Assembly (NCBI GenBank): GCA_902500785.1
Contig: CABVRW010000023.1
Coordinates: 1-53,310 of the forward strand
Origin: an uncultured Nitrospira sp.
Lineage (GTDB): Bacteria; Nitrospirota; Nitrospiria; Nitrospirales; Nitrospiraceae
DNA: 53,310 nucleotides
Reading direction: 5' to 3'
The notes below the pieces were generated by a model, which had not been told where the DNA came from, did no database searches, and saw only the letters and a list, made by a program, of their open reading frames with translations. Positions 1 to 53,310 of the stretch are shown here, one piece after another. The position numbers and the translations under genes were made by a program. Position 1 is the stretch's first letter. Each line of letters begins with the position of its first letter.

Positions 1-91
1 TGAATGCTAACTTGGCGCGCTTTTTGTCGTGCCCACCGCACGCAAGCTTCCCGTTTGATCAAAACACGGTTAACCGTAGCGGATAGTCATT
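1..91. other. Left-edge non-coding stretch upstream of atpH
   Basis: No gene can be read here. It probably holds the spacer between a preceding ATP synthase gene, such as atpF outside the window, and atpH; that is inference from usual operon order. A perfect 12-bp palindrome, acggttaaccgt, sits at 66-77 just before the GTG start of atpH. Its role is unknown. Confidence 0.4.
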
Positions 92-631
92 GTGATTAAG
101 ACAGCCGTCGCACGTCGATACGCAAAAGCTCTGTTCGAACTTCTTGATACCCCAAGCATCGAGCCTGCCCGCTCGGCGTTGAACGGGCTGGGAGAGGCCT
201 TCACGCAGTCTGCTGCGTTGCGCCATGCCATCGCTTCTCCTGTGTTCCCGGAAGAAACCAAATTGGGTGCGCTGATTGAATTGGCCACTCGACTCGGATG
301 CCCGCCGGTCGGCCAGAGATTTCTCGAACTCTTGGTCAAAAAGAATCGGGTCAGTTTCCTGCCGGACATCGCCGAGGCCTTCGCCAAGCTCGTGGATCAA
401 TCCAAGGGGACGCAGCAAGTGCTCGTGTCATCCGCGAATGCCTTGCCCGCGGCCGAGCAGGATCGGATCACCACCCGATTGCGCGATCTTTTACAGCGCG
501 ACGTCGATGTCACCTTCCATACAGAACCTGAACATGTCGCCGGCCTCCACATCCGCCTGGGCAGCACCGTCGTAGACAGCACGGTCCGGGGCCGACTGAG
601 CGCCATGCAGCGTGTGTTGACCAAGGAGTAG
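92..631 (+). CDS. atpH: ATP synthase F1 subunit delta
   Basis: This is the delta (OSCP) subunit, which links the top of the F1 alpha3beta3 head to the peripheral b stalk of the membrane ATP synthase. The 179-residue length is normal for the family. The N-terminus has the characteristic [11 protein letters not shown] segment of the helical F1-binding domain. The C-terminus carries the conserved pattern around [13 protein letters not shown] near residues 157-169. The start is a GTG; no better start lies nearby. It is followed after 2 nt by atpA and opens the atpH-A-G-D-C block, which is one operon by spacing and strand. Identification is by family pattern and by context. Confidence 0.95.
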
Positions 632-633
632 CC

Positions 634-2151
634 ATGCAGATCAAGGCAGAAGAGATCAGCTCCATTATCAAAGAAAAGATCAAGGGATTCGATCAACAAG
701 TCGATGTCAGCCAGACCGGCTCCGTCATTCAGGTCGGAGACGGGATTGCGAAAGTTTATGGCTTAGACGGTGCGATGGCCGGCGAGATGCTCGAATTTCC
801 GGGCGGTCTGTACGGCATTGCTTTGAACCTCGAAGAGGACAACGTCGGCGCCGTGTTGATGGGCGACGATGTCGGGATCAAGGAAGGCGATCCGGTCAAG
901 CGGACCGGCCGCATTGCTGAAATCCCTGTCGGTGAAGCGCTGGTCGGACGGGTGGTGAACGCGATCGGCCAACCGATCGACGGCAAGGGTCCGATCAATT
1001 CCCAGCACTCCTCCCGTATCGAAGTGGTGGCCCCGGGTGTCAACACCCGGCAGTCCGTGCGTGAACCGTTGCAGACAGGCATCAAGGCCATCGACGCCAT
1101 GATCCCTATCGGTCGCGGTCAGCGGGAGTTGATCATCGGAGATCGGCAAACCGGAAAAACAGCGATTGCTGTCGATACCATCATCAATCAAAAAGGCCTC
1201 GACGTATTCTGTATCTATGTTGCCGTCGGGCAGAAGCGGTCGACGGTTGCGCGTGTGGTCAAGACCCTCGAAGAAAATCATGCCATGGACTACAGCATGG
1301 TCGTCGCGGCCACGGCGAGCGATCCGGCGCCGATGCAGTTCTTGGCTCCGTTCTCTGGTGCCGCGATCGGTGAATATTTCCGTGACAACGGCAAGCACGC
1401 GTTGATTGTGTACGATGACTTGTCGAAGCACGCGGTGGCTTATCGGCAGCTCTCCCTGTTGCTGCGCCGCCCGCCGGGCCGCGAAGCCTACCCGGGCGAT
1501 GTCTTTTATCTGCACTCCCGTCTGTTGGAGCGTGCCGCTAAGCTGAGTGACAAACTCGGCGGGGGCAGTTTGACCGCCCTGCCGATCATCGAAACACAAG
1601 CCGGCGACGTGTCGGCCTACATTCCCACCAACGTGATCTCGATTACGGATGGGCAGATTTATCTCGGCAGCGACCTGTTCTATTCCGGTATTCGCCCGGC
1701 TATTAATGTCGGTCTGTCGGTCTCTCGCGTCGGCGGGTCCGCGCAAATCAAGACCATGAAACAGGTCGCCGGTACGCTGCGGTTGGACCTTGCGCAGTAT
1801 CGGGAAATGGCCGCCTTCTCACAGTTCGGTAGCGAACTCGACAAGGCCACTCAAATGCAGCTTGCCCGTGGTGTGCGCATGGTGGAACTGCTCAAGCAAG
1901 GGCAATACAAACCGATGCCGGTCGCAGACCAGGTGTTGTCGATTTATGCTGGCGTCAATGGATTCCTGGACGATGTGCCCGTAGACAAGGTGCTGCAATT
2001 CGAAGCAGACCTGCTTCATTATGTGGGCCAGAACCACCAGGACATGCGGAAAGAGATTGCCACGGTCGGAAAAATCGACGACAAGGTCGGCGGCAGGCTG
2101 AAAGAGATCATCGCGACGTTTAAACAGAAAATGGGCTACGGAGCAAAATAG
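634..2151 (+). CDS. atpA: ATP synthase F1 subunit alpha
   Basis: This is the regulatory nucleotide-binding alpha subunit of the F1 head. The protein has 505 residues, the normal length. The Walker A motif GDRQTGKT lies at residues 169-176. The Walker B-type strand [12 protein letters not shown] and the [20 protein letters not shown] segment typical of alpha subunits are both clear. The gene starts 2 nt after atpH, which suggests coupled translation. The GxxxxGKT lysine and threonine are intact, as expected for a subunit that binds but does not hydrolyse ATP. It works with atpG, atpD and atpC downstream. Confidence 0.98.
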
Positions 2152-2216
2152 CGATCAACCTTCAGCTATCAGCATGGAGCTGTAGGCTGAGCGTTGACTG
2201 CTGAGAGCATACAAGA

Positions 2217-3104
2217 ATGCCGAGCTTACAATCTCTCAGGCGGAAAATTGCCGCCTTCAAGAATACACAAAAGATTACGAAGGCCATGAAAATGGTGGCG
2301 GCGGCGAAACTCAAACGGTCGCAAGACCGTATCCTGGCCGCACGGCCCTACGCCCATAAAATGCGTGGCGTGCTCAGCAATCTCAGCCGGCGTGTGAATC
2401 GTACCGCTCACCCCCTGCTCCAGAAGCGCGAGGGGAAGAAAATTGAAATTCTGGTCGTGACGACCGATCGGGGACTCTGCGGCGGCTTCAACGGCAACAT
2501 CGTCAGGAAAAGCTCCGAGTTTGTCCGGCAGTGCGAGTCTCGGGGCCTTTCGGTCAATCTCAGTATTATCGGCCGCAAGGGGCGTGATTATTTTCGCCGA
2601 CGTTCCTGGCCGATCAGGCAGGAATGGACAGGGATTTTCGATAAGCTGACCTTCGAACATGCCATCGACATCGGCGGGGACCTGACGGAACATTTTATCA
2701 ATGGCGCATTCGATGAACTCTACGTGGTCTATAATGAGTTCAAGTCTGCGATCCAGCAGCGGGTCATTGTCGAAAAGTTATTCCCCATTGATACGGCGGC
2801 CGAGTTCGAGGCGGCGGCGAGCTCGACGGAAGGCTCCTCCGTCGGGGGAAGCTATTTGTATGAGCCGGACGAGGGCGAACTCCTGGACGTCTTGGTTCCG
2901 AAGCATTTCCAGATTCAGGCCTATCGCATCTTGCTGGAGTCGGCGGCGGCGGAACACGGGGCACGAATGGCGGCCATGGACGGCGCGACTCGCAATGCCG
3001 GACAGCTCATCAAGAAAGTGACCCTGTATTACAACAAGACCCGCCAGGCGGCCATTACCAAAGAACTCATGGACATCGTGGGCGGCGCAGAAGCCCTGAA
3101 ATGA
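2217..3104 (+). CDS. atpG: ATP synthase F1 subunit gamma
   Basis: This is the central rotor shaft of F1. The protein has 295 residues. It begins with the typical N-terminal helix (LRRKIAAFKNTQKITKAMKMVAAAKLKR) that runs into the alpha3beta3 cavity. It has the TDRGLCGGFNGN motif near residue 80. It ends with the conserved C-terminal helix region containing RNAGQLIKKVTLYYNKTRQA followed by TKELMDIVGGAEAL. A 65-nt gap separates it from atpA. That gap contains imperfectly repeated tcagc/gctga words that could fold. The family assignment is firm. Confidence 0.97.
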   Translation: MPSLQSLRRKIAAFKNTQKITKAMKMVAAAKLKRSQDRILAARPYAHKMRGVLSNLSRRVNRTAHPLLQKREGKKIEILVVTTDRGLCGGFNGNIVRKSSEFVRQCESRGLSVNLSIIGRKGRDYFRRRSWPIRQEWTGIFDKLTFEHAIDIGGDLTEHFINGAFDELYVVYNEFKSAIQQRVIVEKLFPIDTAAEFEAAASSTEGSSVGGSYLYEPDEGELLDVLVPKHFQIQAYRILLESAAAEHGARMAAMDGATRNAGQLIKKVTLYYNKTRQAAITKELMDIVGGAEALK

Positions 3105-3136
3105 AATGTAGAATGAGGAATGCTGCACCACGGTGA

Positions 3137-4615
<1,479 letters not shown>

Positions 4616-4630
4616 GAGCGGGTTCCGATC

Positions 4631-4659
4631 GTCCTCTTTGCCGGCGCGCAGCAGAGGAC
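4631..4659 (+). other. Hairpin between atpD and atpC
   Basis: The arms gtcctct (4631-4637) and agaggac (4653-4659) are perfectly complementary around a 15-nt GC-rich loop. There is no T-run after it, so it is unlikely to be a full terminator inside this operon. A role in mRNA processing or partial termination between the abundant beta subunit and epsilon is possible but is inference. Confidence 0.35.
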
Positions 4660-4703
4660 CCTTCGGTTCCCTCTCAAATGAGAAACGGGAGTAGGAAGAG
4701 AAG

Positions 4704-5126
4704 ATGGCGGGGAAGATTCTATTAGAAGTAGTCACGCCGGAGAAGTTGCTCCTGAGCCAGGATGTCGATGAGGTCATCGCTCCAGGCAGCGAAGGAGAAT
4801 TTGGTGTTTTGCCGGGACACTGCCATTTTTTGTCCAGCCTGCGCATCGGAGAACTCCGGTACAAGACCCAAGAAGCCTGGCACTACATGTCGATTCTGTG
4901 GGGCTACGCCGAGGTCACGCCGTCAAAGGTTACTGTGATGGCGGAAGTTGCGGAGAAGGCGGAAGACATCGATGTCGGTCGTGCGCAGCAGGCCGTTGAA
5001 ACGGCCGAACAACGGCTTCAAGCCGGTGGGCTCCCTTCCGAAGTGAAAGAGGCGCAGATCAGCCTCGAAAAAGCCCGTCTTCGTAAAAAGATCGCCGACC
5101 GCGCTAGGAAAACAGGACACGCCTAA
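4704..5126 (+). CDS. atpC: ATP synthase F1 subunit epsilon
   Basis: Epsilon sits at the foot of the gamma shaft, contacts the c-ring and can inhibit ATP hydrolysis. The protein has 140 residues. The N-terminal beta-sandwich begins with ILLEVVTPEKLLLSQDVDEV and carries the PGSEGEFGVLPGHC signature. The C-terminal helical hairpin follows from about residue 90. The ATG is preceded by the purine-rich stretch ggaagagaag. It is the last gene of the atp block. A strong hairpin follows at 5329-5355. Confidence 0.96.
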   Translation: MAGKILLEVVTPEKLLLSQDVDEVIAPGSEGEFGVLPGHCHFLSSLRIGELRYKTQEAWHYMSILWGYAEVTPSKVTVMAEVAEKAEDIDVGRAQQAVETAEQRLQAGGLPSEVKEAQISLEKARLRKKIADRARKTGHA

Positions 5127-5328
5127 ACGCTCTCCCTCGTACTTCATGTGCGCCCATCGATTTTGAGCCTCCCTACTGGTCCTGCAGCTCGTCTCCTCGA
5201 TACGAACATTACGCCACCTGGAACCAGGAAGCACTGTCTGCCATCCTAAGCCGATTCCTTTCGCCGGAGCGGGTGGGAGATGGATGGTGCTCCGCCATGA
5301 TGGCGACGCAGGATGTCGTGCACCTCAA

Positions 5329-5355
5329 CCGGCAGAACGTGGTACGTTCTGCCGG
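5329..5355. terminator. Perfect 12-bp hairpin between convergent genes
   Basis: The arms ccggcagaacgt (5329-5340) and acgttctgccgg (5344-5355) are exact reverse complements around a 3-nt ggt loop. It lies between the end of atpC and the end of a convergent gene on the other strand. This position fits a bidirectional terminator. Neither side has a clear T-run, so Rho-independent action is not assured. An operator role is less likely from the position. Confidence 0.55.
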
Positions 5356-5400
5356 TAGGCTCATGGCCTATGTTACGCCAGCCTGAGAAGACGTAGGACG

Positions 5401-5997
5401 CTATGGTCCGACAGGAATCGTAATCACGATCGCACCCATGACATCATTGAGCTTGAAGTCACGCTTTGGGCTGTCGGGGTGGGCATTGTGACAGCCGAGG
5501 CAAGCCTGGGTTGATGCGAGATCGGCGTACACGGCCTGAAAGTAGCGCGTTTCTCCGACCTTCATGAAGCCGGTATGCGGACGATCGGGTTGCGTCAAGA
5601 TAGTACCGAGACCCGACTGTTCAAGCTCATTCGCGGCGACATTGCGCTTGTTGATCGGCCACAAGCTGATGAGCCGGTATTGGATTCCCAATCCCTTCTT
5701 GGCGATATACCGTCCCGATTCCATCAGAAACTGGGCCGGTAAGGGCAACGTATTCTTCTGCTCCCAGTTCTCCGATGCTACGACCACACCCTTTGTTTGT
5801 AGGCGCTCGACGACATGTCTGGTATACACATCCCGGTCCGCTTCAATCACGGCATGAATATAGTTGGCTACCGTTTCGATCGGCAGAGTGATTGGAGCGT
5901 TCTCCGATCGCGCATGAGTCGGCCCCAGCACTATCGCGCCGACCAAGGCGAATCCCATCAAGGTCGCGACCCGCAGTAATGTGATGGAGGATGTCAT
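5401..5997 (-). CDS. Exported DUF3365-like single-haem protein
   Basis: The encoded protein has 198 residues and resembles the DUF3365 (Tll0287-like) family, which binds one c-type haem in a PAS-like fold and is often seen as a periplasmic sensor domain. The N-terminus MTSSITLLRVATLMGFALVG is a signal peptide ending near the THARSE segment. One haem-binding motif, CLGCH, is at residues 166-170. This ATG is chosen because AGGAGG lies 6-7 nt upstream and the longer open frame adds non-coding-looking sequence. It is convergent with the atp operon. There is no kinase or output domain, so a role as a stand-alone redox or gas sensor or as an electron carrier is inference. Confidence 0.8.
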   Translation of the reverse strand: MTSSITLLRVATLMGFALVGAIVLGPTHARSENAPITLPIETVANYIHAVIEADRDVYTRHVVERLQTKGVVVASENWEQKNTLPLPAQFLMESGRYIAKKGLGIQYRLISLWPINKRNVAANELEQSGLGTILTQPDRPHTGFMKVGETRYFQAVYADLASTQACLGCHNAHPDSPKRDFKLNDVMGAIVITIPVGP

Positions 5998-6580
5998 AGA
6001 GGCCTCCTTGTTGTGCGCACGGGTGAGTCGGACTGGCCGGCGCACCGCGTGAGCGGGGTTGCACGATGCAGTTCGGGAACATGCGTACTCGGCGCAATGG
6101 AGAGGCACGAAAGTTCGATTGCCGAATAGACCAGGAGAATAAATCGAGTGGGATCGAAGAGGCGGAAGGGGTGTAATGGTGAACCAGAATGTCGGCCCTA
6201 CAGGGGGCCCTCTGGAAAAACGACCGGTCGTGGGAAGGTACCGAAGGCATAGCCCCAGCTCCTTACCCGTACGAACCAGCGTGCCCACAAGATCATACGA
6301 TGCTTTATCCTACTCTTGAGTGTGGGAGTTGTCCAATGCCAACTGTGCAGACTTTTTCCGCCGCGACTGCTGAATGCTCCGGAGACCGCAGATAATCGGC
6401 TGGTCGTCACCGTGCTGATAGCGGATCGCTTCAGATGTGCCGAACGGAATCCCTGTCGGGTTGCCTGGTTTTAGCCGCGGTCTTCGTCCCTGTCCACATC
6501 AGCCGATCGTCATCGGAAGACCGGAGAACGAACGTCTTTGATTGCATTCGGTTGTGACGCTGCCGTAGCGTAATGCCGCC
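5998..6580. other. Gene-free interval between haem protein and RluD-type gene
   Basis: About 580 bases without a convincing gene. It separates two divergently transcribed genes, so it should contain both promoters, but I cannot place convincing -35/-10 pairs. A perfect 12-bp palindrome, acgaccggtcgt, lies at 6220-6231. Short open frames here have no recognisable product and no ribosome-binding sites. Confidence 0.5.
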
Positions 6581-7558
6581 ATGCAAACAGAGTTTGTCAT
6601 TTCAGCCGGAGAGCAGCCAAAACGCCTGGATGTGTTTCTCGTACGCCGAGAACCAAGGTTGTCTCGTGCCGCCTTGCAACGCATGATTACGGCCGGATGG
6701 GTACGGGTCAACGATCAACTTGCCAGACCGAGTCAGCGAATCAAGCCGGGTGACGTCATCAAATTCGACAGTCCCAAGCCTGCGCCGCTGCTGGTGGATG
6801 GGCAACCTAGGCCGCTGGAGATCCTCTTTGAAGATGCTGCCTGTCTGGTTCTCAACAAGCCTGCTGGTGTCGTGGCCCATCCGGGGCCGGGTCATTGGTC
6901 CGACACCTTACTCAACGCGCTCCTCCACCATGGTGTTCAGGCCGGAGAGATAGCCACTCCTGGATTTGTTCATCGCCTGGACAAAGACACCTCTGGCGTG
7001 ATGGTCGTGGCGAAAACGGCGGAGGCGCATCGTCGGCTTGCGGTACAGTTTGTAGGCCATTCGATCGTCCGTCAGTATGAGGCGCTGGTCTGTGGCGTTC
7101 CGACGCAACTCGACGGCCGTATCGAGATTGGGATCGGACCTGATCGACAGAACCCCAAACGGACCTCAATGGAAACGCTGCACCCCAAAGCGTCGATCAC
7201 GGAGTATACGGTCGAAGAATCATTCGGTGCCCTGGCGGCCCATGTGTTGCTGCGGCCTCACACGGGGCGCACGCATCAAATACGGGCGCATCTTCAGGCG
7301 ATCGGCTCGCCCATCATGGGAGATCACGCCTATGGAGGAGCCACCATCTGCACGGCGGATGGGTCTCAGATTCCTCGTGTGATGCTGCATGCGCGAACAC
7401 TCGGGTTCTCACATCCCACGACCGAGGCCTATTGCGAGTTTGCGGTCTCCCCTCCGTCAGATTTCTGCGCTCTCCATCAGCGACTACGCTCGGCCCTGTC
7501 CTGCGAAAAAGAGAGTATTGCCAGAGGTGGCGTGTCACGCCTGCTCGCCTGGCTGTGA
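6581..7558 (+). CDS. RluA/RluD-family pseudouridine synthase, copy 1
   Basis: This enzyme converts uridines in RNA to pseudouridine; RluD family members act on large-subunit rRNA. The protein has 325 residues. An S4 RNA-binding domain occupies roughly residues 12-75 (RLDVFLVRREPRLSRAALQ). The catalytic domain starts near residue 85. The catalytic motif HRLDKDTSG has its aspartate at residue 134. The late motif RPHTGRTHQIRAHL is intact. A second, clearly related copy lies at 8466-9422, so target specificity cannot be given. The ATG has no obvious ribosome-binding site. Confidence 0.92.
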   Translation: MQTEFVISAGEQPKRLDVFLVRREPRLSRAALQRMITAGWVRVNDQLARPSQRIKPGDVIKFDSPKPAPLLVDGQPRPLEILFEDAACLVLNKPAGVVAHPGPGHWSDTLLNALLHHGVQAGEIATPGFVHRLDKDTSGVMVVAKTAEAHRRLAVQFVGHSIVRQYEALVCGVPTQLDGRIEIGIGPDRQNPKRTSMETLHPKASITEYTVEESFGALAAHVLLRPHTGRTHQIRAHLQAIGSPIMGDHAYGGATICTADGSQIPRVMLHARTLGFSHPTTEAYCEFAVSPPSDFCALHQRLRSALSCEKESIARGGVSRLLAWL

Positions 7559-7590
7559 GGATTCGTGTTTAAGGCAGTCGAAACAGACCG

Positions 7591-8106
7591 TTATAGGGAG
7601 AACCCGGAAATATCACGGTCCAGGTGCTGACGTTGGACGAGGAAGTACGGGAACCGCCCAAACGTCAGACGGCAACCGACTAGATAGCGGGGCTGGGTCG
7701 TTCCAACCGGGAGGGGCATGGCCCATCGCACTTCGAACAGGGTCAGTGAACGTTGCCGTTGAAGGGCTGGATTTTGAATGCTCAACAACTGTCTGTTCTG
7801 AGGTTTCTGGTCCAGCAAGAGGAGAACACCGTCTGAGCTGACATTCAGCGAATGGGCCTTCCCGAGGATAGTGGACGCCTCAAGCCCTTGACCCTCCACT
7901 AGCTCATAGATGCAGGGAGTTCTGACGGCGAACCGTGCATCGATGCGGCGATCACGCTCGGCGACCGGCATCAGCAGTTCGCTCTGGTTCTCCACAGCAG
8001 AGTGCCGAACGGTTGGGGTCACAGCGGGAGAGCTCTGTAGCGACCTGAGGATTCTGTGGATAAAATTAGCAGCCATGGAATTGTCACAACCTCCCAATCG
8101 TGTCAC
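7591..8106 (-). CDS. PilZ-like domain protein
   Basis: The encoded protein has about 171 residues. From about residue 52 it shows the PilZ pattern: an arginine-rich RDRRIDARFAVR segment and then a LNVSSDGVLLLL segment matching the (D/N)xSxxG part of the c-di-GMP-binding motif. FEVRW and YLVGCRLTFG strands follow, as in the PilZ beta-barrel. No membrane segment or second domain is seen. Binding of c-di-GMP is inferred from the motif. The start is uncertain: a GTG at 8106 follows GAGGA by about 9 nt, and an ATG at 8076 has only a distant GGGAGG. It lies between the two pseudouridine synthase genes on the opposite strand. Confidence 0.7.
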   Translation of the reverse strand: MTRLGGCDNSMAANFIHRILRSLQSSPAVTPTVRHSAVENQSELLMPVAERDRRIDARFAVRTPCIYELVEGQGLEASTILGKAHSLNVSSDGVLLLLDQKPQNRQLLSIQNPALQRQRSLTLFEVRWAMPLPVGTTQPRYLVGCRLTFGRFPYFLVQRQHLDRDISGFSL

Positions 8107-8276
8107 GTCAAACTATCCTCATAGAGAAGCAATTCAGGTGCCCGTAGAAGGCCGAATAGTCGTTGCGCTAAGGGTATGAATTTTTTCCTTGATGCAAATC
8201 CGTGACGGTATGCCATCAGGAGAGTGCGCAGAATCGTGGTGTCAAATTGACCGCAGCCATGACAGAAATGAACAGT

Positions 8277-8290
8277 CGAACACGTGTTCG
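8277..8290. promoter_or_regulatory. 14-bp perfect palindrome, candidate operator
   Basis: The sequence cgaacacgtgttcg is its own reverse complement. It lies in the divergent spacer between the PilZ-like gene and the second RluD-type gene. The size and symmetry fit a dimeric regulator site. No regulator is identified. Confidence 0.35.
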
Positions 8291-8322
8291 TCCTGGGGCT
8301 CAGCAAGGTGCGTATCTATGCC

Positions 8323-8363
8323 GACATGTGGATGAATTGTGGACGACATGTGTGTGACATGTG
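8323..8363. repeat. Three helically phased gacatgtg repeats
   Basis: Exact copies of gacatgtg start at 8323, 8345 and 8356, so their spacings are 22 and 11 bp, close to two turns and one turn of DNA. Each contains the palindrome acatgt. They lie about 100-140 bp before the GTG of the next gene. Such phasing is typical of cooperative protein-binding sites, but chance remains possible for an 8-mer in a short tract. Confidence 0.35.
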
Positions 8364-8465
8364 CAGAACGGAGAGAGGTGGCGAGTATCTTGTTTTTGCC
8401 CGCCCCGTGTGGCAGCCTAGGCGGTCGCATGGCGGTCTATTTCGGGCAGTCCCAAGGTGAATAGG

Positions 8466-9422
8466 GTGAGCACCACTCCGGTTGAATTTGTCGTGACCGG
8501 AGGAGAATCGTCCAAGCGGATCGATGTCTTCCTTGCCAACCGCGACCCGACCTTTTCCCGCTCGGCCCTACAGCGATTGATCGGGGAGGGACGCATCCAG
8601 ATCAATGGCCAAACGGTCCGGCCGAGCCAAAAAATCAAGCCAGGGGATCGCATCAGACTGGAGGTGCCACGGCCTGAGCCGCTTGATCTCAAGCCCGAGG
8701 CCATCTCATTTGACATCCTCCACGAAGATTCAGATTTATTGGTGCTCCATAAGCCGGCAGGTCTCGTCGTTCACCCGGCGCCGGGAAATTGGTCCGGAAC
8801 ATTGGTGAATGCACTACTGCATCACTTTGCGACATCGGGAGTCACTCCGTCGCACATCGGGGGCAAGGAGCGTCCCGGTCTCGTCCACCGGCTGGACAAG
8901 GAAACGTCCGGGGTGATGGTGATTGCCAAGACGGACCAGGCGCATCGCGCTCTGGCAGCCCAGTTCAAGCTGCATACGATCACCAGGGTGTATGAAGCAC
9001 TGATGTGGGGGGTGCCGAAAAAGGGACATGGCCTCATCGAGCTAGCGATCGGGCGGGACACCAAAGAGCGGAAAAAGTTTTCAGCCCGGACCACCAAACC
9101 GAAACCCTCTGCGACCGATTATCAGGTCAATGAGCGGTATGGAAAAATCGCGGCGCATGTCCGCCTGTGCCCTAGGACCGGACGAACCCATCAGCTGCGC
9201 GTTCATTTAACCTCGATCGACCATCCCATCCTCGGGGATAAGACATACGGCGGGTCCAAAGTGATGGTGGTTGCGGGGATACCGATTCCCCGTGTGATGC
9301 TGCATGCGCGCACGCTGGGATTTACGCATCCCACCGGCGGGGAGTACCATGAATTCGATGTGCCCTGTCCGCCCGATATGGAGCAGGTGCAGGAACTGCT
9401 TCGCGCTGCCTCGGCTCACTGA
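8466..9422 (+). CDS. RluA/RluD-family pseudouridine synthase, copy 2
   Basis: This is a second RNA pseudouridine synthase of the same subfamily as the gene at 6581. The protein has 318 residues from the GTG at 8466, chosen because AAGGTG lies about 7 nt before it; a GTG at 8457 is also in frame. The S4 domain has RIDVFLANRDPTFSRSALQ near the N-terminus. The catalytic HRLDKETSG has its aspartate at residue 144. The CPRTGRTHQLRVHL motif is present. By eye the two copies align without large gaps over their whole length and are about half identical. They probably arose by duplication, with the PilZ-like gene now between them. Confidence 0.92.
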   Translation: MSTTPVEFVVTGGESSKRIDVFLANRDPTFSRSALQRLIGEGRIQINGQTVRPSQKIKPGDRIRLEVPRPEPLDLKPEAISFDILHEDSDLLVLHKPAGLVVHPAPGNWSGTLVNALLHHFATSGVTPSHIGGKERPGLVHRLDKETSGVMVIAKTDQAHRALAAQFKLHTITRVYEALMWGVPKKGHGLIELAIGRDTKERKKFSARTTKPKPSATDYQVNERYGKIAAHVRLCPRTGRTHQLRVHLTSIDHPILGDKTYGGSKVMVVAGIPIPRVMLHARTLGFTHPTGGEYHEFDVPCPPDMEQVQELLRAASAH

Positions 9423-9499
9423 GATTGCCGGGCGTTCACCTGAACCAGATGACGAGGATGCCGACGGTAACGGTCGGCGAGAGTGAGGAGTGATGAACG

Positions 9500-9922
9500 A
9501 TGGAAACCAGTGCTGTGCTCGATCGGATCGGTGAGCTGATTGCGCAGCTCAAGGGATATGCTTCAAAACTTCCGGCGGTGGTGCATCTCGCGTCGGTGCC
9601 GACCGGGATCAAACCAAAACCTGAGGCGGTGGAAGTCTTCGAGCAGGCCCTACTGCGATTTCGGGAACAAAGCGGCCGCTCTCCGTTCAAGAGCCTGCAA
9701 GATTATCTGATCGAGTCACTCGAAGCCTTTGAGGTCGGCAATGTGCTGGGCGTTGTCCAGCCGCTTCTAGCCGTCCTTGATCAGGTGGAGCGCATGCATC
9801 GGGATAAGGAAATCAAAGTCGGTCCGGCCGATGAGAAACGGATGGGTGAGTATCGTGCGGCGCTGGTCAAGATCCTGCCGGGCAGTCAGCCGGAGTTGGA
9901 GGGTGCAGGGCGGGGCATGTGA
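9500..9922 (+). CDS. Conserved small hypothetical protein
   Basis: I do not recognise this 140-residue protein. It is predicted to be mostly helical, with a proline-rich segment (VPTGIKPKPEAVEVFEQALL) in the first half and a PLLAVLDQVERMHRDKEIK helix in the second. No signal peptide, membrane segment, cysteine motif or nucleotide-binding motif is seen. GAGGAG lies about 9 nt before the ATG. It follows the second RluD-type gene by 77 nt on the same strand and may be cotranscribed. Codon use looks like that of its neighbours, so it is likely a real gene. Confidence 0.7.
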   Translation: METSAVLDRIGELIAQLKGYASKLPAVVHLASVPTGIKPKPEAVEVFEQALLRFREQSGRSPFKSLQDYLIESLEAFEVGNVLGVVQPLLAVLDQVERMHRDKEIKVGPADEKRMGEYRAALVKILPGSQPELEGAGRGM

Positions 9923-9934
9923 TACCCGCAGTGA

Positions 9935-9971
9935 CCATGTTCAATTGAGCATCATCATTCATTGAACATGG
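9935..9971. terminator. Inverted repeat between convergent genes
   Basis: The arms ccatgttcaat (9935-9945) and attgaacatgg (9961-9971) are perfect 11-bp complements around a 15-nt AT-rich loop. It lies between a plus-strand gene ending at 9922 and a minus-strand gene ending at 9981, which fits a bidirectional terminator. No T-run follows. Confidence 0.5.
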
Positions 9972-9980
9972 CGCGAAGCG

Positions 9981-10160
9981 CTAATGTCCCATCTTCGGCC
10001 CGGCAGCATTGTCGCCGGCGGTCACCAGCTGGAAGCGGACGGTCGATCCACAGTGCGGACATTTCGCGCGGACCGTTTCTTCGTCGAGGACGTCATAGTG
10101 ATCCTGCTTCAGCCACATCAATTGAAAACACTTCGGACAGCTTCGCACTTGCGTTCCCAT
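9981..10160 (-). CDS. Small zinc-ribbon protein
   Basis: A 59-codon reading frame encodes a protein with two CxxC knuckles: CPKC at residues 8-11 and CPHC at about residues 34-37. About 22 residues lie between them, as in zinc ribbons. The ATG is preceded by the purine stretch AAGGGGAAG. The frame ends at a TAG beside an inverted repeat. The sequence includes LMWLKQDHYDVLDEE between the knuckles. No function is known to me; small zinc ribbons of this type often bind nucleic acid or partner proteins. The two matched CxxC pairs in frame make it very unlikely to be a random open frame. Confidence 0.75.
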   Translation of the reverse strand: MGTQVRSCPKCFQLMWLKQDHYDVLDEETVRAKCPHCGSTVRFQLVTAGDNAAGPKMGH

Positions 10161-10223
10161 GGTCTTCCCCTTACACTACGGTTAACCGACTCACCCCGCT
10201 CGGAGGGATTAATTTAGTACAAG

Positions 10224-10664
10224 ATGCCTCCCGCTCTCAAGACCGACAAGCACCCCATCACATTTTCCGACCGCAACGATTTCGACGCTGCACAACTGAT
10301 TCATTTATACCGGCAGGCCCCTTGGGCCAAGCAGCGCGCGCTCGAGCAGACTCAGGCGATGCTGGCGAAGACGGACCTGGTCATTTCGGCCTGGGACGGT
10401 CCTCGTCTGGTCGGCTTCGGCCGCGTGTTGACCGACTATGTATTCCGGGCTTCGATTTGGGACGTGATCGTCGATCGCGAGTATCAGGGGCAACACATCG
10501 GCACCGAGATTGTTCGACGGATACTCGACCATCCCACCCTTCAGCAAGTCGAACTCGTTTGGCTCTGCACGCGCATGCCCGGGTTTTATGAACGGCTCGG
10601 GTTCAGTGCGAAAGAGCAGACCGGCATGGTCTGGTCTCGTAAGAAGCCGGGGTCGCCACCGTAA
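10224..10664 (+). CDS. GNAT-family N-acetyltransferase
   Basis: This is an acetyl-CoA-dependent acetyltransferase of unknown substrate. The protein has 146 residues, a normal single-domain GNAT length. The core shows DGPRLVGFGRVLTD (strands 2-3) and IWDVIVDREYQGQHIGTEIV, where the last part is the acetyl-CoA-binding motif A with a QxxGxG-like turn written QGQHIG. The PGFYERLGFS segment is the usual motif B end. It is transcribed away from the small zinc-ribbon gene and converges on the metal transporter genes. Substrate cannot be told from sequence. Confidence 0.88.
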   Translation: MPPALKTDKHPITFSDRNDFDAAQLIHLYRQAPWAKQRALEQTQAMLAKTDLVISAWDGPRLVGFGRVLTDYVFRASIWDVIVDREYQGQHIGTEIVRRILDHPTLQQVELVWLCTRMPGFYERLGFSAKEQTGMVWSRKKPGSPP

Positions 10665-10739
10665 ATATTCCCTCCGCGAGCCGTGTCCTTCTCCTGCATT
10701 CATCCGAGCCCCATCGATAAGTACATGTCTTGTACGGTC

Positions 10740-10754
10740 GTTCCTGTCAGGAAC
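10740..10754. repeat. 15-bp palindrome between convergent genes
   Basis: The sequence gttcctgtcaggaac has 7-bp arms around a single central base. It lies between the end of the acetyltransferase gene and the end of the transporter permease gene. A role in termination is possible, though a one-base loop cannot form as RNA without opening part of the stem. Confidence 0.25.
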
Positions 10755-10773
10755 CCGGTTTGGCAGGTCTCTT

Positions 10774-11595
10774 CTATGCCCGCTGAATTCGATGCAACCG
10801 TTTGGGCGAACAACAGACCGCGAGAAAAAAGAGGCTGGTCGCCAGCAGGACAATCGACGGACCGGACGGCAGATCAAAGGCATAGGACAGCAGCACGCCG
10901 CTCACGGCGCAGAAGACGCCGATGAGCATGGAGTAGAGGGTCATCTGGGTCAGGCTGTGTGTGAGCTGGTACGCCGTAGAGGCCGGAATCAGAATCATCG
11001 CGAACACGAGAATGGCCCCAACGGTTTTCAGTGAAATCACCACGGTGAGCGCTACGAGCGTGAGTAGCAGATAGAAAATTTGTCGCGCGGGGACGCCGGA
11101 GGCCGCCGCCATTTCTTGGTCGAAGGCGATAAAATACAGTTCCTTCGAGAGCAAGAGGATCGTCCCCAACACCACCACGCTCAGCCCGCCGATGATCATG
11201 AGCTCGTCCGTCGTGACGGACAGCACACTGCCGAACAGGTAGCCGTATACCTCCGGATTGTACGTTTTCATGAGGCCCAGAAAGAGAATGGCCAGCGCCA
11301 TGGTCGCGGTATAGAGGATGCCGATGGACACGTCCAGTTTCATGCGGCCCTTTTCCTCGACCCAGCCGGTGATCCAGACCGTGGCCAGTCCGAACACAAT
11401 CGCGAGGCTGAGGGGTGGGAGGCCGACCAGATAGGCCAGGGTGACGCCGGCGAACGCGGCATGGGCCGTGCCGGCTCCTGCGAAGGCGAGGCCTCGCAGG
11501 ACCACAAATACGCCGATGACGGAGCAGACCGCGCCGACCAGGGCGGCGGCGAGGAGAGAGCGTTGCATGAAATCGTATGCGAGCAGTTCTAGCAT
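10774..11595 (-). CDS. znuB: Zn/Mn-type ABC transporter permease
   Basis: This is the membrane channel subunit of a metal-ion ABC importer (ABC-3/ZnuB family). The protein has 273 residues with about eight hydrophobic segments. The N-terminal region contains the family's GLAFAGAGTAHAAFAGV segment and, later, KTVGAILVFAMILIPASTA, both typical of ZnuB/MntB permeases. It is the last gene of a minus-strand set in the order substrate-binding protein, ATPase, permease. A 114-nt gap with a 10-bp inverted repeat separates it from the ATPase. Zinc versus manganese cannot be decided firmly; the histidine-rich binding protein suggests zinc. Confidence 0.9.
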   Translation of the reverse strand: MLELLAYDFMQRSLLAAALVGAVCSVIGVFVVLRGLAFAGAGTAHAAFAGVTLAYLVGLPPLSLAIVFGLATVWITGWVEEKGRMKLDVSIGILYTATMALAILFLGLMKTYNPEVYGYLFGSVLSVTTDELMIIGGLSVVVLGTILLLSKELYFIAFDQEMAAASGVPARQIFYLLLTLVALTVVISLKTVGAILVFAMILIPASTAYQLTHSLTQMTLYSMLIGVFCAVSGVLLSYAFDLPSGPSIVLLATSLFFLAVCCSPKRLHRIQRA

Positions 11596-11616
11596 TGTGG
11601 TATGTGGTGACGTGGC

Positions 11617-11692
11617 GATCTGGTGAGTGAGTGATTGCGAAGAGTGATCCGACTACGCCTCTCGATCCTCGAATCAAGACTGTCACCAGATC
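11617..11692. other. Long-loop inverted repeat between ABC ATPase and permease genes
   Basis: The arms gatctggtga (11617-11626) and tcaccagatc (11683-11692) are perfect complements separated by 56 nt. It fills much of the 114-nt gap between the two transporter genes. It could be an mRNA structure that sets relative expression. That is inference. Confidence 0.3.
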
Positions 11693-11709
11693 CACACATC
11701 GTACGTTCT

Positions 11710-12489
11710 TCAGTGGTGGTGGTAATCCTCCACGATGACGAAGTCCTTGTCGGTAATGACCAGTTCCTTCCCATACACCTGGCTCAGAATATCGGGTTTC
11801 AAGACTTCTTGAGGCGGCCCCGCGGCAAACAGCTTGGTCTTGAGGAGGACCAACCGGTCCACCCGCGACCGAATCATATTGATATCGTGGGTGATCATGA
11901 GGATCGTCAGCTTCAGTTCTCGATGCAGCTGTTGGATCAATTCCACCACGCTATGTTGAGCGGTGAGGTCGAGCCCGGTCGTCGGTTCGTCCAGCAGAAG
12001 AATCCGTGGTTGCTGCGCCAGCGCCCGCGCGATGAACACACGTTGTTGCTGTCCCCCGGAAAGGGCTCCTAATGCGGAGTCTCGATGGTGATCCATACCG
12101 ACCTGAGTGAGCGCTTGACGGGCAATGTCCCGATCTTTCTGTGTCGGTCGACGAAAGAGACCGAGCGCGCCGTATCGTCCCATCATGACGGCTTCCAGCA
12201 CGGTGACGGGAAAGTTCCGATCGATCATGCCTTTTTGCGGCAGATACCCGATGAGGGCGCGATGGTGGCAGCGGAGTTCTTCGCAAGCACAGTCGAGGAC
12301 GCGGAGGGTGCCCCGCAACGGGGCCATCAGGCCGAGCACGGCACGACAGAGGGTCGTTTTGCCGGATCCATTGGGCCCGATCACGCCGACGAACTCCGAT
12401 TCCGGAATGGTCAGGGTGATGTCTTCCAGTGCCACGATGCCGGGAAAACCGAAGGTGGCATGGTCGAAGCGAATAATGGGATGGGTCAT
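11710..12489 (-). CDS. znuC: Zn/Mn-type ABC transporter ATPase
   Basis: This cytoplasmic ATPase powers metal uptake with the permease at 10774-11595. The protein has 259 residues. Walker A is GPNGSGKTT, the ABC signature is LSGGQQQRV, and Walker B is ILLLDEPTTGLD. The H-loop is in MITHDINMI. The C-terminus ends in a short histidine run (DYHHH). The gene lies between the binding protein and the permease, all on the minus strand, with 59 nt to the binding protein. The family assignment is firm; the metal is inferred. Confidence 0.92.
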   Translation of the reverse strand: MTHPIIRFDHATFGFPGIVALEDITLTIPESEFVGVIGPNGSGKTTLCRAVLGLMAPLRGTLRVLDCACEELRCHHRALIGYLPQKGMIDRNFPVTVLEAVMMGRYGALGLFRRPTQKDRDIARQALTQVGMDHHRDSALGALSGGQQQRVFIARALAQQPRILLLDEPTTGLDLTAQHSVVELIQQLHRELKLTILMITHDINMIRSRVDRLVLLKTKLFAAGPPQEVLKPDILSQVYGKELVITDKDFVIVEDYHHH

Positions 12490-12548
12490 GCGCGGCGGCG
12501 TTCGTTGAAATGCTGGTTGAACTGTCGATGTCCGGGTGGCTGCGGCGG

Positions 12549-13475
12549 TTAGGTCTGCTCAAGTGCCTGGGCCAATTGGAGCACATTATAGCGGAGCATG
12601 TCGAGGTAGGTCTCGGTTCCCGGTACGCCTCCCGGCAAGGTGGTCAGCACGGCGATGCGCGCTCCGGTTTCCCGTGCAAGAAGCTCCGGAAGCTTCTGAT
12701 TCAGCTGCACCTCGGAGATGATCACGCGGACGTGGTCTCGTTTGATGGTGTCGATCAAGGTATGCAGATGTCGAGCGGACGGTTCTCCCCCCGGTTGCGT
12801 CAGGATCGTCCCGGCGATGCGCAGATCGAAGCGTCGAGCAAAATAGGGCCAGGCCGGGTGGTGGACGATGACGGTTCGGTTGGTCAACGGGCGGAGCCTG
12901 GCCAGCGATTCTTCCTGGACGCGCGTGAGCGCCTGAAGATAGGTCGCGGTGTTAGTCCCATAGTCCGGTGCATGGGCAGGGTCTGCCGCAGCCAAGGCGT
13001 TTGAGATGTGTTGCACCATCGTGGCTGCGGCAGCAGGGTCCAGCCACACATGAGGATTCCCCGCCGCATGATGGTGTGCGTGTGTAGTTCCTGCGGGTTC
13101 GGGCTGATCCTGGATCAGCTCAATATCCTTGGAGGTGGTCACGACGTGCAAGGATCCGTTGCCCGCATTTTTGACGAGCGAGGAGACCCATATTTCGAGT
13201 CCGGCGCCGACTTCGAACAGCAGGGCGGCTTTATGAATCACCACCAGATCGCTTGGTTTCGGTGAATAGGTATGTTCGCTCTCATACCCGGTCATGAGCG
13301 AGTTGACGCGCACATGTGGTCCGCCGATCTGTTGTACCCAATCCTTCAGCACCGGGAGGGTCACGACGACATTGAGCGGTTCGGCAGCAGAGACAAGCGG
13401 AACAGTGGCGGTGAGACTCCACTCGCATGGTATCGCAAGCAGGAGCAGAATGGTCAGTACGATCAGGCGCAACAT
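12549..13475 (-). CDS. znuA: Zn/Mn ABC transporter substrate-binding protein
   Basis: This is a periplasmic metal-binding protein of the ZnuA/TroA family. The chosen ATG gives 308 residues and a signal peptide, MLRLIVLTILLLLAIPCEWS; a TTG 36 nt upstream is also open. Expected metal-ligand regions are visible: EHTYSPKPSD, HVWLDP after a short histidine-rich loop (HAHHH), and HPAWPYFARRF. The histidine loop is common in zinc-specific members. It is the first gene of the importer set and diverges from anmK. No clear Zur-like site was found in the 165-nt spacer. Confidence 0.9.
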   Translation of the reverse strand: MLRLIVLTILLLLAIPCEWSLTATVPLVSAAEPLNVVVTLPVLKDWVQQIGGPHVRVNSLMTGYESEHTYSPKPSDLVVIHKAALLFEVGAGLEIWVSSLVKNAGNGSLHVVTTSKDIELIQDQPEPAGTTHAHHHAAGNPHVWLDPAAAATMVQHISNALAAADPAHAPDYGTNTATYLQALTRVQEESLARLRPLTNRTVIVHHPAWPYFARRFDLRIAGTILTQPGGEPSARHLHTLIDTIKRDHVRVIISEVQLNQKLPELLARETGARIAVLTTLPGGVPGTETYLDMLRYNVLQLAQALEQT

Positions 13476-13640
13476 CCGGCGGACGGTAACACCCGATTTC
13501 TGCAAAGTCAACGCGAGGGCCGGTGGAGGCCGTGCGTGGACATGCCGTGCAACGCTTGACCCGTCGCCGAGGTTTCGATTAGCGTAGCGGACCGAATATA
13601 AACCGGATTGCTCTCAGATGTGTGCATGAGGAGGGGCAGA

Positions 13641-14825
13641 ATGAAGGTGGTCGGACTCATGTCCGGGACGTCGGCGGATGGTGTGGACGCGGCGCTTGTG
13701 CGGATTATCCGGCGCAACGGGAAGCCCCGAATCACCCCTGTGGCCTTTACAGCCCTCTCCTATCCACGATCCCTGCAGCAACGCATTGTTGAACTGTCGC
13801 TCCAGGGCCGGGTGGGCGAGATCTGTCACATGAACACGTATCTGGGGGAATTGTTTGCCAAGGCGGCGCTGCGCGTGATCCAACAGGCGAAACATCGCCC
13901 GTCCGATATCGACTTGATCGGCTCACATGGGCAAACGATTCAGCACTTGCCAAAAGGGATACGTGAGCCGGGCATCGGGCTGGTCCGGTCCACCTTGCAG
14001 ATCGGCGAGCCGACCGTCATCGCGGAACGCACCGGCATTACCACCGTTGCGAATTTCAGAGCCCGTGATATGGCGGCGGGCGGCGAGGGGGCGCCGTTGG
14101 TTCCCTACGCCCATGCGATCGCCTTCTGTCATGCTCGCCGGGGGCGGCTCGTGGTGAATATCGGTGGCATCAGTAACGTGACCTACCTGCCGCCGGGAGG
14201 CGGAGTGGCCGAACTCCATGCATTCGACACCGGCCCCGGCAACATGGTGCTCGATGCGATCGTACGAGAGCTGACCAACGGACAGCGTGCCTACGATGTC
14301 GGCGGGCGATGGGCACGAAAAGGAGTGGTGAATCGGCGATTGCTCACCGATCTGATGGCCCATCCGTTTTTGGCACGGCGTCCGCCGAAGTCTACCGGCC
14401 GGGAAGAGTTCGGCGCGCCGTTGGTTCGAAGACTGCTCGCGAAGCAGCGCAAAGTGCGCATGTCCGTCGAGGATCTCCTGGCGACGTGTGCCGCGTGGAC
14501 GGCGGAGGCAATCGGCTCGTCCCGGCGATGGGTAACTGGTGACATCCACGAAGTGATCGTCGGTGGTGGCGGTGTGTACAATCGCGCCGTCATGGCATCG
14601 CTCCGGCAGGTGTTTGCGCCGACGCCCGTCTTGACGTTTGACGACTGTGGATGGAGCAGCAAGGCGTTTGAAGCGACGGCGTTCGCCCTGCTCGCCCACG
14701 ACACGTATCATGGGCAATGCACGAACGTCCCGCAGGTGACAGGTGCCCATCACCCTGTGCTGCTCGGCTCCATAGTCCCGGGTGCCCCTCAGATGCTGAT
14801 GAAAGGGGCCCGACGCGCCGGTTGA
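13641..14825 (+). CDS. anmK: Anhydro-N-acetylmuramic acid kinase
   Basis: AnmK phosphorylates and opens 1,6-anhydro-N-acetylmuramic acid released by lytic transglycosylases, returning cell-wall sugar to the pool as MurNAc-6-phosphate. The protein has 394 residues. The N-terminus carries the family signature GLMSGTSADGVDAAL. Later motifs include IGSHGQTIQHLP, VVNIGGISNVTYLP and FDTGPGNMVLD. The ATG is supported by GAGGGG seven nt upstream; a TTG further upstream is open but lacks support. A lytic transglycosylase lies 4 kb downstream, consistent with wall recycling, though the two are not in one operon. Confidence 0.94.
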   Translation: MKVVGLMSGTSADGVDAALVRIIRRNGKPRITPVAFTALSYPRSLQQRIVELSLQGRVGEICHMNTYLGELFAKAALRVIQQAKHRPSDIDLIGSHGQTIQHLPKGIREPGIGLVRSTLQIGEPTVIAERTGITTVANFRARDMAAGGEGAPLVPYAHAIAFCHARRGRLVVNIGGISNVTYLPPGGGVAELHAFDTGPGNMVLDAIVRELTNGQRAYDVGGRWARKGVVNRRLLTDLMAHPFLARRPPKSTGREEFGAPLVRRLLAKQRKVRMSVEDLLATCAAWTAEAIGSSRRWVTGDIHEVIVGGGGVYNRAVMASLRQVFAPTPVLTFDDCGWSSKAFEATAFALLAHDTYHGQCTNVPQVTGAHHPVLLGSIVPGAPQMLMKGARRAG

Positions 14826-14840
14826 TTCGATCGGACTGTG

Positions 14841-15359
14841 ATGGATTTGCTGTATCCTATCCTTGGTATCGGAGCGCTGGCCTTTCTGGGGAGCCTGGCG
14901 TGGGAGAGTTTTGGGCGGAGGCGCTCGCCCGGTTCGTCCAAGGCTGGTCCTCCCGCCGGGATGAGCTTTGTCGCCAAGCCCCTGCTGACCGACCAGGAAG
15001 TGCAGCTCTACAACCTCCTACGCTTGGCCGTGGAGGATCGGTACCTCTTGTTCACGCAAATTCCCCTCTGGAGCCTGTTGGATTTGCGTGTTCCATCGGG
15101 AACGCCGCCTGCGGAGACCTTGCGGGATCTTGCATTGAAACGCGCGACGTTTGTGCTGGTACATCCGGGCAGCCGCCTGGTCGAGAAGGTGGTGCAAGTC
15201 GAGCGGCCGGTGCCGGATGATGCCCCGGATGGGGCCCAGGATTCTCTGTTTGACACGGCCCTCCGCGCTGCAGGCGTACAACTCGTCCGCCTGAGTCCTC
15301 TGCATGTCTATACCGTGCCCGGTCTCGTCACGGTGTTGGATCTTGCCGACCCGGAATGA
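14841..15359 (+). CDS. DUF2726-like membrane-anchored protein
   Basis: The encoded protein has 172 residues. It begins with one hydrophobic segment, LLYPILGIGALAFLGSLAW, likely a membrane anchor. A soluble domain resembling DUF2726 follows: KPLLTDQEVQLYNLLRLAVED and then a LFTQIPLWSLLDL segment. That family has a nuclease-like fold without a defined role here. It starts 15 nt after anmK on the same strand and may be cotranscribed. A GTG three nt before the ATG could also be the start. Family assignment is by pattern and is moderately sure. Confidence 0.75.
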   Translation: MDLLYPILGIGALAFLGSLAWESFGRRRSPGSSKAGPPAGMSFVAKPLLTDQEVQLYNLLRLAVEDRYLLFTQIPLWSLLDLRVPSGTPPAETLRDLALKRATFVLVHPGSRLVEKVVQVERPVPDDAPDGAQDSLFDTALRAAGVQLVRLSPLHVYTVPGLVTVLDLADPE

Positions 15360-15410
15360 CGCCGCCACGCCGGCGGAACGGGTGCTGAGTAGACGGGGAC
15401 GGAGTCCAAA

Positions 15411-15932
15411 TCAGCTCGGTTCAGAAGTGATCAGTTCACCTTTTGCGGCGGCGGCGTCCAAGGCCTTACGAGCCACTTCGGCCTCCGCGCTATCGGGATA
15501 CTGGTCCGTCACCCGTTCAAACATCATCTGTGCTTTTTCGCGATCGCCCTGCTTTGTGTAAATTTGGCCGATCTTGAGCGTCGAGGCGGCGAGTTTTTGG
15601 CTCGTCGGGTAATCGGCGATAAGACTGTAGAACGATCCCAGCGCGTCTTTATATCGGCCCGTGCGGTACTGGCACTCACCCAGCCAATATTGAGCGTTCG
15701 CTGACAGTGACGATTGCCCATGAAGTTCGAGGAAGAAACGAAACCCTGCGAGGGCGGCGTCATAGTCTTTGTGGCGGAACTCTTCCATCACGCGATCGTA
15801 CAGGCGGCGGGAGGCATCAGGTGGTTGGGGCGACGCCGCGAACAGAGGTGGAACGGTCGTGAGATGGCCGAACAACACTAATAGGGTACAGATGCTTCGT
15901 ACCGAACCGAGGTTGAAATGAGTTATGGTCAT
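15411..15932 (-). CDS. TPR-repeat exported protein, CpoB/YbgF-like
   Basis: The encoded protein has 173 residues with a signal peptide (TLLVLFGHLTTVPPLFA) and about three tandem TPR-like repeats: YDAALAGFRFFLELHG, RYKDALGSFYSLIADYP and DREKAQMMFERVTDQYP. This arrangement resembles the C-terminal domain of CpoB/YbgF, which works with the Tol-Pal system at the outer membrane during division. The usual N-terminal coiled coil is missing and no tol or pal gene is nearby, so the match is to the domain only. The ATG is chosen because AGAGGGG lies just upstream and a signal peptide follows. Confidence 0.75.
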   Translation of the reverse strand: MTITHFNLGSVRSICTLLVLFGHLTTVPPLFAASPQPPDASRRLYDRVMEEFRHKDYDAALAGFRFFLELHGQSSLSANAQYWLGECQYRTGRYKDALGSFYSLIADYPTSQKLAASTLKIGQIYTKQGDREKAQMMFERVTDQYPDSAEAEVARKALDAAAAKGELITSEPS

Positions 15933-16260
15933 GAGAGCCCCTCTTTCTTCCCTGTTGGCAGAGCCTGGTTCCACGCAATCGCTGTGCTCTGCCGATATGA
16001 AAGAAACGCACCAGCGAGACGCCATGCGCGAACCTGCTGTGAAATTGTAGGGTTCGCAGGGGAATGAGGGTGGGGAGGCGAGGATGTGCGGGACCGTCGT
16101 GGACGGAAAGCAGACAGCACTGTACGGAAAGCGCCAGCCGCTGGGTGGGGCGAGAACAAGTTGACAGATCGCACGTTCTCACTTGTTGTCGGTTAACAGG
16201 CCGCAGGGCGTGAGGGGCTGCGGTAGTGATTCCGAGTCCCGAAAGGATGAAAAAACCGGC

Positions 16261-17094
16261 ATGGAACGATCGTACGAATCAGGCGCTGTCGGCGGGGGGA
16301 GGGAGCCACTCAACGAACCTCCCCCGAATCCGAAAGGGGGCCGGACATTGATTGTCGACGCCCGAGATCCCCACGCATACATTAGGCCGAGCGCGGCGCT
16401 GAAAGACGCCGGCGAGACCGACCAGGTGTTTGTGCGCCCCGGCATCTATGAGGACAAGGTCTTCGTCGCGGATCGCCCCGTACTCCTCATCGGCGCCGGG
16501 CGCGATCATGTGCAGATTTACAGCCGGCGCGGGGGGCCGCTTTATCTTCAACGGGTGCCCTCTGGCCTGATCAGCGGGATTACCTTCCGGTACGTGGGGA
16601 GTGATCAACATTCGGCGATCAATGTCCTGGACTCGGTCTGCACCATTAGGCAATGTCGGGCGACGGAAGGCGTGCTGTCCGGAGTGGTGATCTATGGCCC
16701 GGAGGCCCGCGCGACGTTTATCGATAATGAGGTCTGTTACAACCGGGAGTCCGGCATTTTTGTCTTTGCGGGCGCACAACCACGCGTGGCGCAAAACCTG
16801 TGTTATGGCAACCATCACTTTGGTCTGGCCGTGCGAGATCCCGGGAGCCATCCGGAATGTGTCCGCAATATCTGCCACAGCAACATGCTCAGCGGGATCT
16901 TACTCTTCCACCATGCGGAGGCGTTGCTGTTCGACAATACCTGCCGGGACAACCAGCATTGGGGGCTGGTGATGACCCCGGAGACCCATCCGGTTCCTCC
17001 GCGGGAAGAACTGGTGACGGCCAATGTGTTGTTGCCCAATCCCCGAGGATCGTTGGTGGTGACGGAACAGCCGCTCGCCGATATTGGTCGGTAA
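16261..17094 (+). CDS. Right-handed beta-helix repeat protein
   Basis: The encoded protein has 277 residues from the ATG at 16261; a TTG at 16183 is also open. From about residue 30 it shows stacked beta-helix coils of the NosD/pectin-lyase-like type, such as IYEDKVFVADRPVLLIG, FIDNEVCYNRESGIFVF and RNICHSNMLSGILLF. Repeating N-x-C-x-x-N words mark each turn. The family includes sugar-binding and degrading proteins, but no catalytic residues can be named here. There is no signal peptide with the chosen start, so a cytoplasmic location is possible. It converges on the receiver-GGDEF gene. Confidence 0.75.
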   Translation: MERSYESGAVGGGREPLNEPPPNPKGGRTLIVDARDPHAYIRPSAALKDAGETDQVFVRPGIYEDKVFVADRPVLLIGAGRDHVQIYSRRGGPLYLQRVPSGLISGITFRYVGSDQHSAINVLDSVCTIRQCRATEGVLSGVVIYGPEARATFIDNEVCYNRESGIFVFAGAQPRVAQNLCYGNHHFGLAVRDPGSHPECVRNICHSNMLSGILLFHHAEALLFDNTCRDNQHWGLVMTPETHPVPPREELVTANVLLPNPRGSLVVTEQPLADIGR

Positions 17095-17171
17095 CCCGAT
17101 GGCGTGGAGCGACGATGGTTTCGGAAAGGCCATCGATGGGTGAGCGACAGAGGACTCGATGCGTGGTGTCG

Positions 17172-18104
17172 CTACTGTGCCGGGGTAGGGGAGTTTGCCG
17201 GAGGATGCCCGGTCGGCGAATGAAAATGAAAGCGGTTTCCGCCTTGGTGCTTGGCGGCATACATGGCCTTGTCGGCATGTCTGAGCAGTTCGTCGATATC
17301 CTCATCGTCTGATGGGTAGAGCGTGACGCCGATGCTCACGCCGATCGAGATCCGATGCGGTCCGATCTCAAACGGTGTGCTGAGCGACGCCACAATGCGC
17401 TTGGCGACCACCAGTACATCTTCTTCGCCGGCAATGCCTTCCAAGATCGCGGTGAATTCATCCCCGCCCATGCGGGCCACCGTATCCACTTCACGAACGC
17501 ATTCCTCCAGGCGCATGGCCACGACCTTCAGGAGCTGATCGCCGACGTCGTGCCCGAGCGTATCATTGACGGTTTTGAATCGATCGAGGTCGAGGAGCAT
17601 GATCGCCAAGGGGTGATCTTTCCGTTTGCTGCGCGCCATGGCATGGACGAGCCGGTCCCGAAAGAGAGCCCGGTTGATCAGGCCGGTCAATTGATCGTGC
17701 TGGGCGAGGTAGGTCAGGCGTTCCTGTGCCCGCTTGCGCTCGATCGCATAGAGAATCGAGCGCGCGAGAAAGTCGGTTCCGCCTTCGCCTTTCACGAGAT
17801 AATCCTGGGCCCCGTGCTGGAGCGCTTTGAGGGCGAGTGGGTGATCATCGTGCCCGCTCAGCACCACGACGGGCACGCCGGGACTTGTCGCCAAGACTTG
17901 AGTCACGGTGTTCAGTCCGTGGGTGTCGGGAAGTGAGAGATCGAGGAGCACGACATCAAACCGATTCCGGCTCAGGCTGACCAGTCCGTCCGCCAGGATC
18001 GCGGCATGCGTGATCTCGAATCGGTCGTGCGGCCATTCGGCAAGGAGGTCCTGCGTCAGTTCGGCATCGACAGGATTGTCTTCAACCAGCAGCAATTTGA
18101 TCAT
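17172..18104 (-). CDS. Response regulator with GGDEF domain
   Basis: The encoded protein has 310 residues. A receiver domain fills residues 1-125: LLLVEDNP holds the acidic pair, DVVLLDLSLPD the phosphorylatable aspartate, and DYLVKG the lysine. A GGDEF diguanylate cyclase domain follows from about residue 140. The active-site motif is GGDEF itself, and an inhibitory-site RxxD (REVD) lies five residues before it. It should therefore make c-di-GMP when phosphorylated and be product-inhibited. No kinase gene is adjacent. The PilZ-like protein at 7591 is a possible receptor, but that link is inference. Confidence 0.92.
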   Translation of the reverse strand: MIKLLLVEDNPVDAELTQDLLAEWPHDRFEITHAAILADGLVSLSRNRFDVVLLDLSLPDTHGLNTVTQVLATSPGVPVVVLSGHDDHPLALKALQHGAQDYLVKGEGGTDFLARSILYAIERKRAQERLTYLAQHDQLTGLINRALFRDRLVHAMARSKRKDHPLAIMLLDLDRFKTVNDTLGHDVGDQLLKVVAMRLEECVREVDTVARMGGDEFTAILEGIAGEEDVLVVAKRIVASLSTPFEIGPHRISIGVSIGVTLYPSDDEDIDELLRHADKAMYAAKHQGGNRFHFHSPTGHPPANSPTPAQ

Positions 18105-18665
18105 CGGTTGGTGCCCGCGCCCGCAAGACACTCGGGTCTGGTTCTGTGGTATCGACGAAGGAACGAGAGAACGCCAGGTGAACTCGGTGCGAGAAGGTCT
18201 CCCCAGCTAGACGCGCTGTGTCGTACAAAACACGACTCGGAAGCGATTCTAACACGACGGTTCGACGCGTCAAACAAGAGCGTGCGTCCTCCCGATGGGA
18301 TTGGATTACGTCATGTGCCGTTGTCCCTATGACGGTCCCGCTGGTGTGAGCGCATCTTTGGCAGGCAACTCACCTTTTCAATGCCGCCCCTGTGCGTTCC
18401 GTCCGTCACTCGTTCTAACCGTGATCCGGTAACGGAGAGGAACGAGCTAAGGAGCAAAATACGGCCAGGTGGTGGCGCAAAACGGCGTAGGTCCTTCTGC
18501 TACTCACCACAAAGATGTATCCCGGTGGACGCGCTAACTGTCCGAAGTTACTGGCGCTGGCCGTTTTGGCACGTGCCGGGACGTTGGCATGAAAGCTGCG
18601 GTATCGAGGCTGGTTCGCAAAGCGTCGGAACTTCGGTAGTGATCTGTGGCGAAATGGGAGGAGTC
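18105..18665. other. Divergent gene-free spacer
   Basis: About 560 bases between the receiver-GGDEF gene and the lytic transglycosylase gene, which point away from each other. The plus-strand reading frame stays open from 18381 but its product lacks any family pattern and has no ribosome-binding site, so it is treated as non-coding. Promoters for both genes must lie here; none is distinct enough to call. Confidence 0.5.
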
Positions 18666-19439
18666 ATGAATCACGGACAATCTGTCCGACTTGAGTCACG
18701 AGCAACGCACCAGAGCGCGGGTGGTCAGCGAGATGATGGCGTGCGGAATGCCACCGCGTGGGTCCTTCCTCTGGCGCTTGCGGGAGTGCTGGTGGTCGGG
18801 GATTCCGTTGCTGCGGAGAGCGAGATCTATGGCTATGTCGGGCCGAACGGAGTCTTTGAGATGACCAATGTCCCGACCGACCAACGTTTTCGACCGGCTG
18901 AATCACAGGTTCGTCGTCTGTCACATCGTGTCCCGGCGGAAGAAGTAGAAGCGGCGGTTGAGCGGTATGCCTGGCAATTCCAGCTCCATCCGGCCTTACT
19001 ATTGGCCGTGATCAAGGCGGAGTCGGATTTTAATCCCACCGTTATTTCACGCTCCGGGGCGGTCGGACTCATGCAACTGATTCCTGAGACCGCCATCAGA
19101 CATGGGGTGCAAAATCTGTATGATACCGGTGACAACATTCGCGGCGGCGCGCGGCACCTTCGGTATTTGCTGGATCGCTTTAATGGGAACGTGCGGTTGG
19201 CGGTGGCCGCCTACAATGCGGGTGAACGGCGCGTGGAGCGGTATCGCGCGATTCCCCCGTATCCGGAAACTCGCGACTATGTCAGGAAAGTAATGATCTA
19301 CTACAAGCGCTTCCGAGGTGACTATCAAGCGAGTCCCGGGAGGGCGGTGTGGTTGGCCATGCACCATAAACCACTGCAACTTGAGCCACGGCCTGTTTCT
19401 GTTGAAGTGCGCGGCTCACGATCTGTTGCCAAGAAGTAG
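18666..19439 (+). CDS. Lytic transglycosylase, SLT domain
   Basis: This enzyme cleaves peptidoglycan glycan strands, leaving 1,6-anhydro-MurNAc ends. The protein has 257 residues. A hydrophobic segment (AWVLPLALAGVLVVG) near residue 32 serves as signal or anchor. A short DUF4124-like strand region (EIYGYVGPNGVFEMTNVP) precedes the SLT domain. The catalytic glutamate lies in AVIKAESDFNP. GLMQLIPETA and AVAAYNAGERRV complete the SLT pattern. GGGAGGAG just before the ATG decides the start. Its product is the substrate chain for AnmK, encoded nearby. Confidence 0.9.
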   Translation: MNHGQSVRLESRATHQSAGGQRDDGVRNATAWVLPLALAGVLVVGDSVAAESEIYGYVGPNGVFEMTNVPTDQRFRPAESQVRRLSHRVPAEEVEAAVERYAWQFQLHPALLLAVIKAESDFNPTVISRSGAVGLMQLIPETAIRHGVQNLYDTGDNIRGGARHLRYLLDRFNGNVRLAVAAYNAGERRVERYRAIPPYPETRDYVRKVMIYYKRFRGDYQASPGRAVWLAMHHKPLQLEPRPVSVEVRGSRSVAKK

Positions 19440-19875
19440 CCGCTTCTGACCAGGACGCTGTGTCTTTTGAGTGCGTTTCTGGGAGAAACCAGCCAATATC
19501 AAGGCCGACCGTGCGGTTGGACCGTAGGTCACCTAGTCACAAGCAAGCGATATGTGGATTGCAGATCTGGCAACTCCAGGGCTAGGCTAACGCCTAGTGT
19601 GGCAGCCCGTCATATCGCTTCACCATGGGCCAGAAAGTGAATTACTGTTCTGAAGGCCAGAGATATGGACGATATCCAGGTGTGTGATCGTGTCGAAGGT
19701 ATTTCTTCATCCAGCGCGGGTGATTTCGAGGCTGCAACAAGCAGCGCTGCTGTGTCCGAATCGATACCATCACCTCATCTCACATCCGGACGGTGATGTG
19801 GGGCACACCGCTGAAGAACGTGACCAGCGAATCGCAGAGCTCAATCAATAACCTCCTCCAGCTTCGGACACGATC
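19440..19875. other. Gene-poor interval with structured element
   Basis: No convincing gene lies here. A small plus-strand frame, 19684-19851 (55 codons from a GTG), ends in a charged EERDQRIAELNQ-like tail but has no ribosome-binding site or family match. A 76-nt inverted-repeat element is listed separately at 19545-19620. The interval, the hydrolase gene and the recombinase remnant together look like an eroded insertion region. Confidence 0.45.
19545..19620. repeat. 76-nt inverted-repeat element with nested hairpins
   Basis: Perfect 10-bp outer arms, aagcgatatg (19545-19554) and catatcgctt (19611-19620), enclose 56 nt. Inside are a 4-bp hairpin ctgg-caact-ccag (19567-19579) and a perfect 6-bp hairpin ctaggc-taac-gcctag (19582-19597). 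An alternative outer pair gggct/agccc competes with the second hairpin. It is not a tRNA, because no T-arm consensus is present. It may be a small RNA, a structured leader or a miniature terminal-repeat element; no target duplication is seen. Confidence 0.45.
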
Positions 19876-20733
19876 ATGATCCAAAAGAACCGCATGTTTG
19901 CAGTGAGCGTGCTGCTTTTTTTGACAGTCACCACATCTGCAGGGTGTTCGCTGCTCAATATTCCAGCAGCGCTCAAGGGCGGCTATTCGGTGCAGGAGGT
20001 CTCTTATGGCGACGGCCCGTCAGATAAGCTGGACATCTATGTTCCGGACGGAGGTCGCTCTGCAGGAAAAGAGGTCATCGTCTTTTTTCATGGTGGTCGT
20101 TGGCAATCCGGAACAAAAGAGCAATATCGTTTTGTTGGTACCGCCTTGGCTCAGCGCGGATTCGTCGCGGTCATCCCGGATTTCAGAAAATATCCTGATG
20201 TTCGCTTCCCCGTGTTTGTTGAAGACGGCGCCAGAGCGTTGGCCTGGGTAGATGATCATATCGAGGAATATGGGGGACGGCACGACCGCATCCATCTCAC
20301 CGGCCATTCCTCCGGCGCACATATGGCCGCGTTGCTGACGGTGGATACGCATTACCTCGCTGCGGAAGGCAAGGAGACACGATTGGTCGTAACGGACTTT
20401 GCGGGATTGGCCGGCCCGTATGACTTTACGCCGGAGGCAAGTGATCTGACGGATATGTTTGGACCGCCCGACCGCTATCCGCAAATGCAGGCCACGACGT
20501 TTATAGAGGGGAACGAACCACCCATGCTGCTTCTGTATGGAGAAGAGGATGGGACCGTGAAGCCCTATAACCATGAACGATTGGCCGCGCGGATTCGCGA
20601 TCGCGACGGACGTGTGGAGGTCATTACCTATCCGAGCCTAGGCCATATTGGCATTATTGGAACCTTCTCTGGGTGGGGCCCAGAGTCCTCGGTCGTTGAT
20701 GACATGACCAATTTTTTCCGAGCGAACGAATAA
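19876..20733 (+). CDS. Alpha/beta-hydrolase lipoprotein
   Basis: This is a carboxylesterase-like hydrolase of 285 residues. The N-terminus is a lipoprotein signal with the lipobox SAGC near residues 21-24, so it is likely attached to a membrane in the periplasm. The oxyanion motif HGG is in VIVFFHGGRW. The nucleophile elbow is GHSSG. A candidate acid lies in YGEEDGTV and the histidine in SLGHIGI. Fold and residues resemble BD-FAE/esterase-lipase proteins; the substrate is unknown. It lies between a structured intergenic element and a broken recombinase gene beside tRNA-fMet, so it may be island cargo. Confidence 0.85.
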   Translation: MIQKNRMFAVSVLLFLTVTTSAGCSLLNIPAALKGGYSVQEVSYGDGPSDKLDIYVPDGGRSAGKEVIVFFHGGRWQSGTKEQYRFVGTALAQRGFVAVIPDFRKYPDVRFPVFVEDGARALAWVDDHIEEYGGRHDRIHLTGHSSGAHMAALLTVDTHYLAAEGKETRLVVTDFAGLAGPYDFTPEASDLTDMFGPPDRYPQMQATTFIEGNEPPMLLLYGEEDGTVKPYNHERLAARIRDRDGRVEVITYPSLGHIGIIGTFSGWGPESSVVDDMTNFFRANE

Positions 20734-20760
20734 ATCATAAAATCTACTGCCGAGAGCGAC

Positions 20761-21055
20761 TGTGTCCACGAATGCTATATCGACGCGGACGTAGACAACC
20801 TCATTGCGGCGACCAAGATCATTCATATCGAATCGGGCATCTTGAGCCATGCCTGTCAGCTCGCCGTCAAGGAATGGGAGTGGGTGACGGAGAATCCGGT
20901 GATCCGCGTGTCGAGAGAGAACGTGCGTAATGTGATTGAGCGATGTCATGCGGAAGGCAGAGGTGAAACACTTTCGGTTTCATGACCTTCGTCATACCTT
21001 CGCGGCATGTCTTCTGATGGCCGAGGTCGGGACCGAAAATGCTGTAAGTGGTTGA
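20761..21055 (+). pseudogene. Tyrosine recombinase (integrase) remnant
   Basis: Two overlapping frames together encode broken parts of a phage-type tyrosine recombinase. The first frame (20761-20985) contains SHACQLAVKEWEWVTENPV, like the end of the core-binding domain. The second, shifted by one (from about 20948), contains FHDLRHTFAACLL, the box II motif with the HxxR catalytic residues. The middle of the catalytic domain with the first arginine is missing and the frame stops before the catalytic tyrosine. It abuts the 3' end of tRNA-fMet, the usual integration site and int position of genomic islands. The gene cannot be active. Confidence 0.75.
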
Positions 21056-21073
21056 GAGAGTAGGGAGAAAGGT

Positions 21074-21150
<77 letters not shown>

Positions 21151-21237
21151 ATGGGATACTATCAGGCGTGTGAAACGAGAGTCAAGGAACGGTCTGGGAG
21201 AATTGCATTCGGATGGGGAGAATGATAAAGCGTGCGC

Positions 21238-22188
21238 ATGCGCATCGTATTTATGGGGACGCCTGACTTCGCCGTGCCATCTCTGGAGGCGTTGCTCAAG
21301 TCGAATGATGAAGTGGTCGGTGTGGTGACTCAGCCCGATCGGCCGAAGGGCCGTGGCCAGGAAGTGGTCTGGTCTCCCGTGAAAGTCGTCTGCCAGCGCG
21401 AGGGGATTCCCGTCCTCCAGCCTCTCAAGATGAAGGACCCTGTCTTTGTAGACGCCTTGCGACAGTGGGAGCCCGAGGTCATTGCGGTCACCGCCTATGG
21501 CCGCATTCTGCCTCCGGCGATTCTGACGTTGCCGTCTCGTGGCTGCATCAATGTGCATGGGTCGCTCTTGCCGAAGTACCGAGGCGCAGGTCCCATCCAA
21601 TGGGCCATTATCAGGGGGGAACGGGAAACCGGCATCACGACCATGTTTATGGCAGAGGGCATGGATACCGGCGACATGCTGTTGCAGGAGAAGGTAGCGA
21701 TCCAGCATGATGATACTGCCGGCACGCTGGCGCCTCGACTGGCGGAGGTGGGCGGGCGGTTATTGGTCGAGACGCTCCGCCGTCTGAGGGAAGGGACGCT
21801 CACTCCTCAACCGCAGGATCATGCGCAAGCGACTATGGCGCCGATGCTGAAAAAAGAAGACGGTGTGGTCGATTGGACGTTGACGGCCGTGGAAATTGTG
21901 AATCGGGTGCGTGGACTCTCCCCATGGCCAGGCGCATACACCTATGTGAACGGCGAGCGTTGGATACTGTGGCGAGTGACGCCGGGCGATGAGGCTCAGG
22001 ATGCGGCTCCCGGAACCGTGACGAAGGTGACGAAAGACTGGATCGATGTGGCGACCGGTGGCGGGACGATCCACATCGTCGATATCCAGCCTTCCAATAG
22101 CCGACGTATGACGATGGCGCAGTATCTAGCCGGCCATCGCCTGGCCGAAGGCATCAGCCTACAAGCGATTCCATCCTCACAGGGTTGA
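21238..22188 (+). CDS. fmt: Methionyl-tRNA formyltransferase
   Basis: Fmt transfers a formyl group from 10-formyl-tetrahydrofolate to Met-tRNA(fMet), needed for initiation. The protein has 316 residues from the ATG; a GTG six nt upstream is also possible. The N-terminus RIVFMGTPDFAVPSLEALL is typical. The formyl-donor site includes INVHGSLLPKYRGAGPIQWA with the catalytic asparagine and histidine. A C-terminal OB-like domain follows from about residue 205. It is divergent from tRNA-fMet, its own substrate. rsmB follows after 61 nt. Confidence 0.96.
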   Translation: MRIVFMGTPDFAVPSLEALLKSNDEVVGVVTQPDRPKGRGQEVVWSPVKVVCQREGIPVLQPLKMKDPVFVDALRQWEPEVIAVTAYGRILPPAILTLPSRGCINVHGSLLPKYRGAGPIQWAIIRGERETGITTMFMAEGMDTGDMLLQEKVAIQHDDTAGTLAPRLAEVGGRLLVETLRRLREGTLTPQPQDHAQATMAPMLKKEDGVVDWTLTAVEIVNRVRGLSPWPGAYTYVNGERWILWRVTPGDEAQDAAPGTVTKVTKDWIDVATGGGTIHIVDIQPSNSRRMTMAQYLAGHRLAEGISLQAIPSSQG

Positions 22189-22249
22189 TTGCAAAACTGA
22201 CACGCGCCTCCTCTGGACGACCCTCTCCCCATGACCATTTTTTTCGAAC

Positions 22250-23692
22250 ATGGCGTCTGATCAGCAGCCATCACATTCCGGCGAGGCTGCCTCTCCAGGG
22301 CGTCGCGCGGCCGTGAAGGCCTTGCTGGCGATCGACAAGGCGGGTCTGTTGGGGGATGACCTGTTCAATCAGGTGTCTTCCCGTGACTCGTTGGATTTGC
22401 GAGATCGGGCCTTCATGGTGGAACTCGTGCGCGGGGTCTTGCGGTATCGTGCAACTCTCGACTGGCGATTGGGCTTGCTGTCGGATCGGCGGATCGCGAA
22501 ACTTCCCACCCTGGTCCAGACCATTTTGCGTCTCGGCGCGTACCAAGTCCTGTACTTAGACAGGGTGCCCGACTCCGCAGCCGTGAATGAGTCTGTGCAG
22601 ATGATCAAGCAGCAGAGTCGGCGTCTGGGACGGGATTGGAGCGGGTTCGTGAATGCGGTGCTCAGGGCGCTCCTCAGATCCTCTGAACCGGCATGGCCCG
22701 ATGCCGCTAACAATCCCGTCGAGGCCTTTGCCGTGCGCTATTCCTGTCCGACCTGGCTCGTGGAGCGCTGGTGTCGTCTCTGGGGCGACGAGCGTGCCGA
22801 GACCCTGTGCCGAGCATCGGTAGAGGTGCCGCCGCTCACGCTGCGGGTGAATACGCTGCGAACATCGCGCGCGGCGCTGCTGGCCGACTTGACGGAGGCG
22901 CAAGTGGAAGCCGGCCCGACGTTGGTCAGCGAGGTCGGCATTCAATTGGCCCGCACCCGTTCCGTCGCAGATCTGCCAGGATACACCGAGGGACGGTTTT
23001 ACGTGGAGGATGAGGCCGGGCAACTTGTTCCGTTACTCCTGGATGTCCGGCCAGGGCAACGGGTGTTGGATGCCTGTGTCGCGCCGGGAGGGAAAGCGAC
23101 GCATTTGGCGGCCCTCATGGAGAATCGAGGAGAGATCGTCGCGGTGGACCGGTCCGCAGCCCGGCTTGATCTTGTCATGGCCAATTGTCGCCGTCTCGGA
23201 GTGGATCTACTGACGCCGCTGGCTGGTGACGTGCGCGCGCTGATCGGTTCACGGCCGGTGTCTGGAGAACAGGGCATGAGCGCTGCTGTGTCTCATCCGG
23301 CGTTGTCTCGACCGTTCGACCGTATTCTTTTGGATGCTCCGTGCAGCGGCCTCGGCGTGTTGCGGCGTCATCCGGAAGGCAAGTGGTATAAAGCGCCGGA
23401 GTCGATCGTGCAACATCGGCAGGTGCAAATGGAATTGCTGACCGCGACGAGCCGTCTCTTGCGGCCTGGGGGGGTGTTGGTCTATAGTACCTGCTCGATT
23501 GAGCCGGAAGAAACCGAATCAATCATTGATGAGTTTTGTCAGTCACATCGTGGCTTTCTGCGTGAGTCGATCGCGCCCTGGTTACCCCCAGCCGGTGTCC
23601 CATTCGTGACCCCTCGAGGGGACCTTTCTACGATGGCCAATATGAACAAGATGGATTGCTTCTTTGCCGCCCGCCTGCGGAGGACAGAATGA
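22250..23692 (+). CDS. rsmB: 16S rRNA m5C967 methyltransferase
   Basis: RsmB (Sun/Fmu) methylates C967 of 16S rRNA with S-adenosylmethionine. The protein has 480 residues. The N-terminal NusB-like domain (residues about 15-150) begins with RRAAVKALLAIDKAG. The methyltransferase domain has the AdoMet motif DACVAPGGKATHLA, the DAPCSGLGVLRRHPEGKW motif and the catalytic-cysteine motif YSTCSIEPEE. Its TGA overlaps the ATG of rpe as ATGA, so the two are translationally coupled. The start at 22250 is an ATG. The gene shares strand with fmt, a common pairing. Confidence 0.94.
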   Translation: MASDQQPSHSGEAASPGRRAAVKALLAIDKAGLLGDDLFNQVSSRDSLDLRDRAFMVELVRGVLRYRATLDWRLGLLSDRRIAKLPTLVQTILRLGAYQVLYLDRVPDSAAVNESVQMIKQQSRRLGRDWSGFVNAVLRALLRSSEPAWPDAANNPVEAFAVRYSCPTWLVERWCRLWGDERAETLCRASVEVPPLTLRVNTLRTSRAALLADLTEAQVEAGPTLVSEVGIQLARTRSVADLPGYTEGRFYVEDEAGQLVPLLLDVRPGQRVLDACVAPGGKATHLAALMENRGEIVAVDRSAARLDLVMANCRRLGVDLLTPLAGDVRALIGSRPVSGEQGMSAAVSHPALSRPFDRILLDAPCSGLGVLRRHPEGKWYKAPESIVQHRQVQMELLTATSRLLRPGGVLVYSTCSIEPEETESIIDEFCQSHRGFLRESIAPWLPPAGVPFVTPRGDLSTMANMNKMDCFFAARLRRTE

Positions 23693-24396
23693 CCACCGGC
23701 CGGACTATTCGTATCGCGCCCTCCATTCTGTCGGCTGACTTTGCCCGCCTGGCAGACGAGGTGGCGCGGGTTGAGGAAGCAGGAGCCGACTGGTTGCACA
23801 TCGACGTGATGGACGGCCACTTTGTGCCGAATTTGACCGTGGGGCCTCCGATCGTCGAAGCCTTGCGGAAAGTCACCACCCTGCCGTTGGATGTGCATCT
23901 GATGATGACGAACCCGGAGGCCTTCATCCAGGAATTCGCCGAGGCGGGCGCCGATTCTCTCACCGTGCATGTGGAGACCTGTCCGCACCTGCATCGGACC
24001 GTTCAGTCGATCAAAGAGCGAGGCGTGAAGGCGGGGGTGACGTTGAACCCTGCCACGCCGGTCGGTACCCTGTCGGAAATCGTTCGGGACGCCGATCTCA
24101 TTCTCGTCATGTCCGTGAACCCTGGATTCGGCGGGCAACAGTTTATTCCTTCGTCATTACAGAAGATTGCTGAGGTCCGGACCTTGATCGATCGTGCGCA
24201 GAGCCGAGCCCTCCTGGAAGTGGATGGGGGTGTGAAGCCGGACAATGCGAAGGAGATTCTCGCGGCCGGCGCCGAGGTACTCGTCGCAGGATCGGCCGTA
24301 TTTTCAAGCCATGACTATGCGGCGGCCATTACGGCATTGAGAGCCGGGCATCAGCCTGCCGCCCGCACCAGCAGAATTGCGGCTGCACAGCGATAG
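23689..24396 (+). CDS. rpe: Ribulose-phosphate 3-epimerase
   Basis: Rpe interconverts ribulose-5-phosphate and xylulose-5-phosphate in the pentose-phosphate and Calvin pathways. The protein has 235 residues. Motifs include IAPSILSADFARLADEV, HIDVMDGHFVPNLT with metal-binding histidine and aspartate, HLMMTNP, NPGFGGQQF and VDGGVKPDN, all typical of the TIM barrel. The ATG overlaps the rsmB stop and has GCGGAGGA just before it. A longer frame from 23656 is an extension into rsmB and is rejected. Confidence 0.96.
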   Translation: MTTGRTIRIAPSILSADFARLADEVARVEEAGADWLHIDVMDGHFVPNLTVGPPIVEALRKVTTLPLDVHLMMTNPEAFIQEFAEAGADSLTVHVETCPHLHRTVQSIKERGVKAGVTLNPATPVGTLSEIVRDADLILVMSVNPGFGGQQFIPSSLQKIAEVRTLIDRAQSRALLEVDGGVKPDNAKEILAAGAEVLVAGSAVFSSHDYAAAITALRAGHQPAARTSRIAAAQR

Positions 24397-24423
24397 AAGA
24401 GGCGTCAGACCGCACCCTTGTTC

Positions 24424-25968
24424 ATGGATAATCTTCATCCCCTGGAAAGCAAAGTGCTGCTGGCGTTGACCCGGCAGCCTGACTCGCCTCCGACGCTCGA
24501 TCACCTTGCGGAATCCACCGGGTTGGAGCCGTCGCAGTTGAGCATGGCCGTCGAATGGCTGTTGGCCAAGTCGCTGATCGCCGTTCATGCGGAAACCGTC
24601 GCGCACATCGCCTCGCTGACCCCGATCGGGGAAGTCTTTTTTGAGAAGTACTCTCCGATCGAACGGGTCCTCTCGGCGGCGCGGGATGCCGGGCAGACCG
24701 GGAAACGGCTCACGATTCAGGACATTCAGTCCAAGGAAGCCCTCGAACCGTCTGATGTGAGCAAGGCCGTCGGCACTCTCAAGAAAGAGGGCGCGATTTT
24801 GATCGTTCAGGGCGGATGCATTGAAAGCACCGGCCGCAATAGTGCGACAGCCGAAGCCATGCGCGCGTTGTTGCAGGAGTTGCGCAGCGGCTCGCGAGAG
24901 CAGCAGGCTTTTTCTGAGCCACTTCGGAATGTGCTTCAACAACATGCGGTGAAGCGCGGAAATGCGCGCGAGCCGTTTCGCATCGATGAGCGAGTGACCC
25001 GTTCGTTTCTGCTGACTCCTGCCGGGCAGGAGGTGGCGCAGCACCTCTCGCGCGAGGGGGTCGCGGAGGAAGTCTCGCAATTGACGCCGGAGCTGCTGAA
25101 AGAAGGCGCATGGCGGACGAAACGGTTCCGGAAATATACGATCAGTTTGCGAGCACCGAGAATTGCGGCGGGGAAACGCCATCCCTATCGCGAGTTCCTG
25201 GATCTGGTGAAGCTCAAGCTCGTGAGCATGGGATTTCAAGAAATGCGGGGAACCCTGGTCGAAACCGAGTTCTGGAATATGGACGCGCTGTTTATGCCGC
25301 AGTTTCATCCCGCTCGTGACATTCACGATGTCTATTTTGTGAAAGATCCGACCCATGCTCCCACGATCGCCGAGCCGTATCTGACGCAAGTGACGCGGGT
25401 GCATGAACAGGGGATGGGGGCCGGATCGACTGGTTGGGGGTATACCTTTGATGCCGAGCGCGCGAAGCGCTTGGTGTTGCGGAGTCAAGGGACCGCCGTG
25501 TCGGCGCGAACGTTGGCGGCCGGTGCCTCCGTGCCGGGGAAATATTTTTCGATCGCCCGATGCTTTCGGTATGACCAGGTAGATGCCACCCATGCCACTG
25601 ATTTTTTTCAGGTGGAAGGGATCGTCGCGGGCTCGGATATCAATTTCAGGACCCTGCTCGGATTGCTCAATCTGTTTGCGCGGGAAGTGGCGCAAGCCAA
25701 GGAAGTGAAATTTCTTCCGGCCTATTTCCCGTTCACCGAGCCGTCGGTCGAAATGCATGTGCGTCACCCGAAGCTGGGGTGGATGGAATTGGGCGGTGCC
25801 GGATTGTTCCGGCCTGAAGTGACGACCCCGCTCGGTGTCTCCGTGCCGGTCATTGCCTGGGGGCTGGGGCTCGATCGCATGGCGATGGTGGCGTTGGGGA
25901 TTCACGACATTCGCGATTTATTCTCGGCGGATCTCGAATTCATTCGCACCATGCGGGGAAGCTTTTAG
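24424..25968 (+). CDS. pheS: Phenylalanyl-tRNA synthetase alpha, archaeal-type
   Basis: The alpha subunit carries the class II catalytic core that charges tRNA-Phe. The 514-residue protein is far longer than bacterial PheS (about 340). It has an N-terminal region with winged-helix repeats (residues 1-150: HPLESKVLLALTRQPDSPPT and later EALEPSDVSKAVGTLKKEGA), as in archaeal and eukaryotic subunits. The core contains GAGSTGWGYTFDAERAKRLV, TAVSARTLA and GGAGLFRPEV, again of the archaeal/eukaryotic kind. The ATG at 24424 is preferred to a TTG six nt upstream. pheT follows after 12 nt. Confidence 0.93.
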   Translation: MDNLHPLESKVLLALTRQPDSPPTLDHLAESTGLEPSQLSMAVEWLLAKSLIAVHAETVAHIASLTPIGEVFFEKYSPIERVLSAARDAGQTGKRLTIQDIQSKEALEPSDVSKAVGTLKKEGAILIVQGGCIESTGRNSATAEAMRALLQELRSGSREQQAFSEPLRNVLQQHAVKRGNAREPFRIDERVTRSFLLTPAGQEVAQHLSREGVAEEVSQLTPELLKEGAWRTKRFRKYTISLRAPRIAAGKRHPYREFLDLVKLKLVSMGFQEMRGTLVETEFWNMDALFMPQFHPARDIHDVYFVKDPTHAPTIAEPYLTQVTRVHEQGMGAGSTGWGYTFDAERAKRLVLRSQGTAVSARTLAAGASVPGKYFSIARCFRYDQVDATHATDFFQVEGIVAGSDINFRTLLGLLNLFAREVAQAKEVKFLPAYFPFTEPSVEMHVRHPKLGWMELGGAGLFRPEVTTPLGVSVPVIAWGLGLDRMAMVALGIHDIRDLFSADLEFIRTMRGSF

Positions 25969-25980
25969 GACGACGACACC

Positions 25981-27699
25981 ATGCCCACTATTTCCCTTCA
26001 ACGAGATGATCTCGAAGCCTTGATCGCCGGACCGGGCGAGGAGCCGTCGCGTATCCCGCTCGATCAACTCGAGCAATGGTTGATGTTGGTGAAGGGGGAG
26101 TTGAAGGGCCACAATTCGGACACAGGCGAGTTGCGCATCGAGTTGCAAGACAGCAATCGTCCGGATTTGTGGTGCTGCGAGGGAATTGCGCGACAGATCC
26201 GGATCAAACGGCAAGGCAAGGCGAGTGCCTATCCCTTCTTCACGAAGCAGCAGCGCGTCGCCGGGAAGCTGGTCGTGGCGCCCGGTCTCGACAAGATTCG
26301 TCCGTACGTGGCCGCCTGTACGGCGGTGGGATATCGGGTGACGGCGTCCGGCCTGGCACAGCTCATTCAGACACAGGAAAAGTTGGCCGACATTTTCGGG
26401 CGTAAGCGGCGCTCGGTTTCGATCGGCTTGTATCGTTTGGCCCCTATCGTGTTTCCGGTGTCGTACGATCTGGTCAAGCCGGATGACGTGCGGTTCACGC
26501 CGCTCGGCATGGAGACGATGATGACGCTACGGGAGATCCTCATGGTCCATCCCAAAGGCGTGGAGTACGGCAACATTGTCAGCGGCCATGACCAGCTCCC
26601 CGTGTTGCGGGATGCGAAGGGGCAGGTGCTGTCCTTTCCTCCGATCATCAACAGCCGGGAAATCGGCGAGGTCCAGGTCGGGGATCATGAATTGTTCGTC
26701 GAAGTGACAGGGACCGATCTATGGATGGTCGCGCTGACTCTGAATATTTTTGCCGCCAATCTTGCGGATCGCGGCGCCGTGATTTCTCCGGTGGAGATTC
26801 AATCTCCGGTGAAAACCACTTTTGGGCGTCGCTGGAGCACGCCGATCGATTTCGGAGCGCCACGGACGATTCCGCTCGATGCCATTGAATCGGCATTAGG
26901 GGAAGCCCTCGGTGCCAAGGAAGTCTCCGCGGCGCTGAAGTCCTACGGTTATGTGGTCAAGTCGGCGGGACGAAAGGTGGCCGTGCAGCTACCGCCGTAT
27001 CGGAACGATCTGCTTCACACCGTCGATGTGGTGGAGGATGTGGCCATCAGCCAGGGATATGCTCGGTTTCCACCCGTCATGCCCTCCCAGTTTACGGTAG
27101 GCGGTCTGTCGAGGTTGGAGCAGATGGCCGACCGGGTCCGTCACCTCATGGTGGGCTTGGAATTCCAGGAGATCATTTCCAATATCATGGGATCCCAGCA
27201 TGACTTTTGCGGGAAAATGCGGCTGGAGGGTACGGAGTGGGCGAAGGTTGTGGAGGTGGACAATGTGATGTCCCTCAACTACTCCTGCCTGCGCCAGTGG
27301 ATCACGCCGTCGCTGCTGCAGGTGGAAACGAATTCAAGCCGCGCGTTCTATCCGCACCGCATGTTCGAGGTCGGGGAAGTGGCTGTTCCTGATAGGAGTG
27401 CCGATGTCGGCTCTCGGACCGTAACGATGCTGGGTGCCGTGATCGCCCATGCCGGAGCCCACTTCTCTGAAATTCATTCCTGTTTGGATCTGCTGCTGTA
27501 TTACCTGGATCGTCCCTTCACGTTGGAGCCGGTGGCTCACCCCTCTTTCCTTGACGGTCGAGCCGGGAAGATCGTGTCGAACGGTCAGGCTATTGGGTTA
27601 CTGGGAGAGTTGCATCCCGAGGTCCTGGAGCACTGGCAAATTGGAGTGCCTGCGGTCGCGCTGGAGTTGGAGATCGACCGGCTGCTGGGTGAGGTGTGA
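25981..27699 (+). CDS. pheT: Phenylalanyl-tRNA synthetase beta, archaeal-type
   Basis: The beta subunit carries tRNA-binding and editing (B3/B4) domains. Its 572 residues match archaeal/eukaryotic subunits and are well short of the roughly 800-residue bacterial form; the bacterial N-terminal tRNA-binding (EMAP-like) extension is absent. Segments such as LQDSNRPDLWCCEGIARQI and RPYVAACTAVG match the archaeal type. It pairs with pheS 12 nt upstream. It converges on rplT, with a terminator-like hairpin in the 59-nt gap. Confidence 0.92.
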   Translation: MPTISLQRDDLEALIAGPGEEPSRIPLDQLEQWLMLVKGELKGHNSDTGELRIELQDSNRPDLWCCEGIARQIRIKRQGKASAYPFFTKQQRVAGKLVVAPGLDKIRPYVAACTAVGYRVTASGLAQLIQTQEKLADIFGRKRRSVSIGLYRLAPIVFPVSYDLVKPDDVRFTPLGMETMMTLREILMVHPKGVEYGNIVSGHDQLPVLRDAKGQVLSFPPIINSREIGEVQVGDHELFVEVTGTDLWMVALTLNIFAANLADRGAVISPVEIQSPVKTTFGRRWSTPIDFGAPRTIPLDAIESALGEALGAKEVSAALKSYGYVVKSAGRKVAVQLPPYRNDLLHTVDVVEDVAISQGYARFPPVMPSQFTVGGLSRLEQMADRVRHLMVGLEFQEIISNIMGSQHDFCGKMRLEGTEWAKVVEVDNVMSLNYSCLRQWITPSLLQVETNSSRAFYPHRMFEVGEVAVPDRSADVGSRTVTMLGAVIAHAGAHFSEIHSCLDLLLYYLDRPFTLEPVAHPSFLDGRAGKIVSNGQAIGLLGELHPEVLEHWQIGVPAVALELEIDRLLGEV

Positions 27700-27702
27700 C
27701 GA

Positions 27703-27727
27703 GAAAATCCGTTCGATCAGGATTTTC
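27703..27727. terminator. Bidirectional terminator between pheT and rplT
   Basis: The arms gaaaatcc (27703-27710) and ggattttc (27720-27727) are perfect 8-bp complements with a 9-nt loop. The arm ends are A-rich and T-rich, so either strand gives a hairpin with a T tract. It lies between the convergent ends of pheT and rplT. Confidence 0.55.
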
Positions 27728-27758
27728 CCGCCACAGACAGTGTGCGTACGCGTGAATC

Positions 27759-28127
27759 TTAGCTCGCCGCAGTCGCGAGCTGTTGTTTCGCAACCCCGAC
27801 GAGTTTTTCAAATCCCGCCATATCACGGATCGCCATATCTGACAGCACTTTTCGATCCAACAGGATATTCGCTTTCTTCAGCGCATTCATGAAGCGGCTA
27901 TAGGCGATGCCATGCAGGCGAGTCGCGGCGCTGATGCGTGCGATCCAGAGCTGGCGGAAGTCGCGCTTGCGATGCTTTCGTCCGACGTAGGCATAGGCCT
28001 GCCCTTTATCGACTGATTCCGTTGCTGTTCGAAACAGCCGACTCTTGGCTCCATACTGGCCTTTCGCCAGTTTCAGGCGCTTTTTTCGCCGCTGTCGTGT
28101 TTTTGGGCCACCTTTTGTACGAGGCAT
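27759..28127 (-). CDS. rplT: 50S ribosomal protein L20
   Basis: L20 binds 23S rRNA early in large-subunit assembly. The 122-residue length is standard. The sequence starts MPRTKGGPKTRQRRKKRLKL and continues KGQYGAKSRLFRTATESVDK, with RDFRQLWIARI in the globular domain; these are family hallmarks. It is the last gene of thrS-infC-rpmI-rplT on the minus strand, with 43 nt to rpmI. In E. coli L20 represses its own operon by binding the rpmI leader; that site was not assessed. Confidence 0.97.
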   Translation of the reverse strand: MPRTKGGPKTRQRRKKRLKLAKGQYGAKSRLFRTATESVDKGQAYAYVGRKHRKRDFRQLWIARISAATRLHGIAYSRFMNALKKANILLDRKVLSDMAIRDMAGFEKLVGVAKQQLATAAS

Positions 28128-28170
28128 GGGGAACTACTCCTTTCAGATCCTGTTCACGGCACAATCATCA

Positions 28171-28368
28171 TTATTGCGGAAGTAAACGGTTCAATGCTTG
28201 GGTCGAGGTGGAGGACACCTCAACGGCTCCCTTCAGGCGCCGCTTGCGGTCGCGAGGTTTCCCAGTGAGCAAATGCCGCCCTCCGGCCTTCCGGCGAACC
28301 AGCTTCCCTGTTCCCGTGCGTCGAAACCGTTTCTTGGCGCCGCTGTGGGTTTTCATTTTCACTTTCAT
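28171..28368 (-). CDS. rpmI: 50S ribosomal protein L35
   Basis: L35 is a small structural protein of the large ribosomal subunit. The 65-residue product starts MKVKMKTHSGAKKRFRRTGT, a close family match, and is rich in lysine and arginine. It is located between infC (33 nt upstream) and rplT, the universal bacterial order. Nothing unusual is seen. Confidence 0.97.
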   Translation of the reverse strand: MKVKMKTHSGAKKRFRRTGTGKLVRRKAGGRHLLTGKPRDRKRRLKGAVEVSSTSTQALNRLLPQ

Positions 28369-28401
28369 ACTCTCATTCCTTCCTTGTGTGCGCGTGGCAC
28401 A

Positions 28402-28908
28402 CTATTTGGGAGCCAGAATCATGATCAGGCTCCGCCCTTCCATTCTTGGCGCAAACTCCACGGTGCCCGCTTCCGTACATTCCTTGATGACGCTGGCCAT
28501 CATTGTGCGCCCCATTTCCTGATTGGCCATTTCGCGTCCACGATAGGTCAGTGTCACTTTGGTCTTATTGCCGTCGGCCAGGAATTCCTTGATCTGGCGA
28601 ATCTTGATCTCAAGATCGTGCTTGTCGGTGCGTGGACGAAGCTTGATCTCTTTGACCTGGGTAGATTTTTGATGACGCCGGCTTTGGTGGTCTTTCTTGC
28701 TGAGTTCGAACTTATACTTCCCATAGTCCATGATGCGGCAAACCGGCGGCTGCGAAGTCGGGGCCACCTCGACGAGATCGTAACCCCCCTCCTGTGCCTT
28801 ACTGAAGGCCTCTGCGGTCGGCAGTATTCCTAGTTGTTCGCCTTCAGGACCGATGACTCGAACTTCCCGAATCCTGATTTCCCGGTTTACACGTAATTTA
28901 GGGACGAT
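28402..28908 (-). CDS. infC: Translation initiation factor IF-3, ATC start
   Basis: IF-3 keeps ribosomal subunits apart and checks start-codon and initiator-tRNA pairing. Read from an ATC at 28908, the product has 168 residues, the expected length, and starts (M)VPKLRVNREIRIREVRVIG, the canonical IF-3 N-terminus. The in-frame TGA of thrS context lies two codons upstream, and no ATG, GTG or TTG occurs before a GTG at 28767, which would delete 47 conserved residues. A GAGG ribosome-binding site lies 6 nt before the ATC. Non-standard starts (AUU) are known for infC in enteric bacteria, where IF-3 represses its own translation. The C-terminal domain contains VTLTYRGREMANQEMG. Confidence 0.93.
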   Translation of the reverse strand: MVPKLRVNREIRIREVRVIGPEGEQLGILPTAEAFSKAQEGGYDLVEVAPTSQPPVCRIMDYGKYKFELSKKDHQSRRHQKSTQVKEIKLRPRTDKHDLEIKIRQIKEFLADGNKTKVTLTYRGREMANQEMGRTMMASVIKECTEAGTVEFAPRMEGRSLIMILAPK

Positions 28909-28918
28909 AGGTCACCTC
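28906..28918 (-). promoter_or_regulatory. infC ribosome-binding site and ATC start
   Basis: On the minus strand, GAGG (28918-28915) is followed by TGACCT and the ATC codon (28908-28906). The TGA inside this spacer is the stop of thrS, so the signal overlaps the thrS end and couples the two genes. This spacing decides the unusual infC start. Confidence 0.7.
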
Positions 28919-30867
28919 GTTTGTGAGTGGGTTGCCGTTTGACGCAAGGTTTGATTCGCATCTGTGCGAAGGAGTTCCAGGAACGCTTCAATCGGCAGGC
29001 TCCCGTGATTCGCGCCACTCCGGCCGCGAACCGACACCATGCCACTCTGCACTTCCTTGTCTCCCACGACCAGCATATACGGAATCTTATTCTTTTCCGC
29101 TTCACGGATCTTAAATCCGATCTTCTCATTGCGGATGTCCGCTTCGACTCGAAAGCCGTGGCTCTTGAGCGTCGAGACAATCTTGGCCGCAAATTCCTGC
29201 TGATTGTCCGTGATCGTGAGTACGGCGGCCTGCACGGGGGCGAGCCACGTCGGGAAGGCGCCCGCATAATGTTCGATCAAGATACCGAAGAAACGCTCGA
29301 TGGAGCCCATAAGGGCCCGATGAATCATGATCGGCTGATGCGCCTTGCCGTCTTCGCCCGTATAGGCCAGCTTGAACCGCTCAGGATTGTTGAAGTCGAC
29401 CTGGACCGTTGAACATTGCCAGGATCGACCGAGGACGTCTTTGATCTTGATGTCGATTTTGGGGCCGTAGAACACCCCTTCGCCGGGATCTACTTCGTAG
29501 GCCACGCCGCGGCTCTTGAGCGCAGCTTCTAGGGCGTTCGTCGCGATCGTCCAATTCTCCTCGGAGCCGACGGACTTTTCCGGGCGAGTCGAGAGATACA
29601 CCTCAAACTCGGTAAATCCGAAGGTGCCAAGGACAAAAATGGTAAAGTCCAGCACGCGACTGACTTCAGCTTCGATCTGATCGGGCCGACAAAACAGATG
29701 CGCGTCATCCTGGGTAAATCCGCGGACACGCAGCAAACCGTGCAGCACACCGGTTCGTTCGTAGCGGTAGACGGTTCCCAGCTCTCCATAGCGGATCGGC
29801 AAATCCCGATAACTGCGCAAGTGGGATTTGTAGATCATGATATGGAAGGGGCAGTTCATCGGCTTGAGCTGGTACTCGCTGCCCTCCAGCTTCATCGACG
29901 CGAACATGTTTTCGCGGTAGTAATCGACGTGACCGCTCGTTTTCCACAGATCCAGCCTGGCGACATGGGGGGAATACACCAGATCGTAGCCGTCCTTGAT
30001 ATGTTGTTCCCGCCAGAAGTTTTCGATGAGCAGGCGGATCAGTGAACCCTTGGGATGCCACAGAACCAAGCCGGGACCGATCTCGTCTTGAATCGTAATC
30101 AAGTCGAGTTCCTTGCCGAGCTTTCGATGGTCACGCCGCTTGATCTCTTCTAATTTCGCGAGATGGGCATCGAGTTCTTTTTTGGTCGGGAATGACGTGC
30201 CGTATACTCGCTGCAGCATCGGGTTTCGTTCGTCGCCGCGCCAATAGGCGCCGCCGGTGGAAAGGAGCTTGAAGGCTCCCACATACCCGGTCGTGGGAAG
30301 GTGCGGCCCGCGGCAGAGGTCGACAAATTCCCCTTGGCGATAGAGCGAGATAGGGGACGCGTCATCGAAGCTATTAATTAGTTCGACCTTGTACGCTTCC
30401 CCGCGTTCCTGGAAAAACTTGATGGCATCCTGCTTGGATAGCTCGCTCCGGGTGACAGTCAGGCCGCGTTTCGTGATCTCGATGGCGCGCGCCTCGATCT
30501 TTTCCAGATCCTCAGGTGTGAATGGGCGGTCGAAGGCGAAATCATAATAAAACCCATCGTCCAGTGCCGGACCGATCGTGAGTTGTGCCGTGGGAAATAC
30601 TTCCTTGACGGCTTGCGCCATGATATGGGTGCTGCTGTGCCGATAGACTTCTCGCCCTTCCGCAGAGGCGAAGGTCAGGGGCTCGAGAGTCGCGTCATGT
30701 TCCAATGCACGCGACAAGTCCACCGGCTCGCCGTTGAGCTTGGCCGCCAGCACCTTGCCGTCGAGGCGTCCGCCCTCCGGAGTAAGGGCCTCGCGGACCG
30801 TGCATCCTGCTGGTACTTGTTTTCGAGTTCCGTCAGGAAGGGTAATGTGAATCTGCTGTGAGGCCAC
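28912..30867 (-). CDS. thrS: Threonyl-tRNA synthetase
   Basis: ThrRS charges tRNA-Thr and edits mischarged serine. The protein has 651 residues. Domains in order: TGS (about 1-65, ITLPDGTRKQVPAG), the editing/SAD domain with HSSTHIMAQAV near residue 78, and then the class II core with MNCPFHI (zinc cysteine) and RYGELGTVYRYERTG. The C-terminal anticodon domain includes KIREAEKNKIPYMLVVGDKE. The GTG at 30867 is preferred over a TTG at 30876, because AGGA is spaced for the GTG. It leads the thrS-infC-rpmI-rplT operon. Confidence 0.95.
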   Translation of the reverse strand: MASQQIHITLPDGTRKQVPAGCTVREALTPEGGRLDGKVLAAKLNGEPVDLSRALEHDATLEPLTFASAEGREVYRHSSTHIMAQAVKEVFPTAQLTIGPALDDGFYYDFAFDRPFTPEDLEKIEARAIEITKRGLTVTRSELSKQDAIKFFQERGEAYKVELINSFDDASPISLYRQGEFVDLCRGPHLPTTGYVGAFKLLSTGGAYWRGDERNPMLQRVYGTSFPTKKELDAHLAKLEEIKRRDHRKLGKELDLITIQDEIGPGLVLWHPKGSLIRLLIENFWREQHIKDGYDLVYSPHVARLDLWKTSGHVDYYRENMFASMKLEGSEYQLKPMNCPFHIMIYKSHLRSYRDLPIRYGELGTVYRYERTGVLHGLLRVRGFTQDDAHLFCRPDQIEAEVSRVLDFTIFVLGTFGFTEFEVYLSTRPEKSVGSEENWTIATNALEAALKSRGVAYEVDPGEGVFYGPKIDIKIKDVLGRSWQCSTVQVDFNNPERFKLAYTGEDGKAHQPIMIHRALMGSIERFFGILIEHYAGAFPTWLAPVQAAVLTITDNQQEFAAKIVSTLKSHGFRVEADIRNEKIGFKIREAEKNKIPYMLVVGDKEVQSGMVSVRGRSGANHGSLPIEAFLELLRTDANQTLRQTATHSQTR

Positions 30868-30953
30868 TCCGGTCAATCCTACAAAAAATACAGCGCCGTG
30901 CCGACCACCATGCCGCCGGTAGTCGGATCACGAATGTGTGAGCGAACCAAAAA

Positions 30954-31028
30954 TGGTAGGCGCGGACGGTCTTGAACCGTCGACCTCTACCGTGTCAAGG
31001 TAGCGCTCTCCCCCTGAGCTACGCGCCT
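30954..31028 (-). tRNA. tRNA-Val, anticodon GAC
   Basis: On the minus strand a 75-nt cloverleaf runs from AGGCGCG to CGCGCCT-ACCA with CCA encoded. The anticodon stem CTACC/GGTAG encloses a TTGACAC loop, giving anticodon GAC (valine, GUC/GUU codons). The D-arm has GCTCAGGGGGAGAGC and the T-arm GGTTCAAGACC. It lies between thrS and the HU gene. Confidence 0.95.
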
Positions 31029-31071
31029 ATCGCCCGGCGATGCTAATACAGCCTCACCAAAGGTGTCAAGG

Positions 31072-31094
31072 AAACCCGCTGGCGAGACGGGCTT
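31072..31094 (-). terminator. Hairpin downstream of HU gene
   Basis: Arms aaacccg (31072-31078) and cgggctt (31088-31094) pair with one G-U wobble around a 9-nt loop. Read on the minus strand, the stem is followed by a T-rich tttcctt, fitting termination of HU transcription about 70 nt after its stop. Confidence 0.4.
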
Positions 31095-31162
31095 TTCTCA
31101 GCGACCTCGTGAAAGAATTGCCGCCTCATCATGCAGCTGTCATCGGGTTTGACGGCGAGGGG

Positions 31163-31435
31163 CTACTTGACCGCCGCTTTGAGCTCTTTGCCGGCTGAGA
31201 ATTTGGGGATGCGGGCGGCGGGAATCTTCAAGGCCTCGCCGGTCCGCGGATTACGTCCCATCCTGGCCTTCCGTTTCGAGATCGTAAAGGTTCCGAAATT
31301 CACCAGCGTCACGCGTTTTCCCTTCTTGAGCGATGTGGTGACCGCTCCGGTGAAGGCCTCGAGTGCAACCGTCGCTGCGACCTTGGTGATTCCGGCGCTG
31401 TTGGCCATTTTCGCAATCAGTTCTTCCTTGGTCAT
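31163..31435 (-). CDS. hup: HU-family DNA-binding protein
   Basis: HU is a small dimeric protein that bends and compacts DNA. The 90-residue length is standard. The signature GRNPRTGEALKIPA marks the DNA-binding beta arms, and the N-terminus MTKEELIAKMANSAGITK forms the helical dimer core. GGAGGGAAGCA lies directly before the ATG. The sequence cannot tell HU alpha or beta forms from IHF-like variants with certainty, but the arms fit HU. Confidence 0.95.
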   Translation of the reverse strand: MTKEELIAKMANSAGITKVAATVALEAFTGAVTTSLKKGKRVTLVNFGTFTISKRKARMGRNPRTGEALKIPAARIPKFSAGKELKAAVK

Positions 31436-31530
31436 TGCTTCCCTCCATTGGTGGTTGGCGACCTGTGGATGTATGGGCGCATCAATCTGGCGCCTCTGGT
31501 GAGGTGGTGAGGGTTCAGGCGCGGGCGAAT

Positions 31531-32115
31531 CTAGCTCGCCCTTGCGCGTTTGACCGGGATATCCAGATCAAGAATCTTTTTTCTCAGTGTATTTCGATTC
31601 AGCCCGAGCAGTTCTGCGGCTTGGATCTGGTTCCCCTTGGTCTCCCGCAGGGTCAGTAAGATCAAAGGGCGTTCGACGGCGGCGATCAGCATCGGATGGA
31701 GGTTTCTTCCCGAGCCGTTCCGCATCCCTTTGACGAAATCACCGACTTTATGTTCCAGAAAGGATTCTAAACAGACCGATTGCCCTGTTCCATTGGAGAG
31801 CGGTAAGTCTGCCTTAGGGGGCTTGGTTGCGTGTAGCAACGTCGCGGTCCGTTTCAGAACCGTTCGAGATCCTGCGAGCAAGAGCGTCCGCGCTGGATCG
31901 ATCCTCGCAAGCCACTTCCCAAGGTCTGCCGTCGTCAGTGTTTTCGATTCCACAATGACGGCATCGTACCCGCGCTTCGCAATGTCCTTTGGGAGCGACA
32001 GTCCCTCGCGGCCGATGGTGACCGCCTGCTCGCCGAAAAGGTCCTTGTAGTGAGCCTGGACCTCGCTGTCAGCGCTGAGCAATAGGATATTAAATGTTGA
32101 TGAATGCAGCGTCAT
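31531..32115 (-). CDS. Fis-like regulator with pseudo-receiver N-terminus
   Basis: The encoded protein has 194 residues. The C-terminal 45 residues form a Fis-type helix-turn-helix: TKGNQIQAAELLGLNRNTLR, as in Fis and in NtrC-family C-termini. The N-terminal part looks like a receiver fold: NILLLSADSEV in place of the acidic pair and YDAVIVESK, where glutamate stands at the phospho-acceptor position. No AAA+ sigma-54 domain lies between. This suggests a DNA-binding protein not controlled by phosphorylation. The ATG is chosen because the longer frame is unsupported. It diverges from the Rrf2 gene. Confidence 0.8.
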   Translation of the reverse strand: MTLHSSTFNILLLSADSEVQAHYKDLFGEQAVTIGREGLSLPKDIAKRGYDAVIVESKTLTTADLGKWLARIDPARTLLLAGSRTVLKRTATLLHATKPPKADLPLSNGTGQSVCLESFLEHKVGDFVKGMRNGSGRNLHPMLIAAVERPLILLTLRETKGNQIQAAELLGLNRNTLRKKILDLDIPVKRARAS

Positions 32116-32374
32116 GAAGGTACCGAGGAAGAAGAGGGCGGGATTATTGCGCAGGCCCCAGATGATGTCAATCACCAAAAATGTACCGAGTTGTGGCCGG
32201 CGACGGGTGTGAACCATTTATGGGTCGGCCTGGTCCTGGGTTGCAACGCGGTGGCGGTCGAAACGTGGCACCGGGAAACGGAGGCGAACAGGAACGAAGC
32301 GGCTGCAGATGCTCTCCAGACTCGACATCTGTACGACTTGCGGCCTGGTTGTCGGAAGTGACATCCTGCCTGGC

Positions 32375-32404
32375 TTGACAGGAAAGTCGCCCTCAAGGTA
32401 TAGA
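32375..32404 (+). promoter_or_regulatory. Sigma-70-type promoter of the sulfur-assimilation locus
   Basis: A perfect -35 box ttgaca (32375-32380) is followed after 18 nt by tataga (32399-32404). Transcription would start near 32411, about 25 nt before the Rrf2 start codon. It is the best promoter seen in the window. Confidence 0.6.
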
Positions 32405-32416
32405 GATTCATGAATC
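32405..32416. promoter_or_regulatory. Palindromic candidate operator at the start point
   Basis: The perfect 12-bp palindrome gattcatgaatc directly follows the -10 box and spans the expected start point. A repressor bound here would block transcription, so autoregulation by the Rrf2 protein encoded next is a reasonable inference. Rrf2 sites often have dyad symmetry. Confidence 0.45.
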
Positions 32417-32435
32417 CCCATCGGAATACTCGCAA

Positions 32436-32888
32436 ATGAAGGTTAGTCTTCGAGCCACCTATGGAATTATTGCCGCCGTGGATCTTGCGTTACAGCATGA
32501 CGAGCTGCCGGTCTGTGCCAAGTCGATTGCTAAGCGCCAAGCGATTCCGGCCCGATTCTTGGAGCAGGTTCTTCATGCGATGAAAAAGGCCGGGGTGGTG
32601 ACTAGCCAGCGGGGAGCTCAAGGCGGGTATGTGCTGAGCCGTAAGCCCTCGGAGTTGTCGGTGGCGGACATTCTCGACGCGTTAGAAGGCCCGCTTCTCA
32701 CCTCGAATGGTGAGGTCGGCATGAAGAACTTGTCTGCGCGAGGGGCGAAACAGGAGGCCCTGCTTGCACACATTTGGGATCGGGTGAAACGGGCGGAACT
32801 GAGTGTTCTTTCGGAAGTCACGGTCGAGGAATTGGCCCAGCGCCAGCGGGCTCTCGACGCGCAGCATACGTTGATGTATCACATCTGA
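32436..32888 (+). CDS. Rrf2-family transcriptional regulator
   Basis: The encoded protein has 150 residues. The winged-helix domain of Rrf2 proteins is clear: VSLRATYGIIAAVDLALQ, then IPARFLEQVLHAMKKAGVV and SQRGAQGGYVLSRKP. The usual three-cysteine iron-sulfur cluster site of IscR/NsrR is absent; the only cysteine is at residue 27. That makes it more like CymR, the cysteine-metabolism repressor of Firmicutes. It sits directly upstream of sulfite reductase and sulfate-activation genes, so control of sulfur assimilation is inferred from position. No ribosome-binding site is obvious. Confidence 0.88.
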   Translation: MKVSLRATYGIIAAVDLALQHDELPVCAKSIAKRQAIPARFLEQVLHAMKKAGVVTSQRGAQGGYVLSRKPSELSVADILDALEGPLLTSNGEVGMKNLSARGAKQEALLAHIWDRVKRAELSVLSEVTVEELAQRQRALDAQHTLMYHI

Positions 32889-32942
32889 AGCGGCCTGAAT
32901 CATGCCCACGCACATTACTCTCCAACCGACGAGGTCGTCATT

Positions 32943-35414
32943 ATGACTCCTAATACAGCGGCTCTCCGTCCAGCGATCAAAACAGAGCCCATTGCAGCCC
33001 ATATCGTCGAAGAAATCGAAACGTTTGAAGCGGAGGCCCATCGAGTCCTTGGGGGAGATCTCTCAACCGACATCTTCAAGCCATTCCGTCTGCAATACGG
33101 AATCTATGGCCAGCGGCAACCCGGGGTTCAGATGGTGCGGATTAAGATCCCGTTCGGCGGGCTGACGGGAAATCAGTTGCGCCAAGTGGCTGACCTGGCC
33201 GACAAGTTCGCCACCGGGGTGGGCCATGTCACGACACGCCAGGATATTCAACTGCACTTCGTGGAGCTCAAACATGTCCCGGAGATGATGCGTCTGTTGG
33301 CGTCTGTAGGGATGACCACGCGCGAGGCTTGTGCGAATACCGTACGAAACGTCACGGCTTGTCATTTAGCGGGCGTGTGCCAAGGGGAAGTGTTTGATGT
33401 GACGCCGTACGCGAAGACCGTCGCGCTGCATCTGTTGCGGAATCCGTTGAACCAGAGCCTCCCGCGGAAGTTCAAGATTGCGCTGTCCGGGTGCCGGCAG
33501 GATTGCGCGCTTACGCCTATCCACGACATCGGTTTGCTGGCGGCGAAACGGGCCGACGGGACCATCGGTTTCCGAATGGTGGCGGGCGGTGGATTGGGAT
33601 CGACGCCGCGTATGGCCCAAGTGCTCAGAGAATTTACGCCGATGGATGAATTGCTTCCGACCATCGAGGCGGTGATCAAGGTGTTCGATACGCTAGGGAA
33701 CCGCAAGAATCGCAATAAGGCGCGCATGAAGTTCGTCATCGAGAAGCTCGGCTTCGACGAATTCAAGCGTCGCTGGGAAGCGGCCTACGCGGCCATGGGG
33801 TATGCGGTGCCGACGCATGAGCCGATCAAATTGCTGGAGTATGCCGATGCGCCGCCGTTGATCATGCCGAGCCATGCAGGTGTCCCCTCCAACGGCAATG
33901 GGAATGGTGCCGGGTCGCTGAAGGGTCAGGCGTCCGCGTTCCAGGCCTGGACGCGCACCAATGTAGTTCCGCAGCGACAGGCGGGTTTTGTCACGGCGGC
34001 GATCAAATTACCGATGGGTGATTTGACGGGCGGGCAAATGTGGGTCGTCGCGGATCTGGCGGAACGCTATTCGAACGGCAACATCCGCACGACCATCAAT
34101 CAGAACATGGTCATCCGATGGATTTCCGAGGGACGGCTGGAAGAATTCTATCAGGAGCTCGTGGCGCATAGCTTGGGTGACCCTGGCGCAGAACTCGTCG
34201 AGGACATCATCGCCTGCCCCGGCACCGACACCTGCGGCTTGGGAATCACCTCCTCCAAAGGCATGGCGCGAGCCTTGGCCGAAGTGTTTCCAGCCGGCCA
34301 GGTTCCGGAAGATCTGAGGGACGTCAGTGTCAAGATCAGCGGTTGTCATAACTCCTGCGCACAGCACCATATTGCCACCATCGGCTTGCATGGAGTCGGC
34401 AAACGTCTCGGCGAGCATACGGCTCCGCATTATGAACTGCATTTGGGCGGGCACGTGGACGGCACGCCGAAGATCGGACAGCTGGTGGTCAAGCTGCCGG
34501 CCAAGAGTGTGCCGGCGGCAGTGCGCCATCTGGTGGACGTCTATCGTCGGGATCGGAAGGCCGACGAGACGCTTCAGTCGTTCATCGCGCGAGTCGGAAA
34601 AAACGTCCTCAAGGATGAGCTCATTCCTTATACGATCGTGCCGCCATATGACCAGGACCCGACCTATTATTACGACTGGGAAGGGGAGGCGGAATTTGTG
34701 CTTGAAGATCTCGGGCCCGGTGAGTGCGCGGGGGGTGCCTTGGAGATGATCGACGACCGCATGCTGGAGGCTGATCAGGAGCTCTATCAGGCGAAATTGC
34801 TTGTCGAGAAGCACCAGTATGCCTTGTCGGTGAATAAATCGTATCGGGCGGTCTTGGCGGCAGCGAAAGGTCTGCTGGTCACCGAGGGTGTCGATCCGGC
34901 GACCGATGCCGACACGTTTCAGGAGTTTGATCTGCGGCTGGCAAGCAAAGGCATCGTCCCAGCCATGTACAAGAATCTTGGCGCGCAGGTCGGCGACCTC
35001 GGGTCGAAGGATGCGACCGCCGAGACGGCGGCGGAGAAAATGGCGTTTGCGAAACAGTTCCTCGCGGTGTGCAGAGCGGCCACGGAACAAATGGGCAAAG
35101 ACCTGAAGTTGGCCCAGGTGAAAGAGGAAGCTGTGCCGCCGGCGACTCCCGCACTGGTGCCTGCCGCTCCCGTCGCCACGGCGCCCGTGTACGATCTGCG
35201 CGGCGTCGCCTGTCCGATGAACTATGTGAAGACCAAATTGAAACTGGAAATGATGGACAACGGTGAGCAGCTGGAAGTCTGGCTCGATGCCGGAGAGCCC
35301 ATTCGAAACGTGCCGATGAGCTTGCGGAACGACGGACACAAGATCCTCGAGGAGGGACCGTTGGAGCCGGAGGCCACGCATTTCAAAATCCTTGTGGAAA
35401 AGGTTGAGGGGTAA
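32943..35414 (+). CDS. Sulfite/nitrite reductase fused to helical domain and TusA
   Basis: An 823-residue siroheme-[4Fe-4S] reductase. Residues about 40-560 hold the two ferredoxin-like/catalytic repeats of the CysI/NirA family. Unusually both halves carry a C-x5-C...C-x3-C cluster motif: C140, C146, C184, C188 and C425, C431, C468, C472 (the second in CPGTDTC and GCHNSC). Residues about 600-710 form a helical HEPN-like domain, and residues about 745-823 are a TusA-like sulfur-carrier domain with C757 in GVACPMN. The genomic context with CysH, CysD and CysN favours sulfite as substrate. A GAGG lies 8 nt before the ATG. Nitrite reduction remains possible. Confidence 0.88.
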   Translation: MTPNTAALRPAIKTEPIAAHIVEEIETFEAEAHRVLGGDLSTDIFKPFRLQYGIYGQRQPGVQMVRIKIPFGGLTGNQLRQVADLADKFATGVGHVTTRQDIQLHFVELKHVPEMMRLLASVGMTTREACANTVRNVTACHLAGVCQGEVFDVTPYAKTVALHLLRNPLNQSLPRKFKIALSGCRQDCALTPIHDIGLLAAKRADGTIGFRMVAGGGLGSTPRMAQVLREFTPMDELLPTIEAVIKVFDTLGNRKNRNKARMKFVIEKLGFDEFKRRWEAAYAAMGYAVPTHEPIKLLEYADAPPLIMPSHAGVPSNGNGNGAGSLKGQASAFQAWTRTNVVPQRQAGFVTAAIKLPMGDLTGGQMWVVADLAERYSNGNIRTTINQNMVIRWISEGRLEEFYQELVAHSLGDPGAELVEDIIACPGTDTCGLGITSSKGMARALAEVFPAGQVPEDLRDVSVKISGCHNSCAQHHIATIGLHGVGKRLGEHTAPHYELHLGGHVDGTPKIGQLVVKLPAKSVPAAVRHLVDVYRRDRKADETLQSFIARVGKNVLKDELIPYTIVPPYDQDPTYYYDWEGEAEFVLEDLGPGECAGGALEMIDDRMLEADQELYQAKLLVEKHQYALSVNKSYRAVLAAAKGLLVTEGVDPATDADTFQEFDLRLASKGIVPAMYKNLGAQVGDLGSKDATAETAAEKMAFAKQFLAVCRAATEQMGKDLKLAQVKEEAVPPATPALVPAAPVATAPVYDLRGVACPMNYVKTKLKLEMMDNGEQLEVWLDAGEPIRNVPMSLRNDGHKILEEGPLEPEATHFKILVEKVEG

Positions 35415-35419
35415 ACGGG

Positions 35420-36142
35420 GTGCAAGACGAACAGATGCCTACTGCACGACCATCCGACGCAGCGCTGAAAGCGCTGAGCGATTCGTTCGAGACCAAGCAG
35501 CCATGGGAGGTGCTGGAGTATGCGCTCACGACCTTCCGGCAGCGAATTGTGCTGGCCTGCAGTTTTGGGGCGGAGGACGTCGCCCTGGTGGATATGGTGC
35601 ATCGGATTGATCCGGACGCACCGCTCTTTTATCTGGATACGGACTTTCTGTTTCCTGAAACTTTCGACGCGCGTGACCGGATTATCGCGCGGTACGGGTT
35701 GAAGCCGGCGCAGGTCATTGCAATGAAATCCCTATTGACGCCGGAACAGCAGGCCGTCCAATACGGAGCCTCGCTTTGGGCGAGCAAGCCTGACCAGTGC
35801 TGCGAATTGAGGAAGCTCGAGCCCCTCAACCGCATTCTGGCGAACTATACCGCCTGGATCACCGGGATCAGGCGAGACCAAGCTCCGACAAGAGCGAACG
35901 CCGGGCTGATCGAGTGGGACCGGAAATTCAATCTGGTCAAAGTGAATCCGCTGGCCCGATGGAGCAGTGAAGACGTCTGGACGTATCTCCAGCTCCATGA
36001 GGTCCCGTATAACGCGCTACACGACCGCAATTACCCCAGCATCGGCTGTACCCATTGTACGGCGCCTGTCCTTCCGGGAGACGATCCGCGTTCCGGTCGG
36101 TGGAAGAATTTCGGCAAGACCGAGTGCGGCCTCCACAAGTAA
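35420..36142 (+). CDS. cysH: APS reductase-type sulfonucleotide reductase
   Basis: This enzyme reduces adenylylsulfate to sulfite with thiol electrons. The protein has 240 residues. The [4Fe-4S] ligands CC (127-128) and CxxC (210-213, CTHC) are present, the mark of APS-type rather than cluster-free PAPS-type enzymes. The catalytic cysteine is in KTECGLHK at the C-terminus. The PP-loop-like SFGAEDVAL binds the nucleotide. The GTG start lies 5 nt after the upstream stop; an ATG 15 nt further in is also possible. The next gene starts 40 nt later. Confidence 0.93.
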   Translation: MQDEQMPTARPSDAALKALSDSFETKQPWEVLEYALTTFRQRIVLACSFGAEDVALVDMVHRIDPDAPLFYLDTDFLFPETFDARDRIIARYGLKPAQVIAMKSLLTPEQQAVQYGASLWASKPDQCCELRKLEPLNRILANYTAWITGIRRDQAPTRANAGLIEWDRKFNLVKVNPLARWSSEDVWTYLQLHEVPYNALHDRNYPSIGCTHCTAPVLPGDDPRSGRWKNFGKTECGLHK

Positions 36143-36182
36143 TATTGCGTCACCCTGAAATCAGACAAGGTCAGTACTATCC

Positions 36183-37250
36183 ATGCAACATCTGCTCGCG
36201 AAAGTCGCCAAAGGTCAAAAAACGTCCAAGGATCTCACGTGGGAGGAAGCCAAGCAGGCCATGCGCCTGATGATCGAAGGGACCGCCACGCCCGCGCAGG
36301 TCGGAGCCTTCCTCATTGCCATGCGATTCAAGTCGGAATCGTTCTCAGAGTTAGCCGCCTTCACCGCGACCGCGCGCCAATATGTTCCGCCGGTGCCGGT
36401 TCGCTCCGGGCTGGGAGTCGTCGATGTTCCCGTCTATGGGGGCAAGCGGGAAACCTTCCACGCCATCATTCCCGCCGCGATTGTGGCGGCAGCAGCCGGA
36501 GCCGTCCTGTTGCTGCATGGGGTGGATGGGCCTCCGGATCGACGGGGCATCTCATCCGTGCTGAAATTGTTGGGCATTCCGATCGATATGACGGCCAAGT
36601 TGGTCGGAGCCGAGCTGGAAAAGAAAGGGTTCGCCTACTTGGACCTGGCGCTGTATCACCCGCCGGTGAGCCGGTTTCTGGAAATGCGGCAGGAATTGGG
36701 TGTGCGAAATTTTTTCCATCCCGTGGCGCGAATGCTCAACCCCGCCCGTGCGACCTCGCAGGTGATCGGCCTGTCGCATCCGCCCTACTTTGAGAAGACG
36801 ATCGAGGCCTTGCGCATGTTGAGTTGTCCGCGTGCGTTGGTCATCCGCGGTGTCGAGGGTGATCCGGAGCTCTCGATCGGCAATTCGACGCGGCTTTTAG
36901 AACTGAAGGACGAGCGCATCACTCCATTTACCTTCCAGCCAAAGGATGCGGGGCTGACGATGGCGACGTTTCGTGAAATGGCGGGATTCCCTGTTGAACA
37001 GCGGGAGCGGGAGGCCGATCTGATCAAGCGGCTGCTCGCAAACGAAATTCAGGGGGGACAGCGCGACTGGGTGCTTCTCAATGCGGCGATGCTGCTGTAT
37101 GCGGCCGGCAAGGGGGCGTCGATCACCGGAAATCTTGGGACTGCCAGAAGCGCACTGGAATCCGGGCAGGCCAAGGCCAAGCTGGCCGAGCTGGTGGCGG
37201 CCGCCGGATCGAGCGCCGGTCGTGAGCCGACGGTCGGCATGTCAGCGTAA
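36183..37250 (+). CDS. TrpD-like glycosyltransferase-fold protein
   Basis: The 355-residue protein resembles anthranilate phosphoribosyltransferase (TrpD) and the YbiB/TrpD2 group: an N-terminal helical domain (LTWEEAKQAMRLMIEGTATP) followed by an alpha/beta domain. The key TrpD motifs are changed: the PRPP-binding GTGGD appears as PVYGGK, and KHGN appears as LHGVDG. It is therefore unlikely to make phosphoribosyl-anthranilate. It lies between cysH and cysD with short gaps on one strand, so a role in sulfur assimilation or nucleotide handling is possible, but nothing in the sequence shows it. Confidence 0.8.
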   Translation: MQHLLAKVAKGQKTSKDLTWEEAKQAMRLMIEGTATPAQVGAFLIAMRFKSESFSELAAFTATARQYVPPVPVRSGLGVVDVPVYGGKRETFHAIIPAAIVAAAAGAVLLLHGVDGPPDRRGISSVLKLLGIPIDMTAKLVGAELEKKGFAYLDLALYHPPVSRFLEMRQELGVRNFFHPVARMLNPARATSQVIGLSHPPYFEKTIEALRMLSCPRALVIRGVEGDPELSIGNSTRLLELKDERITPFTFQPKDAGLTMATFREMAGFPVEQREREADLIKRLLANEIQGGQRDWVLLNAAMLLYAAGKGASITGNLGTARSALESGQAKAKLAELVAAAGSSAGREPTVGMSA

Positions 37251-37267
37251 CCAGAAGAGTGTGAATC

Positions 37268-38065
37268 ATGAAACATTTGCGTCAACTCGAAGATCAAAGC
37301 GTTTATATCCTTCGGGAAGCCTACAAGCATTTCAACCATCTCGCCATGCTCTGGTCGATGGGGAAGGATTCGACGGTGCTCTTGTGGCTGGCCCGCAAGG
37401 CGTTCTTCGGGCATGTGCCCTTCCCGTTACTCCATGTGGATACCAGTTACAAGATCCCGGCGATGATCGAATACCGCGATCGGATTGCACGCGAATGGCG
37501 GTTGAATCTGGTCGTTGGTCAGAACAAGGAAGCTCTGGCTGCGGGCATGAACCATACTCTGGGGCGGGATGTCTGCTGTACCGCCTTGAAGACGACGGCC
37601 ATGAAGAATCTGGTCGAAGAGAAAGGGTACACCGGCATTATCCTCGGCGTTCGCGCGGATGAAGACAGCACCAGGGCCAAGGAACGATATTTTTCTCCTC
37701 GCGACAAACACGGTGATTGGGACTTTCGCGATCAGCCGCCCGAATTGTGGGATCAGTTCAAGACGACCTTTCCGCCGGGCACGCATATCCGGATTCATCC
37801 GCTCCTCGATTGGACCGAGATCAACATCTGGGAATATATCAAGCACGAGAACATTCCATTCATGGATCTGTATCTCGACAGAGGAGATGGGACGCGCTAT
37901 CGAAGCTTGGGCTGTGCGCCCTGCACCATGCCCATCCAATCTACGGCGAAGACCGTCGACGAGATCATTACCGAACTGCGGGGGAGTCATGTGGCGGAAC
38001 GAGCGGGCCGTGCGCAGGACGCGGGGCGAGGCATGGAGATGCTCCGCAAGAAGGGGTACATGTAA
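37268..38065 (+). CDS. cysD: Sulfate adenylyltransferase subunit 2
   Basis: CysD, with CysN, makes APS from sulfate and ATP. The protein has 265 residues. The PP-loop is [17 protein letters not shown], and the [20 protein letters not shown] segment matches the family's R-x-D-E-x-x-R region. The C-terminal GCAPCTMPI and [18 protein letters not shown] end are typical. The gene is 17 nt after the TrpD-like gene and 84 nt before cysN. The family assignment is firm. Confidence 0.95.
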
Positions 38066-38126
38066 ACCGGCTGACCTCGGCCGGATGGCTGATGAGCATC
38101 CGAACGACGACGATCATGCAACCAGG

Positions 38127-38138
38127 GTTCAATTGAAC
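38127..38138. repeat. 12-bp palindrome before cysN
   Basis: The sequence gttcaattgaac is a perfect palindrome 11 nt before the cysN start codon. It could bind a regulator or hide the ribosome-binding site, which is weak here. Function unknown. Confidence 0.25.
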
Positions 38139-38149
38139 GAGTGAATCAT

Positions 38150-39997
38150 ATGACACAGCAGGACCAGACCAAGCCGCAAGAGAGTCTCAACATCGTCATC
38201 GTGGGCCATGTGGATCACGGGAAATCCACGCTGGTGGGACGACTCTATGCCGATACGGGCTCGTTGCCGGACGGCAAATTGGAAAAGGTGCAGGCCATCT
38301 GCCGCCAGCAGGGCAAGGAATTTGAGTATGCGTTTCTCTTCGATGCGTTTCTGGAGGAACAGGAACAGGGGATCACGATCGATACGGCGCGCACGTTCTT
38401 CATCTGGAACGGACGTCAGTACATCATCATCGATGCGCCTGGCCACAAAGAGTTTTTGAAGAACATGATCTCGGGCGCCGCTCGGGCCGAAGCCGCGCTC
38501 TTACTGATCGACGCTCTGGAAGGGGTGCGCGAGCAATCGAAGAAACATGGCTATCTCCTGTCCTTGCTGGGCGTGACGCAGTTCGCGGTCGTCGTCAATA
38601 AAATGGATCTGGTCGGGTATCGCCAGGATGTGTTCGACGGGATTGAAAAGGAATATCGGGAGTTTCTGGGCCAGTTCCGGGCCGTCCCTCAACAGATGAT
38701 TCCGGTCAGCGCCAAGATGGGCGACAACATTGCGGTTCGCAGCGGCAATATGAACTGGTATCAAGGTCCCACCGTGCTGGAGACGCTGGCGCTCTTCAAG
38801 AAAGAGCAGGTCCGTTCCGAACAGCCGCTTCGGTTTCCCCTGCAGGACGTCTATAAGTTCGATGCGCGGCGGATTCTGGCCGGTCGCATTACAGCCGGCC
38901 GCCTCAAGGTCGGCGATCAACTGGTGTTTTCCCCTTCCAACAAGACGGCGATCGTGCAATCGATCGAAGGATTCAATGTCGATCCACCGGGAAGCGAAGC
39001 CCAGGCCGGGCAATCGGTCGGGATCACGCTGGATGAACAGATTTTTGTCGAGCGCGGAGAAATCGCCTCGCATCGGGATTCGGTTCCGCTCGTCTCGACG
39101 GCGGTTCGGGTGAATTTATTCTGGATGGGACGGCGGCCTTTGGAGAAGGGGCGGAAGTATGTCCTGCGCCTTGCCACGCGTGAAGTCGCCTGTGAAGTGA
39201 CCGCCATCCACCGCATTATCGATACCGCCGACCTGGATCAGCTTCAGGAAAGTCAGTCAGTGGCCAAGAATCAAGTGGCCGAACTGACGTTGCGAGTGAA
39301 GGCGCCGCTCGCGTTTGATCTCTCATCATCATTTGAAGCGACCGGCCGGTTCGTGCTGGTCGATGAATACGACATTGCCGGGGGCGGGATTATCACCGAG
39401 TTGGTGCATGACGAACAGGAAGGATTGCGCGAAGAGGCTCGGCAACGAGAATATGCGTGGCTCTCGGGAGATGTCCGGGCAGAAGATCGCGCGGTGCAGT
39501 ATGGGCATCGGGCCGCCATTGTGCTGTTCACGGGATCGGCCCAGACGGGTAAGACATTTCTCGCGAGACGGGTGGAGGCGTTGCTGGTTGCCGATAGCCG
39601 GCATGCGTATCTGTTGGAGGGTGAGAATCTGCTCCAAGGATTGGATGCGGATTTATCCGCCGCCGATCCGTCCTTCGCGGCCGAGCGAGTGCGCCGGTAT
39701 GGGGAGGTCGCCAGGCTGCTGATTGATACGGGGCTCATCGTCGTGTCCACCAGCAAAACCTTCGGCATCAATTATCAGCGGATGGCCGAGATGATACGGA
39801 CCTTGGTTCAGCCGGCTCCGGTCATCTCCGTGCACATGAGCCGGGCCGGGGAGGAGCCACCGCCGAATACCGATCTGCACTTTGCCGGGCCTCAGGATTT
39901 CGACGCAGCGGCCCGGCAGATCCTGGAGGAGTTGAAGCGGAGTGGGGTGCTCATCCAGCCATCCGGAACGAAGCCTACGATCCAATACTCAATCTAG
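38150..39997 (+). CDS. cysN: Sulfate adenylyltransferase subunit 1 with APS-kinase-like tail
   Basis: The protein has 615 residues. The N-terminal GTPase (about 1-430) has [17 protein letters not shown] and NKMD, and drives APS synthesis with CysD. A C-terminal region of about 170 residues resembles APS kinase, but the P-loop is GSAQTGKT (from residue 462) rather than the usual GLSGSGKS and the canonical FISPFR-type active-site segment is replaced by [13 protein letters not shown]. Kinase activity is therefore doubtful. This fits the APS-type CysH nearby, which does not need PAPS. ATG at 38150 is preferred to a GTG 9 nt upstream. Confidence 0.92.
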
Positions 39998-40074
39998 GTG
40001 AGTGGCGCGGAGCCGTTTGACTCCATTGAAACCGCTGTGGTAGCGTTCTTGATCAACAATTTCGAGGGTTTTTC

Positions 40075-41001
40075 ATGACCATGGCTGCCGGCAAGGATCT
40101 CAAGTCGATCCTCACGAAACTCCAATATTCCGACGATGCCAAAGTCGTCCAGCAGATCACTGCGCAGATGAAGCAGGTGCAGGCTCGAATGGCCGGTGTC
40201 AAGCAGAAGCTGGTGGTCATGAGCGGGAAGGGCGGCGTCGGCAAGAGCATGACGACGGTGAATCTCGCCCTCGCGTTTGCACGCCAGGGCGCGAAGGTCG
40301 GTTTGCTGGATGTTGATCTGAACGGCCCCTGTGTCCCGAGGATGATGGGCCTCCACGGCCAATCGCTCACCATGACTCCTGAAGGCGCGCAGCCTCCTGT
40401 CGGCCCGCTCGGCATTAAAGTGGCCTCGATGGATTTTTTCCTCGATGACGCTTCGCCGGTGCGTTGGAAGGGTCCGATGGATTTGAGCCCGGTATGGCTG
40501 GGCCTGATGGAAATGAATGTGATTCGAGAATTCTTGGCCGATGTGATCTGGGGAGAGCTGGACTATCTTCTGGCCGATCTTCCCCCGGGTGCGGCTGCCG
40601 ATAAACCTCCGGTCATCGCCGGATTCATCCCTGATCTCGCCGGTGCCATCGTCGTCACGACCCCGTCGGAAGTGGCGTCTGATGTGGTGCAGAAGTCCGT
40701 GACCTACGCGCGGGATATGGGGATACGGGTGTTGGGCATCGTTGAAAACATGAGTGAGTATCGCTGCCCCGCCTGTGGAGCGGAGAATGAGCTGTTTGAG
40801 GGGAATACCGAGGCGATGTGCGAAGTGCTGGACCTGCCGTTGCTTGGGCGTATCCCGTTCGACCGAAAATTAGCGAAGACGTTCGATAAGGGTCAGCCGC
40901 TCCTCGATCCCGACTATCCGACGATCCAAAAATATCAAGAGATCGTCGGGCGGATTCAATCGTTACTGGATTACAAAAAAGTCCTGGCGGAAAAGCTGTA
41001 A
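40075..41001 (+). CDS. mrp: Mrp/ApbC-family iron-sulfur ATPase
   Basis: Mrp proteins carry and deliver iron-sulfur clusters in an ATP-dependent way. The protein has 308 residues. The deviant Walker A is SGKGGVGKS near residue 45, and DVDLNGPCVPRMMG follows. The cluster-binding CPACG motif lies near residue 235. The DUF59 domain of some Mrp proteins is absent; the N-terminal region is a short helical segment instead. Its place after four sulfur-assimilation genes suggests cluster supply to the sulfite and APS reductases (inference). Confidence 0.9.
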   Translation: MTMAAGKDLKSILTKLQYSDDAKVVQQITAQMKQVQARMAGVKQKLVVMSGKGGVGKSMTTVNLALAFARQGAKVGLLDVDLNGPCVPRMMGLHGQSLTMTPEGAQPPVGPLGIKVASMDFFLDDASPVRWKGPMDLSPVWLGLMEMNVIREFLADVIWGELDYLLADLPPGAAADKPPVIAGFIPDLAGAIVVTTPSEVASDVVQKSVTYARDMGIRVLGIVENMSEYRCPACGAENELFEGNTEAMCEVLDLPLLGRIPFDRKLAKTFDKGQPLLDPDYPTIQKYQEIVGRIQSLLDYKKVLAEKL

Positions 41002-41027
41002 ATGCGCCGACCGGGAAGGGGGATCCT

Positions 41028-41789
41028 ATGAAGTTCGTTTGTTTGAACTGCGAGACCTACATGACCTTTCAGAAGGTCGAAAAGCCCGGGGAGGGGTCGC
41101 TCGGTGTCTTTTTTGGCTGCCCATCTTGCGATGCCAAGTTCTCCATGGTGACCAATCCCGGCGAGACGCAAATGGTCGCCTCGCTTGGTGTGAAGCTCGG
41201 AGGTCGCACAGAGACGGCTGAACCGTTTGAGATGACTCGCGGGACCCTCAAGGATGAAGCGCAAGCCGGTGCGGGACAAATGGCTGCCTATCTCAATGAG
41301 AAAATTCAAAGTGGGCAACCAGCAACTGTCTCGGAAAAACCCAGCACCCCCACGTCTGCATCTGGCGAGGAGAAGACCTCCGGCGGCTGTCCATTCTCCG
41401 CCATGGTGGCAGAAATGGGATTAACCTCCGGCGGCAAGCCACAGAATGGAAATGGCACCAGCGACTTCACATGGTCCGCAGATGCCAAAGAGAAGTTGGA
41501 ACGACTGCCGTCTTTTGTGAAGCCGATGGTCCAAAGCAGTGTGGAAGCCTATGCGCGCAAGCAGGGGTATAAGAGTATCACGCTGCAGGTCATGGATGAT
41601 TCCAAGAACGATTCACCCAACGGCATCGCGTGGACTAAAGACGCTGAACAGCGCATGGATAATATTCCCGACTTCATTCGTCCGATGGCCAGACGAGAAA
41701 TCGAGCGGATTGCGAAGGAGCGCGGACTGACGGAGATCACGGCGCAAGTAATGGATGAAGCCAAAGAGAAGTTCATGAAGTTCATGTAG
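41028..41789 (+). CDS. Zinc-ribbon protein with two PCP_red domains
   Basis: The 253-residue protein starts with a zinc ribbon (C5, C8, C31, C34). A linker (about 65-140) follows, with a GCPFSAMV segment. Two tandem copies of the PCP_red domain, which also ends the B subunit of light-independent protochlorophyllide reductase, cover residues about 146-190 (FTWSADAKEKLERLPSFVK) and 199-250 (IAWTKDAEQRMDNIPDFIR). No chlorophyll gene is present. It starts 27 nt after mrp and ends 31 nt before a strong terminator hairpin, so it closes the sulfur locus. Its role is unknown; a cluster-binding or reductase-partner job is inference. Confidence 0.82.
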   Translation: MKFVCLNCETYMTFQKVEKPGEGSLGVFFGCPSCDAKFSMVTNPGETQMVASLGVKLGGRTETAEPFEMTRGTLKDEAQAGAGQMAAYLNEKIQSGQPATVSEKPSTPTSASGEEKTSGGCPFSAMVAEMGLTSGGKPQNGNGTSDFTWSADAKEKLERLPSFVKPMVQSSVEAYARKQGYKSITLQVMDDSKNDSPNGIAWTKDAEQRMDNIPDFIRPMARREIERIAKERGLTEITAQVMDEAKEKFMKFM

Positions 41790-41819
41790 TCGACGAATGC
41801 ATGTGTGAGATGAGTGTGT

Positions 41820-41845
41820 GGCCCATCCGGATCGCCGGATGGGCC
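41820..41845 (+). terminator. Terminator hairpin at end of sulfur locus
   Basis: Arms ggcccatccgg (41820-41830) and ccggatgggcc (41835-41845) form a perfect 11-bp stem with an atcg tetraloop, 31 nt after the PCP_red gene. A moderately T-rich stretch follows. This is the strongest intrinsic-terminator-like signal in the window. Confidence 0.6.
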
Positions 41846-41923
41846 TTCCGATTCCCGCCAAGTCTTTCTTCTCGACCGATTCCTCGTCTGAGAGTCCTGG
41901 GGCCACGGCTCCTCCCTTCGGTG

Positions 41924-42640
41924 ATGTTCTGTCTTATCGTCCTGATGTGGGGCGCGTCTTCTGCGGTGGCGCAGTCTACCGATCACGGCCATGCGGCCGT
42001 CGAGGAACAGGGTCACCATCATGTCGCAGCCACGGGGGAGCCTTGGGAAGGCTCGCTGCAGGGCATCGCTTATTCTGAATTCAACCATCACTTGGCCGGA
42101 ATTTTTCTGCTGCTGATCGGATTGAGCGAAATCCGGCAAGCTCTGGGGTGGCCGGCGCTGGCGTGGACGAGATTTCTTCTCCCCAGCGCCTTGACTGTGG
42201 GAGGGATTTTCCTCCTGATTTGGAGTGATCATGATTCCTGGCCGATCGGGTCGATGACCTTCGTTCAGACGTTCTTTGGTGGCGATCAGGAGATCCTGCA
42301 ACACAAGATCAATGGTATGTTGGCAGTTACGGTAGGAGCCGTCGAACTGCTGCGAAGGCTCGGCTGGTTTGCTCATGCAGCTTGGATGATGCCCTTGCCG
42401 CTCTTTGCGATCGTCGGCGGCCTTATGCTATTCAGCCACTCTCATGGGGACCATCCCGGCGCATATCAGATTGCGCTGCACCATGCGATCATGGGAACTA
42501 TGGCCATCACTGCCGGGTCATCAAAATTGGTCTCCGGGTGGCGAGGACGACAACTCATGACGGAGCGCTCTCTATGGGAACTCATTTGGGCCAGCTTGGT
42601 ATTGATGATTGGGTTGCAGTTGCTCCTCTACTCCGAATAA
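41924..42640 (+). CDS. Histidine-rich polytopic membrane protein
   Basis: The encoded protein has 238 residues from the ATG at 41924. It starts with a signal-like segment (MFCLIVLMWGASSAVA), then a histidine-rich stretch (DHGHAAVEEQGHHHVA) and about six membrane helices. HSHGDHPGAYQIALHHAIMG near the end adds histidines. Copper- or metal-related membrane proteins look like this, but I do not recognise the family with confidence. The longer frame from 41801 is possible, but it would run through the terminator hairpin at 41820-41845 and codon use is poorer there, so 41924 is preferred. It is transcribed away from yebC. Confidence 0.65.
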   Translation: MFCLIVLMWGASSAVAQSTDHGHAAVEEQGHHHVAATGEPWEGSLQGIAYSEFNHHLAGIFLLLIGLSEIRQALGWPALAWTRFLLPSALTVGGIFLLIWSDHDSWPIGSMTFVQTFFGGDQEILQHKINGMLAVTVGAVELLRRLGWFAHAAWMMPLPLFAIVGGLMLFSHSHGDHPGAYQIALHHAIMGTMAITAGSSKLVSGWRGRQLMTERSLWELIWASLVLMIGLQLLLYSE

Positions 42641-42854
42641 GGATTCCTCCGAGGTACTGCGTTCCAGGCCATCTTCGTTCTCACGGCATTTCCAGCAAAA
42701 GCGGCTCCTCTCATCGCAGTAGTCGGCGGCAAGGGACCTGACTCCTCGCGTTGACAGTCTCGTAGGGTCTGTGTTAGCTGTAATTTTTGCGATGAGATTT
42801 CAGTGCGGGCCTGAGCTGGACGAGACCGTGCCGGCTCAGGAAAGAGGAGTCGCC

Positions 42855-43610
42855 ATGGGTGGCCATAGTCATTGGGCAACAATCAAGCGCCATAAGTCCG
42901 CGGTCGATGCGAAGCGGGGCAAGATTTTTACCCGCCTTATCCGTGAGTTGACGATTGCAGCGCGGTCCGGTAGTGATCCGGACGGCAACCCGCGCCTGCG
43001 ACTGGCGATTGCCAAGGCGAAAGAAGCCAACATGCCCGGCGATAACATGAAAAAGGCGATTCAGCGTGGGACCGGCGAACTCCCGGGCGTGACGTATGAA
43101 GAATTTACGCTGGAAGGATACGGTCCCGGGGGCACAGCAGTGCTGATGGAAATTACTTCCGACAATCGTAATCGCACGGTGGCTGAAATCCGTAACTTGT
43201 TGACGAAGAACGGCGGCAACATGGCCGAGGCAGGTGCCGTAGCCTGGCAGTTCCACAAAAAGGGAATGTTGGTGGTCGAAAAAGGGAAGGTCGAGGAAGA
43301 TGCACTGCTGAGCATTGCCTTGGAAGCCGGCGCCGAAGACGTCAAAGTAACCGACAAGACCTTCGAAGTGCTTACCGACACGCACGACTTTGAAGCGGTG
43401 AAGAAAGCGCTCAGCGACGCGAAAATCGAATGCACCCTTGCCGAATTGAATTTCATCCCTCAGAATACGATTGCGCTGGACGAGCGACCCGCCGAGCAGA
43501 TGTTGAGGCTGATGGAGATTCTGGACGAACATGATGATGTCCAGAAGGTCCATGCGAACTTTGACATCTCCGATGAAGTCATGGAGAAAGTCGCCGCTGC
43601 CACCGCGTAA
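42855..43610 (+). CDS. yebC: YebC/PmpR-family protein
   Basis: YebC proteins regulate transcription or help ribosomes pass proline stretches, depending on the member. The protein has 251 residues. The N-terminus MGGHSHWATIKRHKSAVDAK and GRVFT-like GKIFTRLIRELTIAAR region are family hallmarks, and GPGGTAVLMEITSDNRNR follows in domain 2. GAGGAG 7 nt before the ATG decides the start against a longer frame from 42771. It lies before ruvA, 81 nt away. A -35-like ttgaca is at 42751. Confidence 0.94.
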   Translation: MGGHSHWATIKRHKSAVDAKRGKIFTRLIRELTIAARSGSDPDGNPRLRLAIAKAKEANMPGDNMKKAIQRGTGELPGVTYEEFTLEGYGPGGTAVLMEITSDNRNRTVAEIRNLLTKNGGNMAEAGAVAWQFHKKGMLVVEKGKVEEDALLSIALEAGAEDVKVTDKTFEVLTDTHDFEAVKKALSDAKIECTLAELNFIPQNTIALDERPAEQMLRLMEILDEHDDVQKVHANFDISDEVMEKVAAATA

Positions 43611-43691
43611 TCCGGGAGGATCGGCACTGAGTACCCTGGCGCACGCAGTCTCTCCACCAGTTCCTTCGCATCACACGCCACCGCTACTCAC

Positions 43692-44300
43692 ATGATCGCT
43701 CTACTGACGGGCCTCATGGCCTTCAAGGCGCCTTCCCACGTCACCCTTGATGTCCATGGCGTGGGCTACGAAGTATTGATTCCCCTCAGTACCTACTATT
43801 CGTTGCCCCATCAGCATGAACTCGTGACGCTCAGCATCCATACCCATGTGCGCGAGGATGCGATTCAGCTCTACGGATTCCTGACTGCAGCGGAGAAGGA
43901 AGCCTTTCTGTTGCTGACCGGGATCTCCGGCATAGGGCCCAAATTGGGACTCAGCGTTCTCTCGACGCTTTCGGTCCGCGACCTCTTTTCAGCCATTCAG
44001 TCTGGTGATATCGAAAAATTGGGAACGGTCTCGGGCATCGGCAAAAAGTCAGCGGCAAGGATTGCTCTGGAGTTGAAAGATAAGGTGGCGCGGCTGGCCC
44101 CCTCCGGGGAACCGGTCGAGGGGAGGGGCGCGCGCCCCGAGAATCCACTTTACGAGGATGCCTTGTCGGCGCTCGTGAACCTGGGGTATCGGCAACCTGA
44201 TGTGAAAGAGGCATTGAAGAGAGTTGAAAAGTCCGGCGCAATGGCGCAGGGATTGGAAGGCGTGATTCGCGAGGCACTGAAGGATTTGGCCAAGGGGTGA
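43692..44300 (+). CDS. ruvA: Holliday junction protein RuvA
   Basis: RuvA binds four-way DNA junctions and loads the RuvB motor. The 202-residue length is standard. Domain I begins [20 protein letters not shown]. Two helix-hairpin-helix motifs, [17 protein letters not shown] and [19 protein letters not shown], bind DNA. The C-terminal RuvB-binding domain follows a charged linker. It has no ruvC before it, unlike the common ruvC-ruvA-ruvB order. The next reading frame overlaps its stop or starts just after it. Confidence 0.95.
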
Positions 44301-44302
44301 CC

Positions 44303-44812
44303 ATGATGGTGACGCGACAGACGCAAGGGGGCAGAAGTGGGTATGCCTGTATGGCGAGGATGGTCATGATAGCCGCATTGTGGTGTTCCGGCTTAGCGGG
44401 ACTCATTCAGGCGGCGGACGTCGTGGAGGAGCCCAAGACCATCCGCAAGACCTGCAGGGTGTGCCCGGAGGGGTATGCGATGACCGGTGTGACCCCTGCG
44501 CCGGAACTCTGCAAGGATGGCGGCGAGCCGACCCTGGTGCAGTGCGTGCCCTTGGGCGGCAATATGCTCTCCGTCTGCGGGACCTGTCCGGAAGGGTATG
44601 TGGAGGTGGGGCGTTCGAATGTTCCCTCGCGTTGCGGATCCGCAGATGGCGGCCTCGTGTCGCAGTGTCAGCTGCAGAATATGGGGACGAACCTCCCCGA
44701 TCCGAGTCAGGGCGGAATCAGGTGTCCGCCCGATTGTGGGAGTGCAGCTGCGCCAGGCCAGGGGGCCGCACCGCCGCCGCCGAAATTCAGGCCATCACCG
44801 GACGTCAGGTAA
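44303..44812 (+). CDS. Cysteine-rich exported protein with two repeats
   Basis: I do not recognise this protein of about 169 residues. A signal peptide ([21 protein letters not shown]) starts about 17 residues in; upstream starts at GTG 44297 or ATG 44306 are also open. The mature part has two similar units of about 32 residues, each with a CPEGY core, four cysteines and a final QC: from [13 protein letters not shown] to TLVQC and from [13 protein letters not shown] to VSQC. A proline-rich tail follows. It is placed between ruvA and ruvB with tight spacing, so it is cotranscribed, but a link to recombination is not evident. Confidence 0.7.
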
Positions 44813-44841
44813 CCCGACTCACTCTTCGACAAGATCATCCT

Positions 44842-45879
44842 ATGTCCGACCGCACCGTGAGCAACCAAATGACCGACGACGAACGCGGGCTGGAAGCCGC
44901 GCTGCGTCCTCACAGCTTGCAGGAGTATGTGGGCCAGTCGCGGATGAAGGAATCGCTGGAGATCTGTATCGAAGCGGCCAAGCGTCGTGGAGAAGCGTTG
45001 GACCATGCGATTTTTTACGGTCCGCCGGGATTAGGAAAGACTACGATCGCGCATATCATCGCACGTGAAATGGGGTCGGCGATTCGGTCGACGTCTGGCC
45101 TGGTGCTGAGCCATGCCGGAGATCTCGCCGCGATCTTGACCAATTTGCAGGAACGGGATGTGTTGTTTATCGATGAAATCCACCGGCTTCCGGCCTCCGT
45201 GGAGGAGGCCCTCTATCCGGCCATGGAAGACTACCAGCTGGACTTGGTGGTCGGCCAAGGGGCCTCAACGAGGACGGTCAAGCTGGAATTGCCTCGGTTT
45301 ACCCTAGTCGGGGCCACGACCAGGGCCGGGGCGCTGACGTCGCCGTTGCGGGACCGATTCGGATTGGTTCACAGGCTGGAGTTCTATTCTTCCCAGGAAC
45401 TGACCTCGATCGTCACACGGTCTGCGGGGCTGCTGAATATTCCGATCGACGAGGCCGGCGCCGTCGAGATCGCCCGCCGGGCTCGCGGCACACCGCGCAT
45501 CGTGAATCGGCTGATTAAACGTATTCGAGATTATGCCGAGATCAAAGCCGGCGGGCGTATCACCAAGCAAGTGGCGCAGGACGCTTTGGTCTGGCTGGCC
45601 GTCGATGCCGCGGGATTGGATGAGATGGACCGCCGTATTCTGCTGACCGTGATCGAGAAGTTCAACGGCGGGCCGGTCGGGGTGGATTCCTTGGCGGCGG
45701 CGGTGCAAGAGGACAAAGGCACGCTGGAAGACGTCTATGAACCATATCTGATCCAGGCGGGCTTTCTGGAGCGCACCGGCCGCGGCCGGCAGGCCACCAG
45801 GTTGGCCTTCGAGCATTTCAAAAAACAGAAAGACCTGTTGTCTCTCTCCGGGGACGCGACATCCGTCACAACTCCTTGA
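44842..45879 (+). CDS. ruvB: Holliday junction ATPase RuvB
   Basis: RuvB is the AAA+ motor that drives branch migration with RuvA. The protein has 345 residues from the ATG; the longer open frame from 44380 overlaps the preceding gene and is rejected. Walker A is GPPGLGKTT, Walker B is [10 protein letters not shown], and sensor and arginine-finger segments ([18 protein letters not shown]) are clear. The C-terminal winged helix includes [18 protein letters not shown]. It ends 138 nt before pheA. Confidence 0.96.
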
Positions 45880-45895
45880 ATCCCCACACCTATCC

Positions 45896-45925
45896 TTGCA
45901 ATGCTCTTGGAGGCTCCTGTAGGAT
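45896..45925 (+). promoter_or_regulatory. Possible promoter of the aromatic operon
   Basis: A -35-like ttgcaa (45896-45901) is followed after 18 nt by taggat (45920-45925), each matching consensus at four of six places. It lies about 93 nt before pheA, just after ruvB. Weak but well placed; no attenuator leader peptide was seen. Confidence 0.3.
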
Positions 45926-46017
45926 ACTCACTTGTCCAAGTTCGGCCGTGGTCTTGGATTCGTTTCGCGGTTCCGTCGTGCTAACGGCTGGTTCCGCGAG
46001 GAGGGAACCCCCCCGTC

Positions 46018-47094
46018 ATGTCTGATGATCTACAGGGACATCGCCAGGCAATCGATCGGATCGACGATCAGATTTTGCGCCTTCTGAATGAGCGCTCGAA
46101 GTCCGTGATCGAAATCGGAAAACTCAAGAAAAAGAAGGATGCGGATGCCCATCTGCATACGCCGGCTCGTGAAGCGGCGATTTTTGAACGCCTGAGCAAG
46201 CAAAACACCGGCCCCTTTCCTACCGACGCCATCCGAGCGGTGTACCGAGAGATCATGTCGGCGTCGCTGTCCCTGGAAGGGCCTCAGAAGGTCGCCTATC
46301 TCGGGCCGCGGGCCACATTTACGCATATGGCCTGCATGCAGAAGTTTGGGGCGTCTGCCCAGTACATTCCTGTCAACAGCATCAAAGATGTGTTCAGCGA
46401 AGTGGAGCGCGGTCGAGCTCATTTTGGGGTAGTGCCGATCGAAAACACGACGGAAGGCGTGGTCAATCACACGCTGGACATGTTCGTCGATTCCAGCCTG
46501 CTGATTTACGGAGAGGTCTTGCAGGAAGTGGCGCATCACTTGATGTCCAAGAACGGGGTGACAGGGGATATCAAACGAATTTATTCGCACCCGCATGCCA
46601 TCGCCCAATGCCGCAATTGGTTGGAAACGAACTTGCCCCACGTGCCGGTGTCCGAAGTGGCGAGTACGGCACGGGCGGCGGAACTGTCCGTCGACGATCC
46701 GTCGGCTGCGGCGATCGCGTCGGAGCTGGCCGCCCAGTTGTACGGATTGAAGGTTCTCACGGCTCGGATCGAAGACAATATCAACAACTTCACGCGCTTT
46801 CTGGTCTTGTCGCAGAAGGCGCCTGAGCGGACGGGGCGCGATAAAACGTCGCTGATGTTGTCGGTCAAAGATAAGGTGGGCGCTCTGTACGACTTGTTGC
46901 GGCCTTTTGCGTCCCACGGCCTCAACATGACCAAGATCGAATCTCGCCCCTCTCGCCGGAAGGCCTGGGAATACATTTTCTTTGTCGACATCGAGGGGCA
47001 CATCGATGAAGAGCGGCTCAAGAAGGCGGCGGAAGAGGTCAAGAGCCGCTGTCTCTTTATGAAGATTCTCGGGTCGTATCCCGCCCATCCCTAG
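46018..47094 (+). CDS. pheA: Chorismate mutase/prephenate dehydratase
   Basis: This P-protein turns chorismate to prephenate and then to phenylpyruvate. The 358 residues show three parts: chorismate mutase AroQ (1-85, HRQAIDRIDDQILRLLNERS), prephenate dehydratase (about 86-275, with VVPIENTTEGVVNHTLDMF), and a C-terminal ACT regulatory domain (KVGALYDLLRPFASHGLNM and ESRP) for phenylalanine feedback. GAGGAGGG lies 13 nt before the ATG. It leads an operon for aromatic amino acids. Confidence 0.96.
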   Translation: MSDDLQGHRQAIDRIDDQILRLLNERSKSVIEIGKLKKKKDADAHLHTPAREAAIFERLSKQNTGPFPTDAIRAVYREIMSASLSLEGPQKVAYLGPRATFTHMACMQKFGASAQYIPVNSIKDVFSEVERGRAHFGVVPIENTTEGVVNHTLDMFVDSSLLIYGEVLQEVAHHLMSKNGVTGDIKRIYSHPHAIAQCRNWLETNLPHVPVSEVASTARAAELSVDDPSAAAIASELAAQLYGLKVLTARIEDNINNFTRFLVLSQKAPERTGRDKTSLMLSVKDKVGALYDLLRPFASHGLNMTKIESRPSRRKAWEYIFFVDIEGHIDEERLKKAAEEVKSRCLFMKILGSYPAHP

Positions 47095-47110
47095 AGGTCC
47101 GAGTTACGCC

Positions 47111-48196
47111 ATGCCATTGAAGGTGCATCCCGATATCGCCTCCCTTGTGCCGTACGTGCCCGGAAAGCCTATCGAAGAGCTGCAGCGAGAGCTGAGCCTG
47201 CCGCGCGCCATTAAATTAGCCTCCAATGAGAATCCGATCGGACCCTCACCCAAAGCCCTCGCGGTGTTGGCTGAGATCGCATCGACGCTGCATCGGTACC
47301 CCGACGGCGGAGCCTTTCGTTTGCGGGGCGCATTGGCGGAGCGGTGGAAAGTCACGCCCGATCAGGTCATTCTCGGAAACGGTTCGGACGAAATCCTTGG
47401 GCTGCTCGCGCGGACCTTCTTGTCGCCCGGAGATGAGGCCGTGATGGCCGAGCATACCTTCGTGATTTATAAAATGGAGGTGAAAGCGGCTCACGGTGTA
47501 GCGGTGGAAGTGCCGCAGAAGAAATGGCACCACGATTTGCCCGCCATGGCGGCTGCCATCACCGACAAGACCCGGTTACTGTTTGTCTGTAATCCGAACA
47601 ATCCGACCGGGACCATGGCGACCAAGGCTGACGTGGCGGCGTTGATGGCACTGGTGCCCGAGCATGTCGTGGTGGTGTTCGACGAGGCGTATTACGAGTA
47701 TGTCCGGCATCCCGAATTTCCGGAGTCGCTCAGCTACGTGACGGCCGGCCGCAATGTCATTGTGTTACGGACATTCTCCAAGATATACGGATTGGCCGGA
47801 CTTCGGATCGGATACGGTATCACCACGCCGGAGATTACGAACTACCTGAATAGAATTCGTCCGCCCTTCAATGCCAACAGCATGGCACAACGCGCGGCGT
47901 TGGCGGCGTTGGGCGATGACGCGCATGTGAGCGCAAGTCGAACCCTCAACCATGCCGAAATGGACAAGGTCCGGGCGGGCTTGCGGACATTAGGCTTCGA
48001 CGCCTTGCCGAGTGAAGCGAATTTTCTCTATTTCGATGTCGGGAGAGACGGCCGCGAGGTATTCGACGCGCTGTTGCGGAAGGGCATCATTGTCCGCCAC
48101 ATTGAAGGCCGAATGCTGCGGGTGACCGTCGGCCTTCCGGAAGAAAATCAACTGTTCCTGAGCGCGCTTCAGGACGTGACGCGCGCAGCTCGATAA
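47111..48196 (+). CDS. hisC: Histidinol-phosphate/aromatic aminotransferase
   Basis: A PLP-dependent aminotransferase of the HisC family, 361 residues. The N-terminal half has IKLASNENPIGPSPKAL and CNPNNPTGT. The PLP-lysine motif is TFSKIYGLAGLRIGYG. The position between pheA and the DAHP synthase gene suggests that it works on phenylpyruvate, hydroxyphenylpyruvate or prephenate as well as, or instead of, histidinol phosphate. HisC with broad use is known in such supraoperons in other bacteria; here it is inference from context. Confidence 0.93.
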   Translation: MPLKVHPDIASLVPYVPGKPIEELQRELSLPRAIKLASNENPIGPSPKALAVLAEIASTLHRYPDGGAFRLRGALAERWKVTPDQVILGNGSDEILGLLARTFLSPGDEAVMAEHTFVIYKMEVKAAHGVAVEVPQKKWHHDLPAMAAAITDKTRLLFVCNPNNPTGTMATKADVAALMALVPEHVVVVFDEAYYEYVRHPEFPESLSYVTAGRNVIVLRTFSKIYGLAGLRIGYGITTPEITNYLNRIRPPFNANSMAQRAALAALGDDAHVSASRTLNHAEMDKVRAGLRTLGFDALPSEANFLYFDVGRDGREVFDALLRKGIIVRHIEGRMLRVTVGLPEENQLFLSALQDVTRAAR

Positions 48197-48214
48197 GGAA
48201 AGCGAGACGAGATC

Positions 48215-49228
48215 ATGATTATTGTCTTGAAGCCTGACGCGTCGGAGCGGGAAGTCGATCACATCATCGACCGGCTTCGCGAACTGGGGTTGAAGTCGCA
48301 TATTTCAGCGGGCCAAGAACGGACCATAATCGGAGTGATCGGGGATGATCGTATCTTGCACAATCAGCCGCTGACCGCATTGCCCGGGGTGGAGAGCGTG
48401 TTGCCGATTTTGGCTCCCTGGAAACTGGTCAGCCGGGAATTCAAGAAAGAGAACACGATCATCGACGTCAATGGCGTCAAGATCGGCGACAAGAAGATTA
48501 CGATCATGGCCGGTCCCTGCGCGGTCGAACGGTTGGAGTTGACCGTGGGCATTGCCCATGAGGTCAAATCGTCCGGCGCGACCGTCCTCCGTGGCGGCGC
48601 CTATAAGCCGCGCACCTCGCCCTATTCCTTCCAGGGGTTGGGTCGGGAGGGGTTGGATTATCTGGTCGAAGCCAAAAAGCAGACCGGGCTTCCGGTCGTG
48701 AGCGAGATTCTGGACACCCGTGATATCGAGCTGTTCCTGGAAAAGGCCGACATCATTCAGATCGGCGCCCGGAACATGCAAAACTTCGAATTGCTCAAGG
48801 AAGTCGGCGCATATGACAAGCCGGTATTGCTGAAGCGCGGGCTCTCCGCCACGATCAAGGAGTTTCTCCTCTCTGCTGAGTACATCATGTCTCGCGGTAA
48901 CCGGAATGTCATGTTGTGCGAGCGCGGGATCCGTACGTTTGAAACACAGTATCGAAATACGCTGGATCTGGCGGCCATTCCAACCCTCAAGGGTCTCTCG
49001 CATTTGCCGGTCATCGTGGATCCCAGTCATGCGACGGGGAAGTGGGATTTGGTGGCCCCCATGTCGAAGGCGGCCATCGCGGCCGGGGCCGACGGACTGT
49101 TGATCGAAGTGCATTCCAATCCTGAATGCGCGTTATGCGACGGGGAAGAGTCTATCCGGCCGTCGAAATTCAAAGAGTTAATGGGGGATTTGCGGAAGAT
49201 CGCCGCAGCTGTCGACCGAACGTTGTAA
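48215..49228 (+). CDS. aroF: 3-Deoxy-7-phosphoheptulonate synthase
   Basis: This enzyme makes DAHP from PEP and erythrose-4-phosphate, the first step to aromatic amino acids. The protein has 337 residues. An N-terminal ferredoxin-like regulatory domain (1-70, [18 protein letters not shown]), as in Thermotoga-type enzymes, precedes the barrel. Motifs include [25 protein letters not shown] and [15 protein letters not shown]-type feedback details are unknown. It starts 18 nt after hisC. Confidence 0.95.
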
Positions 49229-49290
49229 ACGTCGTGACGACGTTCCGCGTCAGGTGCCCGGGATTTCTGAAGACCAGCAAACATTGAACG

Positions 49291-50184
49291 ATGGCACCAC
49301 ATTTCAAACAAGTGGCGATTGTCGGTGTCGGTCTGATCGGTGGCTCACTGGGGATGATTCTACGCCGCCAGAAGCTGGCGGATTCCGTCGTCGGTATCGG
49401 ACGACGCGTCGAGAATCTCAAGACCGCCGTCGAAGTGGGCGCCATCGACCGGTATGTGTCGGACCCGCGTGAAGGTGTCGAAGGGGCGGACTTTGTGCTG
49501 CTGGCCACGCCGGTGGACACCTACGAGCGCCACCTGCAGGAATGGGCGAGTTGTCTCAAGCCGGGAACGATCGTCAGTGATGTAGGCAGCGTGAAGGGTG
49601 ATCTGGTGACGCGGGCGGAGGCCTTGCTGCCGCCGTCAGTGCGGTTCGTCGGCGCGCATCCCATTGCCGGCAAGGAAAAGACCGGGGTTGCCGCAGGGTC
49701 GGAAACCCTTTTTGTCGGAGCCCGTTGCATCCTGACTCCGACGGTCAAGACAGATCACGAGGCGTTGCGGACGGTGCGGATCCTCTGGGAACAAGCCGGT
49801 TCGATTGTGTTGGAGATGGATCCCTTTCTGCACGACAAGATTCTCGGTGCCGTCAGCCACCTTCCGCATGTCGCCGCATTTGCGTTGATGACCGCATTGG
49901 CGGACGTGCGCGACCATGGGGTGCCGGAACTCGACCTGGCCGCCCATTCGGGCGGGGGGTTACGCGATACCACCAGGATCGCAGCGAGCTCGCCCGAGAT
50001 GTGGCGGGACATTTTCTTGTGGAACCGGGACAACGTCGTGTCGCTGATTGAGACGTACAAACGGCATCTCGACGAACTCAAACGCTTGATCGCCGCCGGC
50101 GATGCCGCGGGAATCGAGAAGCAACTGGACAAAGCCAAGTATGAACGGGAGCAACTCACGCCTCGAACCTCGGAGAAGGGGTAG
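49291..50184 (+). CDS. tyrA: Prephenate/arogenate dehydrogenase
   Basis: TyrA oxidises prephenate or arogenate on the way to tyrosine with NAD(P). The 297 residues start with a Rossmann motif, VAIVGVGLIGGSLGM, and carry a GAHPIAGKEKTGV segment and HDKILGAVSHLPH in the C-terminal helical domain, both typical. No extra ACT domain is present. Cosubstrate choice cannot be told. It lies 62 nt after aroF and 6 nt before aroA, in one operon. Confidence 0.94.
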   Translation: MAPHFKQVAIVGVGLIGGSLGMILRRQKLADSVVGIGRRVENLKTAVEVGAIDRYVSDPREGVEGADFVLLATPVDTYERHLQEWASCLKPGTIVSDVGSVKGDLVTRAEALLPPSVRFVGAHPIAGKEKTGVAAGSETLFVGARCILTPTVKTDHEALRTVRILWEQAGSIVLEMDPFLHDKILGAVSHLPHVAAFALMTALADVRDHGVPELDLAAHSGGGLRDTTRIAASSPEMWRDIFLWNRDNVVSLIETYKRHLDELKRLIAAGDAAGIEKQLDKAKYEREQLTPRTSEKG

Positions 50185-50190
50185 GTTGCG

Positions 50191-51519
50191 ATGGCATCCC
50201 TGACGATTGCGCCCGGCCGTCCGCTGAAGGGGACCATTGCGGTTCCGGGCGACAAGTCCGTCACCCATCGGGCGATTATTCTCACGGCCCTGGCTGAAGG
50301 GCTGAGCACGGTGACCGATTATTGCCGCGGCGAAGATTGTTTGAACACCATGCGCGCGGTTCAGTCGTTGGGCATACGGATCGAAGAGACTCCGGCACAG
50401 TTGCATGTCCATGGCAAGGGCATGTGGGGACTCACCGAGCCGTTCGGTCCGATCGATTGTGGCAACTCGGGCACCGGGATTCGCTTGATGACCGGTTTGC
50501 TGGCCGGACAGGATTTTTTCACCGTCCTTACCGGAGACGAATCGATCCGGCGCCGTCCCATGGGTCGCGTCGTGAAACCCTTACGGACGATGGGGGCCAC
50601 GATTGCCGGACGGAAAGGCGGAGAGCTGGCGCCGTTGGCGATCACCGGGACACGGCTCAGGGGTATGTCGTATGTCTCACCGGTCGCGAGCGCTCAAATT
50701 AAATCCTCACTGCTCTTGGCCGCGCTCTATGCTGATGGCCTGACGACCATTTCAGAACCCCGGCTTTCCCGCGACCATACCGAACGCATGTTCACCTATT
50801 TCGGTATTCCCTTTCACCGCGACGGGTGTACGGTTCGGATCGAAGGGCGTCCCTCGGTCCGCTGGAGCGGGAAAACCGTGGTGGTGCCTGGAGACCTGTC
50901 TGCAGCCGCCTTTTTTATCGTGGGAGCATCGATTGTGCCGGATTCCGAGGTGACGGTGCTCTCGGTGGGCATGAATCCCACGCGGACCGGCCTGCTGGAG
51001 ATCCTGCGTGACATGGGGGCGCAGATCGACGTGCTCAATCCGCGCGAAGAGGCCGGAGAGCCGGTGGCGGATTTGCACGTGCGCTCGATGCCGCTTCGGG
51101 GGGTACGGATCGGGCCGGACCAGATTCCGCGGACGATCGATGAGTTTCCGATTCTCTGTGTGGCCGCAGCCGTGGCCGAGGGAGATACGGTGATCACCGG
51201 GGCCGAAGAGCTTCGAGTCAAGGAAAGCGACCGCATCGCGACCATGGCAACGGAGCTGCGCGCGATGGGGGCGCGCATCGAGGAGCGGCCGGACGGCATG
51301 GTGATCCAGGGGCTGGGGCGAAAGGGCGCGAACGGCACGCTCACCGGCGCGACGTGCGCGAGTCATGGCGACCATCGTGTCGCCATGTCGGTCGCGATCG
51401 GTGCCCTGACCGCGGCGCAGCCGACTCAAATTCAAGACACGGCCTGTATTGAGACCTCCTTCCCGAAATTCGATCGTACGCTCGAGGAGCTGTTGACTCA
51501 TTCTGGGAAACGTCTATAG
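50191..51519 (+). CDS. aroA: EPSP synthase (3-phosphoshikimate 1-carboxyvinyltransferase)
   Basis: AroA joins shikimate-3-phosphate and PEP in the shikimate pathway. The 442 residues show PGDKSVTHRAIILTALAEG at the N-terminus, NSGTGIRLMTG (a loop of the active site) and the C-terminal VKESDRIATMATELRAMGA. The LMTGLLAG-type loop and the SAQIKS motif match the family. It begins 6 nt after tyrA. cmk follows 12 nt later. Confidence 0.96.
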   Translation: MASLTIAPGRPLKGTIAVPGDKSVTHRAIILTALAEGLSTVTDYCRGEDCLNTMRAVQSLGIRIEETPAQLHVHGKGMWGLTEPFGPIDCGNSGTGIRLMTGLLAGQDFFTVLTGDESIRRRPMGRVVKPLRTMGATIAGRKGGELAPLAITGTRLRGMSYVSPVASAQIKSSLLLAALYADGLTTISEPRLSRDHTERMFTYFGIPFHRDGCTVRIEGRPSVRWSGKTVVVPGDLSAAAFFIVGASIVPDSEVTVLSVGMNPTRTGLLEILRDMGAQIDVLNPREEAGEPVADLHVRSMPLRGVRIGPDQIPRTIDEFPILCVAAAVAEGDTVITGAEELRVKESDRIATMATELRAMGARIEERPDGMVIQGLGRKGANGTLTGATCASHGDHRVAMSVAIGALTAAQPTQIQDTACIETSFPKFDRTLEELLTHSGKRL

Positions 51520-51531
51520 TGCGAGGCTTGC

Positions 51532-52230
51532 GTGGGTGAGACAAGCACGTCCAGTCGGGGGAAGCGGGGGTTGATCATCGCCATCGACGGCCCGGCGGGT
51601 GTCGGGAAAAGTACGGTTGCGAGACTCCTGGCGCTGCAGCTGGGATACCTCTATCTGGATACCGGAGCTTTGTACCGCGCCGTCGCCTGGAAAGTGCGGG
51701 ATGCAGGGTTGAGCCCTGACGAGCCATCCGCGATCATTGCGCTGCTCCCCAAGACGACGCTGCATATGGCCTGTGGACCCGAGCAATCCCATGTGTTGCT
51801 GGATGGGCGGGATATCACCGGCGAATTGCGCACGCCTGGGGTGACGGCACTGGCGTCCATGGTCTCGGCGATTCCGGCCGTTCGAGAATGGCTGCTACCG
51901 GTGCAACGGCAGATCGGCGCCGAGGGCTGTATCGTGGCAGAGGGGCGCGACATCGGGACTCGAGTGTTCCCGGAAGCCGATGTGAAATTTTTCCTCGAGG
52001 CCGATGCGGAGGTCCGAGCGACGCGGCGACATCGTGAGCTGGTAGCGGCAGGCCACTCGGTTCAATTTGATCAGACGAAACGAGATCTGACCGGACGGGA
52101 TGATCGGGATCGTTCTCGAACGGTGGCGCCCTTGATCCCCGCGCCCGATGCTGAACGAATTGATACGTCGAGCATGCCGGCGGAGGCAGTCGTTGAGCAC
52201 ATGATGGCCGTGATCACGGCGAGATTGTGA
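51532..52230 (+). CDS. cmk: Cytidylate kinase
   Basis: Cmk phosphorylates CMP and dCMP. The 232 residues start with an unstructured dozen and then the P-loop IAIDGPAGVGKST. YLYLDTGALYRAV and AEGRDIGTRVFPEADVKFFL are family motifs. The start is a GTG with no better alternative. Its TGA overlaps the GTG start of plsC as GTGA. The cmk-rpsA linkage is widespread in bacteria. Confidence 0.95.
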   Translation: MGETSTSSRGKRGLIIAIDGPAGVGKSTVARLLALQLGYLYLDTGALYRAVAWKVRDAGLSPDEPSAIIALLPKTTLHMACGPEQSHVLLDGRDITGELRTPGVTALASMVSAIPAVREWLLPVQRQIGAEGCIVAEGRDIGTRVFPEADVKFFLEADAEVRATRRHRELVAAGHSVQFDQTKRDLTGRDDRDRSRTVAPLIPAPDAERIDTSSMPAEAVVEHMMAVITARL

Positions 52231-52922
52231 GTTCTGCGCTGTATGGCCTGTTGTGGGTCCTCTCCCGGGTAATCGGCTGGGTGTGTTTTCGGTATCGCAC
52301 CGTCGGGAAGGTGCCGCGGCAAGGCGCAGTCCTCATCGCCTCGAACCATGCCAGTTATTTGGATATCCCGCTGCTCGGTTGTGGGATTCCTCGTCGGGTC
52401 TGGTATATGGGCCGGCATGATTTATTTCCGATCCCGCTCCTCAACGGTCTGCTGCAGGCCCTGGGGTGGATTCCCTTGCGGATCGGTCGTCTCGATCGCG
52501 ACGCCTTCAGCAAAGCGGTCGCATTGATTCAAGACGGGAAGGCGGTTGCGATTTTTCCCGAAGGGGGACGGACGATGACGGGGGCCCTGAAGCCGGGCAA
52601 GCCGGGCATCGGAGTGATCGTGTCGCAGACGGGCTGTCAGGTGGTGCCGGCGCATATCGGCGGCACGTTTGATGTCCTGCCGCCCGGCGCGAAGTGGCCG
52701 AGATTTCGCCGCGTGACCGTGGTCTATGGAGAGCCGCTGGATTTTTCATCGGATGCCGCGCGGTTGGAAGGGAAAGCGTTTTATCAACACGTCAGTCGGA
52801 CGGTGATGGCGAAGATTGCAGAGCTGGGACAGGTTCCGATGCCCGGGGAATGGCCGGCGAACGCCGGGCAGCCTCACGATCCCGCTGCCACACCCACAGC
52901 CAAGTCTTGCAACGCTGAGTAA
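52227..52922 (+). CDS. plsC: 1-Acyl-glycerol-3-phosphate acyltransferase
   Basis: PlsC adds the second acyl chain to make phosphatidic acid at the inner membrane. The 231 residues begin with a hydrophobic segment. The catalytic HxxxxD is in SNHASYLDIPLLG, and the substrate-binding motif is FPEGGRT (the usual FPEGTRS-like form). The GTG start overlaps the cmk stop, so translation is coupled. It lies between cmk and rpsA, a known arrangement in several phyla. Confidence 0.93.
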   Translation: MSSALYGLLWVLSRVIGWVCFRYRTVGKVPRQGAVLIASNHASYLDIPLLGCGIPRRVWYMGRHDLFPIPLLNGLLQALGWIPLRIGRLDRDAFSKAVALIQDGKAVAIFPEGGRTMTGALKPGKPGIGVIVSQTGCQVVPAHIGGTFDVLPPGAKWPRFRRVTVVYGEPLDFSSDAARLEGKAFYQHVSRTVMAKIAELGQVPMPGEWPANAGQPHDPAATPTAKSCNAE

Positions 52923-52979
52923 GACTCGGTTTTTCTCACTATCAGCACCCGGCACGAGCCGGAGGACGAGGACCTTTTC

Positions 52980-53310
52980 ATGAGTACTGTCACACCGCAG
53001 AGTGAACCCAAGCTTGATCGCGACGCCTTGGCGGCGATGTATGAGGAAACCTTCCGGAATTTCGAGGAAGGAACCATCACCGAGGGTATGGTCGTGGCCA
53101 TCGGCAAGGACAAGGTCGTGGTCGATATCGGTTACAAGTCAGAAGGCATGATTCCCTCCGACCAGTTCTCGAATGAAGAATTGGCACAATTGAAGGTCGG
53201 CGATCGTCTCCAGGTGTATCTCGAAGAGTGTGAAGACGCGGACGGCAACCTCGTCCTCTCCAAAGAAAAAGCCGACAAGATGAAAATCTGGGAGGAATTG
53301 GAGACGCTGC
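52980..53310 (+). CDS. rpsA: 30S ribosomal protein S1 (partial, 5' end)
   Basis: S1 helps bind mRNA to the small subunit. Only the first 110 codons are in the window; the gene runs off the right edge. The N-terminal helix (YEETFRNFEEGTI) and the first S1 domain (EGMVVAIGKDKVVVDIGYKS) are clear, followed by a second-strand LQVYLEECEDADGNLVLS. GGAGGACGAGGA precedes the ATG by several nt. Length and domain count beyond this cannot be judged. Confidence 0.93.
   Translation, partial: MSTVTPQSEPKLDRDALAAMYEETFRNFEEGTITEGMVVAIGKDKVVVDIGYKSEGMIPSDQFSNEELAQLKVGDRLQVYLEECEDADGNLVLSKEKADKMKIWEELETL

Follow-up and report, generated by a model that had tools for sequence, protein, structure and literature searches.

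A sulfite reductase of Nitrospira with cluster motifs in both halves, fused to HEPN and TusA domains

Known siroheme reductases and the Nitrospira locus

The well-studied assimilatory sulfite reductases carry their cluster in the C-terminal half only. In the accepted model, enzymes of this kind arose via duplication and fusion, after which one of the halves lost the cluster motif (PMC10229431). The residues Arg355, Arg423, Lys460 and Lys462 of Fsr are substrate residues conserved across sulfite reductases, Arg388 of Fsr is a trait of the assimilatory enzymes, and DsrA bears a structural tetrapyrrole-cluster site (PMC10229431).

The window, that is, the whole analysed stretch of 53,310 nucleotides, contains the gene series Rrf2 - SiR - CysH - TrpD2-like - CysD - CysNC - Mrp (Table 1). 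The SiR product of 823 amino acids has two matches each to the Pfam families NIR_SIR (200.9 bits) and NIR_SIR_ferr (130.6 bits), a weak match to HEPN (24.4 bits, cut-off 22) and a clear match to TusA (56.7 bits, cut-off 28.6). In the predicted models, the reductase core has the fold of SiRHP/NirA/NiR (Z 12-14), the HEPN region matches 2hsb (Z 16.0, with pLDDT mostly 84-96 in the domain) and the TusA region matches E. coli TusA 3lvj (Z 11.3). The full-length AlphaFold model has a mean pLDDT of 61, and its cluster loops (residues 139-150, 186-193 and 466-474) fall below 50. The original prediction of a duplicated CysI/NirA-type core followed by a HEPN-like helical domain and a TusA domain with reactive C757 is borne out by the Pfam domains, the predicted folds and the position of this residue; the cysteines that it placed at 140/146/184/188, 425/431/468/472 and 757 are exact in the translated ORF.

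Table 1. Features of the SiR-HEPN-TusA gene and its neighbours in the window
Feature	Coordinates	Strand	Remarks
Rrf2-family regulator	32436..32888	+	directly upstream of SiR; weak CymR/IscR-like scores
SiR-HEPN-TusA ORF, 823 aa	32943..35414	+	ATG start; siroheme sulfite reductase, cluster motifs in both halves
N-terminal half, residues 45-300	33075..33842	+	basic residues R66, R99, R135, K176, K178 and extra cluster motif
N-half CX5C, C140-C146	33360..33380	+	
N-half CX3C, C184-C188	33492..33506	+	
C-terminal half, residues 332-568	33936..34646	+	canonical catalytic cluster motif
C-half CX5C, C425-C431	34215..34235	+	
C-half CX3C, C468-C472	34344..34358	+	
G593-E594-C595	34719..34727	+	invariant tail motif ahead of HEPN
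HEPN domain, residues 597-718	34731..35096	+	Pfam, fold comparison
TusA domain, residues 749-822	35187..35408	+	reactive Cys C757 in CPMN motif
CysH (PAPS/APS reductase)	35420..36142	+	
TrpD2/YbiB-like phosphoribosyltransferase	36183..37250	+	
CysD (sulfate adenylyltransferase small subunit)	37268..38065	+	
CysN with APS-kinase-like domain	38141..39997	+	
Mrp/ApbC-type iron-sulfur cluster carrier ATPase	40075..41001	+	

The sequence relatives of the ORF in PDB are plant nitrite reductases, M. tuberculosis NirA, and the plant and E. coli sulfite reductases; Fsr is a more distant one. Two NIR_SIR_ferr and NIR_SIR repeats in one chain, the CX5C...CX3C motif in the C-half, and the Arg/Arg/Lys/Lys substrate set together with the assimilatory-type Arg (R99) place the ORF, by its sequence, in the fused, assimilatory-type siroheme sulfite/nitrite reductase superfamily, with sulfite reduction as the predicted reaction. 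CysI/SiRHP, plant SiR and NirA (1aop, 5h8v, 1zj8) share with it the duplicated single-chain core, the C-half cluster motif, all substrate basic residues and the assimilatory operon. However, the Nitrospira enzyme adds a full N-half motif, a Gly-Glu-Cys tail, HEPN and TusA, and its operon, unlike the CysI systems, is devoid of CysJ. The label of a CysI-type enzyme is ruled out at the level of NCBIfam equivalogs, as the score is 130.8 bits at a cut-off of 756.55 for CysI; for NirA it is 283.6 at a cut-off of 523. The one-cluster subtype is defined by loss of the N-half motif, whereas the ORF keeps all four ligands and, judged by these, is a member of the fused superfamily outside this subtype.

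DsrAB also consists of two pseudo-symmetric halves with cluster ligands in both, but these are encoded by two genes, contain inserted ferredoxin domains, have Thr in DsrA for the assimilatory-type Arg and CXnCCX3C in DsrB, and work with the partner DsrC. The ORF has R99 and CX5C in both halves, and it scores far below the dsrA and dsrB cut-offs. Fsr and AsrC (7np8, 7npa), the proposed pre-duplication form, have the CX5CXnCX3C motif and the same substrate residues, but only one repeat, an inserted ferredoxin domain and different parts for electron input; the ORF has two repeats, and Pfam finds no ferredoxin domain in it.

The closest relative found outside Nitrospirota is a plasmid-encoded enzyme of Thermus oshimai (WP_015065284.1, about 42% identity over residues 23-596). 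Its gene, too, sits with siroheme-synthesis and CysH/Sat genes, but the protein has C-S-C-H in the N-half and contains neither HEPN nor TusA. The 'nitrite/sulfite reductases' of the Bacteroidota Persicobacter and Aureibacter (L122, L124, L130) have a similar core, a GECAG tail and a HEPN-like helical domain, but no N-half ligand cysteines and no TusA. In a full-text literature search, which covered few subscription papers, no description was found of a fused reductase that has the cluster motif in each half, or of a HEPN-TusA fusion of a sulfite reductase.

The gene order Rrf2-SiR-CysH-TrpD2-CysD-CysNC is common to the relatives of this Nitrospira. In distant members of the class and phylum the SiR gene lies between AprAB and Sat, or beside CysH and Sat. 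All these contexts fit a role in sulfate assimilation. The genes scanned around SiR include no CysJ-type flavoprotein, and thus the electrons probably come from ferredoxin. The TrpD2/YbiB-like gene is also found beside the reductase in more distant members of the class (L170:3233-4264). The Mrp ATPase gene is adjoined by a gene (41028-41789) for a protein with two PCP_red domains (protochlorophyllide reductase B C-terminal domain), and in family f30 Sat, too, is followed by this pair (L186).

The extra cysteine set and its ancestry

In a profile-profile alignment, the N-half of the family matches its C-half (probability 99.1, E 5.6e-19), with C140 opposite C425, C146 opposite C431, C184 opposite C468 and C188 opposite C472. 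In the reference alignment, the four N-half cysteines share columns with the four cluster cysteines of the single-half AsrC, whereas E. coli CysI has none of the four. Absence of the first four cysteines from the cluster-ligand columns had been set beforehand as the result that would overturn the original prediction. This is ruled out by both alignments, in which all four are paired. Since the half-to-half alignment pairs the cysteines and all four are conserved, the motif match in the N-half is not due to chance.

All eight cysteines are invariant in 97 sequences from Nitrospirales, bar one row gapped at two N-half positions. The N-half set is complete in 12 of the 12 homologues from class and phylum level whose sequence spans it (not all twelve extend over the C-half) and in 17 of 21 additional loci. 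The remaining four loci, all with C-S-C-H, are members of a single class-level family, f30, that have no C146 and C188 equivalents and keep everything else. Thus, at identities of 42-100%, the four cysteines persist in nearly every sampled Nitrospirota homologue. Matches at E <= 1e-60 were found in 142 of 296 Nitrospirota genomes and 45 of 143 genera, a count in which at least one genome (G077) matches only via a different, NirA-like protein.

Outside Nitrospirota the sample consisted of plasmid records, one viral contig and E. coli. Three of the four cysteines are present in the own NirA of the Nitrospira genome (contig C80, C-N-C-C), in similar form at two further loci (L152, L153), and in an enzyme of Natronococcus (C-D-C-C). 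In Thermus oshimai the equivalents of C140 and C184 alone remain. None of the four are found in the sampled proteobacterial CysI-like and Bacteroidota enzymes, including the single Bacteroidota reductase from the viral-contig scan.

One possibility is that the N-half cysteines bind no cluster and are a relic retained to aid folding, bind zinc or form a disulfide. We find this unlikely: all four ligands are fully invariant over the above range of identities, and C146 and C188 change jointly in both f30 and Thermus, as expected for one ligand set. On the other hand, the partial sets at the same columns in other fused reductases, and the retention of the enzyme in f30 after two of the four were dropped, would fit a relic.

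In the maximum-likelihood tree, computed without the four ligand columns, the four-cysteine enzymes of Nitrospirota form one clade with the Thermus and Bacteroidota homologues (87% support). The state CCCC is widespread within the clade, and f30 is nested in the class-level group (93% support); therefore the C-S-C-H state of f30 is a loss. The placement of Thermus and Bacteroidota is poorly supported (47-65%). According to this tree, CCCC is the state predicted for the ancestor of the Nitrospirota-Thermus-Bacteroidota clade and the changes inside it are losses, with Thermus and Bacteroidota accounting for at least one more in addition to f30. The same C-S-C-H state, together with S182E and S471A, is shared by f30 (L186, L187, L199) and Thermus (L123), hinting at transfer or convergence.

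Alternatively, the ancestor of the clade could have regained C146 (and C188), in which case the full N-half motif would not date back to the duplication. C146 is absent from all sampled fused outgroups, and equal-cost parsimony makes one regain cheaper than several losses. However, both the single-half AsrC and DsrA have all four cysteines, the NirA-type outgroups still hold three of them, and the changes seen within the clade are losses. A regain therefore seems to us possible, if rather doubtful.

The catalytic site and a candidate second metal centre

The equivalents of Fsr Arg355/Arg388/Arg423/Lys460/Lys462 are R66/R99/R135/K176/K178, all of which belong to the N-half and do not vary within the clade. 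The mirror positions of the C-half (A353, N386, E420, D460 and S462) contain no conserved basic residue and vary among homologues. In the 20 four-cysteine sequences there are 17 invariant Arg/Lys positions in residues 45-300 vs. 3 in residues 332-568. By homology, the catalytic siroheme-[4Fe-4S] would be bound by C425/431/468/472, with C472 expected to form the bridge to the siroheme, and the basic residues of the N-half would hold the substrate and the siroheme.

A siroheme has eight carboxylates to be held. Since the mirror site has no conserved basic residues to hold them, a second siroheme in the chain is unlikely, and a second catalytic site is less likely still. For the same reason we consider it improbable that both halves of the chain house a complete siroheme- (or sirohydrochlorin-) [4Fe-4S] centre, in the manner of a DsrAB fused into one protein, where one tetrapyrrole is active and the other structural, although the N-half cluster motif is complete and DsrA holds a comparable structural site (PMC10229431). 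DsrB, by contrast, retains Arg at several of the mirror positions, as read by eye.

A bare [4Fe-4S] in the N-half appears to be the best fit to these observations. Thus it is probable that the enzyme is a single-chain assimilatory reductase whose C-half holds the one catalytic siroheme-[4Fe-4S] and whose N-half holds a non-catalytic [4Fe-4S]. The latter, most likely bound by the N-half CX5C...CX3C without siroheme, would be a leftover from the duplicated ancestor, partly or wholly lost in other fused enzymes, and it may play a structural role or serve as an electron store. As f30 lost two of the four cysteines and kept everything else, this cluster seems to be dispensable for the core reaction; at the sequence level, the changes in f30, Thermus and Bacteroidota show that the motif is not essential. 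Of the two options originally offered, two siroheme centres or one active and one structural cluster, the second is favoured by the confinement of the basic residues to the N-half and by the loss in f30.

The C-terminal domains and sulfur transfer

The Gly-Glu-Cys motif is invariant between the core and HEPN and is also present in the SiR-HEPN proteins of Bacteroidota, and in the Thermus oshimai protein (L123, 5980-7704) it is the extreme C-terminus (GECAV). This tail, with C595, is possibly a C-terminal Cys arm. The series of a core with the Cys tail in Thermus, the same with HEPN in Bacteroidota, and with both HEPN and TusA in Nitrospirota suggests stepwise assembly. The RNase motif R-x4-6-H is absent from HEPN of the 823-aa protein and from 66 of 73 sequences.

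The TusA domain has CPMN and not the CPxP signature; CPxN is found in the counted homologues too, and the same genome encodes a stand-alone TusA with CPxN. The fused domain is not the sole TusA of the genome, as two other TusA proteins are present. Six genomes of family f7 encode TusA separately, by a gene that lies immediately downstream in the same orientation, and in genome G198 the fused SiR-HEPN chain (896 aa, L188:2057-4744) contains two tandem TusA domains. A separate adjacent tusA and a doubled TusA commonly indicate that two proteins work together, which supports, by gene arrangement, such a link with the reductase. In genome G183 moaD and moaE precede the split SiR-HEPN and tusA genes in the same orientation (L168:3446-6843). 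A conserved link with molybdopterin is ruled out, as moaD-moaE occur in this genome only and are absent from the stretches fetched for the five other members of the family. Several Nitrospirota genomes also have a single-half siroheme reductase of about 310-335 aa (AsrC/Dsr-like) beside tusA (L173:2619-3861; G125:C2, G062:C294, G071:C254).

A handoff of sulfur from the reductase to TusA, originally proposed as acceptance of the sulfide in persulfide form, can be hypothesized. TusA carries sulfane sulfur, a less reduced form than sulfide, and therefore the handoff needs either the early departure of an intermediate from the siroheme, the route of DsrAB-DsrC, or an oxidation step acting on the product. 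If it occurs, the C595 tail, HEPN and TusA (C757) probably move reduced sulfur onto a carrier cysteine, and carrier-bound sulfur would be formed instead of, or besides, the release of free sulfide. The enzyme would then be a fused intermediate of the duplication with two metal centres, in which siroheme sulfur passes via C595 to TusA and sulfite is assimilated as a protein-bound persulfide; this seems to us a long shot. It is equally speculative that the persulfide handoff makes the enzyme a single-chain assimilatory counterpart of DsrAB-DsrC.

There is a fair case that TusA is not fed by the reductase at all: it could be attached for a regulatory purpose or donate sulfur elsewhere, and sulfide would be simply released for cysteine synthesis. 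By analogy, the assimilatory-type Arg99 of the core, tied to full six-electron reduction, speaks for complete reduction; the homologues in Thermus and Bacteroidota have no TusA, and the genome has its other TusA proteins. However, TusA is fused or immediately adjacent across the sampled Nitrospirota families, and C595 is invariant at the junction with HEPN. We regard an unfed TusA as quite conceivable, while falling short of expecting it.

The Nitrospira enzyme looks like a living intermediate in the evolution of sulfite reductases. A large conserved clade of environmental importance, comprising the nitrifying Nitrospira and their relatives, retains the N-half motif, and close relatives are caught losing it. 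The duplication-fusion model (PMC10229431) thus becomes testable in this enzyme, as does the function of its second site, and the fusion with TusA would tie sulfate assimilation directly to sulfur-carrier chemistry.
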